Source: Croceivirga sp. | GTDB lineage: Bacteria > Bacteroidota > Bacteroidia > Flavobacteriales > Flavobacteriaceae | Reading direction: 5' to 3' | Assembly: GCA_028281025.1 (NCBI GenBank) | Contig: JANQKR010000013.1 | Span: 620,001 to 684,000, forward strand | Length of the DNA: 64,000 nucleotides | Shown: one piece after another, positions 1-64,000 of the stretch | How positions within the stretch are numbered: position 1 is the first letter of the stretch | Layout: every line of letters begins with the position of its first letter | Made by a program: the position numbers and the translations under genes | Notes under the pieces: model-generated | What the model was told of the DNA's origin: nothing | The model's database searches: none | What the model saw: only the letters and a program-made list of their open reading frames with translations

Positions 1-1092
1 GGGATGTATCCATAAGTGGTGGTTGTCCCCATGGGGCGTTGGTAGGGGGGTAAAGGTTTTGCCCCCATCAATGGATTTGGTCACAGGGGCATTTAGTACG
101 TATACCACATTTTCATCCTGTGGATCGGCAAAAATCTCCATATAGTACCAGGAACGGGCAATATTGATACGGTCCTTATTGACCTGCTTCCATTTTTTAC
201 CGGTATCGTCGCTTCGGTATACCCCGCCTTCGGTACCTTCTGCCTCAATTACGGCGAATACGAGTTCTGGATTGGCCCTTGAGACCGAAATTCCAGCCTT
301 GCCAAATTCTTTGGGGAGGCCTTCCTTAAGCTGTTTCCATGTGGTTCCCCCGTCGGTGGATTTGTAGATTCCCGAGGAACGCCCACCGGATTCCATTTTC
401 CAAGGATAACGCCGGTGCTGCCACATGGCGGCATAAAGATGCAATGGGTTGTTCATATCCATGGATAGGGAAGAGGCCCCGGTATTTTCATCTACAAAAA
501 GGACCCGCTCCCAGGTTACTCCCCCATTACGAGATCGATAGACCCCACGTTCCTGGGATGGACCATATTGTGCGCCCTGTGCGGCAACAAATAGGATGTC
601 CGGATTGGTGGGATGGACGATCACATCGGAGATGTGTCGGGTTTCATCCAAACCAATGTGTTTCCATGTTTTTCCCGCATCAGTGGATTTATAGACCCCA
701 TCCCCCATGGAGGTCATGACGCCCCGGGCAGCGTGTTCGCCCATTCCCACCACAACAGTATTGGGATTGCTTTCTGAAACGGCCATGGCACCGACCGTCC
801 CCGTTTTTAACTGCCCATCCGAAATGTTTTTCCAGGTAATACCATCATCCACGGTTTTCCAGATTCCACCTCCGGTGGTACCCATATAGTAGGTCATGGG
901 TTGTCCAACAACACCGGAAGATGCTACGCTCCTTCCCCCCCTAAAGGGACCAATATTGCGCCATTTAAGACCAGTGTACATGGAATCGTTCAAAACAATG
1001 GTCGGGACGGTTGCCTTCCTTTTCCTTTTTTGGGCACTCAACAAAAAAGGCATAAGGAAAAGGACAACAAAGAACAGTTTTAGGAATTTCAT
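1..1092 (-). CDS. BNR/YVTN-repeat secreted protein (VPS10/sortilin-like), 3' end cut by window
   Basis: The reading frame is open from an ATG at 1092 to the window edge, giving 364 codons without a stop; the rest lies outside. It begins with a signal peptide (hydrophobic residues 3-19, then SAQKRK). At least five Asp-box-like repeats follow, of the form G-x-Y/W-K-S-x-D-x-G-x-T-W: [60 protein letters not shown]. This architecture is typical of the roughly 1000-residue BNR-repeat 'glycosyl hydrolase/sortilin-like' proteins common in Bacteroidota. They fold as beta-propellers, are exported, and have no proven substrate in most cases. The function is therefore inferred only as an exported beta-propeller protein. 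Confidence 0.85.
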
Positions 1093-1166
1093 ACGGTTGG
1101 ATTTTAATGGAGTAAGATACAAAAGAGCTATTACAATTTTAAAATAATGTTAAAGTCAATTTTTTA

Positions 1167-1199
1167 TTTGGAACGTTCGTTCCGTTATTGATATGTTTG
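1167..1199 (+). promoter_or_regulatory. Bacteroidota-type promoter of the SDR-TetR operon
   Basis: TTTG at 1167-1170 (-33 element) is followed after 21 bp by TATGTTTG at 1192-1199, an exact TAnnTTTG -7 element. Transcription would start near 1205, about 45 bp before the SDR start codon. The -33 box overlaps the first TetR-type palindrome and the predicted start site falls in the second. Confidence 0.65.
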
Positions 1200-1217
1200 T
1201 ATTGGAACAATCGTTCT
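1170..1217. promoter_or_regulatory. Twin TetR-type operators
   Basis: Two related 14-bp dyads are visible: GGAACGTTCGTTCC at 1170-1183 (arms GGAACG/CGTTCC) and GGAACAATCGTTCT at 1204-1217. Their centres are 34 bp apart, about three helical turns, one on each side of the -7 box. The TetR gene encoded at the end of this operon is the obvious candidate ligand, giving autorepression. Binding is inferred from position and symmetry only. Confidence 0.6.
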
Positions 1218-1249
1218 AAAATAGAATAGTAATTAAAAAATCATATCAA

Positions 1250-1999
1250 ATGAAAAAATTGGAAAACAAAGTAGCCATTATCACCGGTGCGACCAGTGGA
1301 ATGGGATTGCAAACGGCCAAGCGTTTTTTGGAAGAAGGTGCAAAGGTAGTATTGACCGGAAGGAGTCAGGAAAAATTGGACGCCCTGAAATCCGAACTGT
1401 CCGGGGAGTATCTTTTGGTGAAGGCGGAAGCCTCGAGCATATTGGACAGTGAAGCTTTGATAACCCAAACGGTGGAAACCTTTGGTAAAATAGATGTCCT
1501 CTTTCTAAATGCCGGGATCTTTAGATTGGAGACCATTGATGGGTTGACCCCTGATATTTTTGATGAGGTCCATAATATCAATGTACGGGGGCCGCTATTT
1601 ACCGTAAAGGCGGCCAATGCCCATTTAAATGAGGGGGCCAGTATCATTTTCAATACCTCTGTGGTGAATATCAAAGGCTTTGCCGGGATGGCGGCCTACG
1701 CCTCAAGTAAGGCGGCATTGCGCTCCCTTACGAGGACATTGGCGGCAGAATTTGGTCCAAAAGGGATTCGGGTCAATGCCATAGCGCCGGGACCGATTGA
1801 TACCCCCATTTACGGGAAGCACAATGTGCCCCAGGAGAATATCGATGCCATGGCAGCCAACTTCCCTTCCTTGGTGAGTTTGGGAAGATTCGGTCATTCC
1901 GATGAAGTGGCGACCACCGCGCTGTTTCTGGCCTCTTCGGATAGCAGCTATATTACCGGAGCCGAAATTCCGGTGGATGGTGGCTTTGCACAGGTGTAG
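1250..1999 (+). CDS. SDR family NAD(P)-dependent oxidoreductase
   Basis: This is a classical short-chain dehydrogenase/reductase of 249 residues, the normal family length. It shows the dinucleotide-binding TGATSGMG (12-19), NAG (87-89), the catalytic Asn111, Ser137, and the Y150-x3-K154 pair, followed by the NAIAPGPIDTP cofactor loop (176-186). The C-terminus ITGAEIPVDGG resembles 3-oxoacyl-ACP reductase/glucose dehydrogenase relatives. The substrate cannot be read from the sequence. It is first in a two-gene operon with a TetR regulator 32 bp downstream and has TetR-like dyads over its promoter, so expression is probably induced by a small molecule that it reduces or detoxifies. Confidence 0.9.
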   Translation: MKKLENKVAIITGATSGMGLQTAKRFLEEGAKVVLTGRSQEKLDALKSELSGEYLLVKAEASSILDSEALITQTVETFGKIDVLFLNAGIFRLETIDGLTPDIFDEVHNINVRGPLFTVKAANAHLNEGASIIFNTSVVNIKGFAGMAAYASSKAALRSLTRTLAAEFGPKGIRVNAIAPGPIDTPIYGKHNVPQENIDAMAANFPSLVSLGRFGHSDEVATTALFLASSDSSYITGAEIPVDGGFAQV

Positions 2000-2031
2000 T
2001 TTTTTTGGATAAATTTGGAACATAGTCCAAT

Positions 2032-2613
2032 ATGCCACGTACAAAACAATTTAATGAGAAAGAAGTATTGAACAAGGCCATGGAACTCTTTTGGGAAAAA
2101 GGGTTCCATGCCACTTCAATGCAGGATCTGGTGTCACACCTGGGCATTAACAGGGCCAGTCTTTATGATACGTTTGGCGGGAAGGAAGCTTTGTTCGATA
2201 GCGCATTTGCCCACTACAGAACGACCTCAGGGGAAAAAATCCGGGAAATATTCGATACTTCGGCAACGGTGAAAGAGGGATTTCAAAGATTATTTGAAAT
2301 GGCCATTGAAGAGGCGGCCAACGATCCCGGTCGAAAAGGCTGTTTTGTGGTCAATACCACCACAGAGATGATACCCGGCAATGAAAAAATACATCAGACC
2401 CTTATTGCTAATAAGGAAAATGCGGAAAACCTTTTTGCGGGCTATGTGCAAAAAGGAATCAACCATGGGGAACTGTCCCCCTCTATCAATCCCCAGGAAA
2501 TTGGGTTAATGCTTTTTGCCCTTTACAATGGAATTCGGGTTGTGGCCAAGGTGGATTCCGATACTGAAAAGCTTAGGAAAGTAGTGAATTCCGGACTTTC
2601 CGTATTGGATTGA
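2032..2613 (+). CDS. TetR/AcrR family transcriptional regulator
   Basis: This 193-residue regulator has an N-terminal helix-turn-helix (about 27-46, TSMQDLVSHLGINRASLYDT) followed by the F-x-G-K-E-A-L-F segment typical of TetR proteins. The C-terminal ligand domain resembles the TetR_C subgroup (NTTTEM). It follows the SDR gene by 32 bp on the same strand. That linker carries a small imperfect dyad (TTGGAACATAGTCCAA) just before the ATG. It probably represses its own operon through the two palindromes near 1170-1217. Confidence 0.88.
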   Translation: MPRTKQFNEKEVLNKAMELFWEKGFHATSMQDLVSHLGINRASLYDTFGGKEALFDSAFAHYRTTSGEKIREIFDTSATVKEGFQRLFEMAIEEAANDPGRKGCFVVNTTTEMIPGNEKIHQTLIANKENAENLFAGYVQKGINHGELSPSINPQEIGLMLFALYNGIRVVAKVDSDTEKLRKVVNSGLSVLD

Positions 2614-2617
2614 CCGT

Positions 2618-3049
2618 CTAATACGCATAAAGGAGTTCGCCCTCCCAATCGGTCAATCTTAAAATGATGGCATTGCTTCCCGATATCTGTAAAGGGGTAA
2701 GTTCAAAGGTGTACGTCCTCAGAACTATGGCATCACAAGGTTCCGTGTTGGTGAGCCCCAGTATAATGGATCGTTGTTCCGGAGAGGATTCTGCAACTGA
2801 ACCGGAATCGATGAGTTCCGGAACCCACGAATTTCCATCACAACCACCGCTTTCAATTTGAATGGAAAGACAATCATCTTCAATCCCGGCACTGATAATG
2901 GAGTAACCGGAGGTAGTGGTGTTGGCAAATTTTTGGGCATCCACTCGGACCAAAAAATCACAGATTTCGGATGTGGGATCGTTGTCGTCGGAATTACAGG
3001 AGGACCACGTCAACGATAGGGTGGCCAAAAGCAGTAGGAACTTTTTCAT
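2618..3049 (-). CDS. Hypothetical lipoprotein
   Basis: I place the start at the ATG at 3049 because it gives a clean lipoprotein signal: MKKFLLLLATLSLTWSSC, lipobox around Cys18, then an acidic SDDNDP tether typical of Bacteroidota surface lipoproteins. The upstream 12 codons of the open frame are not needed. The mature part (about 125 residues) contains several Cys residues (ICDF, DDCL, GGCDG, EPCD) that could form disulfides. I recognise no domain with certainty. It converges with the TetR gene, 4 bp apart. Confidence 0.7.
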   Translation of the reverse strand: MKKFLLLLATLSLTWSSCNSDDNDPTSEICDFLVRVDAQKFANTTTSGYSIISAGIEDDCLSIQIESGGCDGNSWVPELIDSGSVAESSPEQRSIILGLTNTEPCDAIVLRTYTFELTPLQISGSNAIILRLTDWEGELLYAY

Positions 3050-3103
3050 CGCTAAGGTTTTCCTACTAGATGTCCCAAAATCCAAAAAGCTGCGTCCAAT
3101 GAC

Positions 3104-3802
3104 CTATTCCGTAAGCTTAAATTTTACGTTCACCGTACTTTCCACTCGAATTTTTTCAAAACCAATATCCAAAGGTTCTGGAGTTCGATTGGCAGCACTT
3201 TCCGCATACAGTTTTAATTGTCTATTGTCCGAATATTGTGGATAATAAGGTTGTGAATTGTCCACGATATGAATGGCCCTCCCCACTTGTTGTCCCAAGG
3301 GTTGGGTAAGGGCGTCCGCTTTCTTCTTTGCCTTGTTTACCGCCTTTGATTTTAATTCGAGTTCCAGTTGGTCCATTTTGGAATATTCGGTCTTTTCCAA
3401 ATAGGTATTGGCAATATCCAAATCTTCCAGGGCGGCCATGACCTTTCCGGCAGTGAGGCCATCACGGACCAATAGGGAATATTGCTTGCTTTTCAGCACT
3501 TCCTTTGAACGTAAAAAATACTTTCTGTAGTTACTCGCCAAATCCTTTATCGTCAACTGCTTGTCAACATCAATACCTAGATTTTTTAGGCTTTGTGCCA
3601 TTTTGTTTTCCTGTTCTTCTACCGATTTTCTCCCTTTGGAGTCCTTTTCCTGGATGGTAATGCTTAGATAAATCTTGTCCGGGGTGACCAAAGTATCCAC
3701 TCGGGCCGAGGTTTCAAGGTAGGGAACGTCCAAAAAATTTCTGGATTGGGCCGAAAGGACCATCGTTGTGGCAAAAAATAGTAGGCTATATGCTGATTTC
3801 AT
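3104..3802 (-). CDS. SIMPL domain (DUF541) periplasmic protein
   Basis: The start at 3802 gives MKSAYSLLFFATTMVLSAQS, a good signal peptide; an upstream start at 3820 would add only six residues. The roughly 200-residue mature part matches the SIMPL/DUF541 pattern: the early segment ITIQEKDSKGRKSVEEQENKMAQSLKNLGID, the Y-S-L-L-V motif, and the late run of Lys/Ala (ELKSKAVNKAKKKADAL) before the GRAIHIVD strand. Family members (YggE-like) are periplasmic or outer-membrane associated and linked to oxidative stress, but the biochemical role is unknown. Confidence 0.8.
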   Translation of the reverse strand: MKSAYSLLFFATTMVLSAQSRNFLDVPYLETSARVDTLVTPDKIYLSITIQEKDSKGRKSVEEQENKMAQSLKNLGIDVDKQLTIKDLASNYRKYFLRSKEVLKSKQYSLLVRDGLTAGKVMAALEDLDIANTYLEKTEYSKMDQLELELKSKAVNKAKKKADALTQPLGQQVGRAIHIVDNSQPYYPQYSDNRQLKLYAESAANRTPEPLDIGFEKIRVESTVNVKFKLTE

Positions 3803-3985
3803 GACTAAAAGTTTGGTCAAAATTACAATAACGGTATTTAAAAAAGAACGGATAATGAGTAACTGTGTTCAATTGAAATGTGACCCCACTTTTTCATTTG
3901 GTGAACGGTTGTATTTTGTTCGGAATGGGGGGCATATTTTTTGAAATTGGCTAGGGTAAAAAGATGTCCTTGACAGTTTAGGAAG

Positions 3986-3993
3986 TATCTTTG
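3986..3993 (+). promoter_or_regulatory. -7 element upstream of pta
   Basis: TATCTTTG is an exact TAnnTTTG match, 29 bp before the pta start codon. No good TTTG box lies 19-21 bp upstream, so the assignment rests on the -7 element alone. Confidence 0.45.
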
Positions 3994-4022
3994 TCAAACG
4001 TAAATTATTAACCCCTACTTAC

Positions 4023-6107
4023 ATGAACAAAGCGGTCTATATAGGCACTTTAGGACCCCATAGCGGGAAATCACTTTTTGTACTTGGATTTATGAATATG
4101 CTTTTGGGAAAGCTCCCAAAAGTAGGATATTTTCGACCTGTTATTGATGAGGTGGAAGATGGTGGACTCGACAACCATATCGCCACCGTCCTGCAGCATT
4201 TTCAATTGGATTTGCCCCCCGAAGATGCCTATGGTTTGGTCATCAATGAAGTGGTTCGCCTATACAATGATAACCGTAAGGATGAAATCCTGGATCGCAT
4301 CATCTCCAAGTATAAAAAAATAGAAGCGACCCATGATTTTGTACTGGTGGAGGGTAGTGACTTTTCCGATGAAGGTAAGGTCATTGAATTTGATTTGAAC
4401 AGGGACATTGCCAAAAATCTTGGAATCCCAGTGGTATTGGTGGACAATGGTAAGGGCAAAAGCCTGGAAGACTTTTCAAGAAATCTTGATGCCGCGGTCA
4501 AGACCTATCTTCAGCATGACATTCAGGTGTTGGCCGTATTGGCCAACAAAATAAGGCCCGAGAATTTGCAATTGGTCAAAACGGAATTGACCAAAGGCCT
4601 GTCCAATGGTGTACAGGTGTATACCGTGCCAAGGGTAAGGAATTTGTCCCATCCAACACTCAAGGAAATTGTTGAGACCTTGGACGGGGAAGTACTCTTT
4701 GGGCATTCGTATTTGGATAACCAAACCGGTAGTTTTGGAGTAGGGGCCATGCAATTGCATAACTATCTCATACACCTACGGGAGCAAAGTTTGGTAATCA
4801 CGCCGGGGGATCGTTCAGATATTATTTTAGGGGCGTTACAGGCGCATCAATCTGAAAAATATCCCAACGTTTCCGGGATTATTTTGACCGGGGGGTTATC
4901 ACCGGAACCTTCCATTCTAAAACTGTTGGAAAGTACCACCAATGTACCGATTATCAGCGTACAGCAAGGGACTTTTAAAACGACCAACATTGTTGGGAAT
5001 ATCAAGTCACAGATTTATGCGCAGAGCAAACAGAAAATAGAAACTTCCATGGCTTTGTTTGAACAGCATATTGATGGGGAGGCCTTGCTGAAACGTTTGA
5101 CAGGTTTTACATCCAACGTCATGACCCCGCGCATGTTCCAATACAATTTGGCGCAACGGGCGCGTATGGAAAAAAAGCATATTGTGTTGGCCGAGGGGGA
5201 AGATGCACGAATTTTAAAGGCGGCCACGGAGTTGGTACAGGGAGATATCGTATCCATTACCCTTTTGGGGGATATCCAACGTGTCGCTGCAGAAGCTGCC
5301 CGTTTGGGCCTTGATATTTCCCAATTGAACGTTATTAATCCCAAGGATAACGGAATCATGGAATCCTATGCAGAGACCTTTTACGAGCTGCGAAAACACA
5401 AGGGGGTAAATATGGATATGGCCCGTGATATGATGAATGATGTGTCGTATTTCGCCACAATGATGGTATATCGTGGGGATGCCGATGGTATGGTTTCGGG
5501 TGCCGTTCATACCACCCAGCACACCATAAGACCGGCATTGCAGTTTATCAAGACCAAACCGGAAGCAAACGTGGTTTCATCGATCTTTTTTATGTGCCTG
5601 CCCAATAGGGTATGTGTATTTGGCGATTGTGCCATTAATCCCAATCCCACAGCAGAACAATTGGCGGAAATTGCCATAGCTTCGGCTACCTCAGCTTCCA
5701 ATTTTGGAATTGAACCCAAGGTTGCCATGCTTTCCTATTCGTCTGGCAATTCGGGCCAAGGTGAGGATGTGGAACGTGTCCGTGAAGCGACCCGACTGGT
5801 ACGCGAACAACATCCCAAATTGGAGGTTGAGGGCCCAATACAATACGACGCAGCGGTAGATCCCATTGTGGGCCGCGGTAAGATGCCGGATTCAAAAGTA
5901 GCGGGACAGGCGTCCGTACTCATTTTTCCTGACCTAAATACCGGAAACAACACCTACAAGGCCGTACAACGGGAAACAGGTGCATTGGCAATAGGACCTA
6001 TATTGCAGGGATTGAACAAACCCGTCAATGATCTTAGCCGTGGCTGCACCGTGGACGATGTGTTCAATACCGTAGTGGTTACCGCCATTCAAGCCCAGAA
6101 CAATTGA
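4023..6107 (+). CDS. pta: Phosphate acetyltransferase, long form
   Basis: Converts acetyl-CoA plus phosphate to acetyl phosphate (reversible), first step of the Pta-AckA acetate pathway in the cytoplasm. The 694-residue length is that of long-form Pta enzymes: an N-terminal BioD-like P-loop domain (GPHSGKS, 11-17), a central DRTGG domain (about 210-330), and the C-terminal PTA/PTB catalytic domain (about 375-694) with VLAEGEDARILKAA and the SYSSGNSGQGEDVERVREAT signature. ackA follows 9 bp later, so the two form an operon. The N-terminal domains are regulatory in enteric homologues; I infer the same here. Confidence 0.97.
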   Translation: MNKAVYIGTLGPHSGKSLFVLGFMNMLLGKLPKVGYFRPVIDEVEDGGLDNHIATVLQHFQLDLPPEDAYGLVINEVVRLYNDNRKDEILDRIISKYKKIEATHDFVLVEGSDFSDEGKVIEFDLNRDIAKNLGIPVVLVDNGKGKSLEDFSRNLDAAVKTYLQHDIQVLAVLANKIRPENLQLVKTELTKGLSNGVQVYTVPRVRNLSHPTLKEIVETLDGEVLFGHSYLDNQTGSFGVGAMQLHNYLIHLREQSLVITPGDRSDIILGALQAHQSEKYPNVSGIILTGGLSPEPSILKLLESTTNVPIISVQQGTFKTTNIVGNIKSQIYAQSKQKIETSMALFEQHIDGEALLKRLTGFTSNVMTPRMFQYNLAQRARMEKKHIVLAEGEDARILKAATELVQGDIVSITLLGDIQRVAAEAARLGLDISQLNVINPKDNGIMESYAETFYELRKHKGVNMDMARDMMNDVSYFATMMVYRGDADGMVSGAVHTTQHTIRPALQFIKTKPEANVVSSIFFMCLPNRVCVFGDCAINPNPTAEQLAEIAIASATSASNFGIEPKVAMLSYSSGNSGQGEDVERVREATRLVREQHPKLEVEGPIQYDAAVDPIVGRGKMPDSKVAGQASVLIFPDLNTGNNTYKAVQRETGALAIGPILQGLNKPVNDLSRGCTVDDVFNTVVVTAIQAQNN

Positions 6108-6116
6108 AATAGGACC

Positions 6117-7313
6117 ATGAAGATTTTGATCATCAACTCTGGGAGTTCTTCCATTAAGTTTCAAGTGATAGTAATGCCCCAGGGCCGTAGCTTGTGCAAA
6201 GGTATCGTTGAGCGATTGGGTCAGGAAAACGGGCATGTGCGCTATGAAAAGGGTACGGTATCCTTAAAACGTACCATGCACATCAAAGACCATAAATCCG
6301 GTCTTGGCCAAATTATGGAATTGTTAAAGGATCCTTCGCACGGTGTATTGGAAGGTGATGGGGAAATTGATTGTGTTGGGCATAGGGTCGTCCATGGCGG
6401 CGATGCCTTTGGCGGTGCTACGGAAATAAGTGATGGAGTGCTGGAAAAAATCAAAGCGCTTTCTTTTCTGGCGCCATTGCACAATCCCGCCAATGCCATC
6501 GGTATTGAAGTGTCCCAGGCCCTTTTTCCCAAAGCCAAACAAGTTGCGGTATTTGATACCGCATTTCATCAAAGCATTCCCCCGAAGGCCCATGTCTATG
6601 CCATTCCCAAAAAATTGACCCAGGACCATGGGATCCGGGTGTATGGATTTCATGGTACCAGCCATAAATATGTTTCGGAAAAAGCAATCGCGTATTTGGG
6701 AAAGCCCAAATCAAAAATCATCACTGTACACTTGGGCAATGGTTCCAGCATTACTGCCGTGAAAGATGGGAAAAGTATAGAACATTCCCTTGGATTTGGA
6801 CCTTCAAACGGTTTAATTATGGGAACGCGGAGTGGCGATATTGATCAGTCCGTTGTGTTTTTCCTAATGGATTCCTGTGGGATGGATTCCCAGGAAGTGA
6901 ATACGGTGCTCCAGAAGGAAAGTGGATTGTTGGGATTGACAGGACACTCCGATCTTAGGGAAATCCAACGGTTGGCGGAAGAAGGGGACAAAGACTGCCT
7001 GTTGGCCTTGGAGATGATCTCACATCGCATAAAAAAGTATATTGGTGCCTATATCGCCATTCTCAATGGGGTGGACGCCATTGTATTCACGGCAGGAATT
7101 GGGGAAAATTCTGCATTGGTCCGTCAAATGTCCTGTTCCGGAATGGAAGCCATGGGCATTGTTATGGAAGGTGAAAGAAATGCATCGATCAATAGCAAAA
7201 ACGAAGTTTCCGAATTTCAGGACAAGGACAGCCGGGTTCGCCTTTTGGTAATCCCTACCAATGAAGAGCTGGAAATTGCCCGACAATGTCACCAGCTGTT
7301 GGGAAAGGGATAG
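6117..7313 (+). CDS. ackA: Acetate kinase
   Basis: Transfers phosphate between acetyl phosphate and ADP, yielding acetate and ATP, or the reverse when growing on acetate. It has the normal length (398 residues) and all family motifs: NSGSSSIK with Asn7, GHRVVHGG with Arg90, the catalytic Asp147 in VFDTAFH, GFHGTSHKYV (177-186), the phosphate-binding HLGNGSSI, GTRSGDID, and GIGENS near the C-terminus. It lies 9 bp downstream of pta and is co-transcribed. Nothing unusual is seen. Confidence 0.97.
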   Translation: MKILIINSGSSSIKFQVIVMPQGRSLCKGIVERLGQENGHVRYEKGTVSLKRTMHIKDHKSGLGQIMELLKDPSHGVLEGDGEIDCVGHRVVHGGDAFGGATEISDGVLEKIKALSFLAPLHNPANAIGIEVSQALFPKAKQVAVFDTAFHQSIPPKAHVYAIPKKLTQDHGIRVYGFHGTSHKYVSEKAIAYLGKPKSKIITVHLGNGSSITAVKDGKSIEHSLGFGPSNGLIMGTRSGDIDQSVVFFLMDSCGMDSQEVNTVLQKESGLLGLTGHSDLREIQRLAEEGDKDCLLALEMISHRIKKYIGAYIAILNGVDAIVFTAGIGENSALVRQMSCSGMEAMGIVMEGERNASINSKNEVSEFQDKDSRVRLLVIPTNEELEIARQCHQLLGKG

Positions 7314-7383
7314 CTACGATTAAAACTTCGGAAAGAATCCCCAGGGTACCCCTCTTGGGTTCTTCCACAAATGCACTGTCCGA

Positions 7384-7806
7384 TCAACCTACAAAAGCAA
7401 TGGTTTTATGGGTGCCGTCACAATAGGGTTTGTTGTTCGATGCCCCGCAGCGACAAAATGCCGTTGATCTTTTTTTGATTTCTTCGCTACCATCGGCAAG
7501 CACAACCTTAAGATTGCCACTTACCAGTAAGGGACCGTTTTCTACAATACTGCATTCGGTTATTTTGGTTTCCTCCATTTTGGTTTCTCCTTTGTATTTA
7601 TAGGTCAATGCACCCGAAGGACATTTTTCGATTTGTGATTTTAAGGCTTCAACCGAGGCATTTTCAGGTTTGATCCATGGTTTACCCTTGGGATCATAGA
7701 CTTCCGGAAGCGTTTTGAAACAAATCTCCGAATGGATGCACTTTTTGGGTTTCCATACCACGGTAAAGTCACCATGGGTATATTCCTTTACAATTTCTTT
7801 TTCCAT
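7384..7806 (-). CDS. Iron-sulfur protein: Fer4_19 domain plus CDGSH domain
   Basis: This 140-residue protein joins two iron-sulfur modules. Residues 1-72 match the DUF1271/Fer4_19 type (CIHSEICF with Cys23 and Cys29, KCPSGAL with Cys62). Residues 85-140 form a CDGSH domain with the three-Cys-one-His 2Fe-2S ligands C118-x-C120-x8-C129-x3-H133 (CRCGASNNKPYCDGTH). Such proteins are cytoplasmic electron carriers or sensors of unknown partner. The next gene upstream (a small GNAT protein) ends 1 bp before this start, and this GNAT/Fer4_19 pairing is common in Bacteroidota. Confidence 0.88.
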   Translation of the reverse strand: MEKEIVKEYTHGDFTVVWKPKKCIHSEICFKTLPEVYDPKGKPWIKPENASVEALKSQIEKCPSGALTYKYKGETKMEETKITECSIVENGPLLVSGNLKVVLADGSEEIKKRSTAFCRCGASNNKPYCDGTHKTIAFVG

Positions 7807-7807
7807 G

Positions 7808-8101
7808 TTATGCGATGTTAATGCCCTTTAGGACCAGTTCCCGCCATTGCGGATGCTTTTTGATATATGCCGCCACAAACGGGCACAGTGGAACCAAGGT
7901 CAATTCCTTTTTCTTGATATCTTCCAGGACCTGCCTTACCAATTCCGTACCAATGCCCTGGCCTTCCAGTGCGATCGGGACTTCGGTATGGGTTAAGTAG
8001 ATTTTGTCCTTTGCCTTAATATATTCGATATGGGGGGTATGTTCCGATAATTGAAATTCGTATTGTTTTTTTTCCGAATTGTCTATAAGGGTGTAACTCA
8101 T
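7808..8101 (-). CDS. Small GNAT-fold N-acetyltransferase (YidJ/NATD1-like)
   Basis: This 97-residue protein is the minimal GNAT type. It has ALEGQGIGTELVRQVLEDI as the acetyl-CoA loop and helix, then LVPLCPFVAAYIKKHPQW, the C-P-F-x3-Y-I-x2-H-P signature of the NATD1/YjdJ subfamily. Its substrate is unknown. It sits 1 bp upstream of the CDGSH/Fer4_19 gene on the same strand, so the two are translated from one message. Confidence 0.85.
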   Translation of the reverse strand: MSYTLIDNSEKKQYEFQLSEHTPHIEYIKAKDKIYLTHTEVPIALEGQGIGTELVRQVLEDIKKKELTLVPLCPFVAAYIKKHPQWRELVLKGINIA

Positions 8102-8401
8102 GTAGTAGCAATTTCCTTAAAGATAAGAAGTATTCGGCAGCTATGGACATCGCAGGAAAGGCGACTTAAAAATTAGTGCGGTAACCCAAAGGGAATTCCC
8201 CGCACTACCGTTTTTAAACCCTTGTCCCTGAAGGGGTATGGGTGCCAAATTACCTGACATCATCAAGATGTAACCCATAGCGACTCCAATTCGCCTTACT
8301 TAAACTTAATGTTCAACGGGGGCAGTTGAACATATCATAATTTCTTGGAGAGGTTATCCTAACAATGGTAAAATACCTTGCCCGTCTCAAAACTATAGAC
8401 C
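8102..8401. other. Intergenic region with two inverted repeats before the TonB receptor gene
   Basis: This 300-bp divergent spacer contains no credible ORF. Two symmetric signals are visible. TAGTGCGG (8174-8181) pairs with CCGCACTA (8200-8207) and is followed by CCGTTTTT, so it could terminate or attenuate plus-strand transcription. ATGTTCAAC (8309-8317) pairs perfectly with GTTGAACAT (8325-8333) around a GGGGGCA loop. I looked for cobalamin or TPP riboswitch cores and did not find them. Confidence 0.5.
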
Positions 8402-10909
8402 ATGAAAACCCTTTTTCTTTACGGAATCGTTTCCCTTTTAGGAATTTTAAATTGTTATCCCCAGGATTCAGGAACCATACGCGGGAAAGTAACGGATGCC
8501 AACGGCGTACCGCTCATTGGGGCCAATGTCATTATTGAAAGCCTTTCTTTAGGGGTTGTCACCGATAATTCCGGAAACTACATATTCTCGGATTTGGCGG
8601 ATGGGGATTACAGCCTAAAAGTGACCTATATTGGTTTTGAAACCCGGACCGCCACCATAACCGTGGGTGGTGTGGGAACGCAACAGGATTTTGTACTCGT
8701 GGAATCATCGGTGCAATTGGAAGGCCTGGTGGTCACAGCACAAAAAAGGGAGCAGCGGAATAAGGAAGTTCCTATAGCCATTACCTCCTATGGAAGTGAA
8801 TTCATCAATAATAACAATACCTTCGAATACGATGCTTTTTCCGAATATGTGCCCGGTTTACAGGTGCAAATACAGAGTGTGAACAACCCTGGAATTGTGG
8901 TGCGTGGAATTACCAGTGATAATGGGGATTCCCGTATAGAACCAAGGGTTTCCGTCTTTCAGGATGGCGTTTCGATCAGTAAATCCAGGGGCTCGGTGGT
9001 GGAGCTTTTTGATTTGGAACGCATAGAGGTGTTAAAAGGTCCGCAGGGAACACTTTTTGGGCGGAGTGCCCAAATTGGGGCCATGCACATTATTCAGAAC
9101 AAAGCGAAAAATGAAACTTCAGGAAGTTTAAGAATTGGCTATGGGGATTTCAACCAAACCCTATTGAACGGGCATTACAACCTTCCACTGGTCAAGGACA
9201 AATTATTTTTGAGGGTTGCCGGAATCTATAATGCAAGGGATGGTTTTATTGAAAACAATTCGGGCGGGGACTTGAACGGAAAGGAGACATTGGCTTTTCG
9301 GGGCTCTTTGCGCTATTTGTTCTCCAACAAAACCTTCTTTGATCTCATCGTGAATTGGCAGAAGGATACCCCTCCAGGGACCTCTTTCAAAAGTGGAACC
9401 TTTGCCCCTATCAATGGGGACGTTGATCCCAACAGTTTTGCCGATTTGGAACGGGGCGAGGAACTAAGCCTGGATAGGGACGTATACGGCATTACGGGAA
9501 TCCTAAAACACAATATCAATGAGATGTGGGATTTCACTTCCATTACCGCTTTTCGTGAATTTGATTCCAATGAGGCTTTTGATGCTGATGGAACCGCGGC
9601 TCCGGTTCTATTTTTTAGGGAAATTGCCAAGGGAAAACAATTTAGCCAGGAGGTACGGTTCAATTTTGATAACAACAAAAGGTTTCGTGGGTTTTTTGGT
9701 GCCAATTTCTTTTACGAAGACGGTTCACAGTCCGTACCCTTTGAGGTAAATGAACAAAGTTTGGGGGTGCTGCTTTTGGACCCCGGGAATTTGGTGGTCA
9801 ATGGCGTTCCGGTCCTTTTGCCCAACATTCCTGACGACCCGGAGACCTTTGGACCGCTTGCGGGAGCACCTTTATTGCCCTTTAACAGGGAAGTGTTTAC
9901 CAATTTTGGTGAAAACTATTCCGGTGACATCTTTGCGGATGCCTCCGTGGATGTCACCAACCAATTAACGGTTACCTTGGGGCTTCGGGGGACCTTGGAG
10001 AACATCAATGCCGGATTTGAGGCGGAAGATGCCGAACAACCCGGAGTGCTCGGTAATTTTTTAGGGGTATTTCCCAACAACTTGTTCGCCTCAACCAATG
10101 GGGAACGGATCAATGCCAGTGACAACTTTACTTCCGTTGTAGGACGTTTGGCAGCGGATTTTGATGTCAGTGATGAAGTGACCTTGTTTGGCAGTGTTTC
10201 CAGGGGAAGGCGGCCCAACGTCATCAACGTAACCGCAACTGAAGTGGATGTCCTATCCGCTGAAACCGTATGGTCCTATGAAATAGGGGGGAAATCCCTG
10301 TTTATGAACAATCGATTACAATTGGACCTCAATGCCTTCTTTTACGATTATAACAATTTCCAGACCAATATCGCTACCGTGGATGCCGAAGGTGGGGTGG
10401 ATTTTAACCCGGATGATAGCGGTAGTGCTTCAGCTTTTGGTGCGGAGTTTGCCTTTCAATATGCCTTTGGTAAGAAAAGTACGGTATTTGCGAATTATGC
10501 GTATATCGATGCGACTTTTGATGATACCGATGAAAATGGAAATCCTCAGGAATTGGCGGGAAACCGGTTTCGATTGACTCCGGAGCACTCGTTTTCCCTG
10601 GGATTGAACCTGAACCCACAACTCAATTCAACCACCGATCTGTTTTTCAGGCCTACCTATACCTACAAATCGGAAGTCTTTTTTGAGGAAACCAATTTGC
10701 CGGGAATTTCACAGGAAGGTTACGGTCTCTTGAACATCCGGGCCGGATTGATCTTCAATAAGAAATACGAATTCAATGTATATGTGACCAATTTATTGGA
10801 TGAATCCTTTATCATCGATGCAGGAAATACGGGAGGGGCTTTTGGTATCCCTACCTTTATTGCCGGTCCTCCCCGTTTTTTTGGCGGACAAGTGGCCGTT
10901 AGATTTTAA
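8402..10909 (+). CDS. TonB-dependent outer-membrane receptor with CarboxypepD_reg-like domain
   Basis: This 835-residue outer-membrane transporter starts with a signal peptide (1-20), then a carboxypeptidase-regulatory-like domain (GTIRGKVTDANGVPLIGANVII, about 24-105), a plug domain (about 112-230, with VLKGPQGTLFGRSAQIGAMHI) and a 22-strand-type barrel ending in the aromatic terminus FFGGQVAVRF. It is shorter than SusC proteins (about 1000 residues) and has no SusD partner, so it belongs to the siderophore/small-ligand branch rather than a polysaccharide locus. It leads an operon with an alpha/beta hydrolase and a glycerophosphodiester phosphodiesterase, which suggests uptake of a lipid- or ester-derived ligand; this is inference. 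Confidence 0.93.
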   Translation: MKTLFLYGIVSLLGILNCYPQDSGTIRGKVTDANGVPLIGANVIIESLSLGVVTDNSGNYIFSDLADGDYSLKVTYIGFETRTATITVGGVGTQQDFVLVESSVQLEGLVVTAQKREQRNKEVPIAITSYGSEFINNNNTFEYDAFSEYVPGLQVQIQSVNNPGIVVRGITSDNGDSRIEPRVSVFQDGVSISKSRGSVVELFDLERIEVLKGPQGTLFGRSAQIGAMHIIQNKAKNETSGSLRIGYGDFNQTLLNGHYNLPLVKDKLFLRVAGIYNARDGFIENNSGGDLNGKETLAFRGSLRYLFSNKTFFDLIVNWQKDTPPGTSFKSGTFAPINGDVDPNSFADLERGEELSLDRDVYGITGILKHNINEMWDFTSITAFREFDSNEAFDADGTAAPVLFFREIAKGKQFSQEVRFNFDNNKRFRGFFGANFFYEDGSQSVPFEVNEQSLGVLLLDPGNLVVNGVPVLLPNIPDDPETFGPLAGAPLLPFNREVFTNFGENYSGDIFADASVDVTNQLTVTLGLRGTLENINAGFEAEDAEQPGVLGNFLGVFPNNLFASTNGERINASDNFTSVVGRLAADFDVSDEVTLFGSVSRGRRPNVINVTATEVDVLSAETVWSYEIGGKSLFMNNRLQLDLNAFFYDYNNFQTNIATVDAEGGVDFNPDDSGSASAFGAEFAFQYAFGKKSTVFANYAYIDATFDDTDENGNPQELAGNRFRLTPEHSFSLGLNLNPQLNSTTDLFFRPTYTYKSEVFFEETNLPGISQEGYGLLNIRAGLIFNKKYEFNVYVTNLLDESFIIDAGNTGGAFGIPTFIAGPPRFFGGQVAVRF

Positions 10910-10920
10910 AACAAGCAACC

Positions 10921-11883
10921 ATGGAAATCCGATTGAATCATATTCGAGTAATACTACTGACTTTTTTGTTGGTTGGTTTGGTAAACGGTCAAAGCGTTAC
11001 CCAGGACATCCCCTTACCTGAATTGGAGGGGTACCTCGCCAGCAAAGAACAAAAAGTTGGAAATGTAAAACCGGGAAATGCAGCTAAGGTGCTGTGGGCA
11101 TCCGACCACAAGTACCGAAAAACGCCCTATGCTTTTGTATACCTTCACGGATTTGGGGCCAGCCATAGGGAGGGGGAGCCCATTATGTCCAAACTGTCCG
11201 AAACCTTTGGCGCACACGTATATATGTCGCGTTTGGAAGAGCACGGTTTGGACCGGGAGAACGGATATGAATATTTGACCCCGGAAAGCCATTTGGCCTC
11301 CGCTGAGAATGCCCTGGCCATGGGCAAGCTCCTTGGGGAAAAGGTGGTTTTGGTAAGCACCTCCACAGGAGGGACCCTATCCCTCCATTTAGCGGCAAAG
11401 GATGCGGATATTGCCGGACTGATCATGTATTCCCCGTTTGTGGGCCTGTTCAATCCAATGATGGAAAAGATCATTGAACCGGGAGGGAAGGAATTTTTTG
11501 TGGCCCAGGCCGGAGGTGAAATCCAAAAGCAGGCCCGGGAACCTGAAGTGGCGAAATATTGGTCCACCAGTTATCATGTGAATGGCTATGTATCCCTGAT
11601 CAGCATGCTAAAACAGACCATGGTCAGTGAGACCTTTAAAAATGTGAAGTGTCCCGTATTTATGGGCTATTACTATAAAAATGAGGAAGAACAGGATAAG
11701 GTGGTCTCCGTGGCCGCCATGCTGGAAATGTTTGAACAGTTGGGAACACCAACTTCCGATAAGCTCAGTAAGGCGTTTCCAAATACGGGGAACCACGTGA
11801 TAGGCTGTGATCTACGGTCAAAGGATTGGTCAAGCGTATATGAAGAAACGGTGACTTTCATCACTGACGTTATCCAGAGATAA
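10921..11883 (+). CDS. Secreted alpha/beta hydrolase
   Basis: A signal peptide (1-24, ending VNGQS) precedes an alpha/beta-hydrolase fold of about 295 residues. The oxyanion region HGFGAS is at 76-81. The nucleophile elbow is LVSTSTGG with Ser148 (S-x-S-x-G-G instead of G-x-S-x-G, as in carboxylesterase/lysophospholipase-like members). The likely catalytic His lies in NTGNHVIG near the C-terminus. It sits 11 bp after the TonB receptor gene and 1 bp before the glycerophosphodiesterase gene, so a periplasmic esterase or lysophospholipase acting before GDPD is a reasonable guess. The substrate is not known. Confidence 0.82.
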   Translation: MEIRLNHIRVILLTFLLVGLVNGQSVTQDIPLPELEGYLASKEQKVGNVKPGNAAKVLWASDHKYRKTPYAFVYLHGFGASHREGEPIMSKLSETFGAHVYMSRLEEHGLDRENGYEYLTPESHLASAENALAMGKLLGEKVVLVSTSTGGTLSLHLAAKDADIAGLIMYSPFVGLFNPMMEKIIEPGGKEFFVAQAGGEIQKQAREPEVAKYWSTSYHVNGYVSLISMLKQTMVSETFKNVKCPVFMGYYYKNEEEQDKVVSVAAMLEMFEQLGTPTSDKLSKAFPNTGNHVIGCDLRSKDWSSVYEETVTFITDVIQR

Positions 11884-11884
11884 G

Positions 11885-12823
11885 ATGAAAAGAAAAAGAT
11901 GGCTTGTCTGTTTTATGGGAATCCTCCTGATCTCCGCTTGCAGACCAAAGGACCGAAGTACTTCCCAAACAGGGTTGCCGACCGATACGGCAAAGGAGGA
12001 GCTAGCATTTGAATTTGACCTACAGGGCCATAGAGGGGCCAGGGGCCTTGCCCCCGAGAACAGTCTGCCGGCATTTAAAAAGGCGCTTGAATTGGGGGTA
12101 AATACCCTGGAATTGGATGTTGTGGTCACTAAGGACAAACAACTGTTGGTTTCCCATGAACCATGGATGAATCCTGAAATCTGTTTGGATGCCGAGGGGG
12201 ATAGTATCCCAAAAACCAAGGCAAGGCAACTCAACATTTACCAAATGGACTATGGGGAAACCCAACTGTTCGACTGTGGTAGTATGGGCAATCCCAATTT
12301 TTTGGAACAGGAAAAATATAAGGTTACCAAACCCTTGCTAGAGGAGGTCATTGCTTATGCAGAGGACTATGGTGTGCAAAACCAGCAGCAGGTCAACTAC
12401 AATATCGAAATTAAGAGCTTGCCCAGGGGGGATGGCATTTACCATCCCGAACCGGCGGAATTTTCAGCATTGTTGATGAAGCTCCTTCAAGAAAAGTTGC
12501 CCCAAGAACGAGTGGTGGTACAGAGTTTTGACTTTCGGGTACTCCACTACCTCCATCAAAACTATCCCAATCAACCATTGGCAGCTTTGGTGTATGAAAA
12601 TGATGCCACCACAAATCTGGAAAAACTTGGCTTTTCGCCGGCGATATATAGCCCTTATTACAAATTGGTTTCGGAGGAGATGGTCAAAAGCTTACACGAG
12701 AAAAATATTGAAGTAATCCCTTGGACGGTGAATGACACCTTAGCGATGAAGGATTTGCTTTTGATGGGGGTTGATGGCCTTATTACCGATTACCCCAACC
12801 TGGCTTTGCGGTTTAAGAAGTAG
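11885..12823 (+). CDS. Glycerophosphodiester phosphodiesterase lipoprotein
   Basis: Hydrolyses glycerophosphodiesters to sn-glycerol-3-phosphate and an alcohol. The N-terminus MKRKRWLVCFMGILLISAC is a lipoprotein signal (Cys19). The TIM-barrel GDPD domain shows H49-R50 (QGHRGARG), E58-N59 (APENSLPAF), the metal ligands E77 and D79 (LELDVVVTKD), and catalytic H91 (VSHEP). The C-terminal WTVNDT and DGLITDYP motifs are also present. At 312 residues it matches UgpQ/GlpQ-type enzymes with a lipid anchor. It is the last gene of the TonB receptor-hydrolase operon, which supports a pathway for breakdown of phospholipid-derived diesters at the cell envelope. Confidence 0.93.
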   Translation: MKRKRWLVCFMGILLISACRPKDRSTSQTGLPTDTAKEELAFEFDLQGHRGARGLAPENSLPAFKKALELGVNTLELDVVVTKDKQLLVSHEPWMNPEICLDAEGDSIPKTKARQLNIYQMDYGETQLFDCGSMGNPNFLEQEKYKVTKPLLEEVIAYAEDYGVQNQQQVNYNIEIKSLPRGDGIYHPEPAEFSALLMKLLQEKLPQERVVVQSFDFRVLHYLHQNYPNQPLAALVYENDATTNLEKLGFSPAIYSPYYKLVSEEMVKSLHEKNIEVIPWTVNDTLAMKDLLLMGVDGLITDYPNLALRFKK

Positions 12824-12869
12824 GCAAGGTTTTTAGGGCAATTAAAGCTTCAAAGCGAATACCGCACTG

Positions 12870-13274
12870 TTATTGATAGTGTGTTTTATTCATTTTTCTA
12901 AGCAGGAGGTATCCATAAAGCTTTTTATCGTTGGTCTGGAGGCTGTCACAGGTCTTGGCGTACAACCGAAGCTCGTCTCCCTGAAACTCCACCCGACATC
13001 GGTCCACCCGTGAATGGGGGGCATAGACAAACCGATATGCATTGTTGTTCAAACGGCGCCAAGTTCCCTTCCATGGCGATCCAAGAACCGCCCAGGTACC
13101 ATCCGGCCTGAATTCTTCTTCCAACGCCATCTGTTCCGTTTCTGTGCGGATGAGCTTGTCGGTAGCGCATTCATGGACATAGTACGCCACACGCTGCCAT
13201 TGGCCCACCAAAGAATCCTCTTGTGCATGCCCACAGAAACCAAATACTACGGATAGCAATAGAAATGTTCTCAT
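12870..13274 (-). CDS. Lipocalin-like exported protein
   Basis: A 134-residue protein with a signal peptide (1-17, MRTFLLLSVVFGFCGHA). The mature part starts LVGQWQRVAYY and contains FRPDGTWAVLGSPWKGTWR, the W-x4-F-x2-D-G-T pattern of lipocalin-like/DUF4923-type Bacteroidota proteins. Cys residues near 36, 93 and 108 may form disulfides. No ligand is known. It converges on the GDPD gene and has its own promoter region to the right. Confidence 0.65.
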   Translation of the reverse strand: MRTFLLLSVVFGFCGHAQEDSLVGQWQRVAYYVHECATDKLIRTETEQMALEEEFRPDGTWAVLGSPWKGTWRRLNNNAYRFVYAPHSRVDRCRVEFQGDELRLYAKTCDSLQTNDKKLYGYLLLRKMNKTHYQ

Positions 13275-13760
13275 TTTTAAGGTTCGCTACGATAGCAAGA
13301 AGCAATGGTAGGACAAAGTATGTTGTGCACATAAGACAAATGCATAAATGAGGGATAATGGGAATATTCGGATAAAGGACTTCAAAAGAAAGCGCAACTG
13401 GCCCATTTCGACTTGAATGGCCCAACTACCGTGATGGTGACCTGAAAAGTAATGCCCATCTCTAAATTAAAGGGGATTGCGTCCCTTGGGGGGATTCGAT
13501 AAAAGAGTTGAGCATTTTTTAATGGTGGCGCAGCAGGGGATAGGGCGTTACGGCAAAAGATACGAGATGCCTTTTTAACCAAAAATGGGTTTTTAGCCCG
13601 GTAAAGGGATGATTAATCCATTTACAAACGACAACAAACGTTTACAAACGAAAATAAATGGTTCCCAACCGATTCGCTTTTTAAGGCCACCCTATGTTTG
13701 CCCTGTCGAGTGAGGGACATTCGATAGTATTAACTGTTTACAGAATAAAAAATTTAAAAA
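13275..13760. other. Non-coding stretch between lipocalin-like gene and ssb
   Basis: This 486-bp gap has no convincing gene. A 66-codon minus-strand frame at 13382-13582 has no recognisable start context or domain. Visible structure includes a near-repeat TTTACAAACGA at 13621-13631 and 13641-13651, and a TAnnTTTG -7 box at 13693. The 13460-13600 part is rich in G-tracts and looks like a degenerate repeat remnant. Confidence 0.4.
13693..13700 (+). promoter_or_regulatory. -7 element upstream of ssb
   Basis: TATGTTTG matches TAnnTTTG exactly and lies 60 bp before the ssb start codon. A matching TTTG box at the right distance is not clear. Confidence 0.4.
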
Positions 13761-14093
13761 ATGAACGCACTTAAAAACAAAGTACAGTTGATTGGGAATC
13801 TGGGCCAGGACCCAGAAGTTGTTACCTTGGAAAATGGGAGCAAACTCGCTAAATTTTCCATCGCCACCAGCGATAGTTATAAAAATGCCCAAGGGGAAAA
13901 AGTAGAGGATACCCAGTGGCACAATATTGTGGCCTGGGGAAAAATTGCCGACATAGTGGAGAATTATTTGAACAAAGGAAAGCAAGTGGCCATTGAGGGC
14001 AAGCTTACCCACCGTTCCTATGAGACCAAAGAGGGCGAAAAGCGCTATATTACCGAAGTTCGCTGCAATGAACTTCTGATGTTGGGGAAATAG
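13761..14093 (+). CDS. ssb: Single-stranded DNA-binding protein, short form without acidic tail
   Basis: The OB-fold of bacterial SSB fills the whole 110 residues: VQLIGNLGQDPE, KLAKFSIATSDSY, WHNIVAWGKIADIVENYLNKGKQVAIEGKL, and the YITEV strand. It ends at ELLMLGK, directly after the OB-fold. The Gly-rich linker and the acidic D-D-D-x-P-F tip that recruit repair proteins in housekeeping SSB are missing. It is thus probably a paralogue for a special condition such as DNA uptake or mobile DNA, while the main SSB is encoded elsewhere. It has its own -7 box and a strong terminator. Confidence 0.92.
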   Translation: MNALKNKVQLIGNLGQDPEVVTLENGSKLAKFSIATSDSYKNAQGEKVEDTQWHNIVAWGKIADIVENYLNKGKQVAIEGKLTHRSYETKEGEKRYITEVRCNELLMLGK

Positions 14094-14115
14094 GGTTTTC
14101 CCGCAGACCAACGAT

Positions 14116-14144
14116 AAAAGGGGCATTTTGCCCCTTTTCTTTTT
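14116..14144 (+). terminator. Rho-independent terminator of ssb
   Basis: A perfect 9-bp stem AAAAGGGGC (14116-14124) / GCCCCTTTT (14130-14138), 5-nt loop ATTTT, followed by CTTTTT. It lies 23 bp after the ssb stop codon. Confidence 0.9.
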
Positions 14145-14227
14145 ACAAATGCGATTTTAACAATAACTTAAAGTAAATCGTGCAACCTTTAACATCATTA
14201 TCCGTCTATTAATACGTAGTTATTACG

Positions 14228-14617
14228 ATGAAGGCAAATTTGTTACATATCTTTTTGTTGCTGCTTTGCATACCGCTTTCCGGGTTTTCCCAGATTGGGG
14301 ATCAGGAACCTGAATTTTATCGAAAATTGGGGATTCAGGATGCAATGCACGAACTTGCCTTGACCAACTTAAATGAAGAGGATGAAAAGGACTTTTGGTT
14401 GGACCAAAAAGCATTCGAAAAACTGTTGGAGGAAAAAGACCCTATCGGACACCAATCCTACCTCAATGGAAAATATTTGGTATACAGGGAACACCAAATC
14501 CTCTGTGGCAACAGCTGCGAACACAGCTACGAATTTTTAAAGCAAATGGCCTACTATCTTATCAATGGCAATGTGGGCAGTGGGGGTACCGAGGTCGTCC
14601 TTGCTCCAAAGCAATAG
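14228..14617 (+). CDS. Hypothetical exported protein
   Basis: 129 residues with a clear signal peptide (MKANLLHIFLLLLCIPLSGFSQ, cleavage near residue 22). The mature part is acidic and polar (NEEDEKDFWLDQKAFEKLLEEKD) and contains a Cys pair in HQILCGNSCEHSYEF that could form a disulfide. I do not recognise the family. It stands alone after the ssb terminator, converging on the small Cys-rich gene. Confidence 0.6.
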   Translation: MKANLLHIFLLLLCIPLSGFSQIGDQEPEFYRKLGIQDAMHELALTNLNEEDEKDFWLDQKAFEKLLEEKDPIGHQSYLNGKYLVYREHQILCGNSCEHSYEFLKQMAYYLINGNVGSGGTEVVLAPKQ

Positions 14618-14635
14618 AACTTTCCCGTAACAGTG

Positions 14636-14797
14636 CTACGCTACTTTCTTGAGCAAATCGTAACAAGGGCATTTTTTGCAGCGCTTGCTTTCCGACTTTT
14701 TATACTTTTTACAGCATTTGGTCTTGCACTTACCGGGATTTAAATCCCGTAACCTGGCCAGATCCGTTGTTTTAAGGGTTTGCTTCTTTTTGCCCAT
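14636..14797 (-). CDS. Small Cys/Lys-rich protein (53 aa)
   Basis: Reading the minus strand from the ATG at 14797 gives a 53-residue protein: MGKKKQTLKTTDLARLRDLN, then a block with six Cys (24, 28, 29, 40, 43, 45), and the end CPCYDLLKKVA. The pattern C-x3-CC-x10-C-x2-C-x-C, rich in Lys, could bind a metal or an iron-sulfur cluster. The intact frame, Lys codon use similar to neighbours, and an exact -7 box just upstream argue for a real gene. Similar short Cys-rich ORFs occur in other Bacteroidota as far as I recall; no function is known. It ends the metG-tex-ferritin strand run. Confidence 0.65.
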   Translation of the reverse strand: MGKKKQTLKTTDLARLRDLNPGKCKTKCCKKYKKSESKRCKKCPCYDLLKKVA

Positions 14798-14805
14798 ACT
14801 AGGGA

Positions 14806-14813
14806 CAAATATA
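14806..14813 (-). promoter_or_regulatory. -7 element for the 53-aa Cys-rich gene
   Basis: On the minus strand TATATTTG (plus-strand 14806-14813) is an exact TAnnTTTG match. It ends 8 bp before the ATG at 14797, so the message would have almost no 5' leader. No clear TTTG box was seen upstream. Confidence 0.35.
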
Positions 14814-14859
14814 AGGGGAAACCCTTTTATTTTAAATAAATCTAAATAAAAATTCTAAA

Positions 14860-15381
14860 TTATTCTTCCATGGTATCCGAAGCGGCGCTTTCCACGGTCA
14901 ATTGTTGGATATCCCTGTCGAATAAATACAGCCCACCTTTATCGTCCCCGATAAGGTTGATCTTATCCAAAACCGTTCTGGCCAATGCCTCTTCCTCCAA
15001 TTGTTCGGCTACGTACCACTGTAGGAAGTTATGGGTGGCATAGTCCTTTTCCTCAAGGGTGATATGAACCAATTCGTTGATGCTCTGGGATACAAATACT
15101 TCGTGATCATACAATTTCTGAAGCATTTTCTGTAACGATCCAAATTCGGTTTCAGGTTCTTTAAGATCCGAGATTTGGGCATGGCCACCGCGTTCATTGA
15201 CATACTTGACCAATTTTAGCATATGCATGCGCTCCTCATCCGAATGACCATACATAAAACCTGCCACGCCCTCAAGTCCGTTCACTTCGGCCCATGAGGC
15301 CATGGAAAGATAAACCTGAGAGGATTCCGCTTCTATTCGAATTTGATGATTTAGTGCTTTTTCGAGCTTTTGGGATAACAT
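14860..15381 (-). CDS. ftnA: Ferritin
   Basis: Iron-storage protein forming a 24-subunit shell that oxidises Fe(II) and stores ferric mineral in the cytoplasm. The 173-residue length and the ferroxidase-centre ligands fit bacterial non-haem ferritin: Glu17 (IRIEAES), Glu50 and His53 (DEERMHM), and the Glu/Gln-rich third and fourth helices (HNFLQWYVAEQLEEEA). No bacterioferritin haem Met is evident. It follows the PAP2 gene by 56 bp. Confidence 0.95.
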   Translation of the reverse strand: MLSQKLEKALNHQIRIEAESSQVYLSMASWAEVNGLEGVAGFMYGHSDEERMHMLKLVKYVNERGGHAQISDLKEPETEFGSLQKMLQKLYDHEVFVSQSINELVHITLEEKDYATHNFLQWYVAEQLEEEALARTVLDKINLIGDDKGGLYLFDRDIQQLTVESAASDTMEE

Positions 15382-15437
15382 AGGAAATTGTTTTTTGCAA
15401 AATTACGAAATGGAAACAGAGCGTTGCATGTTCCTTT

Positions 15438-16289
15438 TTAGAATTGTACCACCAATCCCATTCGGTTTGCACCAAAGGTCAGGTTCCAACTGATGGTACT
15501 CTCTTTACGCTCTGGATTATACTTTTCGGTATATTTTCTGTCCAGATAACGATCAATGGATTCCACAACGAATATACTGAACACCGTGCTGAAGGCCACA
15601 TCCGAAATCCAATGAAAACCATCCACGACCCTAACCAAACCGGGAATCGACCCAATGGTATAAAGGCCCGCTTTTACCCAAGGGCTTTTAAACTGTTTGG
15701 CTATGGCGTAGGCATTGGTAAAGGCCAGCATGGCATGTCCGGAGGGGAAGGAATCATAGTTGAATACCCGATCTAGATGCAAAGGGTCAAAAGTAAATGA
15801 TGAATCCCCACTTTTAGGTCTCGCCCTCCCAATGATGCGTTTACTTACCTGTTGAAAAAAACCACTTGCCGTTGCAGAGGAAATCAGGAGCACCCCGGTC
15901 CTCCGAAGCTTTTCGTTCTTGGTAAAAAGGCCGGCTAGATAAACGCCTCCGGTCAACATATAGTTTTTGTCGGGATTTCCATATTCGTTCCCATAGTCCT
16001 TTACGAATTGTGGAACATCGTCCCGGAAGCCATCGATCCATTCATCCACTTCGTCATCAACGGTAAAAAGAAGTGCCGTGCCTGCCATGGTGTACCCAAA
16101 ATTGGCCCATTGCCGACCTTTCCAATGAAATGGTCGACTGTAGGAATAACCAATTCCCCCAAAGACATTTTCCATGTCATAGGTGAAATTCTTCCAGAGG
16201 TTTCCCCTATCGGCGTTGATTTGAAGTTCCTGGGCATGGCCCACTACAGCAATAAAAAAAACGAGAATGCTAACTTTCCAATTGTTCAT
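15438..16289 (-). CDS. PAP2 family phosphatase
   Basis: Membrane-associated acid phosphatase of the PAP2/haloperoxidase superfamily, acting on lipid phosphates such as phosphatidic acid, undecaprenyl pyrophosphate or phosphatidylglycerol phosphate. The N-terminus is a signal peptide (1-19). All three signature parts are present: K150-x6-R157-P (KRIIGRARP), P182-S-G-H185 and S-x-P-G-L-V-R220-x5-H226. At 283 residues with an exported N-terminus, it is closer to the periplasmic/outer-membrane type common in Bacteroidota. It is 22 bp downstream of the HDAC-like gene. Confidence 0.9.
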   Translation of the reverse strand: MNNWKVSILVFFIAVVGHAQELQINADRGNLWKNFTYDMENVFGGIGYSYSRPFHWKGRQWANFGYTMAGTALLFTVDDEVDEWIDGFRDDVPQFVKDYGNEYGNPDKNYMLTGGVYLAGLFTKNEKLRRTGVLLISSATASGFFQQVSKRIIGRARPKSGDSSFTFDPLHLDRVFNYDSFPSGHAMLAFTNAYAIAKQFKSPWVKAGLYTIGSIPGLVRVVDGFHWISDVAFSTVFSIFVVESIDRYLDRKYTEKYNPERKESTISWNLTFGANRMGLVVQF

Positions 16290-16311
16290 TTGATGATTTC
16301 AGGCCCCAAAA

Positions 16312-17214
16312 CTAAAAAAATATTTCCTGTGCCAGACGAAAGGTATTGGCATGGGCCTCCACAATGGTCTTGATGTTGGGGGAATAGCCACCGCCCATAC
16401 TGCACTGTACGGGAATACCATGGTCCTTACAGGTTTGGAGCACAAAACGGTCCCGCTCCCGACAACCATCAATGGTCATCCCCAGGGTCCCCAATTTATC
16501 GGTTGCCACCACATCCACCCCACAGAGGTAAAAGATAAAATCGGGACGGACGTCATCCAGCACCCTGGAAAGGGTTTCTTTCAGGATGGAAAGATAGGTG
16601 TCGTCATCCGTACCCTTTTCCATGGGAATATCCAAATCGGACAGTTCTTTTTTAAAGGGATAATTGGCCTTGCCATGCATGGAAAACGTAAAGACCGACC
16701 TGTCCTTTTGGAATATTTCCGCGGTACCGTTGCCCTGATGTACATCCAAATCCACAATCAATAGTTGTTGTGCCAACCCCATGCCCTGAAGGTATCTCGC
16801 CCCTATGGCCTGATCGTTCAGCATACAAAAAGCCTCGCCACGATTGGAATAGGCATGATGGGTGCCACCGGCGATATTCATGGCAATCCCATGTTCAAGG
16901 GCAAAATGACAGCCTTGGATGGTACCATCCGCAATGATCCGCTCCCGTTGCACCAATTCCCTGGATAGCGGAAAACCAATCTTGCGGACCTCACTGGGCT
17001 TTAGCTGAAGTCCCACCAGCCTATTAAAGTAGGCCTCTTGATGTGCTTTCAGGATATGGTGGTCCTCGGGGAGTATGGGTTCAAAAAAGTTGTCCGGACC
17101 ACAGGTACCCTCGTGAAGCAATTGCTCGGGCAATAGCTCGTATTTGATCATCGGAAAACGATGGCCTTCCGGAAGGGGGTGTTTGTAAATGGGATGGTAC
17201 GCTATTTTTAGCAA
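16312..17214 (-). CDS. Histone deacetylase-like (class II/acetoin-utilisation type) amidohydrolase
   Basis: Zinc-dependent deacetylase of the arginase/deacetylase fold, 300 residues. It shows the His pair H119-H120 (GGTHHA), D157-x-H159 (VDLDVHQGNGTA) and the third metal Asp in CGVDVVATDKLG (about 234). Bacterial members act on acetylated polyamines, acetyl-Lys or small amides. The start is a TTG at 17214: it directly yields MLKIAYHPIYKHPLPEGHRFP, the usual N-terminus of this family, and no ATG lies upstream in frame. It begins 10 bp after the tex stop. Confidence 0.9.
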   Translation of the reverse strand: MLKIAYHPIYKHPLPEGHRFPMIKYELLPEQLLHEGTCGPDNFFEPILPEDHHILKAHQEAYFNRLVGLQLKPSEVRKIGFPLSRELVQRERIIADGTIQGCHFALEHGIAMNIAGGTHHAYSNRGEAFCMLNDQAIGARYLQGMGLAQQLLIVDLDVHQGNGTAEIFQKDRSVFTFSMHGKANYPFKKELSDLDIPMEKGTDDDTYLSILKETLSRVLDDVRPDFIFYLCGVDVVATDKLGTLGMTIDGCRERDRFVLQTCKDHGIPVQCSMGGGYSPNIKTIVEAHANTFRLAQEIFF

Positions 17215-17224
17215 TTTGGGCTTT

Positions 17225-19351
17225 CTATGGTTTATGAAGTTTTAACTGAATCCTTTTTCGGGCCTTATCCACATCCAAAACCTTTACAATAAGCTGTTGG
17301 TGAAGGCTTACGTGGGCATTCACATCTTTTACGAAACCGTCCGCAAGATTGGAGATGTGGATAAGGCCGCTCTCTTTGATGCCGATGTCCACAAAACAAC
17401 CAAAATTGGTGATATTGTTGACAATACCGGGCAACAGTTGTCCTTCCCGCAAATCATCAATGGTCCTAATGTTTTGGTCAAAAGTGAACACTTTTGCCTT
17501 TTCCCTGCGGTCCAGCCCCGGTTTTTCCAACTCCTCGAGGATATCGTTCAGGGTAGGGAGTCCAATGGCCTCGTTGGTGTAGTTTTCAAGGGGAATGCTT
17601 TTCAAAATTTCTTTGTTTCCCAAAATTTTACCCAAGGGCACCTTCCGGTCCGTAGCCATTTTTTCCACTATGGGATAGCTTTCCGGGTGCACTGCGGAAT
17701 CGTCCAATGGATGGTCCCCCTCTTTAATTCGAAGAAATCCGGCTCCTTGCTCAAACGCCTTGTCCCCTAAACGCGGTACGTTTTTGATGGCCTCCCTATT
17801 TTTGAAAGGGCCATTTTGATTACGGTACAAAACAATGTTCTCGGCAATCCTGGGCCCAATGCCCGACACATAGCTCAACAGGGAAATACTAGCGGTATTG
17901 ATGTTCACCCCCACGGAGTTGACACAACTTTCCACAACCGTATCCAAAGAGGTTTTTAGCTTGGTTTGGTCCACATCGTGCTGGTACTGTCCCACACCAA
18001 TGGATTTTGGATCGATCTTGACCAGTTCCGCCAAGGGGTCCGCCAAACGTCTGCCAATGGAAACCGCACCCCTTACCGTTACATCATAATTTGGGAATTC
18101 GTCCCGGGCAATTTTTGAAGCGGAATAAATGGAAGCACCAGCTTCACTGACCACAAAGACCTCAATGGGGTTTTTAAAGGCAATACGTTTTACCAGACGT
18201 TCCGTTTCCCGCGATGCCGTGCCATTGCCAATGGCTATGGCCTCTATTTTATGGGCATCTACCAGGGAACTTAATTTTTTCATGGCCCCTTTGCCATCAT
18301 TTTTTGGGGCATGGGGATAGATGGTTTCATTGTGTTTTAAATCGCCCTGGGCATCCAAACAGACCACTTTACATCCCGTTCTAAAACCGGGGTCGATCGC
18401 CAATATCCGTTTTTCACCCAAGGGGGCACCCAACAATAACTGTTTTAGGTTTTTTGAAAAGACCTGGATGGCCTCATCATCGGCTTTCCCCTTTGCCGCT
18501 TTTAAAAGCTCATTTGATAAGGAAGGGAACAGCAAACGCTTATACGCATCAGCTATGGCCAGTTCAATAGGAGGGGTACATGAATTGTTTGATTTGATGA
18601 TGCGACGTTCGATGTTTTGGATGGCGCGTTCATCGTCCAATACAATCTTAAGTCGAATAAACCCTTCCTTTTCGGCACGCTGTATGGCCAAAAACCGGTG
18701 CGAGGGACAACGGTTCAAGGGTTCGGAGAAATCAAAGTAATCCCTGAATTTTTGGGCGGCCTCCCCATCCGCCTTGGTCTTTACGGCCTTGGTAGTGATA
18801 AGGGCGTGCCTTTCCAGTTGGTTTCGCAATTGGTTGCGGATGTCCGTACGCTCGTTGATCCACTCGGCTATGATGTGACGTGCGCCCTCCAGCGCTTCGT
18901 CCTCATTTTTGATGGTACCGTTCAGATACTTTGAAGCGATAAAATCGATATCCTCCGTACGTTGGGCCATGATGATTTTGGCCAAGGGCTCGAGTCCATT
19001 TTTACGGGCCGTTTCAGCTTTGGTCTTTTTACTCTTTTTAAAAGGCAGGTACAGATCTTCCAAAGCCGTAAGATTGGTACAGGCCTCAAATTTTGATTTT
19101 AGTTCCGCGGTCAGTACACCTTGCTCGTCCACTGCTTTAAGAATGGCCGTTTTTCGTTTTTCGAGCGCTTCAAACTGTGTTTTGAATTTTACAATGGCGC
19201 CAACCCCAACTTCGTCCAAATTGCCCGTGCGTTCTTTGCGGTAGCGGGATATAAAGGGAACGGTACAATCCTCGTTTAAAAGTTGGACCGTGTTTTCAAC
19301 ACTTTTAAGCGGGATGTCCGTGTGTTGGGCGATAAAGGGAATTAACTGCAT
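17225..19351 (-). CDS. tex: Tex family RNA-binding transcription accessory protein
   Basis: 708 residues with standard Tex architecture: N-terminal helical Tex_N (VPFISRYRKERTGNLDE around 30-50), YqgF/RNaseH-like domain (AIDPGFRTGCKVV about 325-340, then IGNGTASRETE), helix-hairpin-helix modules (VNINTASISLLSYVSGIGPRIAENI, about 485-510) and a C-terminal S1 domain (LLPGIVNNITNFGCFVDIGIKESGLIHIS). Tex binds nucleic acid and RNA polymerase complexes in the cytoplasm. It starts 23 bp after the metG stop, so it is co-transcribed with MetRS. Confidence 0.96.
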   Translation of the reverse strand: MQLIPFIAQHTDIPLKSVENTVQLLNEDCTVPFISRYRKERTGNLDEVGVGAIVKFKTQFEALEKRKTAILKAVDEQGVLTAELKSKFEACTNLTALEDLYLPFKKSKKTKAETARKNGLEPLAKIIMAQRTEDIDFIASKYLNGTIKNEDEALEGARHIIAEWINERTDIRNQLRNQLERHALITTKAVKTKADGEAAQKFRDYFDFSEPLNRCPSHRFLAIQRAEKEGFIRLKIVLDDERAIQNIERRIIKSNNSCTPPIELAIADAYKRLLFPSLSNELLKAAKGKADDEAIQVFSKNLKQLLLGAPLGEKRILAIDPGFRTGCKVVCLDAQGDLKHNETIYPHAPKNDGKGAMKKLSSLVDAHKIEAIAIGNGTASRETERLVKRIAFKNPIEVFVVSEAGASIYSASKIARDEFPNYDVTVRGAVSIGRRLADPLAELVKIDPKSIGVGQYQHDVDQTKLKTSLDTVVESCVNSVGVNINTASISLLSYVSGIGPRIAENIVLYRNQNGPFKNREAIKNVPRLGDKAFEQGAGFLRIKEGDHPLDDSAVHPESYPIVEKMATDRKVPLGKILGNKEILKSIPLENYTNEAIGLPTLNDILEELEKPGLDRREKAKVFTFDQNIRTIDDLREGQLLPGIVNNITNFGCFVDIGIKESGLIHISNLADGFVKDVNAHVSLHQQLIVKVLDVDKARKRIQLKLHKP

Positions 19352-19374
19352 TTATGGATTGTTCTAAATTGGGG

Positions 19375-21504
19375 TCAATTGATTCCTTCCCCATTTCCAA
19401 CCTTATCTTCATCCGGATTTACAAAGACCAATTTACCTTCGGAATTTTCAGTCATCAGGATCATCCCCTGGCTCTCCACACCACGCAGCTTTCTGGGGGC
19501 AAGATTCACCAATACGGTAACCTGTTTGCCTATGATTTCCTCTGGCGCAAAGCTTTCGGCAATACCGGAAACAATGGTCCGCACATCCAATCCCGTATCC
19601 ACTTTTAATACCAGTAGTTTATCCGCTTTGGGCATTTTTGCGGCTTCCAGGATGGTCCCTACGCGCATGTCCATTTTCGCAAAATCATCATAGGTAATGG
19701 TGTCTTTTTGAGGGGTTAATGGATTCTCATCAGCGCCGTTTGAGGCACCTGCACTGAGCGTACTGGAAGCGTTGGACAATTTGGTGGCTTCCAGCTTGGC
19801 CAACTGGGCTTCTATCTCGGTATCCTCTATCTTTCGAAACAGCAGTTCACTCTTTCCGATCCTGTGACCGGATGGGAGTAAGATTTCGTTTTCCGAAATG
19901 GCACTCCAACCGTTCCCGATATGATTTTCCGTTGGCAAATTACTCGAGGTCTGGTCTATCTGAAGGATTTCTTTCAATTTAGTTGAGGTAAAGGGCAAAA
20001 AAGGTTCGCTTAACACTGCCAGTCCTGCGGCGATTTGGAGCGCAACGTACATTACGGTCCTGGTGCGCCCTTCGTCGGTCTTGACCAATTTCCAAGGTTC
20101 CTCATCGGCTAGGTACTTATTCCCCAAACGGGCGAGATTCAATAATTCCTGACTGGCCTCCCGAAAACGGTAGCGTTCCAATGAATCACCAAGTTTTGAC
20201 GGAAATCCCTGAAGTAATGCCAGTGTTTGTTGGTCTACCTCGTTAAACCCCGATGTTTCTGGAACAACGCCCTCATAATATTTATGGGTCAATACCACCA
20301 CCCGATTGATAAAATTCCCAAAAATGGCCACCAATTCGTTGTTGTTCCTGGCCTGAAAATCCTTCCAGGTAAAATCATTGTCCTTGGTCTCAGGTGCATT
20401 TGCGGTTAGGGTGTATCGCAGTACATCCTGCATATTGGGAAATTCCTCCAAATATTCATGTAACCACACCGCCCAATTTTTGGAAGTGGACAATTTGTTT
20501 CCTTCCAGGTTCAGGAATTCATTCGCAGGCACATTTTCTGGAAGCACATAATCCCCATGGGCCTTTAACATACTGGGGAAAATAATACAATGGAATACAA
20601 TGTTGTCCTTACCGATAAAGTGCAGCAATTTGGTGTTTTTATCCTTCCAATAGGGTTCCCAATCCGTGCCTTTTCGTTTGGCCCATTCCTTGGTGGAGGA
20701 AATATAACCGATAGGGGCGTCAAACCAGACATACAGCACCTTGCCTTTGCCTCCTTCCACCGGTACCGGAATTCCCCAATCCAGATCACGGGTTACCGCC
20801 CGGGGCTTTAGGCCATCATCGATCCAGGATTTGCATTGACCATAGACATTGGGTTTCCAATCCGATTTATGGCCTTCCAAAATCCATTCCTTTAGAAAGC
20901 TTTCATACCTGTCCAAAGGTAAAAACCAATGTTTGGTGTTCTTGAGGGTGGGAACGGCTCCTGATAGCGTGGACTTGGGATTGATCAAGTCAGTTGCATT
21001 TAAGGAAGAACCACAATTCTCGCATTGATCGCCATAGGCCTCTTCATATCCGCAACGGGGGCAGGTACCGGTAACAAAACGGTCTGCCAAAAACTGGTTT
21101 GCCTCTTCATCGTACAATTGTTCAGTGACCTCCTCAATAAAATCCCCTTGGTCGTACAATTTTTTAAAGAAGTCCGATGCGGTTTCATGATGTACCTGGG
21201 CGGAAGTCCTGGAATAGTTATCAAAGGAAATTCCGAATTCCGCAAAGGATTTCTGGATGATGGCGTGGTATTTATCAATGATCTCCTTGGGTGAAACCCC
21301 TTCCTTTTTGGCCTTCATGGGGATGGCCACCCCATGTTCGTCACTTCCACAAATAAAGGCCACATCCTTCCCCTGAAGCCTTTGGTAACGGGCATAGATA
21401 TCTGCGGGCACATACACCCCTGCCAAGTGACCGATATGTATGGGGCCATTGGTGTAGGGCAATGCTGCCGTTATGGTAATTCTAGAAGGATTGTCTAGGG
21501 ACAT
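19375..21504 (-). CDS. metG: Methionyl-tRNA synthetase
   Basis: Charges tRNA-Met with methionine. The start at 21504 ([20 protein letters not shown]) fits the family; the open frame runs 28 codons further upstream, but that part is not homologous-looking and would cross the promoter. Signatures: H23-I-G-H26, zinc knuckle C148-x2-C151-x9-C161-x2-C164, and KLSTS (337-341) as the KMSKS loop. An appended C-terminal tRNA-binding OB domain (TRBP111 type, about 600-709, [18 protein letters not shown]) is typical of the dimeric long form. It heads the metG-tex-HDAC strand run. Confidence 0.97.
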
Positions 21505-21522
21505 ATGGACCAATTTAAGCCG

Positions 21523-21530
21523 CAAAAATA
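21523..21530 (-). promoter_or_regulatory. -7 element upstream of metG
   Basis: Minus-strand TATTTTTG (plus-strand 21523-21530) matches TAnnTTTG exactly and lies 18 bp before the metG ATG at 21504. This supports the shorter start, since the longer frame would begin upstream of the transcription start. Confidence 0.45.
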
Positions 21531-21561
21531 GCGATTTTACCACTGTAAATTGGCGTGACCC

Positions 21562-21620
21562 AAAAAAGGAAACCCTCGAACTGCGCATCCAAATTGGGGT
21601 GGGGACTACGCAGTCGAGGG
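21562..21620 (-). terminator. Terminator of the DUF1800-DUF1501 operon
   Basis: On the minus strand a stem CCCTCGACTGCG / CGCAGTTCGAGGG (one bulged base) is followed by TTTCCTTTTTT. The plus-strand arms are 21573-21585 and 21609-21620. It lies about 25 bp beyond the DUF1501 stop and just upstream of the metG promoter. Confidence 0.75.
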
Positions 21621-21645
21621 ATTCTGAAAAAAATAATGATTTTCC

Positions 21646-23361
21646 CTACATGATCATTACGGATTTACTCATTTTCTGGTCCGCAACGTTAATTTGATAA
21701 ATGTATTTGCCCGTGGAAAGGGTTCCCCGTACCCGCTCACGGATATTGATTTCCGCAGCACCTTCCAGAACCATTTCATTGTAAACGGTTCCTACGTTTT
21801 GTCCAAGGATATTGTACAGTTGAATATCCACATGGGCGCTAAAGGGCATTTCCAAATAGATATGGGGGTTATTGTCCGTTGGATAGTAAGGTCTATGCAC
21901 CACCTGGGAACGTTGGTCCTCGCTGGCCACGCCTTCTTCGTCATTCCTTGGGGGAGTGTCCGGTAAGGTGGGTGGATCGTTATCCATGGCAATTTCATCA
22001 AAGGTTTCACCACTACAGTTGAAACCAAGGTCAATGGCCTGATATTGATAGCCAAGTAGGTGTTGTTCCACTGCCGCTCTTGGAACACAAAGCCATTCGG
22101 CCAGTACCGTTCCATAGAGATTTCTGAAATCCATGGTATATTCCAGGTTACCGCGACCGTTGGGTTGATCCAGGGATGGATGGTCACCTACAAAGGCACT
22201 TCCGTCAAGGCCCGATCCAAAGAATAATGTTGGGGCCGCTTTTCCATGGTCGGTTCCATTGGATCCATTTTCAAAAATTCGACGCCCGAACTCAGAAAAT
22301 GTCATGCTCATCACCTTATTATCCTGTTCCGTAAATGCCAGATCCTCGTAGAAGTTATTTACGGCAATGGACAATGTGGACATGAGGCGTTCATGGGCCA
22401 AGGGCTGGTTTCCGTGGGTATCAAAACCACCCATGGAAATCATATACACCTTGGTTCCAAGGTTTCCTTTAATGAGTCGGGCCAACAAGGCCAGCTGTCT
22501 GGCAAAACCATTGTCCTGGTATTCCACTTGGTTTTGTCCCCGCTCATAGGCCTCATGGATTTTACCGGCATATTCGTAGGTCGTGTTCGCTACCCCCCTT
22601 AAGAACCGCAATTGGTCGCCATACATACAATTGTCAAAAGGGGCATTGGCGATATCATAGAAGAATCCGGTTTCCGCAATTTCCTCCAATTGATCAATAT
22701 TATTGGTAACGAAGGCATAATTGGTTTCATCGCCCTGGAAAACCAAATTGGCAATATTTCCAATTTGAATGGCCGCCGGGGCTTCCGGTGGATTGATCAG
22801 ATAGTCGGGATAGATATTCTCAAAATACCTTCCCATCCAACCCGTATTCAAACCACTAAATCCTGTAGTGGTCAAATCCGTATTGGCATAGATATCGGAA
22901 CCAGTAAAGTGGGACAAACTCTGGTTTTCATATCCTACACCGTGTACGGCCTTGAACTGCCCTTGGCCCCAAAGGGGTTCCAAAGCGTTCATGTACGAGG
23001 GGATTCCAAAATCATCCGTTAATTTTAGAACCTTACTTTCGGGAATGTAGATGTTTGGCCTTTGATTGGCATACGTATCATACTGTTGAATTGGGATAAC
23101 GGTACTTAAACCATCATTACCTCCATTTAACCGTATCAGTACCAAGATATTATCCGTTTGGGCTTGGTTGATAGCGGACATTAAAGGAGAAGGTCCTGAG
23201 GCAGATAATAGGTTGCTGCCTAAAAACATGGAGCCAGAACCGGCTATTCCCAATGCTTGCATAAAGGAACGCCTGCTCCAGTTTTTGTGTTCTTGATCAT
23301 GGCCTTCGTGTTCAAGGCCTTTGTAGGGGGAATTATCGTGGGTATGGTGGGTATCGCACAT
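21646..23361 (-). CDS. DUF1501 protein with T9SS C-terminal sorting domain
   Basis: 571 residues. A twin-arginine-like N-terminus (NWSRRSFMQALGIAGSG, Arg30-Arg31) leads into the sulfatase-related DUF1501 domain (LVLIRLNGGNDGLSTVIPIQQYD, then MSMTFSEFGRRIFENGSNGTDHG). From about 490 to the end there is a T9SS type A sorting domain (DIQLYNILGQNVGTVYN, then STGKYIYQINV), so the protein is secreted or surface attached through the gliding/type IX system. It is 11 bp after the DUF1800 gene. The pair is conserved in many bacteria; its biochemical activity is not established. Confidence 0.93.
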   Translation of the reverse strand: MCDTHHTHDNSPYKGLEHEGHDQEHKNWSRRSFMQALGIAGSGSMFLGSNLLSASGPSPLMSAINQAQTDNILVLIRLNGGNDGLSTVIPIQQYDTYANQRPNIYIPESKVLKLTDDFGIPSYMNALEPLWGQGQFKAVHGVGYENQSLSHFTGSDIYANTDLTTTGFSGLNTGWMGRYFENIYPDYLINPPEAPAAIQIGNIANLVFQGDETNYAFVTNNIDQLEEIAETGFFYDIANAPFDNCMYGDQLRFLRGVANTTYEYAGKIHEAYERGQNQVEYQDNGFARQLALLARLIKGNLGTKVYMISMGGFDTHGNQPLAHERLMSTLSIAVNNFYEDLAFTEQDNKVMSMTFSEFGRRIFENGSNGTDHGKAAPTLFFGSGLDGSAFVGDHPSLDQPNGRGNLEYTMDFRNLYGTVLAEWLCVPRAAVEQHLLGYQYQAIDLGFNCSGETFDEIAMDNDPPTLPDTPPRNDEEGVASEDQRSQVVHRPYYPTDNNPHIYLEMPFSAHVDIQLYNILGQNVGTVYNEMVLEGAAEINIRERVRGTLSTGKYIYQINVADQKMSKSVMIM

Positions 23362-23372
23362 AACAAGTAGGT

Positions 23373-24884
23373 TTATTTTAGTTGAAACTCAGGTTCTCTT
23401 ACAAGATGTAATAACAGGAGGAAAACCTGTGATGGTGTATCATCCAAAAGCATGTTCCAACTTCCTGTTTCAAACATATTGGTATCCTCGTAAGGTTCCC
23501 TAAAGACCGAAATGGCAATGTCATAATCTGCATCCGTCAATAGTCCCTTGGGCAGGAACTTGTCTATTATTGCGCGGGCAACAATATTGGGGTCATTTAT
23601 GGTTGCCCCATTTGGACCTGCGGCAGCAATCCCCAAGGCCCTAAATTGATTGGGATCGGCCTGGAAGAATTGTTCCAGGAAAACTTCGGCGGTCAACCAT
23701 CTTCCAATAATGAAATTGGTATTTATCCATTCCCTGTCCCGTTGCCATCCGGCCACATCAACTGGGTCCCAAAGCTCTTGGCCAATCATGGCAGAAGCAT
23801 CCATGGCATTGGTAACGTTGCCATCATTGTAGGTAAATCCCGTTTCCTTAAAAAGGTTGAAGTAAAGGTCGAACGGGCTCTTGATGATGACGCCAATGGT
23901 CGTTTCGTCAAAAAAGTGTTCGCTTTTGAACATTTGCCTCAATACAGGGGCAATTTCAAAATTATTGGCAACAAAAGTTTGCGCAAGCTCATTGATGATG
24001 CCTTGTGGGTGCCCAGGGGGATAGGTAGCCCCAGGGTTATATTCATCCCTTTTGCTGTCTGGATGGACAAAAAACTCATAAAATTTCGTGCAAATGAATC
24101 TGGCGATGGAATCGGCCCTATTGTCGAACAGGATGTCCATCACGTCATCATACCCCCAATTACCGGTCTGCCCCAAAATGGTTTTGGCGTCCGTATCAAA
24201 TTGTTCCGGGTTAAAAGTGATTTTGGTACAACCCACATCACCACGGTTCACATATCCGGTGAGTGCCCGTGAGGTTTCAATGATATCCTCTTCGGTATAG
24301 GCATTGCCCTCGCCCAGTGTAAACAGTTCGTATAACTCACGAGAGTAGTTTTCATTGGGGCGATTCCTATTATTGAATGCGCCGTCCAAATAACGTAACA
24401 TGGCACTGGTCAACCCAATCTCACTTACAAAGGTCTTAAAGTTGCCCAAAGCGTTGCGCTGTAGGCAATTGACATATTCGTACAAAAAGGAGTTACAGTC
24501 GTACACATCCAATTCCGTAACAAAATGGTTGCTCCAGAAGAAGCTCATCCTATCCAGAAGGTTGTTGTTCAATAGGCCATTTCCATAGGCTGTATTCAAC
24601 TCTTCCCGCTGCGCCCGCCGAACTTGTCTGGCAAGGTCATCATCTTCGGGATAATTGGCATTTGTCCATTCGGACCATGCAGGAGCTGGAATTGGCGGTA
24701 TGGCCAGGGCTTGGTCAACAAGGTTGTCCACCAATGCCGTTGCGGATTGTCCAACGGCCTGATTAACGGTTTCCACAGAAGCGCTAAACCCTAAACGACG
24801 GTATAAATGTCTAGCCCTAAGGGCATCCAAGGGTGTAGTGTAGGGTGCTAATGTGGAAGTATTACAATTAACGAATAGTTCCAT
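23373..24884 (-). CDS. DUF1800 domain protein
   Basis: 503 residues of the DUF1800 family, partner of DUF1501 in a two-gene operon. Family signatures are the N-terminal H-L-Y-R-R-L-G-F-S segment (LDALRARHLYRRLGFS), RMSFFWSNHFVT, the ENYSRELYELFTLGEGN signature and the DPVDVAGWQRDREWI motif. No signal peptide is obvious, so how it associates with the exported DUF1501 partner is unclear. The function is not known; some members have been discussed as matrix or surface proteins. Confidence 0.92.
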   Translation of the reverse strand: MELFVNCNTSTLAPYTTPLDALRARHLYRRLGFSASVETVNQAVGQSATALVDNLVDQALAIPPIPAPAWSEWTNANYPEDDDLARQVRRAQREELNTAYGNGLLNNNLLDRMSFFWSNHFVTELDVYDCNSFLYEYVNCLQRNALGNFKTFVSEIGLTSAMLRYLDGAFNNRNRPNENYSRELYELFTLGEGNAYTEEDIIETSRALTGYVNRGDVGCTKITFNPEQFDTDAKTILGQTGNWGYDDVMDILFDNRADSIARFICTKFYEFFVHPDSKRDEYNPGATYPPGHPQGIINELAQTFVANNFEIAPVLRQMFKSEHFFDETTIGVIIKSPFDLYFNLFKETGFTYNDGNVTNAMDASAMIGQELWDPVDVAGWQRDREWINTNFIIGRWLTAEVFLEQFFQADPNQFRALGIAAAGPNGATINDPNIVARAIIDKFLPKGLLTDADYDIAISVFREPYEDTNMFETGSWNMLLDDTPSQVFLLLLHLVREPEFQLK

Positions 24885-25049
24885 AGCAAAATTTGGCGTT
24901 AAGGTGTTCCATAGTCTTTGGGTTAACTATGTGTACTAGGTAGGTGTGGTTCTTTTGAAGTTCCAAAGTACAATCTTAACGTTAGACATTGGACGAAGCA
25001 CCAATTTTTTCGATGAAATGCACAATCTTTTTTATATTTTTCAAAACTG

Positions 25050-25409
25050 ATGGGAAAACACAACGAATTTGGACGCCTTGGAGAGCAGTTGGCAGCGGAT
25101 TTTCTTCTTAAAAGGGGATATCACATCAAATACAGGAATTACCGTTACCTAAAAGCAGAAATCGATATCCTTGCCCAAAAGCAGGATGTTTTGGCCGTGG
25201 TTGAAGTGAAATCCCGTAGTTCCAACCATATTCAGGAAATCGCTGAAACCGTAAGTAGAAAGAAAATAGCCTTATTGGTCTCGGCAGCAGATCACTATTT
25301 GAACACCAACAATTTGGATGTTGAGGTGCGGTTTGATATCATCACCATACTTAAAAAGGGAACGGAATATGCCATAGAACATCTGGAGGATGCATTCTTT
25401 CATTTTTAA
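25050..25409 (+). CDS. YraN family (UPF0102) nuclease-fold protein
   Basis: 119 residues with the Holliday-junction-resolvase-like fold of UPF0102. Conserved residues are GRLGEQLAADFLLKRGY, A-E37-I-D39 and the V-E52-V-K54-S-R active-site-like motif. The PD-(D/E)xK core is intact, so nuclease activity is possible but unproven in most species. It is divergent from the DUF1800 operon. Confidence 0.92.
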   Translation: MGKHNEFGRLGEQLAADFLLKRGYHIKYRNYRYLKAEIDILAQKQDVLAVVEVKSRSSNHIQEIAETVSRKKIALLVSAADHYLNTNNLDVEVRFDIITILKKGTEYAIEHLEDAFFHF

Positions 25410-25412
25410 CCA

Positions 25413-25444
25413 TTTGTTTTATTTGTAACAAAAAGTTATTTTTG
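25413..25444 (+). promoter_or_regulatory. Promoter of the ACT-like gene
   Basis: TTTG (25413-25416), 20 bp, then TATTTTTG (25437-25444): both elements of the Bacteroidota sigma-A consensus at the preferred spacing. The -7 box ends 17 bp before the start codon at 25462. The -33 box begins 3 bp after the yraN stop. Confidence 0.65.
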
Positions 25445-25461
25445 CTCAAAACCAATTTGAA

Positions 25462-26121
25462 ATGAAAACCATTTCCGCCGTTGTTGAGCAATACATTAAA
25501 AAGAAGCCTTTTTTGCAAAGTGCCCTGGCCCAAGGGATCATTAACCTCACGTCCTTATCACGTATTGTACGACCGGAAATTGAGGAGGAACTGGGAAAGG
25601 ATGTTAGGAACGGTGCTATTGTTATGGCCCTAAAGCGATTGTCCGATGATATGGAATTTCGGGCTACCCATCGTATTGTTAAGGTGCTCAAAAACATTGG
25701 GGAGATTACAGTGCGTTCCAATCTTACGGATTATACCTTTCTTTCTTCCGAAACCATTCTGGCACAGCAAGCCAAGCTATTGGAAAAGGTACATGAAAAC
25801 CAGGATATTTTTTATACGTCCTCCCGCGGGGTCAATGAGATCAACATTGTGGTCAGCAATAGTTTGGACGGCACGGTGGAGGAACTGTTCCAAGGGGAAC
25901 GGTGTACCCAAAAAGTGGGGAACCTTTCTTCCGTTACGGTCAAGTTGCCGGCGGAAAACGTTTCCGTACCTGGAATCTACTATTTTATCTTTCAGCGTTT
26001 GGCCTGGGAAGGAATCGTCTTGTATGAGGTCATTTCAACCACCAACGAATTTACCATTCTCGTAAATGATGATCAGGTGGACGTTGCCTTTAAGACCATA
26101 AAGGATCTAAAGACGTTGTAA
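25462..26121 (+). CDS. ACT-domain-like protein (aspartate kinase C-terminus-like)
   Basis: A 219-residue cytoplasmic protein with no signal peptide. The N-terminal part (MKTISAVVEQYIKKKPFLQSALAQGIINLTSLSR, then AIVMALKRLSD) looks like a helical DNA- or protein-binding module. The rest shows two ACT-like beta-alpha-beta units (NEINIVVSNSLDGTVEEL, then GIYYFIFQRLAWEGIVLYEVISTTNEFTILVNDDQVDVAFKTIKDL) resembling the ligand-binding tail of aspartate kinase. It is a conserved Bacteroidota protein as far as I recall, possibly an amino-acid sensor. The stop codon is 1 bp from the convergent alkB stop. Confidence 0.65.
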   Translation: MKTISAVVEQYIKKKPFLQSALAQGIINLTSLSRIVRPEIEEELGKDVRNGAIVMALKRLSDDMEFRATHRIVKVLKNIGEITVRSNLTDYTFLSSETILAQQAKLLEKVHENQDIFYTSSRGVNEINIVVSNSLDGTVEELFQGERCTQKVGNLSSVTVKLPAENVSVPGIYYFIFQRLAWEGIVLYEVISTTNEFTILVNDDQVDVAFKTIKDLKTL

Positions 26122-26122
26122 T

Positions 26123-27157
26123 TTACCTGTACCGTTCCAGTTTTTTGTTCATGACCCAAAACCATAGTGGCTGTACTACGGCCAAAAGCATCATACCGGG
26201 ATAGCCCGTGGGCATCTGCGGACTTTTCTCGTGCGATTTTAAAATCTGATACTTTTTACTGCCATTGTAATGATGGTCCGAATGTCTGGATAGATTAAAG
26301 AGCAATGTTCTTCCTATGGGATGGTCGGAGTTCCAACTGTGGTGATGTCGTACTGCCTCATAGCGTCCTTGTTCATTCTTTTTCCGGAGCAGGCCATAGT
26401 GTTCAATATAATTTACGGTCTCCAGAAGGATAATGCCAATCGCAGCAGCAAAGAGGAAGGCAATCAGGACGGAAGTACCAAAAGCAAAATAAACACCACC
26501 TATTAAAAGGACATTGGCCAAGGAATACACTACCATTCTATTTTGAAAGGAGAACCATCGCCTGCCTTCATTTTTCAAGCGTTGATTTTCCAATTGCCAA
26601 GCCTCGATATAGCTTCCAAAATGCGAACGGAACCAATACACAAACAGCAGTTCGTTTTTCCGGGCAGTGGCCGAGTCTTCCGGTGTGGCCACATTTCTAT
26701 GGTGACCGGCATTATGGTAGGGCAGAAAGTGGGTATCCAGGGAGGTCAACAAAAGGATTTCCCCCAATAATTGTTCCCACCGCTTATGCCGATGCCCCAA
26801 TTCATGTCCCACGTTAATACCGATCACACCGCACATAAAGCCCATGGCCGTAATCCGGCCCACATACTCCAAAGAACCGTAGGGGGTATCCCCGATCACA
26901 AAAAGAAAGTAGATCAAAAATCCCACTTGAATGGGTAGGGTACCGTGTAAGATATAGTCGTATATCTTTTTGTTTTTCTCGTCATCCATCAGTTTTTTAT
27001 CCATGTTTTCCCTGTCCGGGGGAACCAGTAATTCAAGGAGCGGAACAAGACCAAAAAACACGATCAAGGGGAGAAATGTCCAAATCCCTTCCCAGTTAAA
27101 GGCAATAAACGCCGTTACCGGAATGGTATAAACAAAAAGGTATTTAAGTCGTTTCAC
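26123..27157 (-). CDS. alkB: Alkane 1-monooxygenase-like membrane di-iron hydroxylase
   Basis: 344-residue integral membrane protein with several TM segments and the eight-His di-iron signature of AlkB: H118-E-L-G-H122-R-H124, H148-N-A-G-H152-H153, NYIEH253YGL, and LSRH292SDHH296. AlkB oxidises the terminal methyl of medium-chain alkanes or similar chains with rubredoxin as electron donor. No rubredoxin gene is in the window. It starts 6 bp after the stop of a TetR gene and is its likely target. Flavobacterial AlkB proteins may act on other hydrocarbon or fatty chains, so the substrate is uncertain. Confidence 0.9.
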   Translation of the reverse strand: MKRLKYLFVYTIPVTAFIAFNWEGIWTFLPLIVFFGLVPLLELLVPPDRENMDKKLMDDEKNKKIYDYILHGTLPIQVGFLIYFLFVIGDTPYGSLEYVGRITAMGFMCGVIGINVGHELGHRHKRWEQLLGEILLLTSLDTHFLPYHNAGHHRNVATPEDSATARKNELLFVYWFRSHFGSYIEAWQLENQRLKNEGRRWFSFQNRMVVYSLANVLLIGGVYFAFGTSVLIAFLFAAAIGIILLETVNYIEHYGLLRKKNEQGRYEAVRHHHSWNSDHPIGRTLLFNLSRHSDHHYNGSKKYQILKSHEKSPQMPTGYPGMMLLAVVQPLWFWVMNKKLERYR

Positions 27158-27163
27158 GGTGTT

Positions 27164-27739
27164 TTATTTTGAGATTCCCTTAGTGATAATAGTGATAAGA
27201 TTGTCGAAATGGGCTTCCAAACGGTCATACTCACCTTTCAGGTAAAAGTTGGGTTCCAGCCCTTGTAGGAGCATTACCAGTACTTGACCATAGACCAAAT
27301 GGTCGCCGGGTAATTCCAGCTCGCCCTTTTCAATGCCCCGACGGATCAATTGCATGATCTGTGAAACTTCCCACTCGGTCATCCCCTGTTTTACGTTGTT
27401 CACAAAATCATAATGCTCGTAGAAGTTGGGACGGAGGGTCTCCTGATAGTTGGGGGCATGCCGTAAGACTTCCATCCGCTTCAGCATATAATTGCGCAGT
27501 ACTTCCCTGGTATCGGAATCGGTATCCGCAAAGACCTGGACCAATTCGGATTTCAATCGGTTCAGTTCGTCAAGTACAACGGCTTCAAACAATAGTTCCT
27601 TACTACCGAAATGATAGTATAGGGAACCTTTGGCCTTTTGTGCGGCGGTCGCAATATCCTCCATGGCCGTTTTGTAATATCCATATTTGCTAAAGGTGGT
27701 ACCGGCTATTTCCAGCAATTGATTTTTAATTTTTGACAT
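27164..27739 (-). CDS. TetR family regulator of alkB
   Basis: 191 residues from the ATG at 27739 (MSKIKNQLLEIAGTTFSKYG); the frame also allows a TTG three codons earlier. The HTH covers about 20-44 (YYKTAMEDIATAAQKAKGSLYYHF) with the F-G-S-K-E-L-L-F segment. The C-terminal domain is divergent, as expected of a ligand sensor. It is first in an operon with alkB, 6 bp apart. A TetR-type dyad lies over its own start region. Confidence 0.9.
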   Translation of the reverse strand: MSKIKNQLLEIAGTTFSKYGYYKTAMEDIATAAQKAKGSLYYHFGSKELLFEAVVLDELNRLKSELVQVFADTDSDTREVLRNYMLKRMEVLRHAPNYQETLRPNFYEHYDFVNNVKQGMTEWEVSQIMQLIRRGIEKGELELPGDHLVYGQVLVMLLQGLEPNFYLKGEYDRLEAHFDNLITIITKGISK

Positions 27740-27740
27740 T

Positions 27741-27770
27741 TTGACCAAAAATGAATAATAGTCAAATATA
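27741..27770 (-). promoter_or_regulatory. Promoter and TetR-type operator of the tetR-alkB operon
   Basis: The arms TTGACCA (27741-27747) and TAGTCAA (27759-27765) form a 25-bp dyad with one mismatch. Overlapping it on the minus strand is TATATTTG (plus-strand 27763-27770), an exact -7 element. The predicted transcription start thus falls inside the dyad, which ends only 2 bp before the regulator's ATG. Autorepression is inferred. Confidence 0.55.
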
Positions 27771-27887
27771 TGAAATCCTTTGAATAAAACCGAAGGTCAA
27801 AAGCCTTGATCCAAAATCAGTTACGAATAGGACCGTGGTATCGTTTTTGTTGTTTATCTTGTAACTAACGTAAAAATTTCCGACAAA

Positions 27888-28574
27888 ATGAGACTTTGTT
27901 TTTTGCCTTTGCCGTTTTTCTTGTTTGTCCAGGTCATGCTGCCCCAAAATCCCATGGCCCTTCACGATGATTTTAGGGGAGTGTTTTATAATCCTGCGAT
28001 GTATGTACAGCGCTATGAGATTGAGAATGGCTCACCCTACCTGAACCTAAAATTTGAGCCAGCAAAGATTGGGGACCGGGATAAAACCTATTTGGTGCGA
28101 TTTAATGCGTACGAGGGAAGCGTTGAGGTTTGGATACAGGAAAATAAGGTCATTGAGTTGAATAGCCCGGGAGAGGAACGCATCAAAATGTTGAATGGCT
28201 CCGATAAGGAATATCTGCTCACTACATATGAAAGTCCCAAAGGAGGAAAGGAAAAAGGTTTTCTGGAAGAACTAAAAGTCTGTGAGGCCTATACCCTTTA
28301 TAAGAAGGAGACCATAAAGTACTTTAAAAAGGTTAAAGCGGAGGCCTATGCCAAAGAGAAACCCGCACGATTTGAACAGTCCACTCCCCAATTTTATATC
28401 AAACTTGCCGGTGGGGATGCGCCGATTAGGTACCTGCCCAATAACAAGAAAAAATTTCTTGGTGCGTTTGATGCCCAAAATGTGACCAAAGCCAAAACCA
28501 TCATAAAAAAAGAACGACTTAGTTTAACCAAAAGCGAAGATATCATCCGCATTTTGGACAGTATGTACAACTAG
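27888..28574 (+). CDS. Hypothetical exported protein
   Basis: 228 residues with a signal peptide (MRLCFLPLPFFLFVQVMLPQ). The mature part is Lys/Glu rich: FNAYEGSVEVWIQENKVIELNSP and KYFKKVKAEAYAKEKPARFEQSTPQFYIKL, with a conserved-looking tail KKFLGAFDAQNVTKAKTIIKKERLSLTKSEDIIRILDSMYN. I do not recognise the family with certainty; flavobacteria encode many such proteins. It stands alone. Confidence 0.68.
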   Translation: MRLCFLPLPFFLFVQVMLPQNPMALHDDFRGVFYNPAMYVQRYEIENGSPYLNLKFEPAKIGDRDKTYLVRFNAYEGSVEVWIQENKVIELNSPGEERIKMLNGSDKEYLLTTYESPKGGKEKGFLEELKVCEAYTLYKKETIKYFKKVKAEAYAKEKPARFEQSTPQFYIKLAGGDAPIRYLPNNKKKFLGAFDAQNVTKAKTIIKKERLSLTKSEDIIRILDSMYN

Positions 28575-28789
28575 TCATCCGTAAAATTCCTTAATTCCAA
28601 CAACGTACCGTTCGATAAAATGCACACTGTTTCGGTAAGTGGTTTTTGGGGCCAAAAACAGTTGTCGATCCTTTTTTACACTTTGTCCATTCCTTTGTTT
28701 TTCAGCGAGTTTTTTACCGGGATAAACGACCAAAATCGACTGTTGGGGTAGCTGCTGGGTAATTTTACCCTGTAACAATTACCCAAGTC
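28575..28789. other. Spacer with a start-proximal hairpin
   Basis: 215 bp without a credible gene (the 67-codon minus-strand frame has no supporting feature). TGGGTAATT (28756-28764) and AATTACCCA (28777-28785) form a perfect 9-bp inverted repeat ending 4 bp before the ATG of the next gene. Within it GGGTAATTTTACCC (28757-28770) is a second, mutually exclusive hairpin. Confidence 0.45.
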
Positions 28790-29026
28790 ATGAAAGCAGT
28801 TTTAACCTTCGTTTTTTTCATCTTCATCGCAACGACAGCTATGGCTCAAGCTCCTAAAAAGGAAGTAAAGGTTAAAACTATGACCATGGAAGTTGAATTG
28901 AACATCACCATTGCCCAGGACGATGCACCTAAAACAGAAGTGGCACGTTTGTACAAGTTCAAGAACTCCAGGGTAAAAAAAGCATTGAAGTTCACCACTA
29001 AAAACAATCGTTCCAAGATTGCATAA
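28790..29026 (+). CDS. Small exported basic protein (78 aa)
   Basis: A signal peptide (MKAVLTFVFFIFIATTAMAQ) precedes a 58-residue mature peptide that is highly basic (APKKEVKVKTMTMEVELNIT, then RVKKALKFTTKNNRSKIA). Good codon use and an exported leader support a real gene. The family is unknown to me. It lies directly behind a symmetric hairpin that could control translation. Confidence 0.6.
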   Translation: MKAVLTFVFFIFIATTAMAQAPKKEVKVKTMTMEVELNITIAQDDAPKTEVARLYKFKNSRVKKALKFTTKNNRSKIA

Positions 29027-29147
29027 TCCAACTTTTTTATAATTTACAGGAAACCTTGTGACCTACTCTATCTTGGGTTAGCCCAGTATTTCTGGGAAAT
29101 GTCGCTTAAATGTCGGGTCAAATCCAAGCAAAATCCTTGGGTACATT

Positions 29148-29155
29148 TAGTTTTG
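29148..29155 (+). promoter_or_regulatory. -7 element upstream of the XRE membrane regulator
   Basis: TAGTTTTG matches TAnnTTTG exactly and lies 37 bp before the start codon at 29193. No TTTG box at the right distance. Confidence 0.4.
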
Positions 29156-29192
29156 CAGCTAACATTGTTCCAGGTTTTCAAAAACAAGCGAT

Positions 29193-30005
29193 ATGAAACA
29201 GCCAGAGTTAGGATTACGAATTACGGAATTACGAAAGCAAAAGGGACTTACCCAAGATGAATTGGTGGAATTGTGCAATATCAATGTGCGGACCCTTCAA
29301 CGGATTGAAAATGGCGAGGTATCTCCAAGAAGCTATACGATAAAGACCATTTTATCTGCCTTGGACTATGATTACGAAAGTTTAAGGGCAGAAGAGGTTA
29401 CGGTCACTGCTTCCACCCTTGCGCGAATTCCGGCCAAGGAGGCCAAGACCGTCCATTCGTTGTTGGCCATGGCCTGGATTGCCGGAATTCTGTTTGCCAT
29501 CCTTGCCGTTTTTGAAGGGATATCGGATTATGTACGGATAGAGGACGGGGATTTTATCTATGGACAATGGGGGCACGTTGTCGTGAAGTTCCTGGTCCTT
29601 GTTTTTAATGTACTGCTACTGTATGGCTTTTTGATTTCCGGAAAGTTGTTACAGAACTATCTGATGAAGATTGCAACCATCTTAATGATGATTGCCCTGT
29701 TCTGTTTTTATGGTTATGATATTGTCTCCGTTTTTAGTGGTTCCTTGGATATAGAAGTGGTTTTTATGGCAGAGGCCGTAACCTTTGGTGCTTTGGGTAT
29801 CCTATTTGGGATTTCGATACTAAAATCAAGGAATATTCTGGGAAATACTGGAATAGCCACTGGAGTGGCGGAACTGCTTATGGCCTTTTGTCTGGTGACG
29901 GTGGTATTGTCACCTATTTCCCTATTCCTGTTCTTCCCGGTTATCGTTCTGGAAATATTGGTTCTTTACAAAGTTTCTACCATGGTAAAGGAACAACTGC
30001 CCTAG
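29193..30005 (+). CDS. XRE-type HTH protein with membrane-spanning C-terminus
   Basis: 270 residues. Residues 6-62 form a Cro/C1-type HTH (LRITELRKQKGLTQDELVELCNINVRTLQRIENGEVSPRSYT). The rest contains about five hydrophobic segments (LLAMAWIAGILFAILAVF, then VVKFLVLVFNVLLLYGFLI and IATILMMIALFCFYGYDIVSV). A DNA-binding head fused to a membrane tail of this kind is frequent in Flavobacteriaceae. A signal sensed in the membrane could release or restrain binding, but this is inference. It converges on the fucosidase gene. Confidence 0.8.
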   Translation: MKQPELGLRITELRKQKGLTQDELVELCNINVRTLQRIENGEVSPRSYTIKTILSALDYDYESLRAEEVTVTASTLARIPAKEAKTVHSLLAMAWIAGILFAILAVFEGISDYVRIEDGDFIYGQWGHVVVKFLVLVFNVLLLYGFLISGKLLQNYLMKIATILMMIALFCFYGYDIVSVFSGSLDIEVVFMAEAVTFGALGILFGISILKSRNILGNTGIATGVAELLMAFCLVTVVLSPISLFLFFPVIVLEILVLYKVSTMVKEQLP

Positions 30006-30060
30006 AAATCCAAAGTATTGAAAAGTTGGGTACGTATGGACGCCCAACCTCATTAGGCTT

Positions 30061-31401
30061 TCATTGTAAAACTATTTCGATAATCGTGTCAATAGGGTCC
30101 ATCTTTTCCTCAGGTAGTTTTATGAAAAGGCCGTACTTGTTTTTCTGGGTTTTAAGTTTTGTTTTTCCATTGAACAGGACGACTTCTTTCACATTTTCAT
30201 TAAAATCCTTTAAAAAAACCAGGCTCTCCTTCGAATCCAACCAATGGAGATATACCACATTGCCCTTTTGCGTGGAGGCTATTTTTTCCGATGGTGCTAT
30301 TGGGCCTTTTCGGGTCCCATAGATGGTTTCGCCATTGGTGCGCATCCATTCCCCCATTTTTTTAAGGGAAGCCTTGTGTTCTTTTTGAATTTCGCCATTG
30401 GGCATTGGCCCCACATTAAGTAAAAGGTTACTGCCATATCCCGAAGCCTTTACGATGTAATGTACCAATTCCTTAAAAGTCTTATGCTTATCGTCTTGTA
30501 GATTAAAGCCCCAAGATGTATTTATGGTTTCACAAACTTCTAGTGGAAGGGTACCAATATCGTTTGAACTGGTCCCCCAACCTGTGGTGTTTTTTCCAGG
30601 CAGGTCTTTCTCAAACATTTGAAAATCTTCCCCTTGAATTGGTGCCAAGTGATGATTGTTCCCAATAAGGCAATGGGGTTGTAATTCATGGATCAATTGA
30701 TAAATTTCATCATAGTGCCAATCTACTTTTACTTTACCGAATCTTTTACCGTCCCACTCTTTTTGATCCCAATGGCCATCAAACCATATTCCTGCGATTT
30801 CGCCATAATTGGTCAACAATTCGGTTAATTGTGCCTTCATAAATGAAATATAGTTGTTCCAGTCGCCTTTTCCACGACCGGCAATGGCATTGCCCGTTCT
30901 TCCCCGTGGATAATAATCATCGCGATGCCAATCCAATAGGGAATAATAGAAAAACAGTTTGATATCCTCTTTTTTGCAGGCTTCGGCAAGTTGTTTTAGG
31001 ACGTCCTTTTTATATGGGGTACGATCAACAATATCATAATCCGTTGCATTGCTGTCGAACATTGAAAAGCCATCATGGTGGCGACTGGTAATGGTAATGT
31101 ACTTCATGCCTGCATCCTTGGCCATTTTTACCCAATCATCGGCATTGTAGTCAACAGGATTAAAAAAATGGGGCAATTTTTCATAATTCTCAATGGAGAT
31201 ATTCTGATTGTTCATGACCCATTCCCCATCGCCCAGTACGCTATATACGCCCCAATGTATGAATAAGCCAAATTTGGCCTTTTGAAACCATTCGCGGGCC
31301 TCTAGATTTTCCGGTGTTGGTTGATAGGAATTGTCTTGTTGGCCAAATGTTCCAAGACTGGTGAACAACAGGCAAATGAATACAAATTGGATAGGTTTCA
31401 T
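30061..31401 (-). CDS. Alpha-L-fucosidase, GH29
   Basis: Retaining alpha-L-fucosidase that removes terminal fucose. From the ATG at 31401 it has a signal peptide (MKPIQFVFICLLFTSLGTFG) and the GH29 catalytic barrel: FGLFIHWGVYSV with H49-W50, TSRHHDGF with H108-H109, and the nucleophile Asp208 in GIWFDG. At 446 residues it has the usual length, with a C-terminal beta domain. It may act on algal fucans, fitting a marine habitat. It is not in a SusCD locus; its neighbours are unrelated. Confidence 0.93.
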   Translation of the reverse strand: MKPIQFVFICLLFTSLGTFGQQDNSYQPTPENLEAREWFQKAKFGLFIHWGVYSVLGDGEWVMNNQNISIENYEKLPHFFNPVDYNADDWVKMAKDAGMKYITITSRHHDGFSMFDSNATDYDIVDRTPYKKDVLKQLAEACKKEDIKLFFYYSLLDWHRDDYYPRGRTGNAIAGRGKGDWNNYISFMKAQLTELLTNYGEIAGIWFDGHWDQKEWDGKRFGKVKVDWHYDEIYQLIHELQPHCLIGNNHHLAPIQGEDFQMFEKDLPGKNTTGWGTSSNDIGTLPLEVCETINTSWGFNLQDDKHKTFKELVHYIVKASGYGSNLLLNVGPMPNGEIQKEHKASLKKMGEWMRTNGETIYGTRKGPIAPSEKIASTQKGNVVYLHWLDSKESLVFLKDFNENVKEVVLFNGKTKLKTQKNKYGLFIKLPEEKMDPIDTIIEIVLQ

Positions 31402-31583
31402 CTTTAAAAAGTGTATTCCCAAATGTAGGGAATATAGCGGCCAAGTTTACTGCATATGACCAGGATGTTTGGGAATTCGGTAGGCAAGGTTATACCGGCC
31501 CTTAAACTTTTTTCATGGGCCACTGTAACAAATTCGCCCCAATATGGTCTTCTATTACATTAAACCCATGAAACCCCTAGACT

Positions 31584-32810
31584 ATGAAATTGTCCTTTTG
31601 TTCATCCCAGGCATTTACCTCTTTTACGGCCATTCTTTTCACGATTTTTGTTTTTGGTCAAAAAGATTTGGGGTTGTCCATGGCTGAACTGGAAAGCGAA
31701 CTATCCAAAATCAGCGAAATAGGCTTGATAAAAGGATACGGAGTAGCCATAGTTTCCAAGGACAGTACACTTTTTGCAAAGGGATTTGGGTATTCCGATG
31801 TTCAGAATCAATCACCCTACACCCAAAACTCCATTCAAAATATAGCCTCGGTATCTAAAACCTTAATAGGAATATCGTTATTGAAAGCCCAGGAAATGGG
31901 GAAATTGAACCTTGACGATCCTATTAATGACTATTTGGATTATGACATCATCAATCCGTATCATCCAGAAATTCCAATTCGAATTCGACATTTGGCAACG
32001 CATACCGGAACAATCCTGGATACCGATCTATACGATAATAAATCGTATTACGCTTTGAACAAGGAGGACCTTAAATTGCCAGTGGCAAAGCAAATCGGTG
32101 GAACGCTGCTTTCCATGGACACTAAGGTTTCCATGGCGGAATATCTTAAAGAATTTCTGTCCGTTGATGGCAGTTGGTACAAAAAGAAAAACTTTTTGAA
32201 GAGCAAACCTGGCACTTCTTACGAATACAGTAATGTTGGGGCGACCTTGGCGGCCCACGTCTTGGAAAAGGCTACTGGGGTTCCCTACGATGAATTCACA
32301 AAAACACATATTCTTGAACCCTTGCAGATGCATGCCACGGGATGGTCGTTTGATACCATTGATAAAACCAAGCACAGCAAATTATATACCGATAAAGGTG
32401 AGGTCATACCCCATTATGCCTTGGTCACCTATCCTGATGGGGGATTGCTGACCGACCTTAATAACTTTGGCCTATACCTTCAAGAATTGATGCGGGGCCA
32501 TGCCGGTGAAGGGACCTTATTGACGACGACTTCTTACAACGAATTGTTTACCCAGCAATTACCCGCCAAAGAAGTGCCTAAGGACCCCAATCGCTATGAT
32601 GACGAATTCAATTCCGGGATTTTTATGGCCTTCACTCCCCTTGGATGGATTGGTCATACAGGAGGCGACCCCGGTGTGAGCACCTTTATGTTTTTTGACC
32701 CAAAAAATGGACTGGGACATATTGTAATGCTCAATACCTCATTAAACAGGGACTCCATCAACCAACAGTTGATACCGATCATGAAGGCCGTAAGCAAGGC
32801 TTTGGATTAG
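31584..32810 (+). CDS. Beta-lactamase-family serine hydrolase
   Basis: 408 residues with a signal peptide (about 1-26). Penicillin-binding/class C beta-lactamase fold: S89-V-S-K92 (nucleophile motif), Y-S-N in SYEYSNVGATL, and H-T-G-G in WIGHTGGDPGVST. Such proteins are D-aminopeptidases, esterases or peptidoglycan-modifying enzymes; the activity cannot be chosen from the sequence. It is transcribed away from the fucosidase gene. Confidence 0.9.
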   Translation: MKLSFCSSQAFTSFTAILFTIFVFGQKDLGLSMAELESELSKISEIGLIKGYGVAIVSKDSTLFAKGFGYSDVQNQSPYTQNSIQNIASVSKTLIGISLLKAQEMGKLNLDDPINDYLDYDIINPYHPEIPIRIRHLATHTGTILDTDLYDNKSYYALNKEDLKLPVAKQIGGTLLSMDTKVSMAEYLKEFLSVDGSWYKKKNFLKSKPGTSYEYSNVGATLAAHVLEKATGVPYDEFTKTHILEPLQMHATGWSFDTIDKTKHSKLYTDKGEVIPHYALVTYPDGGLLTDLNNFGLYLQELMRGHAGEGTLLTTTSYNELFTQQLPAKEVPKDPNRYDDEFNSGIFMAFTPLGWIGHTGGDPGVSTFMFFDPKNGLGHIVMLNTSLNRDSINQQLIPIMKAVSKALD

Positions 32811-33006
32811 ATTTCCCAATCGGGTTGGACCCTCTGTCGCAATGACTGTTGCTGTTCCTTTGTCATTTCGAACGCATGTGAGAAATCTTATCATTGAGGG
32901 TAACAGGTATTGATATTTGTGATTGGATTTCTCAATCGTCGCTCTGCTCCTCATGTCGCAATGACTGTTGCTGTTCCTTTGTCATTTCGAACGCATGTGA
33001 GAAATC
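32811..33006. repeat. Tandem palindromic repeat pair, left of GIY-YIG gene
   Basis: Two copies of a roughly 80-bp imperfect palindrome, 119 bp apart. The better copy spans 32926-33006: GATTTCTCAATCG at one end and TGAGAAATC at the other, with inner arms GTCGCAATGAC / GTCATTTCGA. The left copy (32811-32879) is more degenerate at its outer end. Both share the identical run TGTTGCTGTTCC. The pair ends exactly where the GIY-YIG stop codon begins (33007). Confidence 0.85.
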
Positions 33007-33306
33007 TCAAACCACCTCATGATTCAAAAACTCCCAATTCGAATTGAATGCTGAAATGAGTTTGTCTTTCTTTTCCCTACGCCATTTTTTTAATTCTTTT
33101 TCCCTCAAAATCGCAGATTCAATAGCATCAAAACCTTCATAATACACCAAATAGAAGCAGTTGTATTTTCCTGCAAATGATTTCTTCGCATTTTGGCTGT
33201 CAAAGTAATGTTGGGAAAGTCTTTTTTGAATATCGTTGGTAACACCAATGTAAAGTGTGGTTTTGTTTTCGTTGGTGACGATATAGACAAAGTAGGAATG
33301 GAGCAT
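33007..33306 (-). CDS. GIY-YIG nuclease domain protein (UvrC-like, 99 aa)
   Basis: This minimal GIY-YIG protein shows VYIV (7-10), LYIGVTN with Tyr19/Gly21, R29, and a downstream Glu in REKELKKWRREKK, matching the single-domain GIY-YIG family seen as many paralogues in flavobacterial genomes. It is probably an endonuclease. It lies between mfd and the serine hydrolase, directly bounded by palindromic repeats: its TGA stop abuts one repeat (ends 33006) and the next repeat starts 21 bp before its ATG. A second, related gene is at 40733-41041. Confidence 0.85.
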   Translation of the reverse strand: MLHSYFVYIVTNENKTTLYIGVTNDIQKRLSQHYFDSQNAKKSFAGKYNCFYLVYYEGFDAIESAILREKELKKWRREKKDKLISAFNSNWEFLNHEVV

Positions 33307-33327
33307 TTTTAAAGATAGTTTTTTTGA

Positions 33328-33541
33328 GATTTCTCAATCGTCGCTTCGCTCCTCATGTCGAAATGACTCCCTGGTTCCAGTTGTCATTTCGAACCGAACG
33401 AAGAGAGCGTGAGAAATCTTATGATTGAGGGTGATAGGCATTGATATTAGTAATTGGATTTCTCAATCGTCGCTTCGCTCCTCATTTCGAAATGACTGTT
33501 GCTGTTCTTTTATCATTTCGACCCTGGGACCATGGGAAATC
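33328..33541. repeat. Tandem palindromic repeat pair, right of GIY-YIG gene
   Basis: Two more copies of the repeat family found at 32811-33006, in the same order: 33328-33418 and 33457-33541, 129 bp apart. Arms are GATTTCTCAATCGTCGCTTC and TGAGAAATC, with inner arms GTCGAAATGAC / GTCATTTCGA. Even the linker between the copies is similar on both sides (ATTGAGGGT...ATTGATATT). The GIY-YIG gene is therefore framed by two homologous direct repeats of about 200 bp. Confidence 0.85.
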
Positions 33542-33580
33542 TAGATTCCATGGGAACACTTTCCAAAGAAGACGAATCCA

Positions 33581-36500
33581 TTACGGGAGTACTTCACTCC
33601 GTTCTTGGAGCGGCCGCAGAACTTGCATCGCCTTTTCAATGGAGGTAATCCCCTCAAAGACCAACAACAACCGCAATCCATTTCGTGTCTGTTTTTCCTT
33701 GAGTTGACATGCCCTTGGGTTGGCTTGAACGTATTGCAATATGCTGGTAAAAGCCTCAGTTTGGTAAAATGGGGATTGTTGGTCGGCGATAAAATAACCC
33801 AAAAATTTCCCTTTTTTCAGAATCACTTTTTCAAGTCCAATTGAGGTGGCTATCCATTTCACACGAACAGAGTTGAGCAAGTCCACCGCCTGTTCCGGAA
33901 GTTCCCCAAAGCGGTCCACCAACTCGGTTTCAAATTTCTGGAGTGATTCTTCATCCCCCACTTCGTTAAGCTGCGTGTACAGGTTTAAGCGCTCTGTAAT
34001 ATTGTTCACATAATCATCGGGGAAGAGCAGCTCAAAATCGGTATCCAATTGGGTATCCTTTACAAATACCTTTTCCTTTTCGCCCTCTACTTCATCATAC
34101 AACTCCTTAAATTCATTTTCCTTGAGCTCTTCTATGGCTTCGGTCAATATTTTTTGATAGGTCTCAAATCCAATCTCATTGATAAATCCACTTTGTTCAC
34201 CCCCCAGAAGATCACCAGCTCCACGGATTTCCAAATCTTTCATGGCAATATTGAAACCACTGCCCAATTCGGTAAATTGTTCCAAGGCCTGAATCCGTTT
34301 TCGCGCATCGGGTGTCATCACTTCATAAGGTGGGGTAATGAAAAAGCAAAATGCCTTTTTGTTGCTTCGACCAACACGTCCGCGCATTTGGTGCAGATCA
34401 CTCAACCCAAAATTATTGGCATTATGGATAAAAATGGTATTGGCATTGGTTACGTCCAGGCCACTTTCCACAATGGTCGTGGAAACCAGGACATCAAATT
34501 CCCCATTCATAAAGGCGAGCATCAGTTGTTCCAATTTCTTGCCTTCCATCTGCCCATGGCCAATACCAATTTTGGCATCGGGCACCAGACGTTGGAGCAT
34601 CCCCGCCATTTCTTTTATATTTTCAATACGGTTATGGATAAAGAATACCTGTCCTCCCCTTTGGATTTCATAGGAAATGGCATCCCTTATGATTTCCTCG
34701 TTAAACCGAATGACCCTGCTCTCAATAGGATAGCGATTGGGAGGTGCCGTATTGATGACCGAAAGGTCCCGTGCCGCCATTAAGCTGAACTGTAGTGTTC
34801 TGGGGATGGGTGTTGCGGTCAATGTAAGCACATCCACATTTTCCTTAATGGACTTGAGCTTGTCCTTAACGGCCACCCCAAATTTTTGTTCTTCATCCAC
34901 AATAAGGAGTCCCAAGTCCTTAAATTGCACACTTTTGTTCACCAATTGATGTGTACCGATAATAATATCGATTTTGCCCTGTGCCAGTTGTTCCAGTATT
35001 TCACGTTTCTCTTTGGCCGTTCGGAACCGGTTAAGGTAGTCCACGGTAACCGGCAGTTCCCCCAACCGCTTTTTAAAGGTATTGTTGTGTTGAAAGGCCA
35101 GAATGGTGGTAGGGACCAAAATGGCCACTTGCTTGCCATTGTCCACGGCCTTAAAAGCTGCCCTAATGGCCACTTCGGTCTTACCGAAACCAACATCCCC
35201 ACAGATAAGGCGGTCCATAGGCCGCTCGCTCTCCATATCCTTTTTGACATCGGCAGTGGATTTGGCCTGATCGGGGGTATCCTCATAAATGAAGGAGGCC
35301 TCCAGTTCATGTTGTAAATAGGAGTCTGGGCCGTACTGAAATCCTTTTTCGAGCCTGCGTTTGGCATATACCTTAATAAGGTCAAAGGCAATTTTTTTGA
35401 CCCGACTTTTTGTTTTCTGTTTTAGTTTTTTCCAAGCTGCGGAGCCCAGTTTGTAAATCTTGGGAGCTGCACCGTCCTTACCGTTGTATTTGGAGATTTT
35501 ATGCAGGGAATGGATACTGACATATAAGATATCCCGGTCCCCATATACCAATTTAATGGCCTCCTGTTTTTTGCCCTCAACATCAATTTTTTGCAATCCT
35601 CCAAACTTGCCAATGCCGTGGTCAATATGGGTCACGTAATCCCCAAGTTCCAATTTGTTCAGTTCCTTGAGCGTAATGGCCTGTTTTTTGGCATAACCAT
35701 TTTTTAAATGGAACTTATGATAACGTTCAAAGATTTGATGGTCCGTATAACAGGCCAATTGCAAATCATGGTCAATAAAACCTTGGTATAGTGGAAAAAC
35801 AAGGGTGTGGTAACCAATGTCATCATTGGTTTCGTCATCATCACCCAAAATTACAGTTTTGATGATGTCTTTTAGTCGCTTGGCCTGTTGTTCCGTAGAG
35901 CAGCAAATTACATTTTCAAAACCTTTGTCATGATTTTCCTGAAGGTCTTGAACCAACAATTCAAATTTTTTATTGAAAGCGGGTTGGGGTTTGGCTCGGA
36001 AGGAAAAGGCATTTTCACTGCGGTCGGTTCTTGAAGAAATGGATTGGTTTTGGTGACCGAACGAGGCCGAAGCCCCAATTTCCACTACGGTAAAATCACT
36101 TAGTTGACTTTTTAGCAGAGCGGAGCTCACAAAAAGTTCCTCCGGTTGGGCGTGCTTTATTTCCTTGCTCAGTTTTTCAAAGCTTTCTTTGGCCTTTTCA
36201 AAATTTGAGTCAATTCTATGAAAAACAAGGCTCAGGTTTTTGGAGTAGATGACCGTTTTTGGGGAAATATATTTTAGGAAACTTTCCCGGGTCTCTTGCA
36301 GGAATTTGTTCTCCACATTGGGGATAATGGTTATTTTTTTCACTTTTTCCGTGGAAAGCTGTGTTTCGACGTCAAAAGTGCGAATACTGTCCACTTCGTC
36401 CCCAAAAAACTCAATACGATAGGGTTCATCATGTGAAAAGGAAAATACATCCACTATACCCCCCCGAACTGAAAACTCTCCGGGTTCGGTTACAAAATCC

Positions 36501-37003
36501 ACCCTTTTGAACTCGTATTCAAACAAGACTTCGTTGAGAAAATCCAAGGAAAGGGTATCCTCCAGCCTTATTTTTAGGGTGTTCTTTTCCAACTCTTTAC
36601 GGGTGACCACTTTTTCAAAAAGTGCATCGGGATACGTAACGATGACCGCTGGCTTCCTTCTGGAATTGATCCGATTCAGAACTTCGGCCCGCAAAAGCAC
36701 ATTGGCATTGTCCGTTTCCTCTATTTGATAGGGCCTTCGATAGCTTCCCGGGTAGAAGAGCACATCTTTTTCCCCAACCAATTGTTCCAGATCATTTAAA
36801 ATGTACGCGGCCTCTTCCTTATCGTTCAAAAGGACAAGGAATGGATTTTCGGACAATTTAAAGAGACTGGAAATTGTAAATGAAAAAGAGGATCCCACAA
36901 GACCTTGGACATGGGTACCTTTTTGGGACTGGGCAATGGTTTCCCACAGTTCCCGAAGTTTTGGGGACTGTTCAAAACGTGCTAAAATGGACGATTTGGT
37001 CAA
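33581..37003 (-). CDS. mfd: Transcription-repair coupling factor Mfd
   Basis: 1140 residues. Removes RNA polymerase stalled at DNA damage and recruits UvrA. Architecture: UvrB-like N-terminal module (QGLVGSSFSFTISSLFKLSENPFLVL, and YPGSYRRPYQ), CarD-like RNAP-interaction domain (LELGDYVTHIDHGIGKFGG), RecG-like helicase motor with Walker A GDVGFGKTEVA, DEEQ box (VDEEQKFGV), TATPIPRTL and QMRGRVGRS, and the C-terminal TRCF domain. Length and motifs are complete. It is the last repair gene of the minus-strand island and follows pdeM after a palindromic repeat. Confidence 0.97.
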   Translation of the reverse strand: MTKSSILARFEQSPKLRELWETIAQSQKGTHVQGLVGSSFSFTISSLFKLSENPFLVLLNDKEEAAYILNDLEQLVGEKDVLFYPGSYRRPYQIEETDNANVLLRAEVLNRINSRRKPAVIVTYPDALFEKVVTRKELEKNTLKIRLEDTLSLDFLNEVLFEYEFKRVDFVTEPGEFSVRGGIVDVFSFSHDEPYRIEFFGDEVDSIRTFDVETQLSTEKVKKITIIPNVENKFLQETRESFLKYISPKTVIYSKNLSLVFHRIDSNFEKAKESFEKLSKEIKHAQPEELFVSSALLKSQLSDFTVVEIGASASFGHQNQSISSRTDRSENAFSFRAKPQPAFNKKFELLVQDLQENHDKGFENVICCSTEQQAKRLKDIIKTVILGDDDETNDDIGYHTLVFPLYQGFIDHDLQLACYTDHQIFERYHKFHLKNGYAKKQAITLKELNKLELGDYVTHIDHGIGKFGGLQKIDVEGKKQEAIKLVYGDRDILYVSIHSLHKISKYNGKDGAAPKIYKLGSAAWKKLKQKTKSRVKKIAFDLIKVYAKRRLEKGFQYGPDSYLQHELEASFIYEDTPDQAKSTADVKKDMESERPMDRLICGDVGFGKTEVAIRAAFKAVDNGKQVAILVPTTILAFQHNNTFKKRLGELPVTVDYLNRFRTAKEKREILEQLAQGKIDIIIGTHQLVNKSVQFKDLGLLIVDEEQKFGVAVKDKLKSIKENVDVLTLTATPIPRTLQFSLMAARDLSVINTAPPNRYPIESRVIRFNEEIIRDAISYEIQRGGQVFFIHNRIENIKEMAGMLQRLVPDAKIGIGHGQMEGKKLEQLMLAFMNGEFDVLVSTTIVESGLDVTNANTIFIHNANNFGLSDLHQMRGRVGRSNKKAFCFFITPPYEVMTPDARKRIQALEQFTELGSGFNIAMKDLEIRGAGDLLGGEQSGFINEIGFETYQKILTEAIEELKENEFKELYDEVEGEKEKVFVKDTQLDTDFELLFPDDYVNNITERLNLYTQLNEVGDEESLQKFETELVDRFGELPEQAVDLLNSVRVKWIATSIGLEKVILKKGKFLGYFIADQQSPFYQTEAFTSILQYVQANPRACQLKEKQTRNGLRLLLVFEGITSIEKAMQVLRPLQERSEVLP

Positions 37004-37020
37004 TCCATACGATTTGGGGG

Positions 37021-37028
37021 CAAAAATA
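37021..37028 (-). promoter_or_regulatory. -7 element upstream of mfd
   Basis: Minus-strand TATTTTTG (plus-strand 37021-37028) is an exact TAnnTTTG match, 17 bp before the mfd ATG. The matching -33 box would lie inside the palindromic repeat at 37037-37110 and is not recognisable. Confidence 0.4.
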
Positions 37029-37036
37029 AATTAATT

Positions 37037-37110
37037 TGTCATTCCTGCGGAAGCGGGAATCTGATTAATTCTAGTTAATGGTATGGATTCCTGCCTACGC
37101 AGGAATGACA
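37037..37110. repeat. Inverted repeat between pdeM and mfd
   Basis: The outer arms TGTCATTCCTGCG (37037-37049) and CGCAGGAATGACA (37098-37110) are perfectly complementary over 13 bp. The inside holds GAAGCGGGAATC, GATTAATT and AGTTAATG, further imperfect symmetry. It ends 3 bp before the pdeM stop codon. This is the familiar REP-like type of Flavobacteriaceae. Confidence 0.8.
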
Positions 37111-37113
37111 GCA

Positions 37114-37746
37114 TCAAATTCTCACCACTTCCCCCTCAACGATTACAAAGACCTCATCGGTTTTTTTGGGTTTCAGGGCATGGTTGCCCGTAAACTCGCC
37201 AAAAGCGGGAAGGATAAGCTGATTTTTTGTTTTAAAAAAACACGGTAGCTTTAAGCGTTGGCGCCCAAAACCTTGCAAACGGACGGCAGGGTGTATATGT
37301 CCACAAAAATTGAAAAATCCGTCCCGTTCTTCAGGAAGGTGGGTGAAAAGAAAATCGTCCCATTGCAATTCCTTAAAAACCGTTATCCCCAGGGCTTCGA
37401 ATTTTTCGGGAGCGATAATATCATGGTTTCCCACCACCAAACTGATCTTGGAAGGGGTCTTCGCCACCCAATTCTCAAAAAAGTCCCACTCCCTATTGAA
37501 GGAAGAATGGAATAAATCGCCAAGAAAACACAAATGAAAAGGTTGAAAATGGCCTACAATTTTATCCAGTAAGAGAAAGTTTTTGTGAATGGCCTTTCGT
37601 GGTACCGCGGCTCCAAACTTTCTGAAATGGGCGACCTTGCCCAGATGTACATCTCCAATGAGCAACAGGGATTTTTCTTCCCAGAACATACCGCCCAGGG
37701 GGTGCAGGATAAAGGATTGGTTTTTTATTAGTACGGTATGGGTCAT
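37114..37746 (-). CDS. pdeM: Ligase-associated DNA damage response endonuclease PdeM (metallophosphoesterase)
   Basis: 210-residue calcineurin-type phosphoesterase with the full metal set: GD32VH34, GD77LFHS, GN107H108D and CGHIHPA near 147. It belongs to the PdeM group that sits in operons with an ATP-dependent ligase, an Lhr-like helicase and an MBL exonuclease; all four are present on this strand here. The helicase gene ends 494 bp upstream, separated only by the DUF559 cassette. The terminal repeat of that cassette lies immediately before the ATG and supplies an AGAGGTGG stretch at ribosome-binding distance. Confidence 0.92.
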   Translation of the reverse strand: MTHTVLIKNQSFILHPLGGMFWEEKSLLLIGDVHLGKVAHFRKFGAAVPRKAIHKNFLLLDKIVGHFQPFHLCFLGDLFHSSFNREWDFFENWVAKTPSKISLVVGNHDIIAPEKFEALGITVFKELQWDDFLFTHLPEERDGFFNFCGHIHPAVRLQGFGRQRLKLPCFFKTKNQLILPAFGEFTGNHALKPKKTDEVFVIVEGEVVRI

Positions 37747-37747
37747 G

Positions 37748-38241
37748 AAACCACCTCTTTCTCCGCCGAAGGCGGATTCATTCTCCTCCTTAAGAAGGAG
37801 GAGCGCTTTTAGTTGTTTTAAAATTTTCAGAAATGGTTTTTAGGACGCCATCCAAATCATCGAAAACCAATTTGTTTTCAAATCTTAGAACGGTAAAACC
37901 CAACTTTTCAAGGCGTTTATCCCTTTTCAGGTCTTTTTCCATCGCCTCTGGACGGTTGTGATATTCACCGTTAAGTTTAATTATCAGTTTTTCGAAAGGG
38001 CAATAAAAGTCTACTACAAAGTTTTCTATGCTTTGTTGTCTTCTAAATTTTCTGCCTCGCAATTTACTCTTGGAAAGGTATTTCCAAAGAAATGCTTCTG
38101 CTGAAGTAGCATTATTTCTAAGTTCCTTCCGTGTTTCCTTTAGGTATTTATGATTATACATCAACCCAAAAATACAGACAAAATACTCCCCTCCTAATTT
38201 TAGGAGGGGTGATTCCAACTTCGCTGGAATCGGGGTGGTTT
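37748..38241. mobile_element. Putative repeat-bounded DUF559 nuclease cassette
   Basis: The 494-bp unit is delimited by AAACCACC (37748-37755) and its reverse complement GGTGGTTT (38234-38241). Inside each end are two hairpins in mirrored order: TCCGCC/GGCGGA (37762-37776) and CTCCTCCTT/AAGGAGGAG (37783-37803) on the left; CCCCTCCTA/TAGGAGGGG (38188-38209) and GATTCCA/TGGAATC (38211-38231) on the right. The only gene within is the DUF559 nuclease. The element fits exactly between the helicase stop codon (overlapped by 2 bp) and the pdeM ATG (1 bp away). I saw no transposase and no clear target duplication. Confidence 0.6.
37790..38161 (-). CDS. DUF559 (Vsr-like) endonuclease
   Basis: From the ATG at 38161 the protein has 123 residues and the DUF559 pattern: LRNNATSAEAFLWKYLSKSKLRGRKFRRQQSIENFVVDFYCPFEKLIIKLNGEYH, then KLGFTVLRFENKLVFDDLDGVLKTI. 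The core D-F-Y and I-x-L-N-G-E motif corresponds to the PD-(D/E)xK-type active site of the very-short-patch-repair-like family, although the usual E-x-D is I-K-L-N-G here. The C-terminus KSAPPS and the stop codon are encoded by the cassette's own palindrome. It lies inside the ligase-associated repair operon. Confidence 0.85.
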   Translation of the reverse strand: MYNHKYLKETRKELRNNATSAEAFLWKYLSKSKLRGRKFRRQQSIENFVVDFYCPFEKLIIKLNGEYHNRPEAMEKDLKRDKRLEKLGFTVLRFENKLVFDDLDGVLKTISENFKTTKSAPPS

Positions 38242-40669
38242 ACTTCATCAAAATCTTGGTCATTCGTTTAATGCGATCGGCCAATTTTTCATTGGAGAGT
38301 TTTTCCCTGAGCCTATCCGTGATCAACGGAAAGGAAAATGGAGTTGCCTTTTGACATTGCTTCCAAACGATTTCTTGAGTAGCGATACGTTCCAAGGCCA
38401 TTCGCAATCGGCCTTCTTCCAATTGATGCTCAAAGGTTTCCGTAAACGCTTGTTTAAAGAGGAGGTTTTCCGGTTCGTAATCCCGGAAGACATCAAACAA
38501 GAGTTGGGAACTACTTTGAAGGTGCTTCATTTTTATTCCTTTTTCGGGATAGCCGGTAAAGACCATACCACTGATAACGGCAATATCACGAAATTTTCTG
38601 CGGGCCATTTCATTGGAATTCAGACTTTTCTGTAAATCGGGGAGCATGTATTCGGAAGTAAACAGATTATTGTCGATTACCGCTTGAATGTCAATGGGTT
38701 TGTCCGATAACATCTCAAAGCCATAGTCGTTAAAAGCCAATGAGCAGGTGATAGGGGAGAGCAGGCCTATGCGGTACGATAGCAAACTGCTCATTGCTTC
38801 GTGTACGGCACGTCCTTCAAAAGGATAAAAAATATGGTGGTAGCCGTCCCTTGTCTTAAAGGTTTCAATCAAGAACTCACTGGGTTTGGGAACGCTACTT
38901 TCCTCCCTTTGTTTCTCAAAGATATGTTGGAGCGCTACCAGTTCCTTGCTAAGATTGGCTTCCGTAGCCGCCTTGTACAGCTCCAATCGCAGCAATTTGG
39001 ACATTTCGGAAGAAAAACTCAATCGACCACCGGCCCAAGCAGGGACCTTATTGGTGCGTTTTGTGGAATTGCGCACCTGCACCTTCATGCTACGAATACG
39101 GATAAATTCCAAATTCCGTCCGGCAAATACAAATACGTCCCCAGGATTGAGTTTTGAAACAAAATATTCTTCAATGGAACCGATATATCCCCCTTTTTGA
39201 TAATGTACGGAAAGGTTGGCATCGCCCACAATGGTCCCAATCTGAAAACGATGCCTCATGGCAATGCCTTTGTTGTTTACCTTAAACTTTCCATCCGCTT
39301 CCACTTCCACTTTTTTGTATTCGTCGTAGCTTTTAAGGCTTTGGCTTCCCATGACCAAAAAATTGAGCAACCATTGCCATTCCTCTTCCGTAAGGCCTTG
39401 GTAACAAAAGGTCTGTTTAATTTCAGGGAAGATTTCATTGGGATAAAAGCCATCGGAAACGGCCAGGGTGGTCAAATATTGGATGAGCACGTCATAACTG
39501 TTCAAAAAAGGTAAGCGGTCCTCAACGGCATTTTCCCTTACCGCAACTTGAAGTGCGGAAGCCTCGATCAGTTCAATGGCGTGGGTGGGTAAAAAATAGA
39601 TCACACTTGTTTCTCCAGGACGATGACCGCTACGCCCGGCGCGCTGTAAAAAACGGGCCACCCCTTTTGGCCCACCAATTTGGATGACGGTTTCCACCGG
39701 TGCAAAATCCACCCCCAAATCCAAACTGGAGGTGCAGACCACCGCTTTTAGGCTTTCGTTTCGTATGGCCTGTTCTACCCATATACGCGTTTCTTTGTTC
39801 ACACTACCATGGTGCATGGCCATTTCCCCGGCAAACTCCGGGTAACGTTCCAATATTTTCTGAAACCAAATCTCACATTGACTGCGCGTGTTGGTAAAAA
39901 GGAGTGTAGTTTTGCTCTTTTTTATGATGGGAATAACATCATCCAGTAGATGTAGTCCCAAGTGCCCACGCCATGGGAAGGTTTCCATCTGTTTTGGGAT
40001 GATACTGTTGACCTTGATCTTTTTTTTGAGATTGGCCCTTACCAAAACGGAATTCGCCATTTCGGGAGAAATAGGGCCTAGAAGTACTTGGCGGGCTTGG
40101 GGTAAATTGCCGATTGTGGCCGAAATGCCCCAAATACGAAGGTCTTTGCATACGGTCTTGAGCCGGGAAAGGGCCAACTCCATCTGGATTCCCCGCTTGG
40201 TCCCCAAAAGTTCATGCCACTCATCAACAACGATGGCCGAGCAGTCTTTAAATGTTCTGTCATAGGCTTTTGAAGCCAACAATAGCTGTAGGCTTTCTGG
40301 GGTAGTGATCAGTAAATCGGGCATGGTGGTCCGCTGTCGTGCCCGTTCTTTTGTGGAAGTGTCCCCTGTTCTGATCCCTACGGTCATTGGGAGCTCCAAA
40401 TCGGCCACTATACGTTCGGCAGATTGTTTTATTTCTTGGGAAAGGGCGCGCAGGGGGGTGATCCAAACTGCTTTCAATCCCTTTTTGTGTTTGGTTTTGT
40501 ATTCAGGATGGTTTTTAATGTAATTCAGGACAATGGGAAACCAAAGGGCATAGGTTTTTCCACTTCCAGTAGGGGCGTTCAATAATCCGTGTTTGCCCTG
40601 TAAAAAGGCCGTCCAGGTCTCTTTTTGGAATGCATGGGGTTTCCAACCTTGCTGTTGGAACCAGGTCAA
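38240..40669 (-). CDS. Ligase-associated DEXH-box helicase (Lhr-like)
   Basis: 809 residues counted from a TTG at 40669. Motifs: Q-motif FQKETW, Walker A APTGSGKT (32-39), VVDEWHE with D149-E150-W-H152, SATIGN, CTSSLDLGVDF, QRAGRSGHRPGE, and the long Lhr C-terminal domain. Lhr-type helicases unwind DNA 3' to 5' and this subgroup is linked to ligase-associated repair. The start is unclear: no ATG exists in frame before the upstream stop at 40729-40727, and homologues normally begin a few residues before the WF-x5-W segment, near an ATC at 40699-40697. The upstream codons overlap a repeat remnant. Confidence 0.9.
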   Translation of the reverse strand: MTWFQQQGWKPHAFQKETWTAFLQGKHGLLNAPTGSGKTYALWFPIVLNYIKNHPEYKTKHKKGLKAVWITPLRALSQEIKQSAERIVADLELPMTVGIRTGDTSTKERARQRTTMPDLLITTPESLQLLLASKAYDRTFKDCSAIVVDEWHELLGTKRGIQMELALSRLKTVCKDLRIWGISATIGNLPQARQVLLGPISPEMANSVLVRANLKKKIKVNSIIPKQMETFPWRGHLGLHLLDDVIPIIKKSKTTLLFTNTRSQCEIWFQKILERYPEFAGEMAMHHGSVNKETRIWVEQAIRNESLKAVVCTSSLDLGVDFAPVETVIQIGGPKGVARFLQRAGRSGHRPGETSVIYFLPTHAIELIEASALQVAVRENAVEDRLPFLNSYDVLIQYLTTLAVSDGFYPNEIFPEIKQTFCYQGLTEEEWQWLLNFLVMGSQSLKSYDEYKKVEVEADGKFKVNNKGIAMRHRFQIGTIVGDANLSVHYQKGGYIGSIEEYFVSKLNPGDVFVFAGRNLEFIRIRSMKVQVRNSTKRTNKVPAWAGGRLSFSSEMSKLLRLELYKAATEANLSKELVALQHIFEKQREESSVPKPSEFLIETFKTRDGYHHIFYPFEGRAVHEAMSSLLSYRIGLLSPITCSLAFNDYGFEMLSDKPIDIQAVIDNNLFTSEYMLPDLQKSLNSNEMARRKFRDIAVISGMVFTGYPEKGIKMKHLQSSSQLLFDVFRDYEPENLLFKQAFTETFEHQLEEGRLRMALERIATQEIVWKQCQKATPFSFPLITDRLREKLSNEKLADRIKRMTKILMK

Positions 40670-40687
40670 TGCAATTTCGAAGAGTTG

Positions 40688-40711
40688 ATTGCGAGTGATA
40701 GCGAAGTAATC
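40688..40711. repeat. Half palindromic repeat at the helicase 5' end
   Basis: ATTGCGAGTGATAGCGAAGT (from 40688), running on to GTAATC, closely resembles the frequent flavobacterial repeat ATTGCGAG-n-GAAGCAATCT. It lies between the GIY-YIG stop (40735-40733) and the helicase, overlapping the first sense codons upstream of the TTG start. Its partner half was not found. Confidence 0.5.
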
Positions 40712-40732
40712 TTTTGATATGTGTCTCTAAAA

Positions 40733-41041
40733 TTAAAAAGATTCTTTACTCCCATCAAACCAACTTTCTGACAAATCATTCCATTCCGGATTTATCGAGT
40801 TGATTAGTTTTTCCTTTCGTTTTCTGTTACCTGCTTTCAATTGCCGCTCTCTTTTAAAGGAATCCTTGATAGTATCAAATTCTTCAAAATAGACCAAAAG
40901 GGTACAATTGTATTTTTTGGTGAAAGCGTTTTTGTATTTACCATTCTTATGCTCGCTGACCCTTCTTCCCAAATTATTTGTAGCACCGACATACAGTACA
41001 GTTTTGTTTTTATTGGTAAGGATGTAGCAGTAGCCCTTCAT
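40733..41041 (-). CDS. GIY-YIG nuclease domain protein (102 aa)
   Basis: Related to the gene at 33007-33306: CYILTNKNKTVLYVGATNNL with the GIY-YIG tyrosines (Tyr6, Tyr17) and Gly19, Arg26, then the Glu-containing helix FKRERQLKAGNRKRKEKLI and the shared end NSINPEWNDLSE. It lies inside the ligase-associated repair operon, between the ligase (stop 97 bp upstream) and the helicase. Two paralogues within 8 kb, both at repair-gene junctions, suggest dispersal as mobile units. Confidence 0.87.
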   Translation of the reverse strand: MKGYCYILTNKNKTVLYVGATNNLGRRVSEHKNGKYKNAFTKKYNCTLLVYFEEFDTIKDSFKRERQLKAGNRKRKEKLINSINPEWNDLSESWFDGSKESF

Positions 41042-41137
41042 AGCGGATGGGGCGAAGTTAACGGTTTTATGGAGGTTCTTGTTTTATCTGATTTGGGTTC
41101 TTTTTTAGGTAATGGGTTTATTTGCCAAGAGATCCCT

Positions 41138-42817
41138 TCATTCCGCCTTAGCGGAATTCGGAATCAGTGCCTTTAAATCTTCCAACGAATTCGCTTCCTC
41201 AATTTTTTTGTCCTTACGCCATCTTAAGATCCTTGGGAACCGTGTGGCCACACCACTTTTATGTCTTTTGGAAAAGGCAATGCCCTCAAAGGCAATCTCA
41301 AACACATGATGTGGTGTTACGCTGCGCACAGGACCAAAGCGTTCCAGGGTATTCCTTTTTATCCAGGCATCAACTTCTTGAAATTCCTTATCGGTCAGAC
41401 CGGAATAGGCCTTTGCAAAGGTGACGAGTTCCCGTTCCCCTTTTTCATTTGTCTTCCAAAGGGCAAAGGTGTAGTCGGTAAACAAATTACTTCTTCGACC
41501 ATGCCCGCGCATGGCATACGTTAACACGGCGTCAATGGTCAATGGGTCCACCTTCCATTTCCACCAGTCCCCTTTTTTACGCCCTACTTGATACGATGAA
41601 TCCATGCGTTTTACCATTAAACCTTCACTGTGTTTGGCTCGGGACATCTCCCGTTCTTGGGCCACCTGGTCCCAGGAGTTGAACTGCATCCGTTCGGAGA
41701 GGAGTAACGGTAAGTCACTTCCGCTGCCCTCAACCACGGACGAACAAAGATTTTCCAAAAGTCGCCTCCGTTCCATAAATGGTTTATCCCGAATGTCCGT
41801 TCCATTCCATTCCAACAGATCATAGGCTTTTATGATTACCGGGGTTTTCTGTAAAAGCGATTTTGAGACCGTTTTCCGGCCGATCCGGGTCTGGAGGTCA
41901 TTAAAGGTGCCAATAGTCCCATTGGGATAGGGAAGTAATTCGCCATCGAGTACTGTTCCGTTGGGGAGTATGCCAATAAATTTTTGAAACTCTGGGTATT
42001 TATCCGTTACCAATTCCTCCCCTCGGCTCCAAACAAACAATTGATCGTTCCTAATAATGAGTTGTGCGCGAATACCGTCCCATTTATGTTCTACGGACCA
42101 TTGGGTCACATCCCCCAACTCCCGGGGAAGGTCCTCCAGGGCATAGGCCAAATAAAAGGGATAGGGTTTTGAGAGAAAATCACCTTCGTTTTCTTCCAAT
42201 ACCAGATTTTGGAATGAGATGGTGCTGGGATCCCAATTGCCCATGAGTTTATAGGCCAAAATGTCTTCATCCACATCAGTGGCTTTGGAAAGGGCCTTGG
42301 TCATTAATTTTTGGCTTACCCCAATTCGAAAACCGCCTGTAATCAATTTTGTAAATACGAAACGGCCATAGTAATCCAGTTGCTGCCAATTTTCAAAAAG
42401 ATATGCCTTTTTATCCTCCTCCGATTGTTTTTTCAACCATATCATTTCTTCCAGAAAATGGGTCAAATCCTTATCCGTGGAATGTTCGTCCGATGGGACG
42501 ACGAGGGCAATTGTTTCGGCCAGATCACCTACAATATGATAACTTTCCTCAAACAGCCACAATGGAATTTTTGCGAGTTCGGAGGCCCATTCCCGTAATA
42601 AGGTGGTATTGACCGGTCTGGGCGGACGCCGATGGGAAAGGATGGCAATGGTCCAGACTTTATCGGTATCTGGGGCCATCAAAAAATAATTGGCCAATGC
42701 CTGTACCTTGACATTGGTCTTGTTGGTGCTATCCAAAGTCTTGATGAGCTGCGAAAAGCCCCCCATCCCCCGAAGGGGAGGTATCGGTTCCTTTTTATTT
42801 TTATTGGGGTTTTTCAT
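41138..42817 (-). CDS. ATP-dependent DNA ligase (ligase-associated repair operon)
   Basis: 559 residues: DNA_ligase_A_N (about 20-190), adenylation domain with the AMP-lysine K245 in EHKWDGIR, ELLPYPNGTIG, and a C-terminal OB-fold (RRSNLFTDYTFALW). It seals nicks with ATP; NAD-dependent LigA would be encoded elsewhere. Residues 1-20 are unusual: they contain EPIPPLRGMGG, which is translated from a repeat element at 42755-42876. A start at Met18 (42766) would give the more usual N-terminus. The C-terminal IPNSAKAE and the stop are inside another palindrome (41140-41157). Confidence 0.94.
   Translation of the reverse strand: MKNPNKNKKEPIPPLRGMGGFSQLIKTLDSTNKTNVKVQALANYFLMAPDTDKVWTIAILSHRRPPRPVNTTLLREWASELAKIPLWLFEESYHIVGDLAETIALVVPSDEHSTDKDLTHFLEEMIWLKKQSEEDKKAYLFENWQQLDYYGRFVFTKLITGGFRIGVSQKLMTKALSKATDVDEDILAYKLMGNWDPSTISFQNLVLEENEGDFLSKPYPFYLAYALEDLPRELGDVTQWSVEHKWDGIRAQLIIRNDQLFVWSRGEELVTDKYPEFQKFIGILPNGTVLDGELLPYPNGTIGTFNDLQTRIGRKTVSKSLLQKTPVIIKAYDLLEWNGTDIRDKPFMERRRLLENLCSSVVEGSGSDLPLLLSERMQFNSWDQVAQEREMSRAKHSEGLMVKRMDSSYQVGRKKGDWWKWKVDPLTIDAVLTYAMRGHGRRSNLFTDYTFALWKTNEKGERELVTFAKAYSGLTDKEFQEVDAWIKRNTLERFGPVRSVTPHHVFEIAFEGIAFSKRHKSGVATRFPRILRWRKDKKIEEANSLEDLKALIPNSAKAE
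41140..41157. repeat. Palindrome overlapping the ligase stop
   Basis: ATTCCGC (41140-41146) and GCGGAAT (41151-41157) are perfect arms around CTTA. The ligase stop codon (TGA, plus-strand 41138-41140) overlaps the first base of the palindrome, and the last ligase codons (NSAKAE) are palindrome-derived. Confidence 0.6.
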
Positions 42818-42876
42818 AATGATACCTCATCATTTTTAACTCCCTCTCCTTTGGGGAGGGCTGGGGAGGGGCTTTT
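42755..42876. mobile_element. MITE-like palindromic element spanning the exonuclease-ligase junction
   Basis: A 122-bp unit begins AAAAGCCCC (42755-42763) and ends GGGGCTTTT (42868-42876). Inside, G/C tracts mirror each other: CCCCCCATCCCCCGAAGGGG on the left and CTCCTTTGGGGAGGGCTGGG on the right. The centre holds the exonuclease stop and the ligase start in an ATGA overlap. The element thus codes for the last 19 or so residues of the exonuclease and the first 20 of the ligase. Confidence 0.6.
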
Positions 42877-43863
42877 ATCTTCTTCCTCGCCATATTGCGT
42901 ATGCTCGGTTCTTGCATCGTAACCCAGTTCGCGCAAATACCTGGAAAAGATTTCCGTATAACCATGGGTGCAGATTACTTTTTCTGCCGTGGTGTCCTTT
43001 ATGGCCTTCAAAAGCCCCGGCCAATCACAATGGTCGCTCAGTACAAAGCCTTTATCCACGGCACGTCTTCGTCTGGCGCCTCTAAAGGCCATCCATCCGC
43101 TGGCGGTCCCGGTCACAAATGGTGTCATTTTTCGAATCCAGGTACTGCCGTGTGCCGATGGCGGCGCCAGTACAAGGCTCCCCTTTAGGTCTTCCTTTTT
43201 AGTGTCCTTGGTCACCAATTCCGTTTGATGAAAATCCGTGAACTGCCGGAGGACCTGGGTCATATTTTCAACCGCCCCATGGGTGTAAATTTTACCGATG
43301 GAAGGGTCCAATAGTTTTAAAAGGCGCTGTGCCTTTCCCAATGTATACCCAAAAAGTACGGAGGTTTGCCCATTGGCACGATTGGTGGCCCACCACTCAT
43401 TGATGTCTTTTTTGACCTCTTCCTGCGGTCTCCAGAGAAATGCGGGCAATCCAAAGGTGCATTCCGTGATAAACGTGTGGCACGTAACGGATTCGTAGGG
43501 TGTGGCCAAGCCATCGTCCTCAATCTTATAATCCCCCGTAAAGACCCATACCTCACCTTTATGTTCCACGCGGATCTGTGAAGACCCCAAAATGTGCCCT
43601 GCGGGGTGGAGACTGAATTTTACACCTTTGACACTAAAGGTTTCCCCCCATTCTTTTCCTGAAATGGCAATGTTTCCCAAACGATGTTTCACGATAGGTA
43701 CGTTTTGATGGTGGGTAATGTAGTTTTTATGCCCCCAACGACTGTGATCGGCATGGCCGTGGGAAATTATGGCCTTGGACACGGGCCGCCAGGGATCCAA
43801 GTACACATCTGCGGCTTCGCAATAAATGCCCTTGTCCGTAAAACGTAGAAGAGGAGGGTTCAT
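42814..43863 (-). CDS. Ligase-associated DNA damage response exonuclease (MBL fold)
   Basis: 349 residues from the ATG at 43863 (MNPPLLRFTDKGIYCEAADVYLDPW); the frame also has a TTG six codons upstream. Metallo-beta-lactamase/beta-CASP nuclease related to SNM1/Artemis: H35-G-H37-A-D39-H40, then HPAGHILGSSQI, FTGDYK and a late HCDWPGL. Normally such proteins end soon after the HTQYGEEE segment; here a tail SPSPALPKGEGVKNDEVSL follows, encoded by the 122-bp palindromic element. It overlaps the ligase start by 4 bp (ATGA), so translation is coupled. First gene of the repair operon. Confidence 0.92.
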   Translation of the reverse strand: MNPPLLRFTDKGIYCEAADVYLDPWRPVSKAIISHGHADHSRWGHKNYITHHQNVPIVKHRLGNIAISGKEWGETFSVKGVKFSLHPAGHILGSSQIRVEHKGEVWVFTGDYKIEDDGLATPYESVTCHTFITECTFGLPAFLWRPQEEVKKDINEWWATNRANGQTSVLFGYTLGKAQRLLKLLDPSIGKIYTHGAVENMTQVLRQFTDFHQTELVTKDTKKEDLKGSLVLAPPSAHGSTWIRKMTPFVTGTASGWMAFRGARRRRAVDKGFVLSDHCDWPGLLKAIKDTTAEKVICTHGYTEIFSRYLRELGYDARTEHTQYGEEEDKSPSPALPKGEGVKNDEVSL

Positions 43864-43894
43864 AGCATGGTGAAGATACAAATTTGTAGGTCAA

Positions 43895-43992
43895 CCCGCG
43901 TTAGGGATTGCAGCGGTAACCCACAGCCCAATACGATATTGGGCGAGGATTTTAGCGAAAAGCCCGACCAAAAACGGGTTTTTTGGGAACGC
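43895..43992. ncRNA. Structured Flavobacteriaceae repeat/RNA-like element
   Basis: GCGTT (43898-43902) can pair with AACGC (43988-43992) as outer stem. Inside are GTTAGGGATTGCAGCGG, a strong hairpin GCCCAATA-CGA-TATTGGGC (43926-43944), then AGCGAAAAGCCCGACC and CCCG/CGGG followed by TTTTTT. From memory, the combination AGGGATnGnAGCGG...AGCGnAAAGCCCG recurs in many flavobacterial intergenic regions; it may correspond to a described RNA motif, but I cannot verify that. It lies between the divergent exonuclease and TerB-like genes; its strand and function are not certain. Confidence 0.4.
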
Positions 43993-44036
43993 CCAAATTG
44001 GGTCTTTTTATTTCGTATTTCGGTAGTGAAATGGTT

Positions 44037-44044
44037 TATATTTG
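44037..44044 (+). promoter_or_regulatory. -7 element upstream of TerB-like gene
   Basis: TATATTTG is an exact TAnnTTTG match, 19 bp before the ATG at 44064. It supports that start over an in-frame ATG at 43983, which would lie upstream of the transcription start. Confidence 0.5.
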
Positions 44045-44063
44045 CGCAACAAAATTTTATAAG

Positions 44064-44492
44064 ATGCCAATTGTTGACCTATACGAGCACAGTGATCAGC
44101 GGCATAATCTTGCCCATTTTGCCACATTGGCCAGTTTAGCGGCGGTTGATGGGGAAATCAATGAAAAGGAAAAAGCTGTTTTGGACAAGTTTGCCTTTAA
44201 ACTGAACATTACCAGTGCGGAATATAAGGAGGTAATGAAGAAAGAGAACAAGTATCCCATTCAGACCCCCCATAGTGGTGAGAAGCGGCTAAAGCGACTG
44301 TTCGAATTGTTTCAGATGGTATTTGCCGATTATTTTATTGAGGAGGACCAAATGAACCTTATTGAGCGGTACGCCATAGGTCTAGGGTATTCCCCCGATG
44401 CGGCCAAGAAACTTATTGAAAAATCCTATGCCATTTTTAGGGGAAAAATCGCTTTTGAGGACTATCAGTATTTGATCGAGAAACAACCTTAG
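44064..44492 (+). CDS. TerB-like (tellurite-resistance/DnaJ-associated) protein
   Basis: 142 residues, start chosen by the promoter 19 bp upstream. Two TerB-like acidic helical repeats are visible: [36 protein letters not shown] and [30 protein letters not shown], with D-G-E-I-N-E-K-E as the metal-binding type loop. TerB-fold proteins are cytoplasmic or membrane-associated stress proteins with no clear enzymatic role. It converges on the fbp gene with 4 bp overlap. Confidence 0.82.
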
Positions 44493-45496
44493 TGGTATTT
44501 CGCCAAAAACTCCTGTAACTTCAATACCATATTTTTGCTTCCGCAGAAAAAAGGTACCCTTTGGTGCAGTTCTTTGGGAACGATATCCAATATTCTATTT
44601 TTTCCGCCAATGGCCACCCCGTTGGCCTGTTCGGCCAAAAAGGCCATGGGATTGCATTCGTACAGCAGTCTAAGTTTCCCGTTTCCGGTGACACTGCTTT
44701 TTGGATACATATAAATCCCCCCCTTGATCATGTTTCGGTGAAAGTCCGAAACCAAAGAGCCTATGTACCTTGAGGTATAAGGACGATCGCCCTCTTCCAT
44801 TTGGCAATATTTTATATAGTCTTTTACCCCCTGTAAAAAATGAATGTAGTTCCCCTCGTTTACAGAATAGATTTTTCCATTCTCCGGGAATTGCATGTTT
44901 GGATGCGACAAATAAAACGTTCCAATGGCAGGATTTAAAGTAAAACCGTTCACCCCGTTCCCCGTGGTGTATACCAGCATTGTGGAAGTTCCATAAATAA
45001 CATAGCCCGCCGCGACCTGTTGGTTACCGGGCTGCAAAAAGTCCTCGAGTTGTACGGGGGTGCCTACAGGTGTAATTCTCCGATAAATGGAAAATATGGT
45101 TCCAACGGAAACATTGACATCAATATTGGATGAACCGTCAAGGGGATCGATAAGAACTACGTATTTGTTTTGGTGGTTTTCATCATGGCTGTTGATGGAA
45201 ATGAAATGATCTTCTTCTTCCGAAGCGATACCACAGACAATTTCCCTGTTTTTTAGGGTCTGAATGAATTTTTCGTTGGCCAAGACATCCAATTTCTTTT
45301 GATCTTCACCTTGAATGTTGGTGTCGCCGGCATCCCCAAGAATATCGACAAGTCCTGCTTTGTTGACTTCATGGTTGACTACTTTGGCTGCCAGGCGTAT
45401 GGCATTGATCAATTTGGAAAGCTCCCCGGTTGAATATTGAAAATCGGTCTGGTTTTCAATAATGAATTCTCCAAGGGTCTTGTTCTTCGTGTGCAT
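44489..45496 (-). CDS. fbp: Fructose-1,6-bisphosphatase, class I
   Basis: Gluconeogenic enzyme, fructose-1,6-bisphosphate to fructose-6-phosphate. 335 residues with the class I signatures: [15 protein letters not shown], the acidic metal site EEED, the [22 protein letters not shown] motif, and the FBPase active-site segment [21 protein letters not shown]. Lys and Glu residues for metal binding are intact. It is transcribed alone and divergent from the GNAT-lysC operon. Confidence 0.97.
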
Positions 45497-45608
45497 TGAA
45501 AGTGGTTGTTTTATTTAGGTGCAAAGTTCGTGCTTTTTGTGATACTACAACGATTTCGACAAACCTTTGTTGGTTTATATTATAACAAAGTGTTTTATTT
45601 GCAACAAT

Positions 45609-46085
45609 ATGGATTTTTTAATTCGGGAAGCAGTAAAAGCGGACATGGAATCCGTCCATCGGTTGGTAACTGAACTGGCGGTTTTTGAAAAAATGCCCAA
45701 TGCGGTTAAGGTCACCGTGGAAGAGTTGACCAGGGATGGATTTGGGGAAAGACCGTTGTTCCACTGCTTTGTGGCAGAAGCGGACTCCACCCTTATTGGT
45801 ATTGCGTTGGTGTACCCCAGATATTCCACGTGGAATGGCCCGGTCATTCATTTGGAGGATTTAATAGTTACGCAATCCATGAGGGGAAAAGGGGTGGGGA
45901 AGGCCCTTTTAAAGCGGGTGGTTGCCTATGGTCTGGAGAAAAAAGTACGGCGCCTTGGATGGGAAGTACTGGATTGGAACGAACCTGCCATACAATTTTA
46001 TGAGAACAGTGGTGCCATTGTGCTCAGGGATTGGGATGTGGTACAAATGGATAGGACGGCCATGATAAAATTTATGGAAGAATGA
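45609..46085 (+). CDS. GNAT family N-acetyltransferase (SSAT/diamine acetyltransferase-like)
   Basis: From the ATG at 45609 the protein has 158 residues (the frame begins 42 bp earlier). GNAT motifs: IHLEDLIVTQSMRGKGVGKALLKRVVAYG with the R-G-K-G-V-G-K acetyl-CoA loop, then LGWEVLDWNEPAIQFYENSGA. The W-N-x2-A-x2-F-Y segment is typical of spermidine/diamine or thialysine acetyltransferases. A 4-bp ATGA overlap couples it to lysC. Confidence 0.85.
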   Translation: MDFLIREAVKADMESVHRLVTELAVFEKMPNAVKVTVEELTRDGFGERPLFHCFVAEADSTLIGIALVYPRYSTWNGPVIHLEDLIVTQSMRGKGVGKALLKRVVAYGLEKKVRRLGWEVLDWNEPAIQFYENSGAIVLRDWDVVQMDRTAMIKFMEE

Positions 46086-47332
46086 GAATATTCAAATTTG
46101 GGGGGGCATCCGTAAAGGACGCCGAAGGCGTACGCAATGTGGTCAAAGTATTGCAAACGGTAGGCCACGAAAATACATTAATGGTAGTCTCGGCGATGGG
46201 AAAGATGACCAATGCCATGGAGGCCGTGGTCAATGCCTATTTTAAGGATGAGTCCCTTTTGGATGAAAAAATCCAGTTTATAGCGGATTACCATAAAGGT
46301 ATTATCAATGATTTGTTTGAAGCCAAAAATCATGGGATACACCATAAACTCAATAAACTGATTGAGGAGTTCCGGGGTTTTTTGCTCTGGAACAAATCAC
46401 CAAAGTATGGCTTTGTCTATGATCAAGTGGTAGGGTATGGGGAGTTGATATCCACGGCAATCGTAAGTGCCTATCTTAGGGAAATAGGTATTGAAAACGA
46501 GTGGTTGGACGTCCGCGAATTGATCAAGACGGACAATGCCTATCGTGAAGCTAAAGTGGACTGGGAAGTAACAGGGAGTCGTATCCGATCCCGTATCGAT
46601 ACCAAAAAATTGAATGTTACCCAGGGTTTTTTGGGAAGTGATGAGAATAACTTCACTACTACCTTGGGAAGGGAAGGTTCGGATTATACCGCAGCCATAT
46701 TGGGGTATTGCCTGGATGCCGACTCCGTCACCATTTGGAAGGACGTGCCCGGGGTTTTGAACGCCGACCCCAGGCATTTTCAGGAAACCCGGAAACTGGA
46801 ACAGATCAGTTATCGGGAGGCTATAGAACTGGCATTTTATGGAGCTTCGGTAATTCACCCTAAAACCCTACAGCCCTTGCAACGGAAGGGAATACCCCTG
46901 TTCGTGAAATCATTTGTGGAACCCAGGACCTCGGGAACCAAGGTGGGTAAAGGTGTGCAGATTTCCCCGGATGTCCCCTGTTTTATTGTGAAGAAGGAAC
47001 AAGTACTTTTAAAACTGTCGTCATTGGATTTTTCCTTTATTGTGGAAGATAACATCAGTGCAATTTTCAGGCTCTTCCATGAGCATCGGTTAAAGGTGGA
47101 TTTGATTCAAAATTCGGCCATTAGCTTTTCCGTCTGTTTGGACAATAAATTTGATGGTTTAAAAACCCTTCTTCCTGTTTTGGAAGAACGCTTTAAAGTG
47201 GTATGCCATGAAGGGGTCTCCCTTTACACCATAAGACATTTTGATGAAAATGCCGTTGAGTCCATCTTAAATGGGTATGATGTTTTGGTTGAGCAAAGGG
47301 GAAAAGAGACGGTGCAACTTGTGGTGAAATAG
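46082..47332 (+). CDS. lysC: Aspartate kinase
   Basis: 416 residues; first step of the Asp-family amino acid pathway (Lys, Thr, Met, DAP). N-terminal KFGGASVKDAEG (kinase signature K-F-G-G-x-S), then TTLGREGSDYTAAILG and WKDVPGVLNADPR; the C-terminal ACT portion (about 300-416, SSLDFSFIVEDNISAIFRLFHEHRLKVDLI) is of normal length for a monofunctional enzyme. Start is the ATG in the ATGA overlap with the GNAT gene. No dehydrogenase domain (ThrA/MetL) follows. Confidence 0.95.
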   Translation: MRIFKFGGASVKDAEGVRNVVKVLQTVGHENTLMVVSAMGKMTNAMEAVVNAYFKDESLLDEKIQFIADYHKGIINDLFEAKNHGIHHKLNKLIEEFRGFLLWNKSPKYGFVYDQVVGYGELISTAIVSAYLREIGIENEWLDVRELIKTDNAYREAKVDWEVTGSRIRSRIDTKKLNVTQGFLGSDENNFTTTLGREGSDYTAAILGYCLDADSVTIWKDVPGVLNADPRHFQETRKLEQISYREAIELAFYGASVIHPKTLQPLQRKGIPLFVKSFVEPRTSGTKVGKGVQISPDVPCFIVKKEQVLLKLSSLDFSFIVEDNISAIFRLFHEHRLKVDLIQNSAISFSVCLDNKFDGLKTLLPVLEERFKVVCHEGVSLYTIRHFDENAVESILNGYDVLVEQRGKETVQLVVK

Positions 47333-47391
47333 GATTTCTTCGGTCGCTACTTCTGCTATTTTTCTATATTTACCGTAACTAAATCAATCAC

Positions 47392-49191
47392 ATGGGGCTG
47401 GTTTCTGCGAAAGAGGTTGCCAAGGTTGTCCATTTGGATAAGTACGGATTTGTTGGAACATTTATAGGCTGGTTGTTGATGCAGGTTACCCGTATCTCCA
47501 ACATGAACAACTTTTATGACAAGCACCAGGATTTGGATGGCCATGAGTTCTGCGAGGCTATCCTGGAGCATTATGAGATTGATTTTGAATTGGTAGAGGA
47601 AGAACTGAAACGTTTGCCCAAAAACGGTCCCTTTATTACCATCTCCAACCACCCGTTGGGAGGGATAGATGGGGTACTTCTCTTAAAATTGATGTTGGAA
47701 CAGCGATCGGACTTCAAAATTATTGCCAACTTCCTTTTGCACAGAATAGAACCTTTGAAGCCTTACATCATGCCGGTCAATCCTTTTGAAAACCATAAGG
47801 ATGCCAAAAGCAGTATTACTGGTTTCAAAAATGCATTACAGCATTTACAGGAAGGGCATCCATTGGGGATTTTCCCTGCGGGTGAGGTATCTACCTATCG
47901 CGATGGTAAATTGTTGGTGGACAAGCCCTGGGAGGAAGCCGCATTAAAACTGATCAAGAAGGCGGAGGTGCCCGTGGTGCCGATTTATTTTCATGCACGC
48001 AATAGCCGACTGTTTTACCGCCTTTCAAAAATCAATGATGTTTTTAGAACGGCAAAATTGCCCTCGGAACTGACCACTCAAAGTAGACGTCCCATTAAGG
48101 TTAGGATAGGCCAACCCATATCGGTGGCCGCCCAAAAGGAAGAGGAAACCTTGGAAGGTTTTACGGAATTGCTCCGTAAAAAAACCTATCTCCTGGCCAA
48201 TGTTTTTGAGAAGGAGCGATTAATAGATAAAGTACCCACAAGTTTAAAGATTCCCAAACCGCCACGAAAGATTGCCACGGCAATACGGACCGAAGTCCTT
48301 GAAGGTGAAATTGGGAAACTTCGCGAAAAGGACATGCGATTGTTGCAAAGTAAGAATTATGAAGTCTTCCTGGCCCAGGAAGGGGATATGCCTTTCCTTT
48401 TAAAGGAAATTGGACGACAACGCGAGGTAACGTTCCGGGAAGTGGGGGAGGGGACCAATAATCCCATTGATCTGGATGAATTTGATTCCTATTACCACCA
48501 CCTGTTCCTTTGGGATGACCAAGACAAATGTATTGTTGGGGCTTACCGAATGGGACTGGGTTCGGAGATATTCAAAAACTATGGCATAGATGGTTTTTAC
48601 TTACAGGACCTATTTGGTTTTGAACCGGAGTTGCATGGAATGATGGCCAAATCCATTGAGATGGGCAGGGCTTACATTGTAAAGGAATACCAGCAAAAGC
48701 CCATGCCCCTATTTTTGCTTTGGAAGGGCATCGTGCACACCACCTTGCGCTTTCCGGAACACAAGTATTTAATTGGTGGGGTAAGCATCAGCAATCAATT
48801 CTCGAACTTCTCCAAGTCATTGATGATCGAATTTATGAAGTCCCATTATTGGGATCCTTATGTGGCCCAGTATATTCATCCAAAAAAGGAATTTAAGGTA
48901 AAGCTTAAAGATGCCGATAAGGAGTTTGTGTTTGATGAAGCCAAAGCGGACCTCAATAAGTTCGATAGGCTTATTGAAGAAGTGGAACCGGGAAGTCTAC
49001 GTTTGCCGGTATTGATCAAAAAATACATTAAGCAAAACGCCAAGGTGGTGGCCTTTAATGTAGATCCACTTTTTAATAATTCAGTGGACGGATTGATGTA
49101 CATAAAAATTGCGGACCTGCCAGAAAGTACCGTAAAACCGGTAATGGAGGAATTTCAAGCCGAATTGGAACGCAAAATGTCCGAACCTTAA
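47392..49191 (+). CDS. OlsF-like bifunctional acyltransferase (PlsC domain plus GNAT domain)
   Basis: 599 residues. The N-terminal half (about 60-270) is a PlsC-type lysophospholipid acyltransferase: SNHPLGGIDG with H87 and D93 (H-x5-D, rather than H-x4-D) and FPAGEVSTYRDG. The C-terminal half (about 320-520) is a long-chain N-acyltransferase of the OlsB/hemolysin-autoinducer type (AYRMGLGSEIF, then LQDLFGFEPELHGMMAKSIEMGRAYI). This order matches OlsF, which makes ornithine lipids from ornithine in Flavobacterium. I infer that role; other amino-acid lipids (for example glycine lipids) are alternatives. Confidence 0.82.
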   Translation: MGLVSAKEVAKVVHLDKYGFVGTFIGWLLMQVTRISNMNNFYDKHQDLDGHEFCEAILEHYEIDFELVEEELKRLPKNGPFITISNHPLGGIDGVLLLKLMLEQRSDFKIIANFLLHRIEPLKPYIMPVNPFENHKDAKSSITGFKNALQHLQEGHPLGIFPAGEVSTYRDGKLLVDKPWEEAALKLIKKAEVPVVPIYFHARNSRLFYRLSKINDVFRTAKLPSELTTQSRRPIKVRIGQPISVAAQKEEETLEGFTELLRKKTYLLANVFEKERLIDKVPTSLKIPKPPRKIATAIRTEVLEGEIGKLREKDMRLLQSKNYEVFLAQEGDMPFLLKEIGRQREVTFREVGEGTNNPIDLDEFDSYYHHLFLWDDQDKCIVGAYRMGLGSEIFKNYGIDGFYLQDLFGFEPELHGMMAKSIEMGRAYIVKEYQQKPMPLFLLWKGIVHTTLRFPEHKYLIGGVSISNQFSNFSKSLMIEFMKSHYWDPYVAQYIHPKKEFKVKLKDADKEFVFDEAKADLNKFDRLIEEVEPGSLRLPVLIKKYIKQNAKVVAFNVDPLFNNSVDGLMYIKIADLPESTVKPVMEEFQAELERKMSEP

Positions 49192-49610
49192 TTCACCAAT
49201 TCTTCTTTAACAAAGGTCTCGCAAAACTCTTTTATGTGGTTCCGGGTTTCCAAAAAAGCGCGATGCTTCTCCTCACTGGTCCCTTCCACCTTGGAAGGGT
49301 CCTTAAAGTTATGGTGCAAACGCTGGGCATTTTTGGAGGGAATAAATGGACAGTTTTCCTTGGCATGGTCACAAACGGTAATGATATAATCCCATTCCAT
49401 ACCCTCGTACTCATCCACGTGATTGGACGTATGATGGGAAATATCCACACCATCTTCCTTCATAATGGAAACGGCGCCTGGATTTAATCCATGCGTCTCA
49501 ATACCCGCACTATACACCGTTGCCAATTCACTTTGGTAATAATTTAAGTACCCGTGTGCCATCTGACTGCGACAGGAATTTCCCGTGCACAACACCAATA
49601 CATTTTTCAT
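49188..49610 (-). CDS. arsC: Arsenate reductase, thioredoxin-coupled LMW-PTP type
   Basis: Reduces arsenate to arsenite. The P-loop C8-TGNSC-R14-S is at the N-terminus, and Cys80 (VCDHAKENC) and Cys87 follow at exactly the 72- and 7-residue spacing of the Cys10-Cys82-Cys89 triad of the plasmid pI258 enzyme. That spacing distinguishes an arsenate reductase from a plain tyrosine phosphatase. It is last in the arsR-DUF6428-GNAT-arsC operon. No arsenite efflux gene (arsB/ACR3) follows within the window; the next gene is convergent. Confidence 0.94.
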   Translation of the reverse strand: MKNVLVLCTGNSCRSQMAHGYLNYYQSELATVYSAGIETHGLNPGAVSIMKEDGVDISHHTSNHVDEYEGMEWDYIITVCDHAKENCPFIPSKNAQRLHHNFKDPSKVEGTSEEKHRAFLETRNHIKEFCETFVKEELVN

Positions 49611-49623
49611 AACTGAACGTTCT

Positions 49624-50118
49624 TTAATCTATTCCAACTTTTTTACTTCGTCTTTCAAAAAGCAAGTTGTCCTTCCAAATCCCATTAGTGGTCTTCCCTA
49701 TGGATTCCCTTTTGCCCAAAAATCGGAAACCAAGCCGTTCGTGCAATTTAATACTTGCTTTGTTTTCGGGAAAAATCCCGGATTGCAGGGTCCAATACCC
49801 TGCTCGCTCACTTTCTTCAATGAGTCGCGCCAATAGTACTTTCCCAATGCCTTTGCCCCGTGCGTTTTCACCGATATAAATACTGATTTCGGCAACCCCT
49901 CCATAGACACAACGACTACTAACGGGTGAAAGGGCGGCCCAACCTTGGATGGAGCCATCTTCTTCGGCAATTAGGCGGCACAGTTTTATATGGGCCTTGT
50001 CCCAATCCCCATACCGGGGAACATTGGTCTCAAAAGTGGCATATCCCGTGGCGATGCCTTCAGTATAGATTCGAGCTACATCGCTCCAATCGCTTTGGGT
50101 CATATCTCTAACCACCAT
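49624..50118 (-). CDS. GNAT N-acetyltransferase (ArsN/phosphinothricin acetyltransferase-like)
   Basis: From the ATG at 50118 it has 164 residues (a GTG lies three codons upstream). MTQSDWSDVARIYTEGIATGYATFE is the N-terminal signature of the PAT/ArsN1 family; ENARGKGIGKVLLARLIEESERAGYWTLQSGIFPENKASIKLHERLGF carries the acetyl-CoA motif. ArsN-type members acetylate arsinothricin or phosphinothricin; the position inside an ars operon makes the arsinothricin role plausible. The true substrate is inferred. Confidence 0.85.
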   Translation of the reverse strand: MVVRDMTQSDWSDVARIYTEGIATGYATFETNVPRYGDWDKAHIKLCRLIAEEDGSIQGWAALSPVSSRCVYGGVAEISIYIGENARGKGIGKVLLARLIEESERAGYWTLQSGIFPENKASIKLHERLGFRFLGKRESIGKTTNGIWKDNLLFERRSKKVGID

Positions 50119-50127
50119 AGGAGGCAC

Positions 50128-50616
50128 TTAACAACATCCGCTGCCCGGTACACAGGAAACGGCAGCATCCGAAACAACGTCTTCAGGGATACCACAGGTT
50201 TCCTTGGCCTTACAATCGGTTTTTTCTACCGCAAGTTTAAGAACTAATTCGTTAGCGTTCCACAACAGGTCATTAACAAAAAGTTGTGCTGTGTGAAAGT
50301 TATCGTTACTATATTCAAACTTTACTTCCGCTTCCCTTGCCATTGGTTTGATTTTGTCCACCCGATTTAGGATGGACAGTGCCTTACGCGCGGTCATGAA
50401 TTCCTTTTTATCCTTTTCTACCGGACTTTCATAAAGCTGTATTACGGTTTCCTTCCAATAGTCCGTATTGGCGCCACAATCAACGGCGTCCACGATCGTA
50501 TTTTTAATCTCGGTAATATGGTAATTCGCTTTTACGAATTCTCCTTGCCGGTATTCAAATAATAGTGATTTGTTCTGATGGGATTTTAGTGTCTCCAATA
50601 ATTCTTTTGTTTGCAT
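50128..50616 (-). CDS. DUF6428 family protein with C-terminal Cys motif
   Basis: From the ATG at 50616, 2 bp after the arsR stop, it has 162 residues. I recognise it as the DUF6428 type of ars operons: MQTKELLETLKSH, then ITEIKNTIVDAVDCGANTDYWKETVIQLYE. It ends CVPGSGCC, after an internal ETCGIPEDVV. Clustered Cys at the C-terminus suggests arsenite or metal binding, possibly as a carrier to ArsR or ArsC; no activity is proven. Confidence 0.8.
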   Translation of the reverse strand: MQTKELLETLKSHQNKSLLFEYRQGEFVKANYHITEIKNTIVDAVDCGANTDYWKETVIQLYESPVEKDKKEFMTARKALSILNRVDKIKPMAREAEVKFEYSNDNFHTAQLFVNDLLWNANELVLKLAVEKTDCKAKETCGIPEDVVSDAAVSCVPGSGCC

Positions 50617-50618
50617 GA

Positions 50619-50942
50619 TTAACAGCAATTTTGATTAATACTAGAGAAAAATGAGTTGAAAAACTGCTGCAGTTCCAACCATTTTTCCTGATCGATACAA
50701 TAACAAAGGTTCTTACCTTCAAAGGTTCCCTTTAGCAACCCAATTTTTTTGATTTCATTCAAGTGTTGGGAAATAGTGGGCTGCGCAAGACCAATCTCAT
50801 CCACCAAATCCGTGCAGATACAACTATTCTGTTTGCTTATAAATTCCAGGATGGCTATCCTCGCGGGATGGGCCATGACTTTGGCGGCCTGTGCCAGTTC
50901 GTTATGGCGGGTGGAGAAGATATGTGTTTTTGTTGCTCCCAT
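50619..50942 (-). CDS. arsR: ArsR/SmtB family arsenic-responsive repressor
   Basis: 107 residues; winged HTH with the recognition helix at about 51-63 (GLAQPTISQHLNEI). The metal site is C41-I-C43 in the QNSCICTDLVDE segment at the start of the DNA-binding helix, as in classical ArsR, with additional Cys near the C-terminus (NQNCC). It begins the ars operon and would release DNA on binding As(III). It is the first gene in the operon and lies downstream of a palindromic operator. Confidence 0.92.
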   Translation of the reverse strand: MGATKTHIFSTRHNELAQAAKVMAHPARIAILEFISKQNSCICTDLVDEIGLAQPTISQHLNEIKKIGLLKGTFEGKNLCYCIDQEKWLELQQFFNSFFSSINQNCC

Positions 50943-50955
50943 TTATTTAAAAATG

Positions 50956-50969
50956 ATATTGCAATATTA
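50956..50969. promoter_or_regulatory. Probable ArsR operator and promoter
   Basis: ATATTGCAATAT (50956-50967) is a perfect 12-bp palindrome 14 bp upstream of the arsR ATG. A near -7 box, minus-strand TAATATTG (plus-strand 50962-50969), overlaps it. A bound ArsR dimer would therefore block transcription of its own operon. Inferred from symmetry and position. Confidence 0.5.
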
Positions 50970-50985
50970 CGATGATATATTGAAA

Positions 50986-51017
50986 TAAAAAAGGCCAGAA
51001 GCACTTTTCTGACCTTT
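50986..51017 (-). terminator. Terminator of the TM2 gene
   Basis: Minus-strand arms AAAGGTCAGAA (plus 51007-51017) and TTCTGGCCTTT (plus 50990-51000) pair with one G-U, followed by TTTTATTT. It lies 6 bp past the TM2 stop codon and just upstream of the arsR operator, so it isolates the two transcripts. Confidence 0.75.
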
Positions 51018-51022
51018 GGAGT

Positions 51023-51457
51023 CTAGAACCAAGGTTTTTTGCCCACTTGATAGGTGTTGTAAAATTCTTCATCTGACTTGGTCAAATAAATAATTCCTTC
51101 AATAAGCCCAACGAGGCCTGTTGCCCAAACTAAGAATACACCTACTCCAACACATGTTAGTACCATCCCGACAACGGTTATGCCCAACAGGATGAACCCT
51201 TCTTTTTGATACCCTAAAATGAATTTGTGGATGCCTAGCGAACCTACAATAATTCCGAGAATACCTGCCAGGATCTTCTTGTTGTCCCCGCTGGCATTTT
51301 TAAGTCCCTCTGAGAATTCATTGGCGGTTTTCTTGGCTTCATCGGCAAAATCACTGGCTGCTTCTTTGGCATCCGAAGCAGCTTCCTTGGCGGCTTCTTT
51401 TGCTTTGTCAAAAGCTTCTTCGGCCTTATCTCCTAAATCTTTTTTTTCTTCAGACAT
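51023..51457 (-). CDS. TM2 domain protein with coiled-coil N-terminus
   Basis: 144 residues. Residues 1-62 are an Ala/Lys/Glu-rich heptad-like stretch (LGDKAEEAFDKAKEAAKEAA, repeats of KEAASD) of the LEA-like or coiled-coil type. Then the TM2 domain (about 67-125: KILAGILGIIVGSLGIHKFILG, then VGVFLVWATGLVGLIEGIIYL) with two TM segments and the G-x-L-G-x-H-x-F motif. The function of TM2 proteins is unknown. It has its own terminator. Confidence 0.85.
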   Translation of the reverse strand: MSEEKKDLGDKAEEAFDKAKEAAKEAASDAKEAASDFADEAKKTANEFSEGLKNASGDNKKILAGILGIIVGSLGIHKFILGYQKEGFILLGITVVGMVLTCVGVGVFLVWATGLVGLIEGIIYLTKSDEEFYNTYQVGKKPWF

Positions 51458-51541
51458 GGTTTTTTTATATGTGGGTTGAACAATGTTAAATGTAGCAATT
51501 TTTTTGATACTCCAATGAATTGTCCATCAGTGTTTTACTCA

Positions 51542-51785
51542 GAGCCTGTTTGGGAATTTGTCAATTGTTTTCTTATGTCCCTTTTTGCAGCCAGCGCACC
51601 ATCTGGCCCCTCTTTCAAAGGCCAAACCGTTGGCCTTTTCTTTCGGTCCTGTTAAAATTTTAGTCCATAACTATGGCTATGGCCTTCCATCGCCCCGGCT
51701 CGCCCATAGCTTTCGCTATGTCGTGCCTCGTTCCGCACTAAAAATGGCCTATAACAATTCCAATCACAAATTCCCAAACAGGCTC
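51542..51785. mobile_element. MITE-like element with 20-bp perfect terminal inverted repeats
   Basis: GAGCCTGTTTGGGAATTTGT (51542-51561) and its exact reverse complement ACAAATTCCCAAACAGGCTC (51766-51785) bound a 244-bp unit; a few further bases inside (AATTGTT/AACAATT) extend the symmetry. Internal hairpins include GGCCAAACCGTTGGCC and GCCCATAGCTTTCGCTATG. No transposase or protein with domain support is inside. The right end abuts the ferredoxin TGA stop codon with no gap. No target duplication is obvious. Confidence 0.7.
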
Positions 51786-52016
51786 TCAAACCAATTTGGT
51801 GCTGATAATTTTTACCGGACAAGCTTTTTGGGCTTCCTTGCATGGGGTGTAGCTGGCGTCATCAGCGGATTTGAAGGTATGGAACCCCTTTTTCTCTACC
51901 GAATGCAACAAAACACTCTTGCCATCATTGCGCGCCATTTGAAAAAACGCTGGCGCCAACTCCACACAGTAGTTGCAGCCAATACATTTTTTACGCTGTA
52001 GGGTGACCACTACCAT
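51786..52016 (-). CDS. 4Fe-4S ferredoxin
   Basis: 76 residues. C11-I-G-C14-N-Y-C17 near the N-terminus and C59-x6-C66-P near the C-terminus leave one complete 4Fe-4S cluster, so this is a mono-cluster ferredoxin with an extra Cys59. It overlaps the upstream U32 gene by one base (TGATG), so it is translationally coupled to it. It likely supplies electrons to that enzyme, which is inference from the gene order. Confidence 0.88.
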   Translation of the reverse strand: MVVVTLQRKKCIGCNYCVELAPAFFQMARNDGKSVLLHSVEKKGFHTFKSADDASYTPCKEAQKACPVKIISTKLV

Positions 52017-53260
52017 CAGGGATTCTTTACAATTTTATAAAGTTTGTCCGATGGCCTTATGCGGAAGTCCAAAGGAATGGTGCAGGAATCATTCTTGGTC
52101 GCCTTTTCCTTTTTTTCGTCATTGACCAACATTTGGGTGAGCACAAATTCCTTCGCACCCGTAGTGGGACCGGTAATCAATACGGTGTCGCCAATGTTCA
52201 GGTCATAGGCCTCTATTTTGAACTCCCCGATTTTTGCTTTGGGAAAATAATGCTGTCCTTTGCCCAAATAGACCTTTTTTTGGGTAGCCTTGGAACCATC
52301 CACATTGCTCCATTCCCCCAATTTCTGCCCTAGGTAATAACCGCTCCAAAAGCCCCGGTTGTATACTTTTTTGAGCTCTTCCATCCAATGGGCCACCTTA
52401 ACCTGGTCATAAGTTCCCTTATAATGGGCATCGATGGCCTCTCGATAGGTTTTTATGACCTTGGCCACATATTCGGGCGCACGCCCACGCCCCTCAATTT
52501 TGAGAACCTTGGCACCGGCAGCTATCACCTGATCCAAAAAATCCAATGTACAGAGATCCTTGGGAGACATCATGTATTCGTTATCCAATGCTATCTCGAA
52601 ACCGGTATCCTGATCGATGACCGTATACTTTTTCCGGCAGTTTTGCTTGCATGCCCCCCTATTGGCCGAAGAATTGTGGGCGTGTAGGCTTAAGTAACAT
52701 TTTCCTGAGACCGCCATGCAGAGTGCCCCATGTCCAAAGATTTCAATTTCCACCAAATTACCTGAAGGCCCCCTAACATTTTCCTTTTCAATCCGATCGG
52801 TGATTTTTTGGATTTGCCGCAAGCTTAGCTCCCTGCTCAATACCATGGTATCCGCAAACAAGGCATAAAATTTCACCGTTTCTATATTGGTGATATTGAT
52901 TTGTGTTGAGATGTGGACTTCCATCCCAATTTGGCGCGCATACGCAATAACGGCCTGGTCCATAGCGATTACTGCAGTGATCTCTGCGGCTTTGGCCGCG
53001 TTTAGGAGGGTTTTTACGAGTGATAGGTCATGGTCATAAATAATGGTGTTCAAGGTAAGGTAGGTACGTACATTTTTGGCCCTGCAGCGTTCGGCCACCT
53101 CCTGCAGATCGTTAAGCCCAAAGTTGATATTGGACCGCGCCCGCATATTGAGTTGTTCCACACCAAAATAGACCGAATCCGCCCCATTGTCCAAAGCGGC
53201 CTGAAGTGACTCAAAATTGCCCGCCGGGGCCATAAGCTCTATTTTTCCCGTTGTTGTCAT
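52016..53260 (-). CDS. U32 peptidase-family protein (TrhP/YegQ-like tRNA hydroxylation)
   Basis: 414 residues of the U32 family: MAPAGNFESLQAALDNGADSVYFG at the N-terminus, then VHISTQINITN, FGHGALCMAVSGKCYLS and the Cys cluster GACKQNCRKKY (four Cys overall with ALC, GKC) that can hold an Fe-S cluster. The family includes TrhP (YegQ), which makes 5-hydroxyuridine at tRNA wobble position 34 using prephenate-derived chemistry and iron-sulfur proteins. The directly coupled ferredoxin supports that role over a protease function. Confidence 0.9.
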   Translation of the reverse strand: MTTTGKIELMAPAGNFESLQAALDNGADSVYFGVEQLNMRARSNINFGLNDLQEVAERCRAKNVRTYLTLNTIIYDHDLSLVKTLLNAAKAAEITAVIAMDQAVIAYARQIGMEVHISTQINITNIETVKFYALFADTMVLSRELSLRQIQKITDRIEKENVRGPSGNLVEIEIFGHGALCMAVSGKCYLSLHAHNSSANRGACKQNCRKKYTVIDQDTGFEIALDNEYMMSPKDLCTLDFLDQVIAAGAKVLKIEGRGRAPEYVAKVIKTYREAIDAHYKGTYDQVKVAHWMEELKKVYNRGFWSGYYLGQKLGEWSNVDGSKATQKKVYLGKGQHYFPKAKIGEFKIEAYDLNIGDTVLITGPTTGAKEFVLTQMLVNDEKKEKATKNDSCTIPLDFRIRPSDKLYKIVKNP

Positions 53261-53329
53261 GCCCAGATTTCCAGTGGGGCAAAATTACAAAATGGGGCGC
53301 AATGCACTACGTATTTAAAGGTATTGGTC

Positions 53330-53722
53330 CTATTGGTCCAGGAAAGCTTTGTCCACAGGTTCCCAAAGTTCTATTTTATTGCCCTCGGGGTCCAATATCC
53401 ATCCAAATTTGCCATAATCGTACTCTTCCATTTCACCAACAACGGTTACGCCTTCCTCTTTTAGAACCTCCAAAAGCGCTTTTAGATTTTCCACCCGGAA
53501 GTTCATCATGAACTGTTTTTCACTGGGCTGAAAATAGTTGGTATTTTCCTTAAAGGGACTCCATTGTGTTGAACAATCGTTTCCATCCTGGTCTTTCCAC
53601 CAGAATGTCCATCCGTATTGATCCGTGGGGATTCCCAAATGGGTCTTGTACCAACTTTTTATTTCATCCGGATTCTTGGTCTTAAAAAAGAATCCTCCCA
53701 GGCCTGTTACTCTTTTTTTCAT
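53330..53722 (-). CDS. VOC (glyoxalase/bleomycin-resistance fold) protein
   Basis: 130 residues with a VOC fold: VTGLGGFFFKTKNPDEIKSWYKTHLGIPTDQYGW, then FRVENLKALLEVLKEEGVTVVGEMEEYDYGKFGWILDPEGNKIELWEP. The final G-x-I-E-L-W-E motif contains the metal-ligand Glu. Substrate unknown. It overlaps the DUF1801 gene by 4 bp (ATGA). Confidence 0.88.
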   Translation of the reverse strand: MKKRVTGLGGFFFKTKNPDEIKSWYKTHLGIPTDQYGWTFWWKDQDGNDCSTQWSPFKENTNYFQPSEKQFMMNFRVENLKALLEVLKEEGVTVVGEMEEYDYGKFGWILDPEGNKIELWEPVDKAFLDQ

Positions 53723-54174
53723 CTTTTTGTGTTTTTTTCATATAGTGTGATCCAATCTTCCACGGTCATTTTTTGGCATAGTTCCCCGATCAATGGATAG
53801 GGGATGTTTTCCACTTTTTTAAATCGGATGCAACTTTTCCCCATATCCAATTTGGTCTTCACATACTTGGGATATTCCCCAACAAACCAGTCCAGCAGAC
53901 TTTTATCGGCATAGATACCGGAATGGTAAAGGGCCACAAAATTCTTCTGGGAGGCAATATTGATGAATGGTAAGGGCAATTTTGGATCGCAATGATACCC
54001 TTGTGGATAAATGGAATGTGGGACAAAATATCCTATCATTTTATACGATATGCCCTCTTCAAAACCCTTGGGCAAATTGTTTTTAACGGTCTCCCGAAGT
54101 TTGGAAATTGCAGTGGTGCGTTCTTTGGGCACCTTTGCAATATATTCCTCAACGGTATTGGCATCTATGGTCAT
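53719..54174 (-). CDS. DUF1801 (YdhG-like) protein
   Basis: 151 residues of the DUF1801/YdeI-like family: MTIDANTVEEYIAKVPKERTTAISKLRETVKNNLPKGFEEGISYKMIGYFVP, then FVALYHSGIYADKSLLDWFV and GKSCIRFKKVENIP. The Y-H-x3-Y segment and I-R-F-K are typical. The proteins are small, cytoplasmic and of unknown function. Coupled to the VOC gene by a 4-bp overlap. Confidence 0.88.
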   Translation of the reverse strand: MTIDANTVEEYIAKVPKERTTAISKLRETVKNNLPKGFEEGISYKMIGYFVPHSIYPQGYHCDPKLPLPFINIASQKNFVALYHSGIYADKSLLDWFVGEYPKYVKTKLDMGKSCIRFKKVENIPYPLIGELCQKMTVEDWITLYEKNTKR

Positions 54175-54185
54175 GATATCATGGT

Positions 54186-54692
54186 TTATTTACGTTGTAG
54201 GATTACTGCCGAAATCAATGAAATAATGAATCCAATGACCAAAACCGTTCCACTCATTACGGCGAAAAGAAAATAGCTGTTCGAAAAAAGTTCCCGTTGC
54301 GACTCCAACTCCTGGAGCTTTAATTCAACTTCGTTGGCAGGTAATGTGTTTTTCATTTCCTCAACAGCATTGTTGTAATACGTTTGGGTGAAATCTGGAT
54401 TGAGGTATTTTACATAAATGGTGTCGATTATCCCAAAACCAATAGCGGTAATAAGACTAATGAGGATACCGATGAGCAACGCCTTTTTAAAACTGATCCT
54501 TCCTGAATTTTCCTTATCCCTAAAGCTTTTGATTCCAAAGTACACAAACGAGAGGGATACGATCATGGATAAATAGCCAAGGACCTCACCCGAAGCAAAA
54601 TCACTGTCCTTTAAAAGGAACCAGGTGGCTAGAAATAGAATGGTGATGGTCAACGCTCCATAAAGACCATATTTGAGGACTGTTTTTTTCAT
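54186..54692 (-). CDS. DUF4199 membrane protein
   Basis: From the ATG at 54692 it has 168 residues (MKKTVLKYGLYGALTITILF), avoiding an unstructured 19-residue lead. Four hydrophobic segments, the motif SFRDKENSGRISFKKALLIGILISLITAIGFGIIDTIY and the middle helix with YYNNAVEEM match DUF4199, a small inner-membrane family of Bacteroidota with no known role. Seven short genes follow each other here on the minus strand. Confidence 0.85.
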   Translation of the reverse strand: MKKTVLKYGLYGALTITILFLATWFLLKDSDFASGEVLGYLSMIVSLSFVYFGIKSFRDKENSGRISFKKALLIGILISLITAIGFGIIDTIYVKYLNPDFTQTYYNNAVEEMKNTLPANEVELKLQELESQRELFSNSYFLFAVMSGTVLVIGFIISLISAVILQRK

Positions 54693-54792
54693 TGGATTTG
54701 TATTTTGATTGGACTCAAATGTAGGGTTGGTTGGACCAAAACCATTCATACTAAAGTACCAAAAAGCTGGTACTTTGGTCGGAACCCATGCC

Positions 54793-55206
54793 CTATTGGG
54801 GGATTAGGGAGAGTTCTTTGGCTATTTGGATGGCCTGCGTGCGCCTTTTGGCATTGAGTTTTACCAAAAGATTGGACACGTGCGTTTTGATGGTACTTTC
54901 CGAAATATGAAGCTTTTTGCCAATTTCCCTATTGGAAAGCCCTTTGGCTATTTCTATGAGCACCTCATATTCCCTATCACTTATGCCAAGGGTCTTGATC
55001 TTTTTGAAATCAACGTGATGGGGTTCCGGGACGGATTGCGCTCTCCGCCGGTTAATATACAGTCCAATTCCAAGGAAGACAATGGCCACTATGGAGATGA
55101 CGATTTCAATGGACGCATTCCCGGAAATAAAGGAATACTTTCCCAACTGAAATAGGACAAGCAAGGAAATGATAAGTGCCGAAAAGACAAAAATGGTCTT
55201 CTTCAC
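54793..55206 (-). CDS. Membrane-anchored LuxR-type HTH protein
   Basis: I choose the GTG at 55206 (MKKTIFVFSALIISLLVLFQ), 8 bp after the dehydrogenase stop; the frame has no ATG in this region and a TTG at 55221. The product has 137 residues: two TM helices (about 5-23 and 31-50), then a GerE/LuxR HTH (about 77-134: LGISDREYEVLIEIAKGLSNREIGKKLHISESTIKTHVSNLLVKLNAKRRTQA). It lacks a receiver or periplasmic sensor domain. DNA binding at the membrane is likely. Confidence 0.82.
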   Translation of the reverse strand: MKKTIFVFSALIISLLVLFQLGKYSFISGNASIEIVISIVAIVFLGIGLYINRRRAQSVPEPHHVDFKKIKTLGISDREYEVLIEIAKGLSNREIGKKLHISESTIKTHVSNLLVKLNAKRRTQAIQIAKELSLIPQ

Positions 55207-55214
55207 CTTTAAAT

Positions 55215-56153
55215 TTAGCAAAATTTCGCCTTGATCTTGTCCACAATGGTCTGGGCCAGTTTTTCCTTACTTTCCACGGTCCAGCCAGCAACATGTGGGG
55301 TTAACAGTACATTGGGCGCTTTTCTCAGGTATTTAAAAGGTTTGGGTTTGTTCATGAACCAATCCTCAAAGTCAAAGGACTTTTTTTCATATTCCAAAAC
55401 ATCCAATCCGGCCCCAAGCACCTTGCCCGATTTTAGGGCTTCCACCAAGTCCTTGGTCACCACACATTTTCCACGGGCCGTGTTCAAAAACCAAAAAGGG
55501 TTGTGGAAGGCATTGATGAACTCGCGATTTATCATTCCGTTACTGGATTCCGTCAAGGGAACGTGCAGGCTGATCACATCCGATTTTTGCTGTAGTTCCA
55601 AAATCCCTACTTGGCGGGCGTTTTCATCACCCACACCACCAATAATGTCATAGCAGATGACTTCAACATCAAAGCCCTGTAACTTTTTGGCAAAAGCCTT
55701 TCCCATATTGCCATAACCGATAATTCCAACGGTCTTTCCGTTGAGTTCCGTTCCCCGGTTTCCTTCACGGTCCCATTTTCCCTTTCGGACCTCACGGTGG
55801 GCCTTGATCATTTTGTTCATTAGGGAAAGTAACATTCCAAGGGTATGTTCCCCTACGGCGTTTCTGTTTCCTTCTGGCGCATTGGCCAAAAACACATCCT
55901 TTTCCCTGGCATAACGAACATCAATATTTTCAAGTCCGGCACCGACCCTTCCAACAAATTTTAGGTTTTTCGCTTTGTCCAAAAAGTGTTGGTCAATAGG
56001 GAAACGACTTCTAATGATAATACCATCGTACTCTTGGATCTTTTCCTCAATTTCCTTTTTGGAAGAGGTATAGTCTTCATGGTTTTCGAATCCCAACTCC
56101 GCCAACTTCTCCAGAAGTAGGGGGTGATTGGTATCTAAGTGGAGGACCTTCAT
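55215..56153 (-). CDS. D-2-hydroxyacid dehydrogenase / phosphoglycerate dehydrogenase-like
   Basis: 312 residues. NAD-binding G-Y-G-N-M-G (VGIIGYGNMGKAFAKKL, near 147-158), catalytic Arg in NTARGKCVV, Glu (LGAGLDVLEYE), and His in LTPHVAGWT. It lacks the C-terminal ACT domain of full SerA, so 3-phosphoglycerate dehydrogenase or another 2-hydroxyacid activity remains open. It overlaps the cupin gene by 4 bp (ATGA). Confidence 0.9.
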   Translation of the reverse strand: MKVLHLDTNHPLLLEKLAELGFENHEDYTSSKKEIEEKIQEYDGIIIRSRFPIDQHFLDKAKNLKFVGRVGAGLENIDVRYAREKDVFLANAPEGNRNAVGEHTLGMLLSLMNKMIKAHREVRKGKWDREGNRGTELNGKTVGIIGYGNMGKAFAKKLQGFDVEVICYDIIGGVGDENARQVGILELQQKSDVISLHVPLTESSNGMINREFINAFHNPFWFLNTARGKCVVTKDLVEALKSGKVLGAGLDVLEYEKKSFDFEDWFMNKPKPFKYLRKAPNVLLTPHVAGWTVESKEKLAQTIVDKIKAKFC

Positions 56154-56515
56154 ATTTTTGGGTAATGGTTTTGGGTCATTTCGTGTGCTACATTGCCCGT
56201 ATGTGCGGTGCTCAGTTTTTCAAAAAGCAATAGATGGACTTCTTCATCATCCTTTGTGGATGGGCAGTGTTCCACTCCTTTGGGGACAACGATCAACTCC
56301 CCCTCTTTAACGACCTCGGTCCGGTCCCTGAATTTCATATATAGGGTTCCCTTTAATACCTGAAAAAGTTCATCCTCATTTTCATGGGAATGCCAAACAA
56401 ATTCACCCTGAATTTTGGCCAGGATGACCTGCATATCATCGACCACGGCAATTTGGTGCGGGTGCCATTGTTTGGTAAACAAGCCATGCTTCTCTTTTAA
56501 GTTGATGGGTTTCAT
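56150..56515 (-). CDS. Cupin domain protein
   Basis: 121 residues: VWHSHENEDELFQVLKGTLYMKFRD is the first cupin motif (G-x5-H-x-H-x3-E) with the metal ligands His-His-Glu; PKGVEHCPSTKDDEEVHLLLFE is the second with its His. A small single-domain metal-binding cupin; substrate unknown. ATGA overlap with the dehydrogenase gene suggests a shared pathway. It starts 11 bp after the mgtE stop. Confidence 0.9.
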   Translation of the reverse strand: MKPINLKEKHGLFTKQWHPHQIAVVDDMQVILAKIQGEFVWHSHENEDELFQVLKGTLYMKFRDRTEVVKEGELIVVPKGVEHCPSTKDDEEVHLLLFEKLSTAHTGNVAHEMTQNHYPKI

Positions 56516-56526
56516 AAAAAAAGGAA

Positions 56527-57879
56527 TTAAATACCTAGGATTAATTTGGCAATCCAGAAATAAATCAAAATACCAAAAATATCATTACTGGTGGTGATAA
56601 ATGGTCCTGTTGCAATGGCAGGGTCTATATTTCTCTTGTCCAGGAACAAGGGAATAAAGGTTCCGATCAATCCGGCCACTACGATAACGGCGACCAAGGA
56701 CAATGAAATGGCCAGGGCGGTATTGAACTCCCCTTTCCACAACCAGGTAAACAATAGCAACAATATGGAGAGGATGAATCCATTTAAAAGTGCCAGGAGC
56801 ATTTCTTTCCAAAGGCGATTGCCAATACTTCCCTTTAGGTCATCATTGGCGAGCCCCTGAACTATAATGGCACTTGATTGCACTCCAACATTACCGGCCA
56901 TTGCGGCAATAAGGGGCGTGAAAAAAAGGATTTCGGGTGCATTTTTAACAATGGTCTCAAAACTTCCCATGATGACAGCTGCCCCCAATCCCCCAAAAAG
57001 ACCTAAAATCAACCAGGGTAGGCGTGCACGGGTCAGTTCCCAAATACTATCGTCCGCCTCTACATCCTGGGAGATACCGGCCGCCAGTTGGTAGTCCCTT
57101 TCTGCTTCGTCCCGGATGACATCCACAATATCGTCAATGGTGATACGGCCTACCAACCGCCCAATTTCATCCACAACGGGAATGGCCTCCAAGTCGTATT
57201 TGGACATAATTTTAGCAACTTCCTCTGGCTTTTCATTGACATTTACGGAATCTACCTTAGGAATATAAACCTCTTTGATATGGGTGGTGGTGGAAGTGGT
57301 CAATAAGTCTTTTAAGGATAGGCGCCCTTTTAGTTTTTCCTCATCGTCCACAACATAAATGGAGTGTACCCTTGTTACATTTTCTGCCTGGGCACGCATT
57401 TCCTTCACACATTTAAGGACGTTCCAATTTTCATTGACCTTAACAAGCTCTTTTGCCATTAGACCACCTGCCGTATCCTCATCATAGCGCAAAAGGTCTA
57501 CGATATACTTGGCATGTTCCCTGTCCTCAATCTCGGAAATAACCTCTTGGACAATTTCCTTTGGAAGTTCCCCAACGATATCCGCGGCGTCATCGGTATC
57601 CAATTCCTCGATCTCACCGGCAATTTCCTTGGGGGAGAGATTGCTCAAAATGGCTTCACGCACATCTTCATCAAGCTCGGTAAGTGCGTCCGAGGTTTTT
57701 TCACTGTCCAACAGCTTGATCAAATAGGTGGCCTGTTCCTCTTCCAGTTCATTGGCTATCTCTGCCACGTCCGCATAGTGGAATTCCTTCATCAAAAGAC
57801 GTAGGTCGCCATCTTTTTGGCCTTCAATGAGCATTTCTATCTGCTCGATCAGTTCGTCTGTGAGTTTAAACGGCGTCAT
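56527..57879 (-). CDS. mgtE: Magnesium transporter MgtE
   Basis: 450 residues with normal architecture: cytosolic N-domain (about 1-125: [19 protein letters not shown], then [16 protein letters not shown] type repeats), two CBS domains (about 130-255: [23 protein letters not shown] and [24 protein letters not shown]), and five TM helices (about 285-450) with the P-F-I-T-T-S-N-D motif lining the pore. The N-domain and CBS act as the Mg2+ sensor that gates the channel. It overlaps rsmA by 14 bp. Confidence 0.96.
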
Positions 57880-58738
57880 TTGTGATCATTCTAGTAAGTG
57901 TTACAAAATCGATGACACTCAGTTGTTCCGGTCGCTTGTCAAATATAGTGTCTTCCTTAAGATTTAGGGAAAGCTTAAAGGATTTCAAACTATTTCTAAT
58001 GGTTTTACGCCTTTGGTTGAATGCCGCCTTTACCACCTTAAAGAAAAGTGTTTCGTCACATTGAAGTTGATAATCGGTTTTCCTGATTAATCGCAGTACC
58101 CCCGACTGTACCTTGGGTGGGGGGTCAAAAACCCGTGGATGAACGGTAAACAGGTATTCGGCATCATAAAAGGCCTGTACCAAAACGGACAGGATACCAT
58201 AGGTTTTGTTACCCGGGGGTTCACAAATGCGTTGGGCCACTTCCTTTTGGAACATTCCCGAAAATTCTGGGATTTGATTGCGCATTTCCAATACTTTGAA
58301 TACAATTTGCGTGGAAATATTGTAAGGGAAGTTGCCCGTTATCGCAAATTGGTCTTTTCCATAGAGTTGATTTAAATCGAATTTCAGAAAATCACCTTCA
58401 ATGACCTGAAACCTGTTGTTTTGCCCTAAAACCTTGGGATGCTCCAAAGGAAAGCTATGTTTGAGATAGACGATGGACTCGCCATCCAAATCCATGGCCG
58501 TTAAATCAATACCCCGAAGTAATAAATATTTGGTAAGGACCCCAGTTCCCGGACCAATTTCCAAAACATGACCATAACCTTCCAATGACAGGGTTTCAGC
58601 AATACGTTGTGCAATGGTTTCATCCTTGAGAAAATGTTGACCGAGGTGTTTTTTTGCTTTTACGGATAGGGAACTCCCTTGTTTTTCAGATGGCCCTTGC
58701 TTTTGAGAAGCATATTTTTTGTTCCCTTTTTTAGCCAT
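57866..58738 (-). CDS. rsmA: 16S rRNA adenine-N6,N6 dimethyltransferase RsmA
   Basis: Dimethylates two adjacent adenines in the 3' hairpin of 16S rRNA. From the ATG at 58738 it has 290 residues. After a Lys/Gln-rich leader (about 1-27, unusual for the family) come [10 protein letters not shown], the SAM-binding [11 protein letters not shown], and FPYNIST, the N-F-P-Y variant of the N-L-P-Y catalytic motif. The C-terminal helical domain is intact ([13 protein letters not shown]). It overlaps mgtE by 14 bp, so translation may be coupled. Confidence 0.95.
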
Positions 58739-58767
58739 AGGAGTATTTTCATGACAAGGTAAGGTGA

Positions 58768-59085
58768 TCAATCGAAATTCTCCACATATGTCCATGCTTT
58801 TATACCAGACTTTACCATGACTTGAATACGTTTGTAAACCGAAGTTTCGTATCGATCAATTTCATACAGTTCAAAATTGGAAACTTTGAACAGCATTCCC
58901 TGAACGATGTCTGATGGCATTGATGAGGGTTCAATTAACGGATATTTCCCATGGACCTTCTTTTTGGACATCCGATACCCGACCAAAACAGCAATTTTAC
59001 CGGAAAGTGTCCTGTTCAAAACTACTTGTTGTACTTCCTTGTTTTGAAGGGTGCCGTAGGCAAAAAGATATTGTGTATATCTCAA
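58768..59085 (-). CDS. Gamma-glutamylcyclotransferase-like (AIG2) protein
   Basis: 105 residues: [16 protein letters not shown] contains the Y-G-T-L substrate-binding signature, followed by [20 protein letters not shown] with the catalytic-type Glu in the ELYEIDRYE region. The start is a TTG at 59085 that overlaps the DUF4286 stop as TTGA, an analogue of the ATGA overlaps used by the neighbours; no ATG is available. Probable gamma-glutamylamine cyclotransferase; substrate not proven. Confidence 0.85.
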
Positions 59086-59399
59086 AGGGTTTGTTCGTTA
59101 ATTATTTCCAATTCGGTTCTAAAGGCCACAAATTTGTTCGGGAACAATCGATTTCCTTCACTCCGCATCCTTTCCGCGTCTTCCTGATAATAACGCTCCA
59201 GGGTTTCCTTATCCGGGGTTTTGTATTGAATGGAGTAGGTGGTGCCGCCCATTTCTTCTTCAACCATTACCCTGCACATTTTCGCTTCCAGGAATTTTTG
59301 GGTCGCCAGCATATCGGGAATATGTTTGTCCCTCATCCAAATGAGCCATTCCCCATGGACGGAATCGTCAATGTTTATGGTAACATTATAAATAAGCAT
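59082..59399 (-). CDS. DUF4286 family protein
   Basis: 105 residues with the DUF4286 pattern: MLIYNVTINIDDSVHGEWLIWMRDKHIPDMLATQKFLEAKMCRVM, then GTTYSIQYKTPDKETLERYYQEDAERMRSEGNRLFPNKFVAFRTELE. Ferredoxin-like/dimeric alpha-beta-barrel fold expected. The function is unknown. Start of a short gene string DUF4286-GGCT-rsmA-mgtE. Confidence 0.9.
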   Translation of the reverse strand: MLIYNVTINIDDSVHGEWLIWMRDKHIPDMLATQKFLEAKMCRVMVEEEMGGTTYSIQYKTPDKETLERYYQEDAERMRSEGNRLFPNKFVAFRTELEIINEQTL

Positions 59400-59512
59400 G
59401 TTTGTAACGCTACTTCGGTTTTGATGGAAAACAGTTAAGTTAAGTTAAAGTGTCCAATGAATTTAGTGGGGGAGATAAAATTCGCCGGACGCGATGACAA
59501 AAATCAATGCGT

Positions 59513-61297
59513 TCAATTTATACTGTCCCCACGGAGCCTTCTGAAATTTTTACGTGCTTGGGGAAAGTAATAACTATCTTGGTAATTGTATATTATTTTT
59601 TCGTAGTGGTATTTTGCCTTTCCAATATCGGAAATATGATTTTCATACAGTTGGGCCAAGGCAAAATGGGCATCATCGGCCAAAATATCATCACCGTAAA
59701 ATTCCACTATTTTTTGGTAGTTGAACCTGGCCCCGGAAAAATTCTTTTGGGCCTCAAAAAGTTTACCTTGCCTTAGCAAGGCTTCATCCTCAATTTTTTC
59801 CCCTTTGTGGTTTTCAAGAATATCATCCAATATGGAAATGGCCTCCTCATCGTTGTTCTGATAGGCCAATAGATCGGCCCGGGCATATTTCTTTAAGGCC
59901 GTTTGTGTGGAATCTTCCAAGCTATTGTCGGATATCAACAAACTCAACTGCATGGCATCATTGGCAATAAGTTGCGAAGTGGAACCACGCAACACTTTTA
60001 GTTGGGTAAGCGCCCAGTCAAAATCCCCTTTATAAAAGCTGGTTTGGGCAACCTTAAAACGGGCATCCTGCCCCAGGACATCATTTTTGAGGCTTTTTTG
60101 GACCTGGGTAAAATAGATCAAAGCCTCGTTAAAACGTTGGTCGTACACCAAAATATCACCAAGGGCCAATTTAATGTAGGCCTTCCCAAACCGACCAAGG
60201 GATTCTTCCAAACTTCGCTTTAACATGTCAATGGCAGGTTCTGGATTTTCTTTTTTGAAGGTCAGGAAATTGGCATAGGCAATTTGCAACTGAAGGGTCT
60301 TGTTATCATAACCATAGTCCCCCAGTAAGGATTCGAACTTTTTGCCCACGGCATCCAGTTTCTTGCCCTTGGCATCCATCAATTCAATATCTATAAGGCT
60401 TAGCTGGGCATTTAACCTGATGCTGGGTTGGGTGGCATTTTCAACAATAAATTCAAAGATGGTGGTGGCGGTTTCCGTGTCACCGTTCTCGAGCGTAATT
60501 TCCCCCAAATTGATCATGCGGTCCAATGAAGATTCCCCTGTACGCTTATAAATGGCCTTTTCTTGGGCGAAGGCACTTTTGTATTGTGCCTGTTGAATGA
60601 AGAGCCAACTCAGCAACTCGTTCCATAGGACATCCGGATTTTTTTGTGCGTTGAGGAGTAAGGTCTTTCTGAGCGTTATGTTATTTTCGTTGGTAGGATC
60701 CTCCGTTATAAAATCATCCAGGTTTCGCAATACATTGGCCCTTGAGGTCTTCCCTTCGTAAATAAGCCTAAGGTACGATTGGTACATTTTTTCAATATCC
60801 CCCTTTTCCCCATAAATCCGTGCCAGTTGAAAATCGTAATTGAGTTCCGACTTTAGCGCCATTGCTTTTGTATATGCCGTTATGGCCTCTTCCAACAGGG
60901 CATACTTCTGAAAGCGATACCCCACGGCATAGCCAAAGTTTGGATTTTCCTCAATCTTTTGAATAGCGCGTTGGTAGTATTCCGAAGCTTTTTCCGGTTG
61001 GTTCTGAAGGGTATAATTATAGCCTAATTCAATGAAAAATGTGGGGAAGGCATAGGTCTGTTCAATTTTGTTCAAAAGAAAGGTTTCTGCATCCCCGTAG
61101 CGTTCCAATTGTTGGTAGCAAGCCACCAATCCTTCTGAATAATCCGTTCTTCTTGGGTTTTGTTCCACCAACTTTTCGTAGAAAACAACGGCTTTTTCAA
61201 ACTCCCCGTCATTAAAATACTGCTTGGCCAAGAAATCCTCCTGAGCCTTTGCCCCGGACAAAAAGAGCAAACATAAAATAAGGCAAATGCTACGCAT
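59513..61297 (-). CDS. Exported tetratricopeptide-repeat protein
   Basis: 594 residues with a signal peptide (MRSICLILCLLFLSGAKAQ). TPR units are visible along the whole length: YFNDGEFEKAVVFYEKLVEQNPRR, FFIELGYNYTLQNQPEKASEYYQRAI, then RFNEALIYFTQVQKSLKND and LLRQGKLFEAQKNFSGARFNYQKIVEFYGDDILADDAHFALAQLYEN. It resembles YbgF/BamD-like envelope scaffolds of Bacteroidota. A role in outer-membrane or gliding complexes is possible but not shown. It precedes nothing on its strand closer than 100 bp. Confidence 0.88.
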   Translation of the reverse strand: MRSICLILCLLFLSGAKAQEDFLAKQYFNDGEFEKAVVFYEKLVEQNPRRTDYSEGLVACYQQLERYGDAETFLLNKIEQTYAFPTFFIELGYNYTLQNQPEKASEYYQRAIQKIEENPNFGYAVGYRFQKYALLEEAITAYTKAMALKSELNYDFQLARIYGEKGDIEKMYQSYLRLIYEGKTSRANVLRNLDDFITEDPTNENNITLRKTLLLNAQKNPDVLWNELLSWLFIQQAQYKSAFAQEKAIYKRTGESSLDRMINLGEITLENGDTETATTIFEFIVENATQPSIRLNAQLSLIDIELMDAKGKKLDAVGKKFESLLGDYGYDNKTLQLQIAYANFLTFKKENPEPAIDMLKRSLEESLGRFGKAYIKLALGDILVYDQRFNEALIYFTQVQKSLKNDVLGQDARFKVAQTSFYKGDFDWALTQLKVLRGSTSQLIANDAMQLSLLISDNSLEDSTQTALKKYARADLLAYQNNDEEAISILDDILENHKGEKIEDEALLRQGKLFEAQKNFSGARFNYQKIVEFYGDDILADDAHFALAQLYENHISDIGKAKYHYEKIIYNYQDSYYFPQARKNFRRLRGDSIN

Positions 61298-61349
61298 GGT
61301 CTAAATATAACGAAGCAATCAACGGTATTGTGTTAACTTATCCTGAAAA

Positions 61350-62621
61350 CTAATCGATAACCTCAAATCCGCAGTAAGGAACCAATACCTCTGGAATGGC
61401 AATGCCGTTTTCCGTTTGATAGTTCTCCAAAATGCCGGCCAAAAGACGTGGTAAGGCCAAAGCACTGCCATTTAGGGTGTGTGCCAGATGCCGTTTCCCA
61501 TCCGTATCCTTAAAACGAAGCTTTAACCGATTGGCCTGATAGGTTTCAAAATTGGAAACCGAACTGATTTCCAACCATCGATCCTGTGCGGTAGAGAATA
61601 CTTCAAAATCATAGGTCAGGGCAGAAGTAAACCCAAGATCACCACCGCAAAGCCTAAGAATACGATAGGGAAGTTTTAATTCCCTTAGTATGTTTTTGAC
61701 ATGTTCCACCATCTCATCCAAAGCGTGATAGGAGTTTTCCGGATGCTCTACCCGTACAATTTCGACCTTATCAAATTGGTGCAGTCGGTTCAAACCACGT
61801 ACGTGTGCACCATAACTGCCCGCTTCCCTTCTAAAGCATGGGGTATAGCCTGTATATCTTATTGGGAAATTGGATGCGTTCAAAATTTCGCCCCTAAAAA
61901 TATTGGTGACAGGTACTTCCGCAGTGGGGATCAGATACAGATTGTCTTCCCCAATATGGTACATCTGCCCCTCTTTATCCGGTAACTGTCCAGTCCCATA
62001 GCCTGAAGCCTCGTTCACTAGGTGCGGTACCTGTATTTCGGTATAGCCAGCTTCGGTGTTTTTGTCCAAAAAGTAGGAAATCAAGGCCCTTTGCAAACGG
62101 GCCCCCTTTCCTTTATAAATCGGAAAACCGGCACCAGTGACCTTTACCCCAAGTTCAAAGTCTATGATGTCATACTTTTTGGCCAACTCCCAATGGGGCA
62201 GTGCCCCTTGCTGCAATTCCGGGATTTCCCCTTCCCTAAAAATTTCCTCATTGTCTTCATCGGTATTTCCCTTGGGCACGGAATCATGGGGAATATTGGG
62301 AATCTGATACAACAGTTCCTGAAGTTCATTTGAGACCAGATTAAGTTGATCCCCAAGATTTTTGGACGTTTCCTTGAGCTCGGCGGTCTTAGCCTTTATG
62401 GCATTTGCTTCAGCTGTCCTGCCACTTTTAAAGAGCATTCCTATTTCCTTGGAAAGGGTATTGGATTTGGCCAAAGTGGCATCCAGTTCGGTTTGTGTTG
62501 CACGGCGTTTTTCATCAAGTTGTAACGCATCGTCCAGAAGTTTGCCCCCTTCAATGTTTCTTTTTGCCAAGGCCTCAATATAGGCTTCCTTATTCTCCCT
62601 TATTTTCTGCAGCTGAAGCAT
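61350..62621 (-). CDS. serS: Seryl-tRNA synthetase
   Basis: Charges tRNA-Ser. 423 residues: an N-terminal coiled-coil tRNA-binding arm (about 27-105, Glu/Lys/Leu heptads), motif 2 (TPCFRREAGSYGAHVRGLNRLHQFDKVEIV) and motif 3 (NGSALALPRLLAGILENYQ) of class II synthetases. Length and motifs are standard. Start ATG at 62621. It follows the HTTM gene by 24 bp. Confidence 0.97.
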   Translation of the reverse strand: MLQLQKIRENKEAYIEALAKRNIEGGKLLDDALQLDEKRRATQTELDATLAKSNTLSKEIGMLFKSGRTAEANAIKAKTAELKETSKNLGDQLNLVSNELQELLYQIPNIPHDSVPKGNTDEDNEEIFREGEIPELQQGALPHWELAKKYDIIDFELGVKVTGAGFPIYKGKGARLQRALISYFLDKNTEAGYTEIQVPHLVNEASGYGTGQLPDKEGQMYHIGEDNLYLIPTAEVPVTNIFRGEILNASNFPIRYTGYTPCFRREAGSYGAHVRGLNRLHQFDKVEIVRVEHPENSYHALDEMVEHVKNILRELKLPYRILRLCGGDLGFTSALTYDFEVFSTAQDRWLEISSVSNFETYQANRLKLRFKDTDGKRHLAHTLNGSALALPRLLAGILENYQTENGIAIPEVLVPYCGFEVID

Positions 62622-62645
62622 AGTTTTTGCTTTAGGGGTGCAAAA

Positions 62646-63986
62646 TTACTTTTTTGGATTCGATTTTTCATTTTCCCTGGGCAAAATCCATTCATGATGG
62701 GAAAAATGTTTCCAGGGGACGGCAGCTAGATCGGTATTTGGATCGATGAGGGTATGATATTTCCCCGCATTGACCTTGACCCTTGAAGTGACAAAGACGC
62801 TTACATCCTCTCCTTTTTTGGCATACTCCTTTTTGAGCCTTTGTGAAAATTGCCAAATATAATCCGGATAGCTGCCTGTCTTGCGCCGTTGTTTTTTTGT
62901 GAGGTAATCATCCAAATCCACGGATGTGGTATCCTTGGTTTCCTTGTTCACCACTTTAAAATGTGTGTATCCGGAACGCGTTCGCAACATCATCCGCCAA
63001 CTTAATCGATGTCCTTCTTCGGTCCAAAGAACATCGTCCTTAAATGTGTGGTGTCTTAAGGGGAGTAAAAGCTGTATGACCAAATAGATACTTATGGCTC
63101 CGGTTATCCATTTGTACCCATTTGGAAAACTCAACTTTGAAGGGATATCAACATTTTTCTTTTTAAGGAATATGTTTCTTATGGTCTGTGCATCAAAGAA
63201 AAACACGCAAAATGCCAGTGAGAGATAAGGAAAAATCCCAATTCGGAATACATAACTGTTAAACAGATGGAAAAAGATGGAAAAGCCAAAGGCAATCTTT
63301 CTTGTTGGTTTCCACAATAGGGCGGGAATCACCAATAAATCAAAGAGGATCCCAAACGCGGCAACTGCTTTATGCAACCATTTCTCCTGAAGCAGTTCCC
63401 CAATCAACCAATACTCTTTTTTTCCTTTCATCAAAAGTTCAATGATGCTAAAATCCAGCCAATCGGCATATAACTTTGCTACGGAGGCATAGGTGTATAC
63501 AATGAACAATTGTGCAATGATCAACCATCGTACCCAATTGTGCATCCAATCCTTTTTTATCTTGGGATTGCGGCTGGCATCAAGAGAAAGGTTTTTGTGT
63601 GCCGGTAAAAGCCCCATAATAAATGCCAATAACATTAAAAGGTAGTAGTGGTTGTTGTACGAGGTTTTTTGCATGAGATATACCCCGGACCACATAAACG
63701 CAAACGCAAATGCACTGAAACGATACTTATAGCCCAAAGTGATAAGGATTCCAAAGATTCCCATAACTACAAAATAGTAGTACATGCCATCCCCGGGCAG
63801 TGGTTGCAACCACTCGAAGCCAATGAAATTAAAAGTGAACTTAGGTTCAATAAACGTACGTCTTACCCAACCTGTGGCAATGGCGCCAAAGGCTTCACAG
63901 CAAACGAGGATACCATAAAAGACCCGAAAAACCACCAACTGGGCATTGTCAATTTTACGGAAGAGGAACTGGTTAATAGATTTCAT
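62646..63986 (-). CDS. HTTM domain (vitamin-K-dependent gamma-carboxylase-like) membrane protein
   Basis: 446 residues. The N-terminal half is the HTTM domain with about six to seven TM helices: LVVFRVFYGILVCCEAFGAIATGW, the WLQPLPGDGMYYYFVVMGIFGILITLGY segment, and SYNNHYYLLMLLAFIMGLLPAHKNLSLDA, typical of bacterial gamma-carboxylase/HTTM relatives. The C-terminal part is a soluble domain with VDLDDYLTKKQRRKTGSYPDYIWQFSQRL. Function in bacteria is not established. It starts at the window's right edge and precedes serS. Confidence 0.88.
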   Translation of the reverse strand: MKSINQFLFRKIDNAQLVVFRVFYGILVCCEAFGAIATGWVRRTFIEPKFTFNFIGFEWLQPLPGDGMYYYFVVMGIFGILITLGYKYRFSAFAFAFMWSGVYLMQKTSYNNHYYLLMLLAFIMGLLPAHKNLSLDASRNPKIKKDWMHNWVRWLIIAQLFIVYTYASVAKLYADWLDFSIIELLMKGKKEYWLIGELLQEKWLHKAVAAFGILFDLLVIPALLWKPTRKIAFGFSIFFHLFNSYVFRIGIFPYLSLAFCVFFFDAQTIRNIFLKKKNVDIPSKLSFPNGYKWITGAISIYLVIQLLLPLRHHTFKDDVLWTEEGHRLSWRMMLRTRSGYTHFKVVNKETKDTTSVDLDDYLTKKQRRKTGSYPDYIWQFSQRLKKEYAKKGEDVSVFVTSRVKVNAGKYHTLIDPNTDLAAVPWKHFSHHEWILPRENEKSNPKK

Positions 63987-64000
63987 TTTTCAGGAATTCC

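Follow-up and report, generated by a model that had tools for sequence, protein, structure and literature searches.

Small GIY-YIG and DUF559 nuclease genes lodged at the gene junctions of a DNA repair island in Croceivirga sp. are paired specifically with distinct palindrome families, GIY-YIG genes with GTC-tagged palindromes and DUF559 genes with pyrimidine hairpins. This pairing, and the match of the former palindromes with CGTC-tagged REPs, is the telling point and was absent from the earlier note on this DNA. We consider it probable that these are nuclease-REP couples, in which the nuclease spreads its palindrome along with its own gene. The window (the whole 64-kb stretch of DNA analysed) contains the following features, with coordinates, strand where applicable, and basis of assignment.

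32862..32965, no strand, gene-less TC-class doublet, first unit of the array (arm 32863-32887 located)
32981..33006, no strand, TC-class arm adjoining the GIY-1 end (arm search)
33007..33306, minus, GIY-1, small GIY-YIG nuclease, 99 aa (PF01541, E=1.3e-17)
33327..33367, no strand, TC-class arm adjoining the GIY-1 start (arm search)
33383..33496, no strand, gene-less TC-class doublet, array after mfd (arm search)
33513..33541, no strand, single TC-class arm, mfd 3' side (arm search)
33581..37003, minus, Mfd, host gene (ORF; named by sequence)
37037..37110, no strand, gene-less doublet of the CC arm class, PdeM-Mfd junction, 74 bp
37114..37746, minus, PdeM-like metallophosphoesterase, host gene (ORF, PF00149)
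37747..37803, no strand, DUF559 element, other arm: CTCCTCCTTAAGAAGGAGGAG, hairpin and GGTGG (sequence inspection)
37790..38173, minus, DUF559 nuclease, 127 aa (PF04480, E=8.3e-32)
38188..38239, no strand, DUF559 element arm: pyrimidine hairpin, second hairpin and GGTGGT (sequence inspection)
38240..40669, minus, Lhr-type helicase, host gene (ORF, Pfam)
40687..40711, no strand, GIY-2 element, other arm, GATTGCGAGTGATAGCGAAGTAATC (arm search)
40733..41041, minus, GIY-2, small GIY-YIG nuclease, 102 aa (PF01541, E=5.9e-16)
41138..41165, no strand, GIY-2 element, eroded arm, forming the ligase gene 3' end
41138..42817, minus, ATP-dependent DNA ligase, host gene (ORF, Pfam)
42760..42871, no strand, Exo-Lig pyrimidine/purine palindromes, within the ligase start and exonuclease end
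42814..43860, minus, exonuclease of the ligase-associated module, host gene (ORF; named by context)

The ORF list gave the minus-strand order exonuclease - ligase - GIY-YIG - Lhr - DUF559 - PdeM - Mfd - GIY-YIG and, together with a Pfam search, confirmed the gene order and coordinates reported earlier. Inspection of the 64-kb sequence also bore out palindromic DNA at each junction of the island and small nuclease genes (two GIY-YIG and one DUF559) at three of them, and the four repeat families previously proposed are a fair count. The exonuclease had no match in the Pfam search, and the PdeM-like protein only a general metallophosphatase match, its name being given by context. Strict GIY-type arms number 13 in the whole window, nine of them within 32863-41165. 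After mfd they recur in tandem about every 119 bp, and GIY-1 lies in the middle unit of this array, filling the spacer of a doublet; the second arm of the first unit (32862-32965) is slightly changed, as judged by eye. The PdeM-Mfd doublet has 25-nt arms that are 88% complementary and is collapsed in the sister genome GF1 into one hybrid palindrome, 46 bp shorter. DUF559 is flanked by two pyrimidine-hairpin arms (37783-37803 and 38188-38209). The Exo-Lig palindromes, located at 42760-42781 and 42843-42860 (outer limits of the second, about 42840-42871, by eye), lie in coding sequence, at the ligase start and the exonuclease end, and the C-terminal codons of the exonuclease extend into the repeat. 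The weakest point is the Lig-Lhr junction, where the GIY-2 arms are eroded in the window and clearer in relatives, several of which also have a ligase ending in ..GAAGGAATC.

The pairing was measured with motifs fixed before the test on held-out loci, taken as the next rows in list order beyond the training loci. The GIY-YIG motif, GTCATTNN..N'N'AATC, had been built by eye from training loci that included the window's own genes, and the fair test is thus that on 40 GIY-YIG and 20 DUF559 held-out loci, a set without own-genome rows, one contig-end row, one near-duplicate and DUF559 frames above 220 aa; where proteins shared their first 80 residues, the duplicates (6 of 150 loci) were removed before counting. 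The arm lay on either side of 21/40 held-out GIY-YIG genes and on both sides of 10/40, against 20/304 and 1/304 control genes (Fisher p = 6e-12 for either side), and near none of the 20 DUF559 genes. Conversely, the pyrimidine hairpin flanked 13/20 held-out DUF559 genes on either side and 7/20 on both, against 9/304 and 0/304 controls (p = 6e-13), and only 2/40 GIY-YIG genes. Control genes with wide intergenic gaps had the GIY arm in 3/64 and the DUF559 hairpin in 4/64 cases. Both were absent from 20 genes in the same bacterial family that were presumed to be RAYTs, recognised solely as Y1 transposases of about 160-210 aa with a weak PF01797 match, and RAYTs are therefore not supported as drivers of these palindromes.

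A strict arm of one of the four main classes (TC, CC, GC and CT) accompanied 68 of 125 unique small GIY-YIG genes and was lacking at the other 57; some clades carry other palindromes, and at one locus, L296, none was seen. The variable letters of the arms were complementary in 206/278 candidates near GIY-YIG genes as opposed to 33/256 in control DNA. Generic hairpins on both sides were just modestly enriched (45/125 against 22/96 intergenic controls), which counts against the claim, and an inverted-repeat score between flanks was discarded as a weak test because swapped flanks share arms and inflate the null.

Arm class followed the nuclease phylogeny, requiring 13 changes on the GIY-YIG tree against a shuffled mean of 35.7, with none of 200 label shuffles as low, although near copies can beat such shuffles. 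Since the loose motif was not above background (0.71 per 10 kb in sampled own DNA, 0.73 in shuffled DNA of other genomes), copies were instead counted by exact patterns over whole genomes, with reversed patterns as the control. With local arms removed, and a genome taken as a clade holder only if one locus of the clade had been fetched, cognate arms were more numerous where the clade was present than where it was absent, with medians of 12 vs 2 for TC (p 4.5e-4), 16 vs 2 for CC (p 2.5e-4), 3 vs 1 for GC (p 3.8e-3) and 10 vs 1 for CT (p 3.5e-4). Off-diagonal enrichment was seen for CC arms in CT-clade genomes (p = 4.9e-4), CT arms in CC-clade genomes (p = 1.7e-3) and CC arms in GC-clade genomes (p = 8.8e-3). 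Exact copies in the own genome were modest (TC 32, CC 14). Gene-less doublets had clustered spacer lengths, and same-class inverted pairs occurred in both orders (21 and 25, in a pool that includes the island loci themselves), so that the flanking repeats stand in inverted pairs as in REPIN-RAYT systems.

The same pairing was also found, on few loci, in Alphaproteobacteria, Neisseria and Cyanobacteria. Among 15 cross-phylum GIY-YIG and 12 DUF559 loci (15/33 and 12/33 records fetched, picked for different organisms), a GTC-tagged palindrome lay on either side of 11/15 GIY-YIG genes and both sides of 8/15 (plasmid set), and the pyrimidine hairpin on either side of 12/12 DUF559 genes and both sides of 5/12; crossed, the hairpin was found at 0/15 and the GIY arm at 0/12. 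Near GIY-YIG genes, the trinucleotide most often found ahead of stem-7 palindromes was GTC, both in the family set (96/697; 44/125 loci, 24 on both sides) and in the plasmid set (24/97), compared with 8/304 control ORF loci and 3/42 DUF559 loci. In a phylum-wide sample, with 7/28 loci from the window's own family, the stem-7 test gave only 6/122 palindromes and 3/28 loci, and a strict arm lay near 17/28 loci.

Apart from that stem-7 sample, a CGTC or TGTC tag thus stands beside the palindromes, as in CGTC-tagged REPs, which consist of the tag, an 8-bp stem starting with AT, a 4-base loop and a CCA tail (Di Nocera et al. 2013, PMC3733652). The CC arm at the own-genome locus L004, TGTC-ATTCCTGC-GTAG-GCAGGAAT-CCA, shares tag, stem, loop and tail, and by its sequence the CC class appears to fit the published repeats. 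It also agrees by reading with a stem of 8-9 bp, a loop of 4-5 and a CCA tail, from which the TC, GC and CT arms deviate by shorter stems or longer loops, making them relatives at most. Published carriers include Neisseria, Azospirillum lipoferum and S. meliloti, all of which carry relatives found here; inverted pairs are common in both, head-to-head dimers predominating there (PMC3733652) and both inverted orders occurring here. The difference is that the published REPs "apparently lack a dedicated transposase" (PMC3733652), whereas a nuclease gene is associated with the palindromes here. Among the best 5 to 20 matches of each literature search, with preprints outside the scope and few subscription papers, none joined GIY-YIG or DUF559 nucleases with REPs.

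In relatives the junctions may be empty, hold an element without a gene or carry a different nuclease. Where both genes were found, ligase and Lhr were 35-54 bp apart, i.e. empty, in 17/52 relatives and separated by a nuclease recognised with the window proteins in 12/52 (7 GIY-YIG, 5 DUF559); the Lhr-PdeM gap was -1 to 31 bp in 39/80. The empty-junction comparison called for in the earlier note therefore supports its nuclease-plus-repeat cassettes, with homologous sites empty, filled or swapped, but not their homing-like character as such. Two GF1-specific loci, L300 (contig end) and L296 (apparent split tRNA gene), were not used as empty-site tests. Presence/absence pairs revealed no evident target-site duplication, with boundaries imprecise at 80-93% identity. 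The same nuclease clades also occupy other operon junctions, and the repair setting is incidental, a repair-specific island being rejected. Repeats as common at gene ends without nucleases had been expected to refute the cassettes; they are common there, which bears out that objection in part, but these copies are the same arms in a shorter form lacking the gene, related to the nuclease units as REPINs are to RAYTs.

Free-standing homing endonuclease genes of the phage T4 seg/mob type share with these units the GIY-YIG fold, intergenic placement and empty junctions in relatives. Such genes could dock at pre-existing REPs, the nuclease cutting REP-bearing empty junctions that are then filled by gene conversion, an explanation that we regard as unlikely. 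The lig-lhr junction and, by eye, dut and bioD-bioA type junctions are filled in several genera, and synonymous divergence of the nuclease was below that of its neighbours in 5/5 close comparisons, which fits homing or gene conversion and also counts in favour of the nuclease-REP couples; the clear cases were DUF559 1/78 vs 119/663 (p = 8e-6) and 14/71 vs 318/879 (p = 0.003), with one weak (p = 0.013) and two not significant (0.057, 0.15). Saturated or far-apart PdeM and Mfd hits of L018-L023 and L081-L087 were left out, more distant pairs being saturated. A model of the GF1 DUF559 protein matched 3hrl (E 2e-7), the homing endonuclease I-Bth0305I (3r3p, E 1e-4) and Vsr (E 0.03) in Foldseek, and the alignment supports an acidic active site on this Vsr-like fold; a group I intron endonuclease was a weak family match for GIY-YIG, far below cut-off. 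The DUF559 copy in the window has probably lost its activity, to judge from its KLNG in place of the ELDG kept in five other aligned proteins (K and N for the conserved acidic E63 and D65, GF1 numbering). Homing leaves unexplained, unless the nuclease drives the repeat, both the arm letters that track the nuclease tree across sites and the extra cognate arms in clade-holding genomes. The units also differ from such genes in having inverted palindromic arms and gene-less copies and in occupying several unrelated sites per genome; transposition would fit the gene-less doublets and the presence of many sites in a single genome.

Host or domesticated proteins acting on REP structures without movement (cruciform trimming, repeat stability, RNA processing), their genes drifting passively into repeats, seem very unlikely. 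UPF0213 was matched by the GIY-1 model (E 3e-4), with weak matches to the branched-DNA nuclease Slx1 (E 0.07 or higher) and to UvrC, and some insertions stay at one junction across genera; against this stand patchy presence across relatives, several sites per genome, decayed copies with stops and swaps of nuclease type at one junction with a host dS of about 0.16 (L018/L023 vs L020). In up to 125 copies Y8, Y19, G21, R29, H33 and E69 were conserved in at least 99% and N88 in 90%; all but G21 form what we take to be the GIY-YIG catalytic pattern, in keeping with the PF01541 domain. The CC-clade protein had no match at E 1e-6 among 50,697 phage records, and a phage origin was set aside, as was a defence-system reading, PADLOC giving weak hits only. 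Chance or annotation bias, by which small genes flanked by long intergenic stretches would tend to lie near hairpins anyway, is scarcely credible as the explanation given the crossed, wide-gap and RAYT controls of the held-out and cross-phylum tests, barring a hidden bias in these, and despite the modest generic enrichment.

In the nuclease-REP couples that we favour, the mobile unit would be a one-domain GIY-YIG or DUF559 gene between two cognate palindromes, about 370 bp in the CC clade, accompanied by gene-less doublets of the same palindromes. The nuclease would recognise its own palindrome, as duplex or extruded hairpin or cruciform, and cut there; repair or strand transfer may then copy the unit, or a gene-less one, to other intergenic sites, equivalent junctions of other strains being further destinations. 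Intergenic placement would follow if the targeted repeats already lie between genes and insertions into genes are selected against. The working would resemble that of REPIN-RAYT systems (REPtron, TnpA-REP), with their REP-flanked gene, repeat-specific enzyme and intergenic gene-less doublets, but with an unrelated enzyme (PF01541 or PF04480) in place of the HUH tyrosine transposase. Like insertion sequences and MITEs, the units have inverted arms at their ends and also occur as internally shortened copies; they differ in having no known transposase or evident target-site duplication.

That each nuclease type has its own repeat type suggests that the nucleases are the long-missing spreaders of such repeats. 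Whether single-domain GIY-YIG proteins are the dedicated spreaders of CGTC-tagged REPs, and DUF559 proteins those of a second, pyrimidine-hairpin superfamily, in at least Bacteroidota, Proteobacteria and Cyanobacteria, seems to us an even call. The proposal names a concrete enzyme family, and its matched enzyme-repeat pairs with predicted specificity make a binding and cleavage experiment possible. If true, two arms and a gene of roughly 100 codons would make one of the smallest known self-spreading DNA units, one that spreads without transposase, recombinase or reverse transcriptase; REPs would be spread by enzymes unrelated to RAYTs, many small genes annotated merely as GIY-YIG or DUF559 nucleases would gain a function, and the hairpin repeats between operon genes in several phyla would be explained.

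Analysis of open reading frames and Pfam domains bore out the minus-strand gene order read from the sequence in the earlier note (exonuclease, ligase, GIY-YIG, Lhr helicase, DUF559, PdeM, Mfd, GIY-YIG), and palindromes were present, as it had stated, at all junctions of the island. Three small nuclease genes lie among the host genes:

40733-41041, minus strand: GIY-2, a GIY-YIG nuclease of 102 aa, between ligase and Lhr
37790-38173, minus strand: DUF559 nuclease of 127 aa, between Lhr and PdeM
33007-33306, minus strand: GIY-1, a GIY-YIG nuclease of 99 aa, after Mfd

The array following mfd in the window repeats about every 119 bp and has three tandem units, each made of two inverted arms (single palindromic repeat copies), GTCATTTCGA..GAGAAATC and its mirror. 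The GIY-1 gene stands in place of the short spacer of the middle unit and is the clearest case of a gene within a repeat among the island nucleases. The PdeM-Mfd junction holds a gene-less doublet of inverted arms of another class, GTCATTCCTGC..GCAGGAATC. At 42760-42871, repeat-derived residues seem to extend ligase and exonuclease, because the ligase N-terminus and the exonuclease C-terminus read through palindromic repeats; in several relatives the ligase C-terminus terminates within a repeat arm.

Each nuclease family was accompanied by its own palindrome family. The arm grammars, TCATT-NN-loop-N'N'-AATC for GIY-YIG and a pyrimidine-rich hairpin for DUF559, were first seen by eye and fixed as patterns before held-out loci were fetched, together with 20 control regions each 20 kb long. 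Within 300 bp, the GIY-YIG arm was found near 41/54 training and 21/40 held-out GIY-YIG genes (on both sides in 28/54 and 10/40), near 2/22 and 0/20 small DUF559 genes, respectively, and near 20/304 control ORFs (both sides, 1/304). The pyrimidine hairpin was found near 22/22 training and 13/20 held-out small DUF559 genes (both sides, 15/22 and 7/20), 3/54 and 2/40 GIY-YIG genes and 9/304 control ORFs (both sides, 0). DUF559 also occurs as a domain of large proteins (open frames of about 850-1170 aa); among eight longer DUF559 proteins tested, the hairpin was on one side in 6/8 and on both sides in 0/8. Neither motif was detected in any of 20 loci of presumed RAYTs, the transposases known to accompany REPs (Y1 transposases of about 160-210 aa from the same bacterial family).

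The pairing extended to arm classes, named TC, CC, GC and CT after their variable letters. Where TCATT and AATC lay close together near GIY-YIG genes, the adjoining letter pairs were complementary in 206/278 cases versus 33/256 in control DNA. The classes clustered on a tree built from 125 unique GIY-YIG proteins (68 with a class label), with 13 class changes versus a shuffled mean of 35.7 (0/200 shuffles as low), on a tree that rests on few columns and with near copies helping the clustering. Exact whole-genome counts in 149 genomes, with local arms removed, showed that genomes with a GIY-YIG clade are richer in its cognate arm (medians with clade present versus absent: TC 12 vs 2, CC 16 vs 2, GC 3 vs 1, CT 10 vs 1); off-diagonal values were smaller as a rule, although CC arms were high in CT-clade genomes too (11 vs 2). 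Sampled sequence totalling 2.29 Mb, the island loci among it, contained 273 strict arms versus 120 after shuffling (TC 100, shuffled 7; CC 26). Inverted same-class pairs at ≤150 bp occurred 21 times in one order and 25 times in the opposite one, with none after shuffling. Spacer lengths of gene-less pairs grouped by lineage (e.g. 38, 8-12, 52-54). GIY-YIG clades at one junction across genera were also seen, the junctions being named by eye as of dUTPase-nucleotidyltransferase or bioD-bioA type (L172, L173, L147, L207, L303, L002; L197, L201, L203, L215, L220).

According to PMC3733652, CGTC-tagged REPs have a CGTC tag (often TGTC), an 8-9 bp stem beginning with A and T, a 4-5 base loop and a CCA tail, occur in carriers including Bacteroidetes, Neisseria and Azospirillum lipoferum, and apparently lack a dedicated transposase. 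Our CC class fits that description, and the other classes are looser relatives. GIY-2 matched in 180/296 genomes sampled across the phylum, with a strict arm on a side in 17/28 loci and on both in 10/28 (7 of the 28 from Flavobacteriaceae). A CC-clade protein search of a plasmid and megaplasmid collection matched 33 records, from Rhizobium, Sinorhizobium, Shinella, Neorhizobium, Sphingobium, Novosphingobium, Azospirillum, Neisseria, Aeromonas, Photobacterium, Planktothrix and Spirosoma. Strict arms lay near 7/15 plasmid GIY-YIG loci (both sides, 2/15). GTC was the commonest trinucleotide preceding stem-7 palindromes in this set (24/97), and such palindromes occurred in 11/15 loci (both sides, 8/15); the second tag, TGG (20/97), is the reading that a CCA tail would give from the opposite strand. 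The same stem-7 test gave 3/28 loci in the phylum-wide sample, where stems are shorter. In Azospirillum lipoferum the annotation places a GIY-YIG gene between sufB and sufC, and one DUF559 gene is located between a YqeY-type gene and dnaG. DUF559 relatives from Cyanobacteria, Proteobacteria and Deinococcus had the pyrimidine hairpin at 12/12 loci (both sides, 5; shuffled, 14% on either side) and the GIY-YIG arm at 0/12; the hairpin was found at 0/15 loci of the GIY-YIG plasmid set.

Eighty relatives were fetched around Lhr, with ligase and Lhr both found in 52, and junction nucleases were recognised by means of the window proteins. The ligase-Lhr junction was empty (35-54 bp) in 17/52, held GIY-2 in 7/52 (L015, L018, L022, L023, L026, L036, L056) and DUF559 in 5/52 (L020, L071, L073, L081, L087), the remainder being other sequence, including what is left of a decayed GIY-2 unit in L024 and repeats alone in L017 and L025. 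The position occupied by GIY-2 in L018 and L023 is taken by DUF559 in the equally close L020. In Leeuwenhoekiella, L073 has a 611-bp DUF559 unit where L074 is empty (91-93% identity), with no target duplication evident in this comparison. The Lhr-PdeM junction measured -1 to 31 bp in 39/80 relatives and carried DUF559 in the window, the sister genome GF1 and L064. The L064 gene (about 6126-6491), between pyrimidine-hairpin arms by eye, is probably an independent insertion, since its orientation is opposite to that in the window. Also by eye, L026 has there a 165-bp gene-less element with the arms of DUF559 units, and ten Allomuricauda/Flagellimonas relatives have doublets of GIY-1-class arms that lack a gene. 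In L025 and L071 this junction, again read by eye, is filled by a pair of small genes similar to ParE/RelE-type toxin-antitoxin genes, without evident arms.

GF1, whose Lhr is 99% identical to that of the window, has more GIY-1 array units, and its PdeM-Mfd doublet has shrunk by 46 bp to a single hybrid palindrome, whose join lies between the two palindrome centres; slippage between short direct repeats within both arms would also explain this collapse. The window DUF559 copy is probably inactive, judging from codons 63 and 65 (GF1 numbering), where K and N stand in place of the acidic residues (E and D) that ELDG has in GF1 and four other aligned relatives. At 38211-38231, compared by eye with L015, the second-hairpin loop of a DUF559 arm looks nearly inverted between window and GF1, the pattern expected of template switching or hairpin processing. 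Two further GF1 loci carry GIY-YIG genes. The one in L296, without counterpart among the fetched loci of the window genome, adjoins by eye an apparent 3' part of a tRNA gene whose end is partly duplicated; the one in L300 adjoins a different tandem repeat, GGTCACTTCGAGGCATTTCGAGTGCC.., and is possibly one more nuclease-palindrome couple.

Silent-site divergence was compared with that of host neighbours in three close pairs sharing a nuclease at the same junction. Values were lower for the nucleases between window and GF1 (DUF559 0.013, GIY-2 0.054, GIY-1 0.096 vs 0.15-0.21), L018 and L023 (GIY-2 0.095 vs 0.16-0.18) and L081 and L087 (DUF559 0.24 vs 0.40-0.56). The five differences were clear at p = 8e-6 and 0.003, weak at 0.013, and not significant at 0.057 and 0.15. 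Recent spread would lower these values, and constraint could do so as well.

Structure models placed GIY-1 close to UPF0213 and, weakly, to Slx1 and UvrC, and DUF559 close to NGO0050 and the homing endonuclease I-Bth0305I, likenesses that make branched or palindromic DNA a plausible substrate. GIY-YIG genes follow the preceding gene on the same strand in 96/113 loci with both neighbours, consistent with read-through expression. Most likely, each nuclease would cut its palindrome and repair would then spread the unit, by transposing it to new locations, by gene conversion between repeats already in place, or by the two combined.
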